DNA of 30,730 nucleotides from a virus. The translations under genes and the position numbers were made by a program. Every line of letters begins with the position of its first letter. Position 1 is the first letter of the stretch. The notes below the pieces were generated by a model. It saw only the letters and a list, made by a program, of their open reading frames with translations, ran no database searches and was not told the origin of the DNA. Of this stretch, positions 1 through 30,730 are shown piece after piece. The stretch covers positions 1-30,730 of the IMG/VR virus record IMGVR_UViG_3300025133_000428; one strand, 5' to 3'.

Positions 1-192
1 TAATGGATTACCGCGACAAATAGGAATACTATTATATGTCATGTTCTCTAAATCCAATTTATCATTTTTCAGGCCACAACCACCAATTGCTCTCGTTGCA
101 GCTTCTTCCATATCACTGGCTACAACTGTGGCCATGTATGAATAATTTTCTTCCTGGCCCAGCCATAAATTATAAGTCTCTTTATACTTCAT
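1..192 (-). CDS. hypothetical protein, partial (C-terminus outside window)
   Basis: An open frame of 64 codons starts at ATG 192-190 and runs off the left edge without a stop. It begins MKYKETYNLWLGQEENYSYM and continues through a segment rich in acidic residues and alanine. The start overlaps the 3' end of the gene at 182-472, as is usual in this tightly packed operon, so translational coupling is likely. I do not recognise a family. Only the N-terminal part is visible, so no function is offered. Confidence 0.7.
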   Translation of the reverse strand, partial: MKYKETYNLWLGQEENYSYMATVVASDMEEAATRAIGGCGLKNDKLDLENMTYNSIPICRGNPL

Positions 193-472
193 GGTTATAA
201 ATCTCCAGTAACCGATCCCAACGGAATGATCTCCATCCTTGAGATTCTAAATCATATATTATTTGAATGTCCTCGTTAATTGGACGATCACTTGATTCCT
301 CAGATAATACTGAGGCTGGTAATTTATCTAATGATGTGGTGCCGATAAGAGCTCTCTTATCTCCATTTGCTTTAGTGAATACTAAAGTAGTTGTATTCTT
401 CTTTATGAGTGCCTTTATTTCACGCTTAGCAGTTTTCTCACCGAAAAGATCTATCAATTCTTGATATTGCAT
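182..472 (-). CDS. small phage protein of the SH3-like WRSFRWD type (DUF2693-like)
   Basis: The 96-residue protein has a first half with the pattern LVFTKANGDKR, followed after an acidic linker by IYDLESQGWRSFRWDRLLEI. A basic 'T(K/N)xxGxKR' strand followed by a 'D(L)ExxxWRSFRWD' ending is, from memory, typical of the small SH3-barrel proteins common in T4-type phages (DUF2693). Their role is unknown. The start has a good AGGAAGG ribosome site 7 bases upstream. Promoter P1 (507-535) lies just in front, so this gene probably heads its own transcript, which continues into the partial gene at the window edge. The family assignment rests on the motif alone. Confidence 0.75.
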   Translation of the reverse strand: MQYQELIDLFGEKTAKREIKALIKKNTTTLVFTKANGDKRALIGTTSLDKLPASVLSEESSDRPINEDIQIIYDLESQGWRSFRWDRLLEIYNHEV

Positions 473-506
473 GTTATTACCTTCCTATATTTCAAAAGAT
501 AATACT

Positions 507-535
507 ATTGTATCAAGTTTTAGGGGGCTAGTAAA
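507..535 (-). promoter_or_regulatory. sigma70-type promoter P1
   Basis: On the minus strand the -35 is TTTACT (535-530), followed by a 17-base spacer ending in TGA and the -10 TACAAT (512-507), giving an extended -10. The core TTGATACAAT is shared with four other promoters in the window (18537, 22977, 28039, 29420). It points at the gene at 182-472. The -35 lies in the loop of the hairpin at 518-543. Confidence 0.75.
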
Positions 536-543
536 CCCCCTAA
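518..543. terminator. strong hairpin overlapping promoter P1
   Basis: TTTAGGGGG (518-526) pairs with CCCCCTAAA (535-543) around an 8-base loop, a 9-bp perfect stem. It lies downstream of the gene ending at 570 and could terminate or stabilise that transcript. There is no U-tract on the minus strand, so rho-independent termination is uncertain. The loop carries the -35 of P1. Confidence 0.5.
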
Positions 544-557
544 ATGTAACAAAATGT
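540..557 (-). promoter_or_regulatory. upstream element shared with the promoter at 29420
   Basis: The 18 bases ctaaatgtaacaaaatgt occur here and again at 29453-29470. In both places they begin 28 bases upstream of the -10 hexamer, at about -40 to -57. Equal spacing at two distant promoters suggests an activator site or UP-like element. Here the aaatgtaac motif is repeated once more (ending near 560). Confidence 0.55.
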
Positions 558-569
558 AACAAAGGGTGA

Positions 570-806
570 TTATTTGCTGCAATCTGCCTTTGCACGGATA
601 TCAGCAACATTTCTATTCATGCCGCGATTTCTGAAATAATAATTAAATCTCTCTTGATAGTCAGCTGATCCTGCTACATTTTCAATGATAGCTTCTTCAA
701 CAACAGGAGCTTCTTCAACAACAGGAGCTTCTTCAACAGTTGCTGGTTCCTGAGCCTCATTCACTACCGTATCTTCAACTTTCTTTTTAGCTTTACGTCT
801 AACCAT
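570..806 (-). CDS. small basic/acidic protein with EEAPVV repeats
   Basis: The start chosen is ATG 806, because AGAGGAAT precedes it at good distance; the frame is open further upstream but with no ribosome site. The 78-residue product begins MVRRKAKKKVED, a basic N-terminus. It then has the repeated EEAPVVEEAPVVEEA block and ends in a compact charged domain (YQERFNYYFRNRGMNRNVADIRAKADCSK region). The repeat is encoded by an 18-bp tandem repeat at 691-738. No family is recognised. It follows a protein with a capsid-targeting-like N-terminus and may be part of the same late unit. Confidence 0.8.
   Translation of the reverse strand: MVRRKAKKKVEDTVVNEAQEPATVEEAPVVEEAPVVEEAIIENVAGSADYQERFNYYFRNRGMNRNVADIRAKADCSK
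691..738. repeat. 18-bp tandem repeat inside coding sequence
   Basis: The unit gcttcttcaacaacagga is present at 691-708 and 709-726, and a 12-base partial copy follows. It encodes the EEAPVV hexapeptide repeat on the minus strand. Copy number could vary between isolates. Confidence 0.85.
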
Positions 807-810
807 TGTT

Positions 811-1137
811 CTATTCCTCTTTATTAATAATAGACTGAGACCATGCCTCAACTAATGATGGGATATCATTTATTTTATATTCATCCTGCATAGCTGAGAA
901 TTTAGTTATATCCCATTCCAGCTCATTGAACATTTTGAATGTAGTTTTATCTTTAAAGGCATCTACATTATAACCCAGGCCACCAAGATGTTGGATCATA
1001 TTGACCTTTTCAGTTAATTCTTTAGTTATATCATTTATGTTTCCATTCATGATATCCATATATACAGAATAATCTTTTACTGGCGATAGATAAAAATCTA
1101 ATTCGGATTCAGATATGTATTGTAAAAATGATTTCAT
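811..1137 (-). CDS. putative capsid-targeted internal protein
   Basis: The protein has 108 residues and begins MKSFLQYISESE. This fits the N-terminal capsid-targeting peptide of T4 internal head proteins (MKTYQEFIAEA type), which the prohead protease gp21 cleaves after (L/I)xE. Here cleavage would fall after ISE. The remainder is helical, acidic and of unknown fold. The start overlaps the upstream stop by ATGA (1137-1134), and a possible late promoter lies at 1365-1372. Packaging into the head is inferred from the peptide only. Confidence 0.8.
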   Translation of the reverse strand: MKSFLQYISESELDFYLSPVKDYSVYMDIMNGNINDITKELTEKVNMIQHLGGLGYNVDAFKDKTTFKMFNELEWDITKFSAMQDEYKINDIPSLVEAWSQSIINKEE

Positions 1138-1343
1138 AGGTTATCTATAAATTTCTTCCAATCATCAAATGTTCTTAATGCTGGATTATTTCTCTTTAGA
1201 TCAGTATATCTTACAGATACCTTAGATAATCTTAAATACCATATTATATTTTGTTCAGTAGTAGCATATGGCAAATCTAATTTAGTTACCTTTGGCTCTT
1301 CCTGCTTAACAAATTTATCAGATGTCTTTTTCTTTCTAGTCAT
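1134..1343 (-). CDS. hypothetical small protein
   Basis: The 69-residue product has a lysine-rich start (MTRKKKTSDKF) followed by a globular-looking segment with WYLRLSKVSVRYTDL and a C-terminal FDDWKKFIDNL. I do not recognise it. The start overlaps the end of the RuvC-like gene by eight bases, and the stop overlaps the next start by four, which supports a real, translationally coupled gene. Confidence 0.75.
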   Translation of the reverse strand: MTRKKKTSDKFVKQEEPKVTKLDLPYATTEQNIIWYLRLSKVSVRYTDLKRNNPALRTFDDWKKFIDNL

Positions 1344-1926
1344 TTTTGTTCTCCGCCTTAAGATTATTTATAGTATGTAAATATTTACATATGAAATATG
1401 CATCAGCTATATCATCAGCGGGATTAGTAACCTTCTGCAATTGAAACATTCTGACTAAGTCGACTCCGGTTTCATCATAGAACGCTTGCGCCATGTCTGC
1501 TTTATTAGCATTTCCTTTACCTGTAGCAAACTTCTTAACTTCACTGGGCTGAGCTATTGTCATCATAATACCATTAACTGCTATAAAATGCTTAAGTAAG
1601 CCAGTCGCTTCAGCAATATTAAATACACCACGACCCTTGGCACCATATGCATACCCCTCTAGCTTCACGTCTGTTACATTATAATTAGCCATTATGCTCA
1701 GGAACACACTAGCTGAATGTTGATACCGATTTACATCATATTGGTATTCTTGTATAAAAGATAATCCATTGAAACTCATATTATGCTCTTCATATTTTAT
1801 TTGTCTTGCCTTGGTTTTAGTCAGATAAGTAAATTTGCACTTACTATAATCCCACTTTTCTATATCAGGATGTATGCACATGGCAGGGCCACCGATTGAA
1901 TAATCAACTCCGCATAAGCTATTCAC
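1336..1926 (-). CDS. RuvC-like Holliday junction resolvase
   Basis: The 196-residue protein has the RNase H-fold resolvase pattern. It shows Asp8 in CGVDYSIGG, Glu90 in VKLEGYAYG, the basic loop PSEVKKFATGKGNANKADM (about 127-145), and the closing acidic pair in NPADDIADAYF (Asp171/172 and Asp175). These four acidic positions are the RuvC catalytic set. T4 itself uses endonuclease VII; marine T4-like phages often carry a RuvC-type enzyme instead. The likely role is resolving branched replication and recombination DNA before packaging. It overlaps the dCMP deaminase stop by eight bases. Confidence 0.88.
   Translation of the reverse strand: MNSLCGVDYSIGGPAMCIHPDIEKWDYSKCKFTYLTKTKARQIKYEEHNMSFNGLSFIQEYQYDVNRYQHSASVFLSIMANYNVTDVKLEGYAYGAKGRGVFNIAEATGLLKHFIAVNGIMMTIAQPSEVKKFATGKGNANKADMAQAFYDETGVDLVRMFQLQKVTNPADDIADAYFICKYLHTINNLKAENKND
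1365..1372 (-). promoter_or_regulatory. possible T4-type late promoter
   Basis: TATAAATA on the minus strand sits inside the 3' end of the RuvC-like gene, 22 bases before the start of the gene at 1134-1343. It could drive that gene and the capsid-targeted protein at 811-1137 late in infection. It is an exact match, but this octamer can arise by chance in AT-rich DNA. Confidence 0.45.
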
Positions 1927-2410
1927 TTACTTCACATCCAAGTTTGGCGAAGAAGTCTGCACCATGTACAACCTGCTCGCATTCAATACCACATTCATTT
2001 AATAAATTTGCTGATACCTCATCATTCCTATGATAGGTTTCACTATAATAAATTTTAGATATCCCAGCTGCGATTAATAATTTTGTACAATGTCGGCACG
2101 GTTGCAGTGTAGAATATGCCACGGCGCCCTCTATGGATACTCCGTTTTTGGCTGCTACAGCAATAGCATTCTGCTCAGCATGTATCTCATGATTATTAGA
2201 CCATTCATGGTGTCTGTCTTTGCATTCATCGGTCAACCCAAGCGGAAACTCATCACAGCAATTTTTATAACCGGGTGGTGTGCCATTTATTCCAGTTGAT
2301 ACTATCCTGCCATCTTTGACGAGTACACATGCAACCTTATGAGATATACATTTAGATAATACTGACATCTCTCCAGCACAATTAATAAAAACATTATGTA
2401 AACTACTCAT
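1919..2410 (-). CDS. cd: dCMP deaminase
   Basis: This is a zinc-dependent cytidine/deoxycytidylate deaminase that makes dUMP for thymidylate synthesis. From ATG 2410 the product has 163 residues. It shows HAEQNA (His77, Glu79) and TLQPCRHC (Cys105, Cys108), the zinc and proton-transfer residues of the family, plus TGINGTPPGYKNC near the substrate site. The frame is open to a GTG at 2452, but ATG 2410 is preferred because it overlaps the stop of the small zinc-ribbon gene (ATGAGTAG) and gives the family's usual N-terminus. It works with the ribonucleotide reductase and dNMP kinase in this window. Confidence 0.93.
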   Translation of the reverse strand: MSSLHNVFINCAGEMSVLSKCISHKVACVLVKDGRIVSTGINGTPPGYKNCCDEFPLGLTDECKDRHHEWSNNHEIHAEQNAIAVAAKNGVSIEGAVAYSTLQPCRHCTKLLIAAGISKIYYSETYHRNDEVSANLLNECGIECEQVVHGADFFAKLGCEVSE

Positions 2411-2546
2411 CTTCAATTTGCTCCATTTCACATTCTTCCAATAAATGACCACAGTATGGGCAATGGTTTATTTCTTGTTCTTCTGACCAATGCCCATCAA
2501 CTTCAAATACAGCATCGCAGCTTCCACATTCTGCTCTCCATTTCAT
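2403..2546 (-). CDS. small zinc-ribbon protein
   Basis: A 47-codon frame begins at ATG 2546, whose A is the last base of the upstream stop (TAATG). It is preceded by AGAGG. The product starts MKWRAECGSCDAVFEV and has a second pair in HCPYCGHLLEEC. The CxxC...CxxC spacing is a four-cysteine zinc ribbon, ending in an acidic tail (EMEQIEDE). It overlaps both neighbours. A nucleic-acid or protein-binding role is plausible; nothing more specific can be said. Confidence 0.8.
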   Translation of the reverse strand: MKWRAECGSCDAVFEVDGHWSEEQEINHCPYCGHLLEECEMEQIEDE

Positions 2547-2992
2547 TAAGGTAACCTCTTTAATTGCTTATCGCCATTATGATGAAGCCAAATAATATTT
2601 TCATCATAGTCTTTTTTAATATTACCATCCATGCCAATTTCCATTAGTTCTAATTTCTGCCAGCCAAGATTTCTTTCATTATTAACAACCTTTGTGATTA
2701 TATATGCTTTAGAAGCAAATTCAACTGTTTGTCCAACAACATAAAAATACTCAGGTTCATCATCAGAATACTCTGGTATACTATCAAGGTCAGGGCCTGG
2801 TAACGTGTCCTCTGTCTTAATACTAAGGACATCTACAATATCAAAATCATCAGGAAGCTCAACCTTTGAAAATGGTACACCCTTTCCAATTATTTCAGCT
2901 TCAGCATGATTCAATGATGGGTCATTAATATCACTGGGCTGATTGTATTTTCTAAGCTCTTCCCCACATTGTGGGCAATAATTAATATTCAT
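2546..2992 (-). CDS. hypothetical protein with N-terminal zinc knuckle
   Basis: The 148-residue product begins MNINYCPQCGEELRKY, a CPxCG half of a zinc ribbon. A long acidic middle follows (residues about 45-80), then a compact C-terminal part with EYFYVVGQTVEFASKAYI and GWQKLELMEI that looks like a small beta barrel. Only one CxxC is present, so zinc binding would need a partner or a dimer. The next gene downstream encodes a second zinc ribbon. GGAG precedes the ATG. No family is recognised. Confidence 0.8.
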   Translation of the reverse strand: MNINYCPQCGEELRKYNQPSDINDPSLNHAEAEIIGKGVPFSKVELPDDFDIVDVLSIKTEDTLPGPDLDSIPEYSDDEPEYFYVVGQTVEFASKAYIITKVVNNERNLGWQKLELMEIGMDGNIKKDYDENIIWLHHNGDKQLKRLP

Positions 2993-3040
2993 AATATACT
3001 CCTATATATCTCATAAATTCCTGCTTTTATAAATAAATCA

Positions 3041-5098
3041 TCAGATGTCCGCAATTTCACAGACTCCAGAAGTGCAGCTGAGCTCTTGCGTACCTTTGGT
3101 ATTATCTTCTAATTCATATTTAGACAACTCTGACCAATCGAATACTGGAAAGGATTCAATCATATTTAAATATTCTTCTGCATCAATTTCTTCATATGGT
3201 GCTTGTTGATATGTGTGCTCAGTGACTGGCAAGAAGCTTACTCCAGAACAATCGTCAAAATACTTATATAACCAAGCTCCAACTTCCATAAACTCTTCAT
3301 CGTCTTTATAATATACTGTAATAGATGGTTTATGTTCACACCAATGATCGTAGTATATTTTCCATAATCTTAATTGCTCTAATGCACCAACATCTTCTAC
3401 AAGAACAGCATCTTGTGGTGCTGCAATCGGAAAACTAAATATCGCTATTTCAGATGAAGTAATATCATCTTCATAGGGAATCTTGTCCATCATGAATTGA
3501 GTCAATGGGTCTTTCTTATCACCACGAACTCTTCGTACATAATGTTGAGCGAAGCGAGGATGTATACCTGAAGCAGAATCACATAATTGGGAAACTGTCC
3601 CAGATGGCTTAACGCATGTAATAGCAACTGATTGGGGTATCTTCAATTTCTTTGCCCATTCTTTATTTGTATCAATTGCCACTTGTTTCAATTCTTCTAA
3701 TATTTTAGCTAAGTCAATATTCTTATCAGTACCATTTAACATTGGGTGATCCATGATCCCAGTCAATGATACACCAAGCAATCTTTCTTCTCTAGCATTT
3801 TCTGACCAAATGGGACGAAGATATTTAAAGTTAGTAAGAGTAGATTGCAGAGTTCCAATTATTGTAGCTCTCTTAACCTTATCAGCTAGTACTTCAAATG
3901 TATCATCTGCTTTAATAATTACTTCTGATAAATTACAGAAGCCCTGCGGCCTCAGAATTATTTCAGCGCATGGGTTAGTTCCAAAATCTCTTGTAGCATC
4001 TCTGCGGCCATTCTCCGCAGCCTTCTTTTGAGATGCTACACGAGAAAACATTCCCCGTTCTCCTGATTTAGATTCATATAGAGCTTGCCATTCTTTTAAG
4101 AAGAATGCGAAGTCTGGCTTTTCTGTATATGCTGCTGAGTTATTCGCTAATGCTCTTTGTGGCTCTGTTGCCCACCAATTACCTTTCTTTGCATCGCGGA
4201 TTCTTGCGTCTGTTGGGTTTGATAATGAAATAAGAGCAGAGCGCCTTACACCACCGACTACCACTATGTTAGCGATCTTGCAACATATGTCGTGGCACTC
4301 TACTGATGTCAGCCTTCTTCCGTCAGCATTTATAAAAACATCTCTGCAAAATTCAAATAGCTCAGCAAGTGGCTCTGGGCCCGAAGCCCTGCCGCCGAAA
4401 GTTTTTAGCTTCTCGCCGGCTTTGCGTAGGTGTGACATGTCCCATCTGATATCAAAATTGCCATTATATAATTCAAATATTAATATCCGCAATGATGATG
4501 CCCATCCGTATTTAGTATCAGCAATAATAATAGTATTCTCTTTCTTATCAATAACTGATATATCTTCTCTGTCAACGCCTGGATAGTTCTTATTGTTAGG
4601 GATATAGCCTCTTCTATTGAGTGGCTTTCCTATTTTTGGTAGGTTTACTATGTATTGTCGTTCAACTGAAAAACCAGATCCGGTACCACACATTAAAATA
4701 TACATAATTTCATCAAAATCCACAGGTTTCTTCAAATGGACGGTGACTGGTTCATCTAACTTATCGTGCTCCAATTGAATAGTTTCGCCTGCTCCTGATA
4801 CAGTAGTATATGAACAATTGTATCCAGCTACTTCATCCCGCTCTAATGCTTTGCCTGCTGTCATAGTTGCTCGCATGGAACCAACCAATTCTAAATTCCT
4901 TTGCCCATCAAAACACCATTTAATAATATCTTTATGTTTAGGGAATCGCTTAGTCCAAAAATTTATAACCCTATCTACTACTTCATCCCAATTTTCCCTA
5001 CGTCCCCTTTCTTCATCCCATCTACAATATCTCGATAGTGCGATGAATTCCGAATAGGACGGATTTGATGTATTTTCAAATGTTGTCATTTGTGTCAT
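3041..5098 (-). CDS. nrdJ: adenosylcobalamin-dependent ribonucleoside-triphosphate reductase (class II)
   Basis: This enzyme reduces ribonucleotides to deoxyribonucleotides using a radical generated from coenzyme B12, so it needs no oxygen or separate radical subunit. The 685 residues carry the features of the monomeric class II type. These are Cys95 in GYNCSYTT (redox pair), the radical-site segment NPCAEI (Cys377, Glu379), Cys388 in GFCNLSEV, and a C-terminal CTSGVC (Cys675/Cys680) that recharges the active site. GTGSGFSVER and KPSGTVS are also typical. AAGGA precedes the first ATG; a second ATG three codons on is possible. It lies in the nucleotide-metabolism part of the window and depends on the host's cobalamin supply. 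Confidence 0.93.
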   Translation of the reverse strand: MTQMTTFENTSNPSYSEFIALSRYCRWDEERGRRENWDEVVDRVINFWTKRFPKHKDIIKWCFDGQRNLELVGSMRATMTAGKALERDEVAGYNCSYTTVSGAGETIQLEHDKLDEPVTVHLKKPVDFDEIMYILMCGTGSGFSVERQYIVNLPKIGKPLNRRGYIPNNKNYPGVDREDISVIDKKENTIIIADTKYGWASSLRILIFELYNGNFDIRWDMSHLRKAGEKLKTFGGRASGPEPLAELFEFCRDVFINADGRRLTSVECHDICCKIANIVVVGGVRRSALISLSNPTDARIRDAKKGNWWATEPQRALANNSAAYTEKPDFAFFLKEWQALYESKSGERGMFSRVASQKKAAENGRRDATRDFGTNPCAEIILRPQGFCNLSEVIIKADDTFEVLADKVKRATIIGTLQSTLTNFKYLRPIWSENAREERLLGVSLTGIMDHPMLNGTDKNIDLAKILEELKQVAIDTNKEWAKKLKIPQSVAITCVKPSGTVSQLCDSASGIHPRFAQHYVRRVRGDKKDPLTQFMMDKIPYEDDITSSEIAIFSFPIAAPQDAVLVEDVGALEQLRLWKIYYDHWCEHKPSITVYYKDDEEFMEVGAWLYKYFDDCSGVSFLPVTEHTYQQAPYEEIDAEEYLNMIESFPVFDWSELSKYELEDNTKGTQELSCTSGVCEIADI

Positions 5099-5155
5099 TA
5101 TATTTCCTTAATCTTTTTAATCTACAAGCTTCTATCATTTATAGTTCCCATGTTC

Positions 5156-6178
5156 TTAACAACGTTTCCATTGGTTCAATTTCATTATGCCCTTCATGCC
5201 CGAATAAGTGTTGTCCATAAGCAATTGTTTTACTTCTTCGCCAGTCATGCCACTTAATATTAAATCGTTGATATCCATTCCGCTATATTTTATTGGGTCT
5301 AACATTACTATTGTTTTTCCTTTGTCTAACAAACCTTTCATCTTTTTTACAATATGAGGATTTCTATTTTCTACATCTAAAATAAAAATATCACCAACGT
5401 CGGTTCGTAAGTCTGAACCCGCAGCAGCAATACAATTGGACAAAAACATGGCGTCCAGTGGACCCTCAACGACTACTATAGGTTTTTCTTTATCGACTCT
5501 GTTCATACCCCATGTTCTGTTACCAGTATCATACACAACAATAGTTATATACTTTACTTTATTATCTGAATTTAATGCACGACCCTGGTATGCATAACAT
5601 GTTCCTGATTCTCTACGAAATGGTATAACGATTCGTGGTTCATCATATTTGTCTACATTCTCAAATTTGTTGTGAACTATAGTATTAGTCCATGATCGGA
5701 ATTTGTCTGCATAATATAGATCAGTAAATTCCTTTTCTGGTAGATTTCTATTTATAAGATATTGTTTGGCTGGATGGTCATCATCTAAGTCACTAATCTT
5801 AACTAAGTCATCAAACATATTATCATTCGCTTTTTCTTTCAATTGTTTCATTTTATCAGATTCATTAGTATATATAGTTCCTTTCTTAGGTGTGCGTTTT
5901 TTGGTTTTAAATTTGGAATATAAATATTCTTTGAAGAGTACTGAATCAAATCTTTCAAGAAATTGAGAGAAATACATAGACTCACCACAATTGTGGCATT
6001 TGAAACACATAGTTGGTTTTTTATTATGCTTATAGAAATAAGCACGAGTCTTATTAGTATCCTTTTTTGAGTCGCCACATAGTGGGCATCGAAAATTAAA
6101 CAGATTTTCTTTTATTTGTCTGAACTTAGTCAACCTAAAAGAAAGTCTATGAATATAAATATTATCGGTAGTATACAT
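5156..6178 (-). CDS. 61: DNA primase (T4 gp61-like)
   Basis: This primase makes RNA primers for lagging-strand synthesis together with helicase gp41. The 340-residue protein has an N-terminal zinc-binding domain (CPLCGDSKK at 31-39 and CHNCGES at 61-67) and a TOPRIM core with the acidic loop VVVEGPLDAMF. The second TOPRIM acidic motif appears as MLDPIKYSGMDINDLI. The phrase NRTWGMNR and the length match the phage gp61 family. Its ATG is one base away from the divergent plus-strand gene's ATG, so the upstream regulatory DNA of each lies inside the other gene. Confidence 0.92.
   Translation of the reverse strand: MYTTDNIYIHRLSFRLTKFRQIKENLFNFRCPLCGDSKKDTNKTRAYFYKHNKKPTMCFKCHNCGESMYFSQFLERFDSVLFKEYLYSKFKTKKRTPKKGTIYTNESDKMKQLKEKANDNMFDDLVKISDLDDDHPAKQYLINRNLPEKEFTDLYYADKFRSWTNTIVHNKFENVDKYDEPRIVIPFRRESGTCYAYQGRALNSDNKVKYITIVVYDTGNRTWGMNRVDKEKPIVVVEGPLDAMFLSNCIAAAGSDLRTDVGDIFILDVENRNPHIVKKMKGLLDKGKTIVMLDPIKYSGMDINDLILSGMTGEEVKQLLMDNTYSGMKGIMKLNQWKRC
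6154..6161 (+). promoter_or_regulatory. T4-type late promoter for the plus-strand island
   Basis: TATAAATA lies 19 bases before the ATG at 6180, within the first codons of primase on the other strand. A late start would give a leader of about a dozen bases. It is the only promoter-like site visible ahead of the five plus-strand genes. Confidence 0.65.
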
Positions 6179-6179
6179 A

Positions 6180-6569
6180 ATGAACTTTAATTCACCTTTA
6201 ACAAAACATAATTTTTTACTTTATGCAGCTAAGCACTATCAGAACCCGCAATGTATGGGTACTAATGAATTTAATAGTGACATGAAACGCTTTATGTATA
6301 TTAAACGCTTGCTGAAAAAATATCAACGTGGTCAAGAAGTTGATAATAGACTATTATTAAATCACTTTGTGATATTATATAATATATTTGCAGTTAAACC
6401 TCTCAATAGAATGTTATATTTCTATTGCGACATAGATACATACAATATAGTCTATTCAATTCTCGATTTCTTAAATATTGTATCACAAAATCTGCCAGAA
6501 GTAAATGGTATAGACATAAAAATAGACGAGAAAATGGCAAAATATCTTAAAAATCTGGAGTGTATGTAA
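6180..6569 (+). CDS. conserved T4-like phage protein of unknown function (DUF7207-like)
   Basis: The 129-residue product has the pattern NFLLYAAKHYQNPQCMGTNEFNSD...IKRLLKKYQRG...RLLLNHFVILYNIF. This resembles a family widespread in marine T4-like phages (helical, about 120 residues). The assignment comes from motif memory. Its role is unknown; in relatives it often neighbours structural or late genes. The predicted leader is very short, with only GGTAG as a weak ribosome site. It is the first gene of the plus-strand island. Confidence 0.8.
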   Translation: MNFNSPLTKHNFLLYAAKHYQNPQCMGTNEFNSDMKRFMYIKRLLKKYQRGQEVDNRLLLNHFVILYNIFAVKPLNRMLYFYCDIDTYNIVYSILDFLNIVSQNLPEVNGIDIKIDEKMAKYLKNLECM

Positions 6570-7120
6570 TGGCTGGTATAGTATCAGGATTTGTATCCTT
6601 AAAATTTATACAATTATTAACAAAACCATTCAAAAAATGGCCAGCATATAAAATGGGGCTGATTAATGAGAAAGGTTTTAAAGTAAGAGATGCTGCAACA
6701 AAAGATGAAAAGAAAGAATTTGCATCTTGGATGAATATCATTAGAAAGATTAAAATAATGCTGGAACGCTTCGCGCCAGGCGGAAAGGTGGCACAACTAG
6801 CATCTTTTGCTACTGCATTATATCTTTTGAAGGAAGATATTGATAAAAATACCAAATGGGACGGTAATGATATTATAAATATTATTGCACAGGATATATT
6901 TTTAGTAGATGAATCTCTTAATGAAGTCACTCGACTTGAAGTACTGCGAACTGGAAAATATATTATAGAACACGAATTCGTTGATAGTAACAATCTCATA
7001 TTATTAAAAGCATCGCAGGGCCCAACAGAATGGTTTTTTGGTGTTCCGATGTTTGAAGTAAAAGACGCAGTTTCAGGAAAAACATTTATAGTAACTAAAG
7101 ATGATTTGAGGAAAATATGA
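6569..7120 (+). CDS. conserved phage protein, N-terminal hydrophobic segment
   Basis: The start chosen is ATG 6569, which shares its A with the preceding stop (TAATG) and has TGGAG eight bases upstream; a GTG nine bases earlier is in frame. The 183-residue protein begins MAGIVSGFVSLKFIQLLTKPF. It continues with WPAYKMGLINEKG and an alpha-helical middle (MLERFAPGGKVAQLASFATALYLLKED). Similar proteins occur in marine T4-like phages next to the preceding gene. No activity is known. The C-terminus may be a small beta domain. Confidence 0.8.
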   Translation: MAGIVSGFVSLKFIQLLTKPFKKWPAYKMGLINEKGFKVRDAATKDEKKEFASWMNIIRKIKIMLERFAPGGKVAQLASFATALYLLKEDIDKNTKWDGNDIINIIAQDIFLVDESLNEVTRLEVLRTGKYIIEHEFVDSNNLILLKASQGPTEWFFGVPMFEVKDAVSGKTFIVTKDDLRKI

Positions 7121-7416
7121 AAAGCTTTAATGAAAATTCAGAATCAGGATTAGGCGGGAATGATGTAGCTGGTACTATTCGCCACGACGGCACAGCTGGC
7201 AAAGCATTCGGCTATCCATACTTCAAATGCGATAATGATACATTTAATAATTGTTTACATGGTAGAAATAAACATAAACGATGGGAAAACTTTACTAAGA
7301 ATAAAAATTTAAGTGATAGTGTAAGAACATTTGTCAAAAATAATAAAGGTACTAAATTCCTATTCCAGAATGAGCGTTCTGGAGAATTTGTATTTGCAGA
7401 TAAGAAGTTTCAGTGA
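7117..7416 (+). CDS. hypothetical protein with MKSF start
   Basis: The 99-residue product starts at an ATGA overlap with the preceding gene. It begins MKSFNENSESGLGGNDVAG, which recalls the capsid-targeting peptides in this window but lacks the hydrophobic (F/L/I)xE ending, so packaging is doubtful. The middle is glycine- and asparagine-rich; the C-terminal part (TKFLFQNERSGEFVF) looks beta-stranded. No family is recognised. Confidence 0.75.
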   Translation: MKSFNENSESGLGGNDVAGTIRHDGTAGKAFGYPYFKCDNDTFNNCLHGRNKHKRWENFTKNKNLSDSVRTFVKNNKGTKFLFQNERSGEFVFADKKFQ

Positions 7417-7417
7417 T

Positions 7418-7930
7418 ATGTTTGATTGCTTAAAGAAACCAGAAGCAGATGTATATAGAGTTCTATTAGCGAACTCTCCTGGCGCTGTAGTTATTAAAGA
7501 TGGACATGACAAGATTTTATGGTGTAATGATAAAGCATTACGTTGGTTTAAGAAAGATACAGTAGATGAAGTGAAAGGGCACTCACCTACTAAATTATGG
7601 CCTATTGGTTCTCAGGAAAATAGTCGTAAGTTTTATGATATTGATAAAGATATTATGGAAAATGGGCAATCTCGGTTGGATATTACTGAAATAGTAGAAA
7701 TAGACGGTAAAGACCATCTATTAAGAATAGATAAAATACCATACCGAGATAGTAAAGGAATAGTATCAGGAGTAGTAACATTCATATTAGATATGACAGA
7801 ATCGCTTGAGATGCATATTTTAAAATATAATAGTGATATAGTATACCACGAGTTACGAGCTGGGCTTGGTAACATAATAGCTATATTAAAGAACCAAGAA
7901 GAGCGACACGATAGTCACTCGTCAGATTAG
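7418..7930 (+). CDS. PAS-domain protein with truncated histidine-kinase H-box
   Basis: From ATG 7418, right after the preceding stop, the 170-residue product holds one PAS sensor domain at about residues 15-127. Visible landmarks are NSPGAVVIKDGHDKILWCNDKALRWF, GHSPTKLWP and GIVSGVVTFILDMTE. It is followed by a helix with YHELRAGLGNIIAIL around His144. That is the H-box pattern of sensor kinase dimerisation domains (HELRTPLxxI), with the usual T-P replaced by A-G. The protein ends about 25 residues later, so it has no second helix and no ATP-binding domain. It cannot phosphorylate itself but could pair with, or mimic, a host kinase. The ribosome site is weak; an in-frame ATG at 7370 is an alternative start. 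Confidence 0.8.
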   Translation: MFDCLKKPEADVYRVLLANSPGAVVIKDGHDKILWCNDKALRWFKKDTVDEVKGHSPTKLWPIGSQENSRKFYDIDKDIMENGQSRLDITEIVEIDGKDHLLRIDKIPYRDSKGIVSGVVTFILDMTESLEMHILKYNSDIVYHELRAGLGNIIAILKNQEERHDSHSSD

Positions 7931-7941
7931 AAGGGCCATAT

Positions 7942-8298
7942 ATGAATAATAGAGAGGAAAATCCTGTCACTGCTGAGGGGTTGGCTGCTGTAAATGGTCT
8001 AGTTGATATTACTAGAAATGATATCGCAGCATTAGAACAATTACTAATAATGGGAACTTCTACAGAGAAGCCCATACTTAGTAGAGTGAATAGATTAGAA
8101 GAAAAACTTGAATCATTAACTGAAAGATTAACACATTTAGAAAAAGAGTTGGATTTACATATTAATAGCACAAAAAAGACATTTGAAGAAGGCAATGAAA
8201 GGATGAAAAAGTTAGAAAGGTTAGCATGGATGATGACTGGAGCAATTCTTATAGCAGGAACAATAATTCAATTATACATAGCGTTCAGCAAAACATAA
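7942..8298 (+). CDS. coiled-coil protein with C-terminal membrane anchor
   Basis: The 118 residues comprise a polar N-terminus, a heptad-rich coiled coil at about 45-92 (RLEEKLESLTERLTHLEKELDL region) and one membrane segment at about 95-114 (AWMMTGAILIAGTIIQLYIAF). The layout is like XhlA/holin-type and other small tail-anchored phage proteins, but no diagnostic motif is present. AAGGG precedes the ATG. It is the last gene of the plus-strand island and is followed by a bidirectional terminator. Confidence 0.78.
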   Translation: MNNREENPVTAEGLAAVNGLVDITRNDIAALEQLLIMGTSTEKPILSRVNRLEEKLESLTERLTHLEKELDLHINSTKKTFEEGNERMKKLERLAWMMTGAILIAGTIIQLYIAFSKT

Positions 8299-8300
8299 CA

Positions 8301-8320
8301 ATGCCCCAATCAAGGGGCAT
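8301..8320. terminator. bidirectional terminator between convergent operons
   Basis: ATGCCCC (8301-8307) pairs with GGGGCAT (8314-8320) around a six-base loop. It is followed by a T-rich run on the plus strand (TTATTTAT) and by TTGTTATGTTTT on the minus strand. It separates the plus-strand island from the minus-strand operon ending at 8325. Confidence 0.8.
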
Positions 8321-8324
8321 TTAT

Positions 8325-8690
8325 TTATCGTGCCATTTGTACTATAAAATCCATTATATCATCAAAGTCTTTTTGTCCGCCATCGCGTAAAACTTCTTTA
8401 GCAACTTTAGATACAGCTTTCATATCATTCTTCTGCATTGAATGAGCAACACCTTTCTTCACTCTGTCCATATCAATCTTTGCTTCTTTTAGCGGTGAGC
8501 CATCTTCTTTGACTAGCTTCAGGCCCATTTCCTTTGCGTAAGCTTCCAGCTCTTTGCGTGAAAATTTCTTAACCTTGCCAGGCTTAACATCTTTGCCGCG
8601 ATCCTTTCGCTTCATGTCTGCTCTGCCTAAAGCACTCTTGCCTTCTTTTACTCCAGCCATTTTAGCTAGATCATCCATTGAACGTGTCAT
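8325..8690 (-). CDS. highly charged hypothetical protein
   Basis: The 121 residues are strongly basic in the first half (KRKDRGKDVKPGKVKKFSRKE) and helical in the second (ending KDFDDIMDFIVQMAR). GAGGAAA precedes the ATG. It is the last gene of the long late-type operon that runs from 15757. Composition suggests nucleic-acid binding, perhaps in the head, but no family is recognised and there is no targeting peptide. Confidence 0.78.
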   Translation of the reverse strand: MTRSMDDLAKMAGVKEGKSALGRADMKRKDRGKDVKPGKVKKFSRKELEAYAKEMGLKLVKEDGSPLKEAKIDMDRVKKGVAHSMQKNDMKAVSKVAKEVLRDGGQKDFDDIMDFIVQMAR

Positions 8691-8705
8691 TTTATTTTCC
8701 TCTAA

Positions 8706-9257
8706 TTAATTTAAATCTGATTTATAAACATATGCGCCTGAATCAGTCTCATATCGTGTATCACCATTCTTTTGGTCAATTGATATAATCTTACCAACAC
8801 GCTTTTTATTCTTTTTTGTATATGTGAGCTTATCGCCTACCTTATATTCAATTGCTTCCATGACATAAACTTCTTTGCTACCGAGCTTCTTCATTGCTTC
8901 TTTAGCAGCCGCTTTTAATGTACCTGATACGAACACTATTTCGTCATCGCTTGGATCGCCCATTCTTTTTGTACTAAATGCCCAATTACCAGAACCTTTG
9001 GCTTTCTTGCCATGGACTCTTAAGTATCTATCGTGATTAATGCCTACCTTATATTCTTGCAGCGATTCTACTTTGATGGGCTTGCCGACAGGTTTGCCAG
9101 TCGATGTGACTTTTAGTAATGTTTTTGCACCCTGTGCCTTTGCCCATTTCATTGCTGCCTTTTGGTCTTTGTGTTTCTCTCGTACAGCTTCGCCATCTAC
9201 TAGTATTTCCCAAAAACCCTGAAATGCTTCTGCTATAAATTGTTTAAATTGTTTCAT
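8706..9257 (-). CDS. putative capsid-targeted protein, C-terminal SH3-like domain
   Basis: The protein has 183 residues. MKQFKQFIAEAFQG fits the capsid-targeting peptide with cleavage after IAE. The middle contains two lysine/alanine-rich helices (KAAMKWAKAQGAK and LKAAAKEAMKKLG). Residues from about 138 (YKVGDKLTYTKKNKKRVGKII) form a likely SH3-like barrel. It overlaps the upstream gene by ATGA. A small, basic, head-packaged protein is the best guess; no enzymatic motif is seen. Confidence 0.82.
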   Translation of the reverse strand: MKQFKQFIAEAFQGFWEILVDGEAVREKHKDQKAAMKWAKAQGAKTLLKVTSTGKPVGKPIKVESLQEYKVGINHDRYLRVHGKKAKGSGNWAFSTKRMGDPSDDEIVFVSGTLKAAAKEAMKKLGSKEVYVMEAIEYKVGDKLTYTKKNKKRVGKIISIDQKNGDTRYETDSGAYVYKSDLN

Positions 9258-9838
9258 AAACCCATGCCCCGTTTTACTATTTTGAATACTTTGCTACCCA
9301 TACTTTTTAATTTTGTGGGCAATCCTTTTATAAATAATTCTTCTTCATCTAATGATACTAATTGTCTCAATAATGATGCTGACATACCCTCTACACCATG
9401 TTTCTTTATGTATGCTTTTAGTTCATCTGCAGACATTGCTTTTAAGTCCGGGCCATCTTCATCCCTATCACCTGATGATACAACTTCAAATTTATCAAAG
9501 TCCAATGAGAAATTACCATCCGCCTTAACATATTTGCCGAGGTTCTTTTTGAACTCTGGAACTCTATCTGAGCCAGCGATAAGAGTAAATTCTTTTACAC
9601 CTTCTTCTGACATCTGACCAGCAATTTGAAATAATGTTTTTAATGATGCATCAGTAGATATTTCAAGATAAGGAAATGCTTTCTTTAATAGCATAGTCTT
9701 ATCTTTGAATGACAGAGGATTCTTCTTTGGGTCTTGTGACGAAGAAGTAAATAGAATTGGAAGTGCTCCACGTTTCTTAGCTTCTTTAGCAAGAGTTTTC
9801 GCAAGCTTCTCGTGACCAATAGTCAATGGATTGAAACG
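9254..9838 (-). CDS. nucleotidyltransferase (NMN adenylyltransferase-like), 3' part after the bypass site
   Basis: From the proposed landing codon CGT (9838-9836) the frame reads RFNPLTIGHEKLAKTLAKEAKK and onward for 195 codons. FNPxTxGH is the ATP-binding motif I of the cytidylyltransferase-like superfamily (NMN adenylyltransferase/NadR type). LIAGSDRVPEF and the late SASLLRQ segment are also typical. The first strand of the fold (VVVSFG) is not in this frame; it lies upstream in another frame at 9841-9930. Starting independently at the GTG at 9844 would give an enzyme without its first strand. A joined product of about 222 residues would match the family. Such an enzyme would act in NAD synthesis. 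Confidence 0.82.
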   Translation of the reverse strand, partial: RFNPLTIGHEKLAKTLAKEAKKRGALPILFTSSSQDPKKNPLSFKDKTMLLKKAFPYLEISTDASLKTLFQIAGQMSEEGVKEFTLIAGSDRVPEFKKNLGKYVKADGNFSLDFDKFEVVSSGDRDEDGPDLKAMSADELKAYIKKHGVEGMSASLLRQLVSLDEEELFIKGLPTKLKSMGSKVFKIVKRGMGL

Positions 9839-9846
9839 AGTCACCG
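9836..9846 (-). promoter_or_regulatory. putative translational bypass site 1 (CGG TGA CT CGT)
   Basis: Take-off codon CGG (9846-9844, Arg) is followed by stop TGA (9843-9841), two bases CT, and the synonymous codon CGT (9838-9836). Joining the two Arg codons gives VVVSFGR-FNPLTIGH, the exact family motif. The 3' arm of an 11-bp stem ends at the last base of CGG. The arrangement matches that at 19742-19752. Confidence 0.6.
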
Positions 9847-9930
9847 TCCAAAAGATACAACAACGCGAGTATTTCCGCGGGCTATACTTTTGGACGGGCC
9901 CTCCTTTATGTAGTTTATAAAGTTTAACAC
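9841..9930 (-). CDS. 5' part of the nucleotidyltransferase with its own capsid-targeting-like N-terminus
   Basis: A 29-codon frame begins at GTG 9930, overlapping the end of the endonuclease gene, with AAGGA nine bases upstream. It reads (M)LNFINYIKEG, then PSKSIARGN, then TRVVVSFGR and a TGA stop. The end is exactly the first strand of the nucleotidyltransferase fold, up to the Arg of GRFNP. The start resembles a capsid-targeting peptide ending IKE. It duplicates, with different codons, the stranded 5' fragment at 10735-10797 (KIARG as GCA-AGA-GGT there, GCC-CGC-GGA here). The extra residues GPSK encode the 5' arm of the hairpin at 9844-9897. Confidence 0.75.
   Translation of the reverse strand: MLNFINYIKEGPSKSIARGNTRVVVSFGR
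9844..9897 (-). promoter_or_regulatory. hairpin abutting bypass site 1
   Basis: CCGTCCAAAAG (9897-9887, minus strand) pairs perfectly with CTTTTGGACGG (9854-9844). Inside the 32-base loop CGCG pairs with CGCG. The stem ends on the take-off codon. It lies immediately after AAAGGAGG, so it could also act by bringing that ribosome site close to the GTG at 9844. Confidence 0.7.
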
Positions 9931-10694
9931 TTAGTTAATTCCTTACAATTATTAAAATGCCATCGTTGCATAGCACCATTAGCACCAATTTTTGAGCAAT
10001 GTGGACATTTCAATTGTTTATGTTTCTTACCATAAAATGGATTATTTTTACCAGACATCTTTTTAGATTTTAATCTGGTAGACTTAATTCCATTTTCCGT
10101 TTTATAAAATTCTTTTAGTGTATTGGAGCGTTTAATATTTTCTTGTATTATTTGTTCTGTTGTTTTATTTTCAAATCTTTTTTTTGCTTCATTACTTAAA
10201 TGTTTTTTAAGTTCTGGGTTATCCATTGCTGCTTTAGTTCCAGCAGATATATTCTTTTTGTGTTCTTCTGTTCTCTCATTTCCATAATTCCAATGTTTCT
10301 CTGCGGACCTATTTTTTGACATTGATAATTTTGCTTTATTTGTATGAGTCTTTCCATACATTCCATTTTTCTTGCCAGATATAGCTTTGCTTATTTTAGC
10401 ATTTACTATTGGACCAAGGTTGCCTCCCTGTCCGCCGGATGCTAGATTATAATACATTTTATCTAATACTGCATTATGTTCTTTAATAAAATGTCTCTCT
10501 GCAATATCTAATTCATCTTTAGTATCATATACACCCAGTGTAGTTCTTCTAAAATTATTCTTTCCATATTTATCTATTGCAAGTTTAAGTATATCACCTG
10601 AGCCTAAATAATTAGTATCTTCCGTTCCAGTTTTTTGGCCAATATATTTTTTTTCATTTATTAAATTTTCTGTAATATAAATAAATCCGTACAT
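9924..10694 (-). CDS. GIY-YIG homing endonuclease 1
   Basis: The 256-residue protein has an N-terminal GIY-YIG nuclease domain (YGFIYITENLINEKKYIGQ; catalytic-type Arg in NNFRRTTLG; Glu in DIAERHFI). NUMOD3-like DNA-binding repeats follow (SGKKNGMYGKTHTNKAK; SGKNNPFYGKKHK). It ends in a zinc finger CPHCSKIGANGAMQRWHFNNC. The same finger ends the second endonuclease at 19868-20689. It sits between a stranded 20-codon 5' fragment and the repaired body of the nucleotidyltransferase gene. A late promoter and an RBS-masking hairpin lie just upstream, as in T4 intron endonucleases. AAGGG precedes the ATG. Confidence 0.92.
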   Translation of the reverse strand: MYGFIYITENLINEKKYIGQKTGTEDTNYLGSGDILKLAIDKYGKNNFRRTTLGVYDTKDELDIAERHFIKEHNAVLDKMYYNLASGGQGGNLGPIVNAKISKAISGKKNGMYGKTHTNKAKLSMSKNRSAEKHWNYGNERTEEHKKNISAGTKAAMDNPELKKHLSNEAKKRFENKTTEQIIQENIKRSNTLKEFYKTENGIKSTRLKSKKMSGKNNPFYGKKHKQLKCPHCSKIGANGAMQRWHFNNCKELTKC

Positions 10695-10726
10695 CTTTAT
10701 ACCCTTTCACCAATGGTTATAAAGAT
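10693..10726 (-). promoter_or_regulatory. hairpin masking the ribosome site of endonuclease 1
   Basis: ATCTTTATA (10726-10718, minus strand) pairs perfectly with TATAAAGAT (10701-10693), which includes AT of the start codon. Two further C-G pairs flank the loop that holds AAGGG. Transcripts reading in from upstream would fold and hide the start. A late transcript starting near 10719 would lack most of the 5' arm. Confidence 0.72.
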
Positions 10727-10733
10727 ATTTATA
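10726..10733 (-). promoter_or_regulatory. T4-type late promoter of endonuclease 1
   Basis: TATAAATA on the minus strand lies 32 bases before the ATG. The expected start site falls inside the 5' arm of the masking hairpin. The flanking AATTATAAATAT is shared with the second endonuclease's promoter. Confidence 0.75.
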
Positions 10734-10734
10734 A

Positions 10735-10797
10735 TTATGATTTTTTCTGACCTCTTGCTATTTTGGCTTCTGTAACAAAATTAAGAAATGATTTCAT
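10735..10797 (-). pseudogene. stranded 5' end of the nucleotidyltransferase gene
   Basis: A 20-codon frame from ATG 10797 (TAATG overlap with the upstream gene) reads MKSFLNFVTEAKIARG and stops after QKKS. It has the capsid-targeting peptide with cleavage expected after VTE, followed by KIARG. The same KIARG segment recurs, recoded, ahead of VVVSFGR at 9841-9930. It is most simply the original start of the gene, cut off when the endonuclease cassette inserted. It may still be translated as a short peptide. Confidence 0.75.
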
Positions 10798-11048
10798 TAA
10801 TCTTCATCCTGCATTCCGACTGTATACTCAATATCTTCCCATACATCAATAATAGCAGCAAGGTTGTGTTGCATCTTAGCAAAATCTTTCTTCATGCCAG
10901 GACCAAACTCCCTCTGTAATGATTTGGATATGTTACTATTAACATGCAAGAATTTTTCTAATTTGAAAATCATATCTTCAGTTGCATTGAATCCTGAAGA
11001 CTTGCTATAATATTCATTTATTTCTTGAAACTCGTTTAATGTTTTCAT
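10797..11048 (-). CDS. small helical protein with MKTLNEF start
   Basis: The 83 residues begin MKTLNEFQEINEYYSK, a looser version of the capsid-targeting peptide (possible cleavage after INE). The rest is predicted helical (FKLEKFLHVNSNISKSLQREFG; NLAAIIDVWEDIEYTVGMQDED). It is coupled to the former start of the nucleotidyltransferase gene by TAATG. No family is recognised. Possible packaged protein. Confidence 0.78.
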   Translation of the reverse strand: MKTLNEFQEINEYYSKSSGFNATEDMIFKLEKFLHVNSNISKSLQREFGPGMKKDFAKMQHNLAAIIDVWEDIEYTVGMQDED

Positions 11049-11050
11049 TT

Positions 11051-11443
11051 TTAACCCTTAAATCCATATTTCTCTAATCCACAATGACCTGGGTCCCATG
11101 GCTCTAACATTTTCTTACAAATAAATAATGATGTTTTAAATCTATAATCCTCTTCGCTAATACCTTCATCACCACGGAGTGTTCTTCTTAATCTATGAGT
11201 GAATGTCAAGTTCAAGCTCTTATGTGGCAATCGTCTATAATAAATTGTAGCATATACTACATTGAGTATCACATCACATATATATCCAACTATTAATATT
11301 GGAATCAAAGGGAGCTGAGCAACCTTAGAAAGATTCTTCTTATTCTTAGCTATCATAATATTTATATAAAGTATCCAAGTGACAAAGAATAATACAAATC
11401 CTGCTGCGAAAAAATATCCAGCATTAATTAATAATTGTTCCAT
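11051..11443 (-). CDS. phage inner-membrane protein, two membrane segments
   Basis: The 130 residues have two hydrophobic segments at about 8-29 and 43-66. A cytoplasmic basic stretch follows (LPHKSLNLTFTHRLRRTLRG), then a C-terminal motif with FICKKMLEPWDPGHCG. The combination 'DVxxNxxYATIYYRRLP...T.T.RL.R...C..LxPxDPGHC' is familiar from many tailed-phage genomes as a membrane protein of unknown role. It is an outsider among the packaged-type proteins around it and may share only their late timing. Confidence 0.82.
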   Translation of the reverse strand: MEQLLINAGYFFAAGFVLFFVTWILYINIMIAKNKKNLSKVAQLPLIPILIVGYICDVILNVVYATIYYRRLPHKSLNLTFTHRLRRTLRGDEGISEEDYRFKTSLFICKKMLEPWDPGHCGLEKYGFKG

Positions 11444-11476
11444 TAGCTTCTATTCCAAAGGTCGTAGATATTATAA

Positions 11477-12706
11477 TTAACGATTACCAAATGATTGTGC
11501 TGCATTGAAGTTATTTCTACTAAAGGTTAGCCTGTCGACTAATTTTACAGCGCCTCCTGTTAGAACATCGATCATGACGAAGCCCTCAGGCGTTGTAACT
11601 TCATACCCATCTGCCTTCTTGATAAATGTTGCCATTCCCTCAATCTTCTCTAACTGAGTTACTAACATTTCTTTCGCGTCAATCATTGCTGATTGAATAG
11701 TATATAACAATATAAAGTCTCTTTCTGCTCTTTTGAGTTTCTTTACTAATTCTTGATGATTAGCAGATTTCATATCCTTTGACTTTTGAGTCTTTACTTT
11801 ATCTATTTCTTTCTGTGCTCTTGTATCTAGCCAATTGTAAAAATCTTTCATGTGTGCTTTAGGATTAGTGATACGCTGGCCTACTCTAATTCTAGCATTT
11901 ACATGAGTTTGTACTAATAATTTCATTTGACTAGATTTAGCAAGTCCATCAAGGAACTTGAGATTTAATTTCTTTACTAAACCTTCTATCTTTTTAATCT
12001 TTGTATTATATGCATTCGTTTCTCTAGCAGTCCACAGAGCATTATCTGATATACCAGGTATTGCTGCATCCCGTACCCATACGTTCTTTGATTTTTTTAA
12101 AGAATTAATGTTGGCGCCAAAACTAGCAGACATAGACTCAAGCTGAGAGCCAGAGTAAGTAGTGTGAAAAACAATACCAAGCTTAGCAGAAGAAATTTCT
12201 TTATCCAAATCAGACCCAGCAGGAATTGCATACGCAATTGTATTGGGTTGAAATACTGAGTATTTTTGTCCATTTATTGTTTTGCTCTTGACGTCACCAC
12301 TAGAGAACATCATATCGCCCTGCAGGATAGTTTTTATTCCTAGTGGCTTAAGATGCTTAAGAGCAACTTTTAATTTATCTGCAAGGACTGGTGCGTGACC
12401 ATGGTTTTCGTCGATATCAGCATCAGTGTAATTTATCTTTGGAACTTTATTGAAAATTGATTTTGTGCCAACGAAGAATTGCTTTGTCTCTGGGTGCTCT
12501 CCGCAAAACACAGCAGGTGCGCCGTCCCACTTTAGAGTTAGTGAAGTATCATAACCTTCGCCGCCTTCCAGTTTTTCGCCAACTGATTTCAGCATACGTA
12601 GTGTTACTTTGATACCCTCTGAACCAAGCTCGAGGATATTCTCCTCAAGGTGAGTTAAATGCTTATTAATAGGTGCTTCTGTCAAAAACTGTAAAAATGA
12701 TTTCAT
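11477..12706 (-). CDS. capsid-targeted ligase/nucleotidyltransferase-fold protein (DUF6267-like)
   Basis: The protein has 409 residues. MKSFLQFLTEAP is a clear capsid-targeting peptide with cleavage after LTE. The body shows the signature order of covalent nucleotidyltransferases (DNA/RNA ligases). It has LKWDGAPAVF (motif I, KxDG, with Lys as the candidate nucleotide attachment site), KTILQGDMMFS in the middle, TPEGFVMID (motif IV-like) and AVKLVDR (motif V-like) near the end. The family is common in marine T4-like phages as a protein of unknown function. The ligase-like reading is my inference from these motifs; a packaged repair ligase is one possibility. Confidence 0.85.
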   Translation of the reverse strand: MKSFLQFLTEAPINKHLTHLEENILELGSEGIKVTLRMLKSVGEKLEGGEGYDTSLTLKWDGAPAVFCGEHPETKQFFVGTKSIFNKVPKINYTDADIDENHGHAPVLADKLKVALKHLKPLGIKTILQGDMMFSSGDVKSKTINGQKYSVFQPNTIAYAIPAGSDLDKEISSAKLGIVFHTTYSGSQLESMSASFGANINSLKKSKNVWVRDAAIPGISDNALWTARETNAYNTKIKKIEGLVKKLNLKFLDGLAKSSQMKLLVQTHVNARIRVGQRITNPKAHMKDFYNWLDTRAQKEIDKVKTQKSKDMKSANHQELVKKLKRAERDFILLYTIQSAMIDAKEMLVTQLEKIEGMATFIKKADGYEVTTPEGFVMIDVLTGGAVKLVDRLTFSRNNFNAAQSFGNR

Positions 12707-12709
12707 AAG

Positions 12710-13303
12710 TTATCCTGGCCATGCCATCTGTGTTCCAGCATCATAAGGTTGGGTTTGCCAGCCATGCTTCTTTAATAGTTTCATCAATACTGGATGATTA
12801 TATATTCTGCTACCATCGTAATATTCTTCGCTACCTCTAAACCAAATACCACCAGCACCTTGTGATTTATTTATAAAGAAATCTTCAGCAGGTACTGCAA
12901 CTGCATCTGGTAATTCTTTGTTTATTATTGCAATAAGCTTCTTAGCAGGCGTTGACCTTGCTTCATTTGCTGGTTTTAATCCTATTTCAATTTCTAGTTT
13001 TTCTTGTTCATCATCAAAGATTTCTTCTTGTGACTTGCCATATTTGTGGCTACCCTTGCCAGTTGCAAGAATATCACCGCCATTATATTGCTCGGACAAT
13101 TGACCAAGTGCATCTATAATAGCATCTTCGACTTCTTCAGGAGATACTTTATGCTTCTTTGCTATGTTCTGAATGTTATAACTAGTTTTAAGTACCTTCT
13201 GGACATACTCGTCATATTTTCCACCCTTAGCACTTTTCTTAATTTGCTTTATCATTGCTGCAGTAAGTTTATTCTCAGCTATATGTTGTTTAAAAGTTTT
13301 CAT
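12710..13303 (-). CDS. putative capsid-targeted protein
   Basis: ATG 13303 is chosen over the upstream frame start because AAGG lies six bases before it and the protein then begins MKTFKQHIAENKL, a capsid-targeting peptide (cleavage after IAE). The 197-residue body has a helical region with KKHKVSPEEVEDAIIDAL, an acidic helix, and a C-terminal domain with EDFFINKSQGAGGIWFRGSEEYYDG that looks like a small alpha/beta fold. The function is unknown. Confidence 0.83.
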   Translation of the reverse strand: MKTFKQHIAENKLTAAMIKQIKKSAKGGKYDEYVQKVLKTSYNIQNIAKKHKVSPEEVEDAIIDALGQLSEQYNGGDILATGKGSHKYGKSQEEIFDDEQEKLEIEIGLKPANEARSTPAKKLIAIINKELPDAVAVPAEDFFINKSQGAGGIWFRGSEEYYDGSRIYNHPVLMKLLKKHGWQTQPYDAGTQMAWPG

Positions 13304-13305
13304 AT

Positions 13306-13650
13306 TTACCTTATGTAACAATTTAGCTCAAATGGAGTTCCGCTTGTTCCACGATTATATACTTGTATTTGTAATGCCTTGCGTTGCTTCTTATCACCCT
13401 TATATAAATCTAAAGAATGACTAACAGTCTTTCCATTCTTTGGTCTGCCTGGGCCCATGCCGACTTTATCAAATCTATTATCATCATTAGTCTGATAGCC
13501 ATTCTTTGATGCAAAGTTTACAGCTTCTTGAATTGCTGAAGTGTAAGAATCATGATATAAAACATAATCATTTTTGCCTTCTGGAATTGAAGAAGTTTTC
13601 CCTTCAGCAAGTTCTTTAGCAATTCCAAGTATTGTTATTAACTTAGCCAT
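13306..13650 (-). CDS. conserved phage protein with late-operon context
   Basis: The 114 residues show YEVYH-type phrases: DYVLYHDSYTSAIQEAVNFASKNGY, VGMGPGRPKNGKTVSHSLDLYKG and LQIQVYNRGTSGTPFELNCYIR. I recall similar proteins in the packaged-protein clusters of marine T4-like phages. There is no clear targeting peptide (MAKLITILGIAKELAEG is at most a weak analogue ending LAE). Function unknown. Confidence 0.78.
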   Translation of the reverse strand: MAKLITILGIAKELAEGKTSSIPEGKNDYVLYHDSYTSAIQEAVNFASKNGYQTNDDNRFDKVGMGPGRPKNGKTVSHSLDLYKGDKKQRKALQIQVYNRGTSGTPFELNCYIR

Positions 13651-13658
13651 TATTTTTC

Positions 13659-14111
13659 CTATTTTCTTTTTAAATTAAAATATGCAGTGTCGCGTAAATT
13701 ATTATCAAAATTAATTAATTTATATCCGAATTTGCTTGCCTTTGAACTTATTAATCGTTTATATAATTTTACTCTTGACGCATCATCTGTATCAGTTTTA
13801 GATGCTGCAATGTCTATTTCTTCTGGTTTTTGCTTCTTCACAAAATCACCAATCATAGCAATAACAGTAGCAAATACTTTTATTTCATCACCATCGCCAG
13901 ATGCATCATATTTCCATAGACCAACATCGGTTCTGGCAAATGAAACATCCCAAACGTCTTGATCTAACAAGTTTGCTGTAACTTCAAAACCATTCTTGCC
14001 AATTTGAAAGTTACCGCGCCAGAAAGAATCATCTGACTCTTTCCATTTATATTTAGCAGGCTTATCAAAAACCTCTATAATATATTTATTGTACTGGTTG
14101 AACGTTTTCAT
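13659..14111 (-). CDS. putative capsid-targeted protein, conserved in T4-like phages
   Basis: The 150 residues begin MKTFNQYNKYIIEVFD (targeting-like, cleavage after IIE). The body alternates beta strands (YKWKESDDSFWRGNFQIG; VWDVSFARTD) with the helical segment EIKVFATVIAMIGDFVKKQKPEEI. A conserved basic stretch follows (RVKLYKRLISSKASKFGYKL). This profile matches a virion-associated family of unknown function in marine T4-like phages. It overlaps the small gene upstream by 26 bases. Confidence 0.82.
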   Translation of the reverse strand: MKTFNQYNKYIIEVFDKPAKYKWKESDDSFWRGNFQIGKNGFEVTANLLDQDVWDVSFARTDVGLWKYDASGDGDEIKVFATVIAMIGDFVKKQKPEEIDIAASKTDTDDASRVKLYKRLISSKASKFGYKLINFDNNLRDTAYFNLKRK

Positions 14112-14235
14112 TTGGTTTTGCGGCGGTCATATCTTGTCGTTTTTGTTGCAAAGCTGCAACAGATTTCTTATGCAATGTACCTTCAATATATTTCTTAAAT
14201 TGTGCTTTTTTGTTTATCATGTTAAAAAATTTCAT
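14086..14235 (-). CDS. small basic protein
   Basis: ATG 14235 has GGAG at ideal spacing and follows the upstream stop by one base; the frame extends further upstream but without a ribosome site. The 49 residues read MKFFNMINKKAQFKKYIEG, then a basic helix (KKSVAALQQKRQD) and a polar tail. It may be a small prohead or DNA-associated protein. No family is recognised. Confidence 0.72.
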   Translation of the reverse strand: MKFFNMINKKAQFKKYIEGTLHKKSVAALQQKRQDMTAAKPNENVQPVQ

Positions 14236-14236
14236 A

Positions 14237-15757
14237 TTATGCTCCATACAATAATTGGCCCAAATCTGATTTTTCATCTACAGATACCGAGCCAATAGAT
14301 ATTCCCAAAAATGACATTAAACCATGTAACATCTTTGAACCAAGTTTTTTAATAAAGTTAAATGCTTCTGTAATTCTTTGCCATACTACTTGTAGTATTT
14401 TAATTGCAGAATCTTTAATACCACCAGCAGCCCTTTTAGCCTTTTGGTAAAATGCTTTCAATTTACCAAATTCATCTAATTGCTCTACCCCTTCAGATAA
14501 TACATGTCTACCTAATGAACACTTAGAAAGCTCTTCTTCTAATATATCATTTAATGTAACAAATTCTGAGTCATATCTAATTGGACAATTATTACTTTCA
14601 AATACAGATTTATAATTTGCTGGTATCTTTGTCTTTTTAGTTCTCATTGATAGATATGGTTTTGAGCCGCCTCCACCAGTTTTAAATGATACATAAAAGC
14701 TATTTGATCTTGCTAGAACCTCAGCATCTTTTGCTGAGTGCATAGTTAAATGTTTTGTTATTTTTCCTTTAGCAGGATCAAATTCCAATATTTGATTTGC
14801 TACTGCCCAATTACCTTTGCCAAATTTGCTTTCACCAGTTGCTGCTTCGAAAGCAAAATGAGATTTAAATTTAATATTTTGAAAGAACTTATCAAATTCA
14901 GCATTTAATTCTTTAGCATTCAATTGCAAGCCTTCCATCTGTGCTATATCTGCTTCGTCCTGTTTAGATAATTTCTTTCCACTATCTCTTAATGCTTGTA
15001 GCGAACTAATGGTACCTTTACGTTGCATCTCACCCATCTTGTCTTGCATTAAAGATACTATCTTTTCTACTGATTTTGGATTCATTGTTGACATTGATAT
15101 TAGAGCAGCATTAAATGTAGCTTCAGCCTCAGGTGCTTTTGCAGACATCAACTGCGATCCGCCAGCTTTCTTTAATGATATTTGATGTTTTCCAGATAAC
15201 ATATCTGTTTTTGGTGTAGCATTTTTACCACCCCAAGATTTCCATTCTTGTGTAAGAGATGTTGATAAATTACCAGTTTGATTCATTGTAGAAATATTTA
15301 GTGCTTTACCTACTAATTTTCCCATTTTGATTGCTTCGTCGCTATAATTGCCCCAGAATCGTTCGATTCTATCCCATTCTGGTGTACCTTCCGACTTATC
15401 AACACCAATCAAACCAACAGTGATTAATGCTTCCCAATCTTCACCGCTAGGACCAACAGCACCGCCTGCCTTTTTAAAATTACCGCCAAAGCTACCTTCG
15501 GAATTTGATGCAATTTTAAATGTTTTACCATCTTGGCCTTTTAGTGTCTTTTCAAAAACGTCCTTATCTTTGCTAAAACCCCTAGAAACTAAATCAGGCT
15601 CGCCTTCTTTATTTGTTACAACTTCCAACACATCACCGGATTTCCAGCCACTTAATGACTGTAATCCAGCAAAGTCTTTTAATATAAATAATGCGCCTGG
15701 TGGGTACTTAGATTGTAATATACTTGCTTCAGCGAGGAAAGCATTAAAACTCTTCAT
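14237..15757 (-). CDS. large capsid-targeted protein with possible PD-(D/E)XK-like nuclease core
   Basis: The protein has 506 residues. MKSFNAFLAEAS fits the capsid-targeting peptide exactly (cleavage after LAE). After a beta-rich N-terminal domain (ALFILKDFAGLQSLSGWKSGD) comes EDWEALITVGLIG (about 105-117). Then TPKTDMLSGKHQISLKKAGGSQLMS (about 180-204) recalls the D...(x)xK arrangement of restriction-endonuclease-like folds. The C-terminal 70 residues are amphipathic and hydrophobic (IKILQVVWQRITEAFNFIKKLG; MLHGLMSFLGISIGSVSV), possibly membrane-active. It is the first gene of the late-type operon, 31 bases behind a TATAAATA. The nuclease idea is tentative. Confidence 0.83.
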   Translation of the reverse strand: MKSFNAFLAEASILQSKYPPGALFILKDFAGLQSLSGWKSGDVLEVVTNKEGEPDLVSRGFSKDKDVFEKTLKGQDGKTFKIASNSEGSFGGNFKKAGGAVGPSGEDWEALITVGLIGVDKSEGTPEWDRIERFWGNYSDEAIKMGKLVGKALNISTMNQTGNLSTSLTQEWKSWGGKNATPKTDMLSGKHQISLKKAGGSQLMSAKAPEAEATFNAALISMSTMNPKSVEKIVSLMQDKMGEMQRKGTISSLQALRDSGKKLSKQDEADIAQMEGLQLNAKELNAEFDKFFQNIKFKSHFAFEAATGESKFGKGNWAVANQILEFDPAKGKITKHLTMHSAKDAEVLARSNSFYVSFKTGGGGSKPYLSMRTKKTKIPANYKSVFESNNCPIRYDSEFVTLNDILEEELSKCSLGRHVLSEGVEQLDEFGKLKAFYQKAKRAAGGIKDSAIKILQVVWQRITEAFNFIKKLGSKMLHGLMSFLGISIGSVSVDEKSDLGQLLYGA

Positions 15758-15787
15758 ATAAATCCCAAATTGTAATATCGTTAAGAG

Positions 15788-15795
15788 TATTTATA
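15788..15795 (-). promoter_or_regulatory. T4-type late promoter of the packaged-protein operon
   Basis: TATAAATA on the minus strand is in the gap between gp41 and the first capsid-targeted gene, 31 bases ahead of ATG 15757. It is placed to drive the operon down to 8325. Confidence 0.75.
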
Positions 15796-15811
15796 ACTGA
15801 GATTTGCTAGG

Positions 15812-17206
15812 CTAGATTTGAAAGCTATCAAACTTATTCTTAGGGCAAGAAGGGGTTGCCGCGGGCATCCCAGAACCAGATACTGCAAAGGATTTAGATA
15901 CATTATTAGTAACATCATATAATTGCATTCTAGCCTTATTTGCTCCTACTACGAAGTTACGATTGATAGCTATATCACCAAATCTATTCTTTAATTGCTT
16001 GAACATGATCTGTTTAGTATCATCTAACTCTTCAGTAGTAATAATTCCCATGAATAAATCAGTAGTTGCTGGTAAGCCATATGATTCTGAAACATCTGAT
16101 ATCTCTACATTAGAAGCATTTGCTACTTGACGACCACCCTGAGTCGCAGTAACTATAGCACAATTAAATTCAACTGCTAATGCTCTCAGCTCTTCAGCTA
16201 CTGATTTGATATACAGATATGAATTAGCAACAGCAGATGCAGGGAGTCTTGAAGAAGCACAGATGTTCAAATAATCAATATAGATTACTCTAGGTTCAAA
16301 GTTATGTTTCTGTTTCAATTCTTTTAATAAGAATCTAAAATGCCCAGCATGTGCAGTTGATGTAGGATATTCTTTAATTACTAGTTTGCCTGGACATTTC
16401 TTTTTAATAGCATCAATCTTTTTCATGTATGTTGCTTTACCTAGTTTCTTCAAATCATCAATATCAACATCCATCAAATTAGCATCAATTCTTTCTGCGA
16501 CTCTTTCCTCAGCCAATTCAGCAGTGATATAAAGAGCATCATTACCATTTCTCATATTATCACATGCCATTGAACACATTGTTCCTGATTTAAATCCACC
16601 AGTATTTGAGGACATGAAGCATGTTAGAGTTTTTGTAGGAATTCCACCCTTAGTAATTTTATTGAACATATCCAGGCCAAACTTGATTCTAGTTTCTTTC
16701 TTATGATAGAAATCATATCGTTCTTCAGCATCATCAATAAATGCATGACCAACCGAATTATCAAATGTAATTGCAAGTGCCTTTGCCATCTTATCTGGAA
16801 TGCCAGATTTAGATACTTTATCTTTATCTCCATCAACTACTTCAGTTGCTTCCATTAATACATTAAAGAATGCAGAGTCCTGTACCCACTTTTCAGCTAG
16901 GTCAGAAAGATACTCAACATTTTCTTGCCTATCTTTTTCAGCATGAATAGCATTTAATGTAGTGATACATTCATTGTATACTTCATCAGATACTCCACTC
17001 TCTTTTTCAATATCAATTATAAGAGCTTCTTTAGTAGGTTGAGCATTATATTTTTCTAGGTAGTTATCTATTTTTTCAAATATGATTTTATAATGATATT
17101 CTTGAAAATAGTCTTTAGATAAAAATGGTATTACCTTTCTACAAAACTCATCATTGTATATCAGGCCCCATGTTATGAGGCCCTCTGTGCTTTCAATTTC
17201 GCTCAT
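15812..17206 (-). CDS. 41: replicative DNA helicase (T4 gp41-like, DnaB family)
   Basis: The 464 residues begin with an N-terminal domain typical of the family (EGLITWGLIYNDEFCRKVIPFL). The RecA-type core has Walker A in SSNTGGFKSGT (about 199-209), Walker B in RVIYIDYLNIC, and a C-terminal segment with TQGGRQ and FKNRFG-like phrases (LKNRFGD). It unwinds DNA at the fork as a hexamer and partners primase gp61. The start overlaps the upstream stop by four bases. The order uvsX-small gene-41 is the same as in T4. Confidence 0.93.
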   Translation of the reverse strand: MSEIESTEGLITWGLIYNDEFCRKVIPFLSKDYFQEYHYKIIFEKIDNYLEKYNAQPTKEALIIDIEKESGVSDEVYNECITTLNAIHAEKDRQENVEYLSDLAEKWVQDSAFFNVLMEATEVVDGDKDKVSKSGIPDKMAKALAITFDNSVGHAFIDDAEERYDFYHKKETRIKFGLDMFNKITKGGIPTKTLTCFMSSNTGGFKSGTMCSMACDNMRNGNDALYITAELAEERVAERIDANLMDVDIDDLKKLGKATYMKKIDAIKKKCPGKLVIKEYPTSTAHAGHFRFLLKELKQKHNFEPRVIYIDYLNICASSRLPASAVANSYLYIKSVAEELRALAVEFNCAIVTATQGGRQVANASNVEISDVSESYGLPATTDLFMGIITTEELDDTKQIMFKQLKNRFGDIAINRNFVVGANKARMQLYDVTNNVSKSFAVSGSGMPAATPSCPKNKFDSFQI

Positions 17207-17445
17207 TCAGATTCTTCTTTATGCATCTTCGCCATTTCAGTAAATAAATCAATTACCCATTTTTCAATCCCAGCATCTAGGTCTTTTTCATAACCTTTAG
17301 GGTATGGGTTCTTTTCATCTTCCATTACATCAAAGTCAACATTAACAATACCATTATCATAATCCATTGTTTTGACTTTAATCATAACTCCATCAATTTC
17401 TGCATCAAAGGGAAATGTGCCGCCTACTTCAATTTTATCATTCAT
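17203..17445 (-). CDS. small acidic protein between uvsX and 41
   Basis: The 80 residues are strongly acidic: IEVGGTFPFDAEIDGVMIKV, then DYDNGIVNVDFDVMEDEKNPYPKGY, then a C-terminal helix. In T4 the gene in this place is gene 40, a head vertex assembly factor, but I see no clear sequence likeness, so the positional hint is all there is. The start overlaps the uvsX stop, and its stop overlaps the gp41 start. Confidence 0.78.
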   Translation of the reverse strand: MNDKIEVGGTFPFDAEIDGVMIKVKTMDYDNGIVNVDFDVMEDEKNPYPKGYEKDLDAGIEKWVIDLFTEMAKMHKEESE

Positions 17446-18505
17446 CAGTTAAACTCACATTTGAAATTGCATATTTAGCTTTTACAGCTTGTTTGAAATC
17501 TGTTTTGGTAAATATTGGCTCCCAGAACTCTTCTCGGTTAGTCATTTTTTCACTCATTGCTTTTGTGAATGTAATAACACCATCAGAATCAATATTTTCA
17601 ATGCCCTCATATTTTCCTGCCGAGGGTTTTCTAACATGACCAGTTTCTAATGCTATTTCCAGTAAACCTGAGTATGGATCTATACCTTTATCGAAGTGTA
17701 CTACTACTGGTATCTTAGATTTTTCTTTTACAAATCGTGATTTATATATTGTAATATTAAACCGATATCCAACTAATTCTTTTGATGTTTTTTCCTGAGC
17801 CTTTGAGATAGTCCAGATAGTATCACTAGAATAAAATGGACCAGTACCACCCGATACCACTGTCTTTGAAAACATTTCCTGAGTCTGATATGTGTGATTG
17901 ACAGCGACGCATGGTAACTTCATCATTTTAATATATGGAGTAATCATTCTGAATAATGATTTGAGTTGTTTTGCTCTAGTCATATCAGCCTTTGATGATT
18001 GGTCAAGTGCATCATCAACTTCTTTCTTAGAAGCAATATTACCAATAGAATCAATGAATATGAAAACCTTATCTTGATCTTGATTTTTTCGTTTAGAATT
18101 ATCTTTCTTTAATTGTTCTAGTTGATTAACCATTTCAAATTTCAACTCTTCAATATTTGATAATGGTATATGGATAACTCTAGAAGTATCGACCCCTGCT
18201 GCTTCAACATAATCTGGAGTTGCTCCGAATTCTGTATCGTAATAAAGACAAACTGCATCTGGATTTTCATCTAGATAAGCTTTCATCATTACTAAGCCAA
18301 ATAATGTTTTAAAGTGAGCAGCAGGGCCCGCCAGAAGAGTTATGCCTGGATATAAGCCGCCATCTAAATCTGCTGATAAAGCAAGATTGATAGCAGATAC
18401 TGGTGTTTTCGTTGGTTTTACTTCACCAAAGAAAGCCGAATCATCCAATACTGCTGCATCGGATGTGGTAGAATTTGTAATAAGTCGCTCAAGCAAAGAT
18501 GCCAT
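17438..18505 (-). CDS. uvsX: UvsX recombinase (RecA family)
   Basis: The 355 residues form a RecA-fold strand-exchange protein. Walker A is GPAAHFKT (about 60-67), a lysine-bearing phage variant seen in T4 UvsX. It continues into LFGLVMMKAYLDENPDAVCLYYDTEFG, a hallmark phrase of the family. Walker B is DKVFIFIDSIGNI. The DNA-loop region is around GGTGPFYSSDTIWTI. It drives recombination-dependent replication and repair. Promoter P2 lies directly upstream and GAGG precedes the ATG. Confidence 0.94.
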   Translation of the reverse strand: MASLLERLITNSTTSDAAVLDDSAFFGEVKPTKTPVSAINLALSADLDGGLYPGITLLAGPAAHFKTLFGLVMMKAYLDENPDAVCLYYDTEFGATPDYVEAAGVDTSRVIHIPLSNIEELKFEMVNQLEQLKKDNSKRKNQDQDKVFIFIDSIGNIASKKEVDDALDQSSKADMTRAKQLKSLFRMITPYIKMMKLPCVAVNHTYQTQEMFSKTVVSGGTGPFYSSDTIWTISKAQEKTSKELVGYRFNITIYKSRFVKEKSKIPVVVHFDKGIDPYSGLLEIALETGHVRKPSAGKYEGIENIDSDGVITFTKAMSEKMTNREEFWEPIFTKTDFKQAVKAKYAISNVSLTDE

Positions 18506-18536
18506 AATAAAACCTCAAGTTCAAATAGATATGTAT

Positions 18537-18565
18537 ATTGTATCAAATATATTATATAATGTCAA
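18537..18565 (-). promoter_or_regulatory. sigma70-type promoter P2 (uvsX)
   Basis: TTGACA (18565-18560), a 17-base spacer ending TTTGA, and TACAAT (18542-18537) form a near-consensus extended -10 promoter. It faces uvsX, whose ATG is 32 bases on. The -35 overlaps the stop of the gene upstream. Confidence 0.85.
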
Positions 18566-18783
18566 AGAATATTCTTTATTTTCTTACGCCAATCGTCTTC
18601 GTGTAAACGGTCCTTTGCTAATTCTACACGAATTGTTGCTTTGCGAATGATGTGTTGAGCAGAGAAATTCTTTCTCTTATCAACTAAACAATTCATACAT
18701 TCGCCATATTCATCTATTGCCACTGCCTGAACTGTATCATATATGTATCGTAATTCACATGTTGGACACTTACATTGTTGCAT
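18562..18783 (-). CDS. small zinc-finger protein
   Basis: The 73 residues begin MQQCKCPTCELRYIYDT and have a second pair in GECMNCLVDKR, giving a four-cysteine zinc site. A basic helix follows (HIIRKATIRVELAKDRL) and ends DDWRKKIKNIL. AAGGAG precedes the ATG. It lies between gp43 and uvsX. A DNA- or RNA-binding accessory role is possible; no family is recognised. Confidence 0.8.
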   Translation of the reverse strand: MQQCKCPTCELRYIYDTVQAVAIDEYGECMNCLVDKRKNFSAQHIIRKATIRVELAKDRLHEDDWRKKIKNIL

Positions 18784-18793
18784 TTGTTACTCC

Positions 18794-19744
18794 TTAAAAA
18801 AAGTCTGATAGTGAGTTGGTTTCTTCAGCTTTCCACCCTATTACACCTGTCAATGACTTCAACGGAGTTAGAAAATGTTTCTCAAACATAAGATCGTAGT
18901 CTATATATTTGTCTAATTCATATCCAATTGGTAATTCATTAATGAATCCCATAACTGGATAATGTACCTGGTTGGGCATTTTCAAAAACACAATTTTTAC
19001 TTTTGCCCCATTTTTAATATCATTTGTTTTACTAAAGTGATTATATAATAATGCTGCCTTTGAATTGTATGGTGTTCCTGATTTAAAGATAGTCTTACTA
19101 TTATAATATTTAGAAACATATGATACGGATTTTGTTTGTGCTATAACTTTATAATCAGACTTGTGATATAGTTCTCTAAATTCGTTAACAAATTTAATTA
19201 AATTATCATTATCTGCTTCTTGTAAAATTATACGAATTGCTTCTTTCAATGCAACTCTACATATTTCTGGAAAATCTTTCTTTACTGTTTCCAAACCCAT
19301 GATTTTTAGTTTGGGTTCTTTATATCGTTCGCCCTCTTTGTCATACATATTAATAGCATATCGCTTCTTTGCCGTCCAGATTCCAGTAGAGCCTATAACC
19401 TCTCTATCCATTATCATTAATTGTTCACGGCAACCAAGATATTCTTTTAATCTTTGGTACGAAGGAGTAATAACATGTTGCTCTACATGTTTCATTGACT
19501 TATCAAGAAAATCTGTAATGTCATGATTCGATTTACCAGGACCGCAAATCTTATTTGCAAATTCTTCCATGTTCAAATATACAGAATCCGTATCAATATA
19601 TATAACGTATTCAACATTCTCAGTTAATAATATTTTATTAAAGTATATATCTAAATCTTTAGCAATCCACTTAATTGCTAATTGTCCTGATAGAGTAATT
19701 GCTGTTGCTAATTTCAAATCAAAGAATCTAAAATATTGATTTCC
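18794..19744 (-). CDS. 43: DNA polymerase gp43, C-terminal part after the bypass site
   Basis: From the proposed landing codon GGA (19744-19742) the frame reads GNQYFRFFDLKLATAITLSGQ and continues for 316 further codons. This is the direct continuation of the family-B motif NSxYGALG(N). It contains palm motif C as YVIYIDTDSVYLN and the thumb region. No ribosome site or good start codon lies at its beginning; the only early candidate is a TTG at 19717, which would delete the conserved residues. That favours translation as part of the frame at 19747-19881. The stop overlaps the leader of the next gene. Confidence 0.88.
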   Translation of the reverse strand, partial: GNQYFRFFDLKLATAITLSGQLAIKWIAKDLDIYFNKILLTENVEYVIYIDTDSVYLNMEEFANKICGPGKSNHDITDFLDKSMKHVEQHVITPSYQRLKEYLGCREQLMIMDREVIGSTGIWTAKKRYAINMYDKEGERYKEPKLKIMGLETVKKDFPEICRVALKEAIRIILQEADNDNLIKFVNEFRELYHKSDYKVIAQTKSVSYVSKYYNSKTIFKSGTPYNSKAALLYNHFSKTNDIKNGAKVKIVFLKMPNQVHYPVMGFINELPIGYELDKYIDYDLMFEKHFLTPLKSLTGVIGWKAEETNSLSDFF

Positions 19745-19752
19745 AATTAACC
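19742..19752 (-). promoter_or_regulatory. putative translational bypass site 2 (GGT TAA TT GGA)
   Basis: Take-off codon GGT (19752-19750, Gly) is followed by stop TAA (19749-19747), two bases TT, and the synonymous codon GGA (19744-19742). Joining the two Gly codons gives NSAYGALG-NQYF, the uninterrupted polymerase motif. The 3' arm of a 14-bp stem ends on the first base of GGT. The geometry is that of the site at 9836-9846. Confidence 0.62.
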
Positions 19753-19881
19753 AAGTGCGCCGTACGCAGAATTCAACAGGATTTTTAGTACCATTTGTCT
19801 GGTGTGATTCAGACTGGCATCCTGTTTTAACTTTGTACGGAGCACTTGCAGTTCTCCTGTAGTTAAATCATTTAAGTTCAT
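19747..19881 (-). CDS. 43: DNA polymerase gp43, middle segment carrying motif B
   Basis: A 44-codon frame starts at ATG 19881, inside the last codons of the endonuclease gene, and ends with a stop right after NSAYGALG. It begins MNLNDLTTGELQVL and carries RQMVLKILLNSAYGALG, the family-B motif B with the invariant Lys, Asn, Tyr and Gly that contact the incoming nucleotide. On its own it would be a useless 44-residue peptide. Joined across the bypass site to the downstream frame it gives a 359-residue polymerase half. The ribosome site is weak (AGGA 13 bases away), so coupling to the endonuclease gene is likely. Confidence 0.8.
   Translation of the reverse strand: MNLNDLTTGELQVLRTKLKQDASLNHTRQMVLKILLNSAYGALG
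19752..19848 (-). promoter_or_regulatory. nested hairpin abutting bypass site 2
   Basis: CAAGTGCTCCGTAC (19848-19835, minus strand) pairs with GTACGGCGCACTTG (19765-19752), 13 of 14 positions. Inside it AACAGGAT (19826-19819) pairs with ATCCTGTT (19782-19775). Inside that GTCTG pairs with CAGAC (19814-19810 region with 19801-19797). Three stacked stems span almost the whole coding segment before the take-off codon. Confidence 0.72.
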
Positions 19882-20689
19882 TTTGTATTTTATTCCTACA
19901 ATTATCGAAGTGCCATCTTTTTAAATTATGAAGGACTCCAGTTGTTTTACAATGTGGACATTCACCTTGTATTTGTTTTCTTTCTTTCCATAACTCCTTT
20001 TGTGCAATCGAATGTTTAATTTTTGATTCTTTACTGTGTTTACACCCTAATGCACCTTTAACTGCATCTGGATTTAATTTAATATATTCTTTCTGCTGTT
20101 CGCTTTTCTTTTTTCTTTTTTCTTCAGTCCAACCATCTTTTATTTTTTGTTTTTCTTTGTTTGACAGCGTAATACCCTTTCGTGCGCTATCATTGGTTTT
20201 GTAATATTCTTTTAATGATTCTGCTCTCTGTATATTTGTTTCTATACTATCTTTCATTCCCCTTCGTGCATCTGAACCCGCCTTTGCATTTTTCTGTGCA
20301 GCAATTAAATTATCGCCAGATCTTTTTCTTCCTTTCGTTTTATCACTTACCTTCTTTGCAACAATTGGATTATGCATACAATTCGGTAAACCTAAAGAAT
20401 TTACATACTCCCAACTACCTTCTCCACCTAGGTTTTTATTATAGTGCATATCATTAGCAATGAATTCTTTATTTACTATTTCTGCTTCTTTATTATATGC
20501 AGAATTTTTATCAGCATATTCAAATAATATTTCACGTTCAAAATTTTCAATTCCATATTTTTTCTTTGCATTACTATAGTGTGAACCACCAGTCCCTATA
20601 TAATTGTCATTTTTTATATCATTGGATTTATGGACACCAATATAAATTTTATTATTAATTGTGTTAGTAACTTTATAAACATAGTACAT
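19868..20689 (-). CDS. GIY-YIG homing endonuclease 2, inserted in gene 43
   Basis: The 273-residue protein has a GIY-YIG domain at its start (YYVYKVTNTINNKIYIGVHKS; GIENFEREILFEY). A long lysine-rich DNA-binding middle follows (SDKTKGRKRSGDN; CKHSKESKIKHS). It ends in the zinc finger CPHCKTTGVLHNLKRWHFDNC, shared with endonuclease 1. It separates the exonuclease/palm half of gp43 from the motif B half. AAAGGAG precedes the ATG and a late promoter lies 23 bases upstream. Split polymerase genes with endonucleases between the halves have been reported in T4-type phages. Confidence 0.92.
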   Translation of the reverse strand: MYYVYKVTNTINNKIYIGVHKSNDIKNDNYIGTGGSHYSNAKKKYGIENFEREILFEYADKNSAYNKEAEIVNKEFIANDMHYNKNLGGEGSWEYVNSLGLPNCMHNPIVAKKVSDKTKGRKRSGDNLIAAQKNAKAGSDARRGMKDSIETNIQRAESLKEYYKTNDSARKGITLSNKEKQKIKDGWTEEKRKKKSEQQKEYIKLNPDAVKGALGCKHSKESKIKHSIAQKELWKERKQIQGECPHCKTTGVLHNLKRWHFDNCRNKIQNELK

Positions 20690-20711
20690 TTTATTTCTCC
20701 TTTATACTAAA

Positions 20712-20719
20712 TATTTATA
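20712..20719 (-). promoter_or_regulatory. T4-type late promoter of endonuclease 2
   Basis: TATAAATA on the minus strand is set in AATTATAAATAT, which is also found at endonuclease 1. Its position just after the stop of the upstream gp43 part suggests that the promoter travels with the endonuclease cassette. No RBS-masking hairpin is visible here. Confidence 0.7.
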
Positions 20720-20746
20720 ATTTCTATTCTTTCCATTTTATGATAA

Positions 20747-22249
20747 TTATAATGCTCCACGGCTTTTCAATTCTGCTTCAACATCAAGCAATGTAATCTT
20801 TGCATTCATCATTTTATCTTTAGCGGCCTTTCTCTTGTTATATATTTCTTCCATCAACTCTGACATGAAGGATTGTTTTTCTGTAGAAAATGATACACCA
20901 TTTGCGGCATAAGAAGTTTTTCCATCCAATGCAACTGTTTCATTCAATAGAGGCTCTACATGGTCTCCATAATTATTAGTATCCATAATAGTATCAGGGC
21001 CGATGTTCCATTGTCTGATGATAGAAGGATATAGTGATGCCAGGTCAAATGATACTACCCATTTATATAAACCGGGCTTAGGTGTTTTAACGTATGCTCC
21101 TGAAAATGATTCAGATTTATTTGATGAACGACCGAATGGCACAATTATATTAGTTTTAAGTAAATGAGAATATATTATAGAGTCCCATGTTTTTACTGGA
21201 CTAAAAGTATCTTCATAATTAATCATTGAAAAATATGCTATATCAAATACAATACCAAGCAGATTTAGCTTTTCATCGAGTCGTTTAATTAACTCAACAT
21301 CTTTAATATTATAATCAATAAATTTCTGATAATCAGTTTTATATAATCCGTGCAGACCTTTTGCTGCATCATAATCTAATTTCTTCTCACCCAAAATAAC
21401 ATATGATATATGGTCTAGTGTGTAAAATTCTTGATTTTCAAAAGTATGCTTTTGGAATAACTCCATATAATCCAATTGAGCAATTCCGTATATATTATGT
21501 TTTTCTCGTGGATTACCATACGAATCTTTACCTTGCCGAACTTTTAATATATTCCATGGCGACAATTTCTTAACTTTATCTTCACCAAGAAGAGCAGTCA
21601 TTCTATTGATCATATAAGGAATATCAAACCCTTCAGAGTTCCAGCCAGATACTACATGGGGATAGTCTTCAGCCCAGTCATTTATAAATGCTTGAAGCAA
21701 TTCAGATTCATTAGCAAAATGAGAATACTTTACTTCTCTTACAAAGTGTTGTATGGATTCATCTGAGTTTTCAGGATTCCATAATCCAACATCTCTTGCG
21801 TCTAACCCGTATGTATGATAGACATTACTAACAGTATCATACCAAGTGATAGCATTAATTGGATGCTTAGCTTCCTCAGGCTTCGGGAACTCATCTGGTG
21901 AGAATACTTCAATATCAATAATTGCAGTTTTAATTTTACTTGTATCATACTTTATATCTTTATAATTTTGTTCAAGGAATTGGAAACTATAATTATCCAT
22001 TCCGTATATTTTAAAACCATCTACATTTGAATAAGTATCTGCAAACTCTCTTGCGTCTCTTATACTTTCAAAGCCTTTCCTTTCTAACGGATTGCCATGA
22101 ATACTATGGTATTTAGGATTTGTATTTTGTGTAGGTGTATATAAAGTAGGTTTAAATTTAGTTTTATAACTATGGGTGGAACCATCTTCATTAATCTCAC
22201 GGATTAATAGGGTGTTGCCATAAGGTATTACTGATGTGTAAAATGTCAT
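20747..22249 (-). CDS. 43: DNA polymerase gp43, N-terminal part
   Basis: This is the family-B replicative polymerase, exonuclease and first palm segment. ATG 22249 is preferred (GAGG upstream; MTFYTSVIPYGNTLLIRE is the usual start of marine T4-like polymerases) over the in-frame ATG at 22291. The 500 residues contain exonuclease motifs AIIDIEVFS, SGWNSEGFDIPYMINR and YNIKDVELIKR, and palm motif A SFDLASLYPSIIRQWNI. The frame stops after KSRGAL, where the endonuclease cassette begins. Motifs B and C are in the downstream pieces. The two polypeptides would have to assemble into one enzyme. Confidence 0.93.
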   Translation of the reverse strand: MTFYTSVIPYGNTLLIREINEDGSTHSYKTKFKPTLYTPTQNTNPKYHSIHGNPLERKGFESIRDAREFADTYSNVDGFKIYGMDNYSFQFLEQNYKDIKYDTSKIKTAIIDIEVFSPDEFPKPEEAKHPINAITWYDTVSNVYHTYGLDARDVGLWNPENSDESIQHFVREVKYSHFANESELLQAFINDWAEDYPHVVSGWNSEGFDIPYMINRMTALLGEDKVKKLSPWNILKVRQGKDSYGNPREKHNIYGIAQLDYMELFQKHTFENQEFYTLDHISYVILGEKKLDYDAAKGLHGLYKTDYQKFIDYNIKDVELIKRLDEKLNLLGIVFDIAYFSMINYEDTFSPVKTWDSIIYSHLLKTNIIVPFGRSSNKSESFSGAYVKTPKPGLYKWVVSFDLASLYPSIIRQWNIGPDTIMDTNNYGDHVEPLLNETVALDGKTSYAANGVSFSTEKQSFMSELMEEIYNKRKAAKDKMMNAKITLLDVEAELKSRGAL

Positions 22250-22267
22250 TATATATTTTTCCTCAGG

Positions 22268-22281
22268 TGCCGTCCCTGGCA
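22268..22281 (-). promoter_or_regulatory. small hairpin upstream of the gp43 ribosome site
   Basis: TGCC AGGGAC GGCA on the minus strand is a 4-bp stem immediately before GAGG of gp43. T4 gp43 represses its own translation by binding a hairpin in this position, so this is a candidate operator. The stem is short and the likeness is positional only. Confidence 0.3.
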
Positions 22282-22373
22282 AGTTAATCATTTACGATTA
22301 TTATTCCTATGAATTGTCAACTTTAATCTTTTCTTTTTCATTGAGTATTTGTTCAATAATACTTTTCGCATTT

Positions 22374-22946
22374 TCATCCTTTTTTTATTTCATGTAAATA
22401 AAATGATTTAGCTAGTATTTCAAGCTCCCCAAGTGATGCTCCATTAATGAACTCTATATCTCCCTTTTGAAATGTAACACCTTGTTCAGATGCATGATCT
22501 GATTCTTGAATGACCTCTTGGTCTGGTCGAGTGATATGAATTAGTTTACCATTATGCTTTCTAATGAAATCTGCTTCATTCTCGAATCGAACATCTGGTA
22601 TTACAACAAATTTTAGCCAAGGTGACCTATCAGCATAATAGTCGATACCCACCTCTGCACGCCTCAGCCAGATATTTTTATCAAAAACATCTCGGGCCAT
22701 GTCTGTCCCTACTAGCTGAGCCATCTTCCGTGGAGAGATTCCCCACTTTGGATTTGGTATTTCTTTAGTAACCCTACAATAAAAACTATCAATAGGTATT
22801 CCAAACATTGCCGCTGCAGCTTCTTTGACTGGATCTGCAAAAGAATATCTGATCATTTCGGATTTTGACAAATTAATTAATATTTCTGCTAGCGTATCTT
22901 TACCAGAACCAGCCTTACCAGTAATGCCTATCACTTCTAATTTCAT
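22374..22946 (-). CDS. 1: deoxynucleoside monophosphate kinase
   Basis: This enzyme phosphorylates dNMPs for phage DNA synthesis (T4 gene 1 family). The 190 residues have a P-loop GKAGSGKDT (10-18), the substrate-binding phrase ISPRKMAQLVGTDMARD, and VIPDVRFENEADFIR with the Walker B-like Asp. The reading frame ends HEIKKG at an A7 run. Removing one A would continue it by DENAKSIIEQILNEKEK and a further six residues to a stop at 22307, a natural-looking helical tail (see findings). Promoter P3 lies upstream. Confidence 0.9.
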   Translation of the reverse strand: MKLEVIGITGKAGSGKDTLAEILINLSKSEMIRYSFADPVKEAAAAMFGIPIDSFYCRVTKEIPNPKWGISPRKMAQLVGTDMARDVFDKNIWLRRAEVGIDYYADRSPWLKFVVIPDVRFENEADFIRKHNGKLIHITRPDQEVIQESDHASEQGVTFQKGDIEFINGASLGELEILAKSFYLHEIKKG

Positions 22947-22976
22947 AATAAATTCTCATTTCAAATATATAGTACA

Positions 22977-23005
22977 ATTGTATCAAAAATATGAGGCTTT
23001 GTCAA
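22977..23005 (-). promoter_or_regulatory. sigma70-type promoter P3 (dNMP kinase)
   Basis: TTGACA (23005-23000), 17-base spacer ending TTTGA, TACAAT (22982-22977). From TTGATACAAT it continues TGTACTATAT, identical to P4. The TACAATTGTA palindrome sits on the -10. Its ATG target is 22946. Confidence 0.87.
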
Positions 23006-23292
23006 TCGTTCATTCTAACTTTCAGTGCTGTTTTTTTAATAAAAGTAATTTGGTCATGGTCAAACCATGCTTCCTGTCTAGCTTTTTCAAAATATAATGA
23101 ATATGACCATCCATTAGCATTACCACTAACACTATAGATAAATGCCTTCTCTATCTTTTTACCCATAGAAGATACTGTTGGAGCTGAGACAATATCGCCA
23201 ATGTTATATGGCTTGCCTTTTGCTTCAACAATAGGAGGTTTAATCGTTGTATATTCATTCAATACTTTGTTTATTGTGTTTATATTTGCCAT
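23002..23292 (-). CDS. hypothetical protein
   Basis: The 96 residues begin MANINTINKVLNEY, then KGKPYNIGDIVSAPTV (SH3-like strand) and a beta-rich segment FIYSVSGNANGWSYSLYFEKARQEAWFDHDQI. It may be a small barrel. The ribosome site is weak (GGAT). Its last codons overlap the -35 of promoter P3. No family is recognised. Confidence 0.72.
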   Translation of the reverse strand: MANINTINKVLNEYTTIKPPIVEAKGKPYNIGDIVSAPTVSSMGKKIEKAFIYSVSGNANGWSYSLYFEKARQEAWFDHDQITFIKKTALKVRMND

Positions 23293-23335
23293 TTTGTTTT
23301 AATCCATATAGTTAAAATTTATGAGTTTATTGATA

Positions 23336-24163
23336 TTACCAGGTCACAGTATCAGGAACATATGACCTAATTTTGTTAATTATATCCTTGTTTAAATTCT
23401 TCATAGCAATCTGAGCTGAGCCTTTCTTCTTAACTTGGATATAGTTGGCATCTTTTATATATTGACCACCGCGGCCAGACTTTTCAAGATTGCTATCTAC
23501 TTTTACTTGGTTAAATGCTATGAAAATATCGCCGTTCAGATATTTTTTTAGCTTGCTGCCCATGGTTAGTAGCTTAGCGAAAGTCAGTGATGCACCCTCA
23601 TGTGTAGCTAGCATAATTTCAGATGGCACAACGCGTGCCCTGTCTTGGTTTTGTTGCATCGCAACTTCAAATTTGTTCATCACCCATACAACATGAATAT
23701 TTTCTTTAGCATATCCTAATTCATTTAACATAGTAGATATAGTTTTAACCTTACCCATATCCTTTAATGTTACATCAAATATTAGGTTTGGTTTTCTAGT
23801 TGGATCAGCAGCAAGTACTGAGCGATTTACAGTACTCATTATTTTCTTATCTATTTTATATAAATCGCCTATAATTGTATGTATTTTAGTTACATTATCT
23901 GGATTGCGTAAATTTAGTTGTTTTACATCTACTCCAATTTCTTCTTTTACCTTACTAGCAAATACAGTAGATGCGATTGCTAGCTTCTTCATTTCATCAA
24001 CATCAAATACCTTTCCTTCAATTGATAATAAATTACTTAACACAAATCCCTTTCCAGAGCCTGCTCCACCTGCTAGAATTACTGCATTACCAAATTTAGG
24101 ATAAGCCTTGCCACCAAATTGAATTGCTACTTCAGATAAGAGATATTCTTTAAATGACTTCAT
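23336..24163 (-). CDS. internal-start product: capsid-targeted P-loop kinase-like protein
   Basis: ATG 24163 lies within the frame of the preceding entry, preceded by GGAAGAAT at about eight bases. Translation from here gives MKSFKEYLLSEV, a capsid-targeting peptide (cleavage after LSE) that only works at an N-terminus. The 275-residue body has Walker A in GNAVILAGGAGSGKGFVL, then KVFDVDEMKKLA, LIFDVTLKDMGKV and VVWVMNKFEVAMQQNQDRAR, resembling zeta-toxin/polynucleotide-kinase-like phage proteins. The substrate is unknown. The targeting peptide in mid-frame is the main argument for this start. Confidence 0.7.
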   Translation of the reverse strand: MKSFKEYLLSEVAIQFGGKAYPKFGNAVILAGGAGSGKGFVLSNLLSIEGKVFDVDEMKKLAIASTVFASKVKEEIGVDVKQLNLRNPDNVTKIHTIIGDLYKIDKKIMSTVNRSVLAADPTRKPNLIFDVTLKDMGKVKTISTMLNELGYAKENIHVVWVMNKFEVAMQQNQDRARVVPSEIMLATHEGASLTFAKLLTMGSKLKKYLNGDIFIAFNQVKVDSNLEKSGRGGQYIKDANYIQVKKKGSAQIAMKNLNKDIINKIRSYVPDTVTW

Positions 24164-24640
24164 TTTACATTCTTCCATTGTAGATAATTGAACTAATGTT
24201 CGCTTAAAGTTAGTATGTAATATGACCTTGCCGCCCGCCATTTCAAATGGTTGAGTTGATTTTCTACGATCATCAATCAGAACCGAATTAGGTTTTACAT
24301 AATTAGCTTTCTCATGAGATTTCTTTACCCAGTTGAATTTTACGCTACTGCTTATATGCTTTTTTACCCATTGCTCTTTTTGCTTTGCATTCTCTCTGCT
24401 ATCAAACTCAGATACTGCTGTGAGTATTTCAACGTCGTGGCCCATCTTAATTAATTGGCCCACGAATCGCTTGGCACCATGAAACATTGGTAGCGTACCA
24501 AAGAAACGTTCACTTGCGAAGTATGGCTTATAATTTTTCAGCTCATTATAGCTTAGTGAACTTACTTTCTTTTTATATTTCTGGTAGAAGCCTTTTTCAA
24601 AATCTGCTAAGACTCCATCTAAATCTACATATACTTTCAT
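23336..24640 (-). CDS. HAD 5'(3')-deoxyribonucleotidase-like phosphatase fused in frame to a capsid-targeted P-loop protein
   Basis: ATG 24640 overlaps the upstream stop (ATGA) and has GAGAT before it. Residues 1-159 are a HAD-fold nucleotidase: VYVDLDGVLADFE (Asp nucleophile motif), ILTAVSE, and VLIDDRRKS. The frame then continues without a stop into MKSFKEYLLSEVAIQFGG and a 275-residue P-loop protein (GGAGSGKGFV). Both halves look complete and normally stand alone. Either this is a true fusion of 434 residues or two products are made by starting again at ATG 24163 (listed separately). Nucleotidase activity would salvage or trim dNMPs. Confidence 0.82.
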   Translation of the reverse strand: MKVYVDLDGVLADFEKGFYQKYKKKVSSLSYNELKNYKPYFASERFFGTLPMFHGAKRFVGQLIKMGHDVEILTAVSEFDSRENAKQKEQWVKKHISSSVKFNWVKKSHEKANYVKPNSVLIDDRRKSTQPFEMAGGKVILHTNFKRTLVQLSTMEECKMKSFKEYLLSEVAIQFGGKAYPKFGNAVILAGGAGSGKGFVLSNLLSIEGKVFDVDEMKKLAIASTVFASKVKEEIGVDVKQLNLRNPDNVTKIHTIIGDLYKIDKKIMSTVNRSVLAADPTRKPNLIFDVTLKDMGKVKTISTMLNELGYAKENIHVVWVMNKFEVAMQQNQDRARVVPSEIMLATHEGASLTFAKLLTMGSKLKKYLNGDIFIAFNQVKVDSNLEKSGRGGQYIKDANYIQVKKKGSAQIAMKNLNKDIINKIRSYVPDTVTW

Positions 24641-24984
24641 TTTGATCTCATTTTTAATGTGTCTGCTAATCCCTTCTTTGCCTTTGGTAAAGAAGCATAT
24701 GTGTATATATAATTGCCACGAGCAGCATCCCATAACGACCAAGATAATGCTTTTGAAGCAGTACCAGATTTGGTCATATTTAATGCTTGGGCGCCGGCAC
24801 CTATCTTATATCCAGTTGGATCAATTGACCATGCACCATCTGTACTAACATACTTGTGATCCATGGCAGTCATTGTATAAAGGTGCCTATCGACAGGTTT
24901 AAATGTTATTTTGCCAATCTTGAATGGTTTTGGCTTAAAATCTCTACCACGAGCTTCTATTAAAAATTCGCTGAAAGTTTTCAT
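24637..24984 (-). CDS. putative capsid-targeted small protein
   Basis: ATG 24984 overlaps the RegA stop (ATGA) and gives MKTFSEFLIEARGRDF, an excellent capsid-targeting peptide (cleavage after LIE). The frame extends 12 codons upstream into RegA, but that start has no merit. The 115-residue product is basic and beta-rich (KIGKITFKPVDRHLYTMTAMDHKYVSTDGAWS) and ends in a lysine-rich helix. Function unknown. It is the first of the late-type genes behind RegA. Confidence 0.82.
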   Translation of the reverse strand: MKTFSEFLIEARGRDFKPKPFKIGKITFKPVDRHLYTMTAMDHKYVSTDGAWSIDPTGYKIGAGAQALNMTKSGTASKALSWSLWDAARGNYIYTYASLPKAKKGLADTLKMRSK

Positions 24985-25379
24985 ACATTGCCTATTGAAT
25001 ATTTGCTTTCTAAATTCCATTCATGCTTTTCTGCATGTCTAATAATTTTAATTCTAGTATATTCATCTGTTTCCGGGAGCTCAACAGTAGTTTGACATAA
25101 GCCCCAGTCTACTAATAATTTTACAATTCCATTTCTTCTATTTTCATCTTCTTTGGAAAATGTAGATTCCCTACCATCTAATGCAAATAATTCTTTGAAA
25201 CTAACTATAAAATACTTTCCACGTTTATGCAAAATATGACAGGATTGCCAAAGTGTTTTATTCTTGAAAGATGCTATTCCAATTCGTGTTAAGGTTTCTT
25301 TTACTTTTAAAAAATCATCTGGATGTTTCAATGTCACCTCAATCATAGTATCAGGCGACCAACTATTATTCTCGCTCAT
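24981..25379 (-). CDS. regA: RegA translational repressor
   Basis: RegA binds the start regions of early phage mRNAs and blocks their translation. After an 11-residue extension (MSENNSWSPDT), the 132-residue product reads MIEVTLKHPDDFLKVKETLTRIGIAS, LWQSCHILHKRGKYFIVSFKELFALDGR, and ends KHEWNLESKYSIGNV, matching T4 RegA throughout. The extension relative to T4 is real if ATG 25379 is used (weak GGAAT). Starting at the internal ATG 25346 would give the T4 length but has no ribosome site. The order 45-44-62-regA is as in T4. Confidence 0.93.
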   Translation of the reverse strand: MSENNSWSPDTMIEVTLKHPDDFLKVKETLTRIGIASFKNKTLWQSCHILHKRGKYFIVSFKELFALDGRESTFSKEDENRRNGIVKLLVDWGLCQTTVELPETDEYTRIKIIRHAEKHEWNLESKYSIGNV

Positions 25380-25409
25380 ATTAATTCCATTTGTTATTAT
25401 TATTCTTAA

Positions 25410-25417
25410 TATTTATA
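25410..25417 (-). promoter_or_regulatory. T4-type late promoter upstream of regA
   Basis: TATAAATA on the minus strand is in the gap between gp62 and regA, 31 bases before ATG 25379. It could supply late transcripts for regA and the capsid-targeted genes behind it. Confidence 0.65.
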
Positions 25418-25436
25418 ATAACAGGCTTGTTTGGAA

Positions 25437-25823
25437 TTAAAACTTACCACCAGTAGATAATTTCTTTCTTATATTGGTATAATCTTCATCTGATAATAGT
25501 TGAGAGTATTCGATAGCCCTATTAGTATTGACTTTATAATAATCTTTTATCAAATCAATCAACTCATTTTTTGGCTTCTTGGGCCATCTGCCATAGCGTT
25601 TTTGTTTTGGTAATACATTATGATAATAATCGTAATGCATTTGTTTTGATATGCCATGGCGTTGATTCATTTCATTTGCATCCATGATAGAACTAGGATG
25701 TAATGACATCGCGAGGTTTATCAAAAATGGCGCATAATCTTTTTCTGCAAGCCAATCGTCACGAAGAATGTTTTTCTTTTCATGATTTAAGTCATTAAGA
25801 AAATCAAATAACTTATAACTCAT
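25437..25823 (-). CDS. 62: clamp-loader small subunit (gp62-like)
   Basis: ATG 25823 has GAGG six bases upstream and gives MSYKLFDFLNDLNHEKKNIL; four codons upstream are open but unlikely. The 128-residue product contains YAPFLINLAMSLHPSSIMDANEMNQRH, then KQKRYGRWPKKP and LSDEDYTNIRKKL. These match the divergent short gp62 of marine T4-like phages. It forms the clamp loader with gp44 and loads gp45 onto primed DNA. Two small genes separate it from gene 44, unlike T4 where they are adjacent. Confidence 0.88.
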   Translation of the reverse strand: MSYKLFDFLNDLNHEKKNILRDDWLAEKDYAPFLINLAMSLHPSSIMDANEMNQRHGISKQMHYDYYHNVLPKQKRYGRWPKKPKNELIDLIKDYYKVNTNRAIEYSQLLSDEDYTNIRKKLSTGGKF

Positions 25824-26157
25824 TATAATCCTCACAAGGTATATATTTAATTGGCTTCTTTAAACTTTTAGCATATTTTATTTCTGCAGTAATACCAGTT
25901 GACTCTTGCCAGCCTGGCATTTGCAACACCCATATTTCATCACATGCATCTATGTATTGGTAATCTAATATTTCCCAAAAATCCCACGACCCTGGCATTT
26001 TATTTTCTTTTGATATCTCGTGGCAATGTGCTATCGGTGAGAATACTGGAATCTCTTGGTTAAGAAACTCTGCTGTACGAGTTCTAGCATATTTTGCTCT
26101 TCGCTCCATCAGTTCTTCGTCTGCGTTCAAAGAATAAACTGAACATAAATATATCAT
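25813..26157 (-). CDS. DUF1937/nucleoside deoxyribosyltransferase-like protein
   Basis: ATG 26157 is coupled by TAATG to a 14-codon frame upstream. The 114 residues read MIYLCSVYSLNADEELMERR, then VFSPIAHCHEISKEN, then DFWEILDYQYIDACDEIWVLQMPGWQESTGITAEIKYAKSLKKPI. This is the pattern of the DUF1937/DUF4406 families, which share the nucleoside 2-deoxyribosyltransferase fold (catalytic-type Glu in the 'SxGxxxEIxxA' segment). It may act on nucleosides or their derivatives. It sits unusually between genes 44 and 62. Confidence 0.82.
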   Translation of the reverse strand: MIYLCSVYSLNADEELMERRAKYARTRTAEFLNQEIPVFSPIAHCHEISKENKMPGSWDFWEILDYQYIDACDEIWVLQMPGWQESTGITAEIKYAKSLKKPIKYIPCEDYNEL

Positions 26158-26201
26158 TAGAACCACCCGCCATTCTTGATTATTAGTTTATATTGTGCCA
26201 T
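26157..26201 (-). CDS. 14-residue leader-like ORF
   Basis: ATG 26201 has GGAG at ideal spacing. It reads MAQYKLIIKNGGWF and stops at TAATG, sharing its last base with the next gene's start. The downstream gene has only a weak GGTGG of its own, so this mini-ORF probably delivers ribosomes to it by coupling. Confidence 0.5.
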   Translation of the reverse strand: MAQYKLIIKNGGWF

Positions 26202-26388
26202 AGAAATCTCCAATATTATAAATATTAGGTAACACCAATTCAGTAGGAACAAAATGGGTAACCAACGGTAAACAAAATACTCGGATACAAAAATCTAAAA
26301 TAGGCTTATTTTTAAATGATAATTCTGATTGGTATCTTGGTCGTAGTTTCCACCGTAGAACACAATTAGTTAGTTCTTGAATTGGCAT
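26188..26388 (-). CDS. hypothetical small protein after gp44
   Basis: A 66-codon frame starts at ATG 26388, overlapping the 3' end of gene 44 by 19 bases. It reads MPIQELTNCVLRWKLRPRYQSELSF, then a hydrophobic, cysteine-containing middle (FCIRVFCLPLVTHFVP). GGAG is present but rather far (11 bases). No family is recognised. It occupies the slot next to gene 44 where T4 has gene 62, but is not gp62. It may not be expressed. Confidence 0.5.
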   Translation of the reverse strand: MPIQELTNCVLRWKLRPRYQSELSFKNKPILDFCIRVFCLPLVTHFVPTELVLPNIYNIGDFYGTI

Positions 26389-27320
26389 TCTACCATTAAC
26401 TCCACTAATGCTGCTACAATATTGATTTCTGGATTAGAACAAAATGACCCCTTGTAGTCATAATCAGAAATTATTAGTATTGCCTGTGGAATGCTTTGTG
26501 GCTCAAGATAATTATATGCATTGTCATATAGCTTTTGCCACAATGTAGAAGGGTCTAAGCTTGGATTAGAACCAACCCAAGTTCTGATTTCTTTAAAGTT
26601 TTTAGTTTTAAGATAACCAATCAACTCCTTATATTTTTGATTGTCCATACTTGACAATATGCCAGAGTCAATCGCTCCATTTGCTGCATACCTTTGAAGT
26701 TCATTTAACGTTTTTCTGAAATCAGGAAATTGTAATTTAATAAACTCTGCTAGAACCTTTGAGTCATATTTTACATTATGCTTATCTAGAATGTTTAGAC
26801 ACCTAGTATAAAAGTCAGCCATCAACTGAGGCCCGGCATCCTTGCCGAAGTCAAACTCAATTGTTGAACACCTAGAATGCAGAGGCGCTATAATCCTATT
26901 CTTAAAATTACAGGTGAATATGAATCGACAATTCGACCAGAACTCTTCTATCAAGCCACGAAGAGCTGGCTGGACTGAATTGGCATTCAAGTAATCTGCT
27001 TCGTCAAGTATGATAACCTTATGACTAGAATCCGATATCAGAGATACTGTGGCAGCAAAATTCTTTACTTTAGTCCTGAGAGTATCAATCCCACTTTCTT
27101 CACTTCCATTAATAAGGATGTAGTCACAACCCAAATCATTACAAAGGGCCCTAGCAACGGTAGTCTTTCCCGTACCAGGCCGTCCAGATAGTAACAAAGA
27201 AGGTATTTCTCCAGACTCAATAAAGGTCTGGAATTGTGCTTTTAATGCACTGGGTAAAATACAATCAGATATAGTTTTGGGCCTTTCATCTTCAACCAAC
27301 AAACCGGGTATATTGCTCAT
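26370..27320 (-). CDS. 44: clamp-loader ATPase subunit (gp44)
   Basis: The 316 residues form an AAA+ clamp-loader subunit. Walker A is GRPGTGKTT (46-54), Walker B VIILDEAD (102-109). Sensor 1 and the arginine finger are in FIFTCNFKNRIIAPLHSRCSTIEF (the SRC motif). The collar domain is C-terminal. With gp62 it opens and loads gp45 using ATP. The start overlaps the gp45 stop by ATGA. Confidence 0.95.
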   Translation of the reverse strand: MSNIPGLLVEDERPKTISDCILPSALKAQFQTFIESGEIPSLLLSGRPGTGKTTVARALCNDLGCDYILINGSEESGIDTLRTKVKNFAATVSLISDSSHKVIILDEADYLNANSVQPALRGLIEEFWSNCRFIFTCNFKNRIIAPLHSRCSTIEFDFGKDAGPQLMADFYTRCLNILDKHNVKYDSKVLAEFIKLQFPDFRKTLNELQRYAANGAIDSGILSSMDNQKYKELIGYLKTKNFKEIRTWVGSNPSLDPSTLWQKLYDNAYNYLEPQSIPQAILIISDYDYKGSFCSNPEINIVAALVELMVECQFKN

Positions 27321-27997
27321 CCTACGTGACTACCGGGTTCTAGTGCTATATAATAAGTTAAATCAGTATTCAGATTCTCAAGTTGTGAAATGTACTTGCC
27401 ATTCTTGCCAGCAATTGTGACTGCATAATCGCCATCAATTAATTTAAGATTTTCAGTACGGAATCGAAACTCAAACTCTTCTTCAATATCAGTAGAACCA
27501 ACATCTTTACCATAGTTATTTGAAGTTGAATTCTTTGCATCTGTAGTTTTCAAAACCAATTCGCCTTCGTTATTGATAAGAATCAAATCAGGAAGTGACA
27601 TTACAGATGCCGCTTTTTGCAAAGAAGAAAGAGCATCATGAGTCAATGTAAACTCTAATACCTGATCGAGTTTATCCATCGCTGGAGTTTGAGTTGAGAT
27701 ATTGATTAAGGTGGGGTCTGCAAAGAAATAATTCAGAGCTGAATCATCATCTGACAAAGTAAGGTGAGTCTCATGAAACTCTAAATCTGGTGATGTGAAT
27801 AATACCAGAGTACCTAATAACTCATTAAGATTATAGATACATGCATCAGAAGGAAACTCTTCAGATATAGTACCTCTTGCCATAACGTTACCAGCATTAG
27901 ATGTGGTATTAATACGATCACCTTTATATAAAATTATTGATTCATTTATTGACGCGAAGTTTTTTAATATTTCACGGGTCTGGTCTGAAATTTGCAT
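27317..27997 (-). CDS. 45: sliding clamp (gp45)
   Basis: The 226 residues, close to T4's 228, begin MQISDQTREILKNFASINESIILYKGD and end with DYAVTIAGKNGKYISQLENL, both characteristic of the trimeric T4 clamp. It tethers gp43 to DNA and, in T4, also activates late transcription through gp33/gp55, which fits the TATAAATA promoters here. GAGGAAA precedes the ATG. Promoter P4 lies about 40 bases upstream, so this heads the 45-44-62-regA operon. Confidence 0.94.
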   Translation of the reverse strand: MQISDQTREILKNFASINESIILYKGDRINTTSNAGNVMARGTISEEFPSDACIYNLNELLGTLVLFTSPDLEFHETHLTLSDDDSALNYFFADPTLINISTQTPAMDKLDQVLEFTLTHDALSSLQKAASVMSLPDLILINNEGELVLKTTDAKNSTSNNYGKDVGSTDIEEEFEFRFRTENLKLIDGDYAVTIAGKNGKYISQLENLNTDLTYYIALEPGSHVG

Positions 27998-28038
27998 AAT
28001 GTTTGTTTCCTCAAGTTGTTTTTTTCAGATATAGTACA

Positions 28039-28067
28039 ATTGTATCAAATATCTTAATGGTTGTCAA
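28039..28067 (-). promoter_or_regulatory. sigma70-type promoter P4 (gene 45 operon)
   Basis: TTGACA (28067-28062), 17-base spacer ending TTTGA, TACAAT (28044-28039). The stretch TTGATACAATTGTACTATAT is identical to P3. Gene 45 starts at 27997. Confidence 0.88.
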
Positions 28068-28084
28068 TGTTAAATCGTATATAT

Positions 28085-28115
28085 GACTAAGCCGACCATC
28101 CTTGGTCGGCGAGTC
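28085..28115 (-). terminator. hairpin between the AAA+ gene and gene 45
   Basis: GCCGACCA pairs with TGGTCGGC around a four-base loop (28091-28110). It is extended by GACT/AGTC across a small bulge. The sequence following on the minus strand is TTAGTCATATA, only moderately U-rich, so it could be a terminator or an mRNA 3' stabiliser. It separates the AAA+ gene from promoter P4. Confidence 0.65.
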
Positions 28116-28139
28116 AACCACCACCTCTAGTGTATTCTT

Positions 28140-29360
28140 TTAAAAAGGAACCGAGTTAGAAAGTGGTGCAGTAGTTGAAGAAGGTATTGCTGAATCAGAA
28201 GCTTCAGTAACTTCATCACCAGCTTCAGTTTCTTCAGCTACCTGATTAGCCTTTTCGTCTATGGCTTCATAGAATGAAGTGAATGATTCTATTTCTTCAT
28301 CATTGAATCTGGAAACTCCAGTTTTGATTGCCAGCATTCTATCTCTGCCAAAGATCAAGTAAGAAGCTAAAATCTTCGTTGCTCTTCTGGTAGTGATTAA
28401 ATCATCAACAGATTCGTCATAATAGGCTTGTCTAACTGCTTGTGCCCAGTCGATTAAACGATTTATGAAATCCAGATCATCGTCCAAAGGTGCTGCTCCA
28501 TTTAACTCAGCCTCTAATACCTTGGTCATGATCTTAACTTCTTGAGCTTTGGTTGGGTATTCCTGTTCAAGACAAATGCTGATTCTATCAAGCATCGCTT
28601 CGTTAAGAACTCTAGTTCCAACAAACTTCCCAGTTTCATTACCTTTACCTTTGGTATTGGCAGTTAGGAAAACTGTAAAGCCAGGAGCAGGTTCAACCTT
28701 ACGTCCAGTCTTTTTAATGAAGTAGCCTTTGCCTTCCAGAATAGACTGAAGGCACATGATTTTATCAGAACCAAGATCAATCTCGTCAAGCAGAAGAACT
28801 GCTCCTCGAGTCATTGCCTCGATAACAGGACCATCATGCCAAACTGTCTCGCCATTGATAAGACGGAAACCACCAATCAGAGAATCTTCGTCAGATTCGA
28901 TAGTGATATTAGTTCTGATATAATCTCGTTTGGTTTTGGCTGCTGCCTGTTCAACCATGAATGTTTTACCATTACCAGATAATCCAGTAATCAGAGTTGG
29001 AAAGAACTTTCCTGACTTGATTATTTTAGTTACCAGATGGAAGTTACCAAAGGCAACATATTCAGGATTAACTGCAGGAACCAAAGATTCTTTGATCACT
29101 GGAGCAGGAACAGGAACAGATGTTGCAACCGCAATCGGGGTAACCGTTGCAGGTGCAGGTGTAGGTACTGGAGCTGAAGCGACTGCTGAAATAGCAACCT
29201 CATAAACTCCTCGAGCCACTTTGACCTTCTTGGCAGAAGCAGGGCAAGGAAAACCCGAAGCAACTAATTCTTTTATTTGCTTTCGAGTAATTCGAGTGGT
29301 ACCGAAGGTTGTTAAAGAAGCCTCGGCAAATGCTTCATGTTTTTCAATAGAGGTACTCAT
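28140..29360 (-). CDS. cobS-like: AAA+ ATPase of the CobS/MoxR type
   Basis: The 406 residues have an N-terminal helical segment, a proline/alanine/valine linker (about 58-97) and the AAA+ core. In the core are Walker A GLSGNGKT (126-133), Walker B GAVLLLDEID (about 186-195), sensor 1 in FTVFLTANT and an Arg-bearing MLDRISICLE. An acidic tail closes it (AEETEAGDEVTE). It matches the phage proteins usually labelled CobS (cobaltochelatase ATPase). MoxR-type ATPases work with VWA proteins, and one is encoded directly upstream. Whether it inserts cobalt or remodels other proteins cannot be told. Promoter P5 and AGGA precede it. Confidence 0.88.
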   Translation of the reverse strand: MSTSIEKHEAFAEASLTTFGTTRITRKQIKELVASGFPCPASAKKVKVARGVYEVAISAVASAPVPTPAPATVTPIAVATSVPVPAPVIKESLVPAVNPEYVAFGNFHLVTKIIKSGKFFPTLITGLSGNGKTFMVEQAAAKTKRDYIRTNITIESDEDSLIGGFRLINGETVWHDGPVIEAMTRGAVLLLDEIDLGSDKIMCLQSILEGKGYFIKKTGRKVEPAPGFTVFLTANTKGKGNETGKFVGTRVLNEAMLDRISICLEQEYPTKAQEVKIMTKVLEAELNGAAPLDDDLDFINRLIDWAQAVRQAYYDESVDDLITTRRATKILASYLIFGRDRMLAIKTGVSRFNDEEIESFTSFYEAIDEKANQVAEETEAGDEVTEASDSAIPSSTTAPLSNSVPF

Positions 29361-29392
29361 AATAATTCCTATTAGAGGTGGTTAAAAAGAGG

Positions 29393-29406
29393 GCGGCGTT
29401 CTCCGC
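29393..29406 (-). terminator. possible leader attenuator of the AAA+ gene
   Basis: A 4-bp GC stem (GCGG AGAACG CCGC) in the 5' leader is followed on the minus strand by CCTCTTTTT. It resembles a weak intrinsic terminator ahead of the gene, which would make expression adjustable. The stem is short. Confidence 0.3.
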
Positions 29407-29419
29407 ATCTCTCAAGTAT

Positions 29420-29443
29420 ATTATATCAAGTGTAAGTTGAAAA
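29420..29443 (-). promoter_or_regulatory. sigma70-type promoter P5 (AAA+ gene)
   Basis: TATAAT (29425-29420) is preceded by TGA, an extended -10. The best -35 is CTTACA at 18 bases, which is weak. The upstream element of P1 recurs at 29453-29470 with the same 28-base distance to the -10, possibly compensating. Confidence 0.65.
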
Positions 29444-29452
29444 TGTAAGGCT

Positions 29453-29470
29453 CTAAATGTAACAAAATGT
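29453..29470 (-). promoter_or_regulatory. upstream element, second copy
   Basis: The 18 bases match 540-557 exactly and begin 28 bases upstream of the -10 of P5, as at P1. They end ACATTTTGTTACATTTAG when read on the minus strand. Confidence 0.55.
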
Positions 29471-29495
29471 TTCAGAATGAAGCCGCTGTATAGCA

Positions 29496-29545
29496 GGATT
29501 TCAGGAAATAACCATGATGTTACCATTGACCAAGTCCTAAAATCC
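29496..29545 (-). ncRNA. strong structured element downstream of the VWA gene
   Basis: GGATTTTAGGA pairs with TCCTGAAATCC (29545-29535 with 29506-29496, minus strand), 11 pairs including one G-U. Inside, GTAAC pairs with GTTAT (one more G-U). There is no U-tract. It may be a 3' stabiliser, a processing site or part of a small RNA; it is listed as ncRNA only for want of a better class. Confidence 0.4.
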
Positions 29546-29574
29546 GTTTAGCAGCCGCTAGATTCATCGCCATT

Positions 29575-30730
29575 TTAGGCAATTGAATCAATGAATGAGC
29601 TGGCGAAGGATTTATTGATTTTCGCAGCCTGGGATGAAGAAGTCAAATTTTTCTTAGCCATCTTAAGTCTTGCCTTCTGGTCAAGATTATCAGTGATACC
29701 TTCCCCAAAGTCAACATGGGAAGTGTTTGATTTATTGTTTGATACTAAGAATATTCTATCAAATGCATCCCACATTTTGTTTTTCTTTGAGTATTCTAAA
29801 ATACCCAATTTAGTATTTTTGGCAAAAGTTGATTTAATCATATCAGCCTGTGGATCATTAAATCCGTCCATTATTCCAGTAACCATGTTATCACTTGCTT
29901 TTGTTGCCAGGATGTAGATGTTGAATACTATCTCTGGAATTTGAGCCTTAATGATTTTACCAGCTAAATTAGTAAGAGTAAATCCACCATTTCTATATCC
30001 GCCGATATTTTTCGGAGTAGTGATATATTTGTTATTTGGTAACTTAACGTGTATTTCACTTTTATTCCAATGAGCCTCTAATAGTCTATTATGTGATTCA
30101 CCATCAGTCAGAACCGTTGCAGATAACTTATCCAAGTTATGAGCTGCTTTGAATTTCTTCAAGACAGGAACTGATACAATCAACATATCGTTCATAGGTG
30201 TAGAGCACATGTCGATATATTTGCTATGAGAGTATAATCTTTTAAGAGTTTTTTCAAAAGTCTTTTTATTCATTCCAGAATTCAAAAGTTCAACTAACTG
30301 GTCAGAACCGTATTCGCCTTGAATAGAGTCTCTGGTATCTCGAGCAGATTGTTCACTCCAACCAGGAACTAAATCAATAAGACCTTTAATCATTCCTGAT
30401 GTAAATCCAAATACCTTGAATGGAATATTTGAGTTTCTGCAGAAATGAGTAAGTGCCATTGTTTGTCTCAACACGTTTTGAATTGGCTTTCCGTACATTG
30501 AACCAGAAAAGTCAAGATATAATACGATTCCGTGATTCTTACCATCTTCAACAATTTCATTAGAAAGAAAAACATCATCATTATAAGAAGCTTGGAATAA
30601 TTTATTAATATCCAGCATTCCAGTATGAGATACCTTAGTTCTTGAAGATATTGAAGCTGCCATCTTCATAGCGAATTGTGAACTTAAAGAAGAAACGAAT
30701 CGTTTAACATCTTTAAGGTCTGATTCATAA
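29575..30730 (-). CDS. cobT-like: VWA-domain protein of the CobT type, partial (N-terminus outside window)
   Basis: The frame is open to the right edge (first visible codons YESDLKDVKRFVSSLSSQF), so the ATG at 30669 is internal. The visible 384 residues contain the VWA metal site as GIVLYLDFSGSMYGKPI (DxSxS), followed by the fold's helices and TVLTDGESHN (third metal-site loop). The C-terminus is KINKSFASSFIDSIA. In cobalamin synthesis CobT works with CobS and CobN; in MoxR-VWA systems the VWA partner delivers substrates. Together with the AAA+ gene it forms such a pair. Confidence 0.85.
   Translation of the reverse strand, partial: YESDLKDVKRFVSSLSSQFAMKMAASISSRTKVSHTGMLDINKLFQASYNDDVFLSNEIVEDGKNHGIVLYLDFSGSMYGKPIQNVLRQTMALTHFCRNSNIPFKVFGFTSGMIKGLIDLVPGWSEQSARDTRDSIQGEYGSDQLVELLNSGMNKKTFEKTLKRLYSHSKYIDMCSTPMNDMLIVSVPVLKKFKAAHNLDKLSATVLTDGESHNRLLEAHWNKSEIHVKLPNNKYITTPKNIGGYRNGGFTLTNLAGKIIKAQIPEIVFNIYILATKASDNMVTGIMDGFNDPQADMIKSTFAKNTKLGILEYSKKNKMWDAFDRIFLVSNNKSNTSHVDFGEGITDNLDQKARLKMAKKNLTSSSQAAKINKSFASSFIDSIA

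Follow-up and report, generated by a model that had tools for sequence, protein, structure and literature searches.

The question raised by this locus is how a single nucleotidyltransferase could be made from a phage gene whose motif, VVVSFGR joined to FNPLTIGH, is interrupted by 8 extra bases. The window, by which is meant the whole 30,730-nt stretch of marine phage DNA that was analyzed (IMG/VR record IMGVR_UViG_3300025133_000428, positions 1-30,730), carries this break on its minus strand as CGG-TGA-CT-CGT (site 1), as an earlier note on the same DNA had read it, and the identical 8 bases are present in a contig from a second assembly (L002) that has 3 differences from the window in 8,886 bp. 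Within 9930 to 9836 (minus strand), the 5' frame has a GTG start and is open to the site, as the note had claimed, running for 29 codons and ending GTT GTT GTA TCT TTT GGA CGG; it constitutes ORF1 (MLNFINYIKEGPSKSIARGNTRVVVSFGR and its stop, 9841-9930, minus), the new 5' end of the gene, whose GTG is accompanied by AAGGA (anti-SD energy −6.1). In the junction (9836-9846, minus), the take-off codon CGG (9846-9844) is followed by the stop TGA (9843-9841), CT, and the landing codon CGT (9838-9836), after which the sequence continues TTC AAT CCA TTG ACT ATT GGT CAC and is open to 9254. A PHROG cytidyltransferase match (1e-37) and alignment identify the 3' part, which begins (R)FNPLTIGH (9254-9838, minus), as a NadD/NMNAT-like nucleotidyltransferase. 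The original start of the gene is orphaned at 10735-10797 (minus; MKSFLNFVTEAKIARGQKKS and a stop), with an N terminus that resembles those of intact homologues, such as MKSFVQFLKE in the homologue L017. The homing endonuclease that the earlier note placed beside the break is also there (endonuclease 1, GIY-YIG with NUMOD3; 9924-10694, minus; Pfam NUMOD3 1.6e-12 and SegE_GIY-YIG 5e-7, PHROG 314 7e-35). A hop from CGG to CGT would, as that note proposed, restore the protein exactly, an outcome found for just 0.7% of random 8-nt insertions; its pairing of two arginine codons stands for the residue but not for the codons, which differ, and no tRNA gene that might account for them was detected in the window.

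Among the matches listed, the motif is contiguous in 136 of 137 distinct homologues that have RxNPxTxGH, the exception being the window (its twin contig was merged as a duplicate), and in those 136 the preceding strand is joined in frame to RxNPxTxGH; the earlier note had suggested looking for an uninterrupted gene in relatives without the endonuclease, and homologues that have none are contiguous. The best intact syntenic homologue among the matches listed is L017 (51-56% identity to the window nucleotidyltransferase), and genome_contigs holds no closer relative. Structures were predicted for the intact L017 homologue and for the 196-aa 3' part, in place of the joined protein. The predicted L017 fold (pLDDT 93.5) resembles those of NadD-type adenylyltransferases, and its β-1 segment (residues 17-23) is the portion that is absent from the 3' frame of the window. 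Both a NadD/NMNAT-like fold and the (F)GRFNPxTxGH motif can be recognized, the motif being whole only with the frames joined. A 17-residue insertion (about LKAMSADELKAYIKKHG) that is absent from the aligned homologues precedes the conserved GMSAS in the nucleotidyltransferase (9254-9844, minus). Several proteins of this neighborhood (8706-9257, 10735-10797, 11477-12706, 12710-13321, 13659-14111, and 14237-15757; all minus) begin with a leader of the type MK(S/T/Q)F, in many cases with EA near its end. These leaders resemble those that target the internal head proteins of T4 to the capsid, and the nucleotidyltransferase may be packaged.

The earlier note also described a perfect 11-bp hairpin that ends on CGG. 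Its arms (9897-9887 and 9854-9844, minus) are as described, the 3' arm of the hairpin (9844-9897, minus) finishing at the final base of the take-off codon, but its size was understated: in full, it is predicted to contain about 22 pairs (11+6+5, with small bulges) at −31.7 kcal/mol for 70 nt (z −5.3), and nowhere else in the window, on either strand, do 70 nt fold as stably. When the in-frame context was recoded synonymously at phage codon usage, 0 of 5000 recodings were as low (z −6.1). Across 135 homologues, the corresponding region has a median of −10.6 and comes no lower than −22.0. It should be noted that, the window being AT-rich, perfect 11-bp inverted repeats occur in it about as often as in shuffles (2 versus a mean of about 1.8), so the repeat by itself was dropped as a signal, and the significance of the hairpin rests on its total stability, its position, and its recurrence. 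The other perfect 11-bp repeat belongs to a fold within the ribonucleotide reductase gene (3976-4060, −28.3 kcal/mol) that ranks second in stability in the window. No further copy of the site 1 hairpin was found in phages by blastn, and a search of viral_contigs gave the twin only. A Shine-Dalgarno sequence, AAGGAGG (9900-9906, minus), is located 2 nt ahead of the hairpin and is its single occurrence in the window; the 9-mer starting at 9907 (−12.1 kcal/mol) is the top anti-SD match of the minus strand. GGAGG is depleted over both strands (5 observed versus 23 expected), as if internal Shine-Dalgarno sequences were avoided in the window.

A similar break is present in a second gene of the same window. 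A second GIY-YIG endonuclease divides the DNA polymerase gene (gene 43; 18794-22291, minus), an essential gene of T4-like phages, which is then broken between YGALG and NQYFRFFD by GGT-TAA-TT-GGA (site 2). The N-terminal part (20747-22291, minus) matches PHROG 262 positions 3-489 (1e-165). Between endonuclease 2 and the polymerase C-part is a 44-codon frame, ORF1 of site 2 (MNLNDLTTGELQVLRTKLKQDASLNHTRQMVLKILLNSAYGALG and its stop; 19747-19881, minus), which covers polymerase profile positions 497-529 in the twin contig. The 3' part (18794-19744, minus; PHROG 262 positions 538-851, 1e-101 for 18794-19717) starts with GNQYFRFFDLKLA, read in a different frame from MNLNDLTTGELQVLRTKLKQDASLNHTRQMVLKILLNSAYGALG, and the junction coincides with the polymerase motif YGALG-N. 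An AGGAG Shine-Dalgarno sequence (19854-19858, minus) is 5 nt ahead of a predicted hairpin (19752-19848, minus) whose 5' arm (19848-19835) pairs with a 3' arm (19765-19752) that ends at the first base of the take-off codon. In the junction (19742-19752, minus), GGT (19752-19750), TAA (19749-19747), TT, and GGA (19744-19742) reproduce the features of site 1: a stop flush with the take-off codon, a 5-nt gap, and a synonymous landing codon. None of 3000 synonymous recodings gave a fold as low (z −6.4), and the three polymerase profile pieces abut (3-517, 497-529, and 527-852). The site 2 insert is also carried by L287, the same phage in another assembly (99.96% over 13.5 kb); with site 1 in L002 and site 2 in L287, which are separate contigs, assembly error is ruled out as the source of the inserts.

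Five loci were obtained when viral_contigs was scanned for a polymerase motif interrupted by a stop plus two bases. Besides L287, one of these is a real divergent phage (L290); the other three (L288, L289, and L291) were judged by translation to be chance matches, and the 18 stretches with the pattern in genome_contigs included none with polymerase context. In L290, GGT-TAA-CT-GGT is present at the same codon as site 2, at the end of the frame MSEDLTQLSMEALQERRRQVSNDVAKFKNFQLSRKILLNSAYGALG, and here the take-off and landing codons are the same. The polymerase C-parts of L290 and the window phage are 44.6% identical, and the insert, geometry, and stem are all retained. A GGAGG is located 4 nt ahead of the stem, which reaches as far as base 2 of the take-off codon. 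Compared with synonymous recodings, the stem of L290 has only a weak advantage (z −1.7, 163 of 3000 as low). When its lower part is aligned with that of site 2, 13 of 14 pairs hold in each phage, with one failing position each, and two pairs are altered on both sides with pairing kept. The polymerase profile pieces abut in this phage also (4-498, 476-528, and 527-853). The protein that splits its gene 43 (L290:281-1060, plus) is of another kind than endonuclease 2: it has weak matches to helix-turn-helix and DUF559/REase_MTES_1575 domains and no relatives in the phage collection; it may be an undescribed homing endonuclease.

The three sites have an observed layout in common: a Shine-Dalgarno sequence, 2-5 nt, a long hairpin that ends inside the take-off codon, a stop directly after that codon (TGA, TAA, and TAA), two bases, and a synonymous landing codon, identical to the first in L290 (GGT/GGT) and synonymous only at site 1 (CGG/CGT) and site 2 (GGT/GGA). 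The inserts, CGGTGACT, GGTTAATT, and GGTTAACT, all fit SGKTRAYT; at each site two frames would join into one conserved protein that is unbroken in relatives, and homologues without the endonuclease are contiguous at these motifs. With the hairpin folded, the distance from the Shine-Dalgarno sequence to the landing codon would be 7, 12, and 10 nt in site 1, site 2, and L290, respectively. The hairpins at all three are predicted folds, assessed by the synonymous-recoding tests given above. Site 2, the Shine-Dalgarno sequence ahead of the hairpin, and the shared 8-mer pattern are additions to what the earlier note contained. In a scan of all loci collected (3.7 Mb over both strands) for a stop and a synonymous in-frame landing codon at gaps of 4-50, a filter for a Shine-Dalgarno sequence and stem kept 3 of 418 candidates at gap 5, which are these three sites, and 0 of about 9,900 candidates at the other gap lengths; unfiltered candidates numbered hundreds at each length. 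However, the filter was shaped after the sites already seen, and the contrast between gap lengths is therefore the only independent control. The same scan kept no site like site 1 near the relatives of endonuclease 1 in viral contigs, and none was seen by inspection. A slightly looser scan of the whole L290 record and the twin contigs gave no new true site; its weak long-gap matches at one place in a bacterial contig (L312) did not amount to one.

Programmed translational bypass of 5 nt is considered the most likely explanation of these breaks, with a probability of roughly 0.7, a judgment based on sequence evidence in the absence of protein data. Site 1 alone could have been a dead gene and would have left this reading unlikely; it becomes the best explanation because two further sites, in gene 43 of the window and in the polymerase of a divergent phage, share the geometry, and to that extent the five-base bypass of the T4 gene 60 type put forward by the earlier note is supported. 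The hopping itself, the order of its steps, and the roles of the hairpin and Shine-Dalgarno sequence are inferred. In the proposed scheme, two endonuclease insertions would each have given the downstream half of a gene a new short 5' frame and placed 8 extra bases in the motif that is most conserved there. The ribosome would read ORF1 through the hairpin and halt once the take-off codon (Arg or Gly) occupies the P site and the stop the A site. The peptidyl-tRNA would then detach, and the hairpin, re-forming behind the ribosome, would pull the mRNA and block re-pairing at the take-off codon, thereby driving a short forward slide, by analogy with T4 gene 60. The tRNA would re-pair 8 bases downstream on the synonymous codon, where the Shine-Dalgarno sequence, about 7-12 nt away once the hairpin has folded, may retain the ribosome. 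As the third base differs at sites 1 and 2, the same tRNA probably lands with a wobble mismatch. Standing against bypass are this mismatch, the weak L290 stem, the lack of a take-off stem-loop and of a KKYK-like signal as in gene 60, the shaping of the scan filter on the sites, and the absence of any peptide, ribosome-profiling, or reporter data; moreover, the window sites belong to a single phage and those in the polymerase could have a common ancestor, in which case the independent origins would number two rather than three.

One rival is that the genes are dead or dying, their frames having been broken by endonuclease insertion or by a template-switch mutation at a quasi-palindrome, with no full-length protein made. 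Gene damage through endonuclease insertion is plausible, and the site 1 insert sits within a 21-nt quasi-palindrome (17 of 21 matching); as sequences of this kind are hotspots for mutation, T4 rIIB being among the cases in which this was first noted (PMC7202029), a mutational origin was a serious rival. Nevertheless, the insert agrees with the other arm of the palindrome at only about half of its bases, the same break geometry recurs twice, in the polymerase gene of this phage and in that of a phage with a 45%-identical polymerase, and the polymerase otherwise matches its profile end to end, whereas a dead gene would not retain insert, stem, and open frames across such divergence; this reading is regarded as unlikely. 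Separate initiation, in which the hairpin would set the Shine-Dalgarno sequence beside a start codon, or reinitiation at a GTGA overlap, so that the enzyme is made either shortened or as separate pieces that assemble, draws its support from site 1, where a GTG immediately 3' of the hairpin overlaps the stop. It also has precedents in T4 genes 38 and 25, where hairpins bring the Shine-Dalgarno sequence closer to the start, 22 nt becoming 5 and 27 nt becoming 11 (PMC3014915), and in the split NrdA of phage Aeh1 and split gp43 of phage 25, which function as separate pieces (PMC2988022). It is very unlikely all the same: at site 1 the product would be without strand β-1, which the contiguous homologues retain, and at site 2 and in L290 there is no start codon just 3' of the hairpin and no ATG, GTG, or TTG that opens the landing frame before the motif, so that separate initiation or reinitiation cannot restore the polymerase.

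Two further readings would join the frames by other means. Removal of the 8 bases from the mRNA, whether left over from intron splicing or achieved through cleavage and ligation at the hairpin, is suggested by a group I intron near the position of the polymerase insert in Aeromonas phages and Escherichia phage G2285, but no group I intron or other Rfam RNA was found in the window or at the L290 locus (the known phages do match RF00028), eight bases are too few for a self-splicing intron, and splicing would leave unexplained a stop flush with a matched codon pair; this reading, too, is very unlikely. A minus-one frameshift at the stop would also join the frames, reading SFGR-VTR-FNP at site 1 and ALG-LIG-NQY at site 2, yet it is given the least credence of all, there being no slippery heptamer and poor re-pairing of the P-site tRNA one base back, and the three additional residues would land in near-invariant catalytic motifs.

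For programmed bypass, the accompanying endonucleases suggest a possible origin of the insert. Endonuclease 2 (GIY-YIG with CPHC...RWHFDNC; 19868-20689, minus) is 29% identical to endonuclease 1, and its best matches in phages (38-43% identity) are endonucleases that lie within the gene 43 of Aeromonas phages; full-length relatives of endonuclease 1 in viral contigs are 30-36% identical to it. Both window endonucleases have a GIY-YIG domain with a NUMOD or zinc-finger part, but the GIY-YIG domain matches are weak and cleavage is inferred. T4 late promoters have the sequence TATAAATA (PMC3014915), and matching promoter-like octamers are located about 39 nt upstream of endonuclease 1 (10726-10733, minus) and upstream of endonuclease 2 (20712-20719, minus); 16 copies are present in the window versus 5.9 expected. 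In the Aeromonas phages and Escherichia phage G2285, where relatives of endonuclease 2 are located in gene 43, the C-part of that gene has a short first exon and is interrupted at YGAL-G by a group I intron (RF00028), no more than one or two bases from where the polymerase insert lies; by rotation, the 8-mer of site 2 and that of L290 can be placed at the intron position. For the gene 43 of phage G2285 (L292, 916-4717), in which both a GIY-YIG endonuclease and a group I intron are present, the annotation reads "unable to determine intron/exon boundaries." The 8-base insert probably shields the gene from the endonuclease, an inference from the expectation that an insert at the endonuclease target would prevent cutting, and in other phages the group I intron may give similar protection at this polymerase position; the gap of T4 gene 60 has likewise been explained as preventing endonuclease cutting (PMC5009743). 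A settlement between endonuclease parasite and host is suggested, in which one gene position holds a spliced intron in some phages and a skipped 8-base insert in others. Whether the sites represent a portable class of "translational intron," consisting of a Shine-Dalgarno sequence, a hairpin ending in the take-off codon, and an SGKTRAYT insert, that originates or moves together with homing endonucleases from more than one family, blocks their cutting, and is skipped by the ribosome rather than spliced, is a matter on which the evidence is evenly balanced.

If bypass is correct, an element that recurs in two genes, including a replicative polymerase, makes a class out of an oddity; comparison across sites would reveal which parts matter, and short reporters become possible. 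Frame-broken phage genes beside endonucleases, now labeled as pseudogenes or errors, would then merit rechecking.

In the sources cited here, T4 gene 60 is the sole established case of bypassing in phages, and a review of T4 asks whether there are others (PMC3014915; also PMC5009743). The present case is most likely bypassing akin to that of gene 60 but with a different architecture, extended to a second gene and a second phage, although this likeness is read from nucleotides alone. Gene 60 has a weak Shine-Dalgarno sequence 6 nt before the landing codon and a 5' stem-loop that is thought to pull the mRNA (PMC5009743, PMC11194080). Its gap, next to mobA, is 50 nt and contains a take-off stem-loop, whereas the gap here is 5 nt, in which such a structure cannot form; the 5' hairpin is longer than that of gene 60 and ends inside the take-off codon, the Shine-Dalgarno sequence is ahead of the hairpin, and different genes, several sites, and only partly matched codons are involved. 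A nascent-peptide signal resembling the KKYK of gene 60 was not seen by inspection in the three ORF1 peptides, which does not exclude another signal. The junction of 43A and 43B in phage 44RR was considered as a model and rejected, since there the hairpin occupies the space between two cistrons, with an ordinary Shine-Dalgarno sequence and ATG after it, a different arrangement. Synthetic stop-hops and the mitochondrial inserts of Magnusiomyces capitatus are alike in being short hops over a stop or insert between matched codons, and in these mitochondria the landing codons are sometimes imperfectly matched (PMC5009743), but they are synthetic or mitochondrial and have neither a tie to endonucleases nor the shared Shine-Dalgarno-hairpin layout. 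The initiation sites of T4 genes 38 and 25 similarly bring a Shine-Dalgarno sequence, a hairpin, and a decoding site to a functional distance (PMC3014915), but they initiate proteins at AUG, whereas two of the three present sites are without a start codon. A parallel in gene and position is provided by Aeromonas phages 25, phiAS4, Aes508, and Aes120 and by G2285, which have a related endonuclease in gene 43, a short first exon of 43B, and an interruption at the same YGAL-G position as site 2; in those phages a group I intron of roughly 200-330 nt breaks the gene, whereas in the window the intron is absent and an 8-base insert is found in its place.
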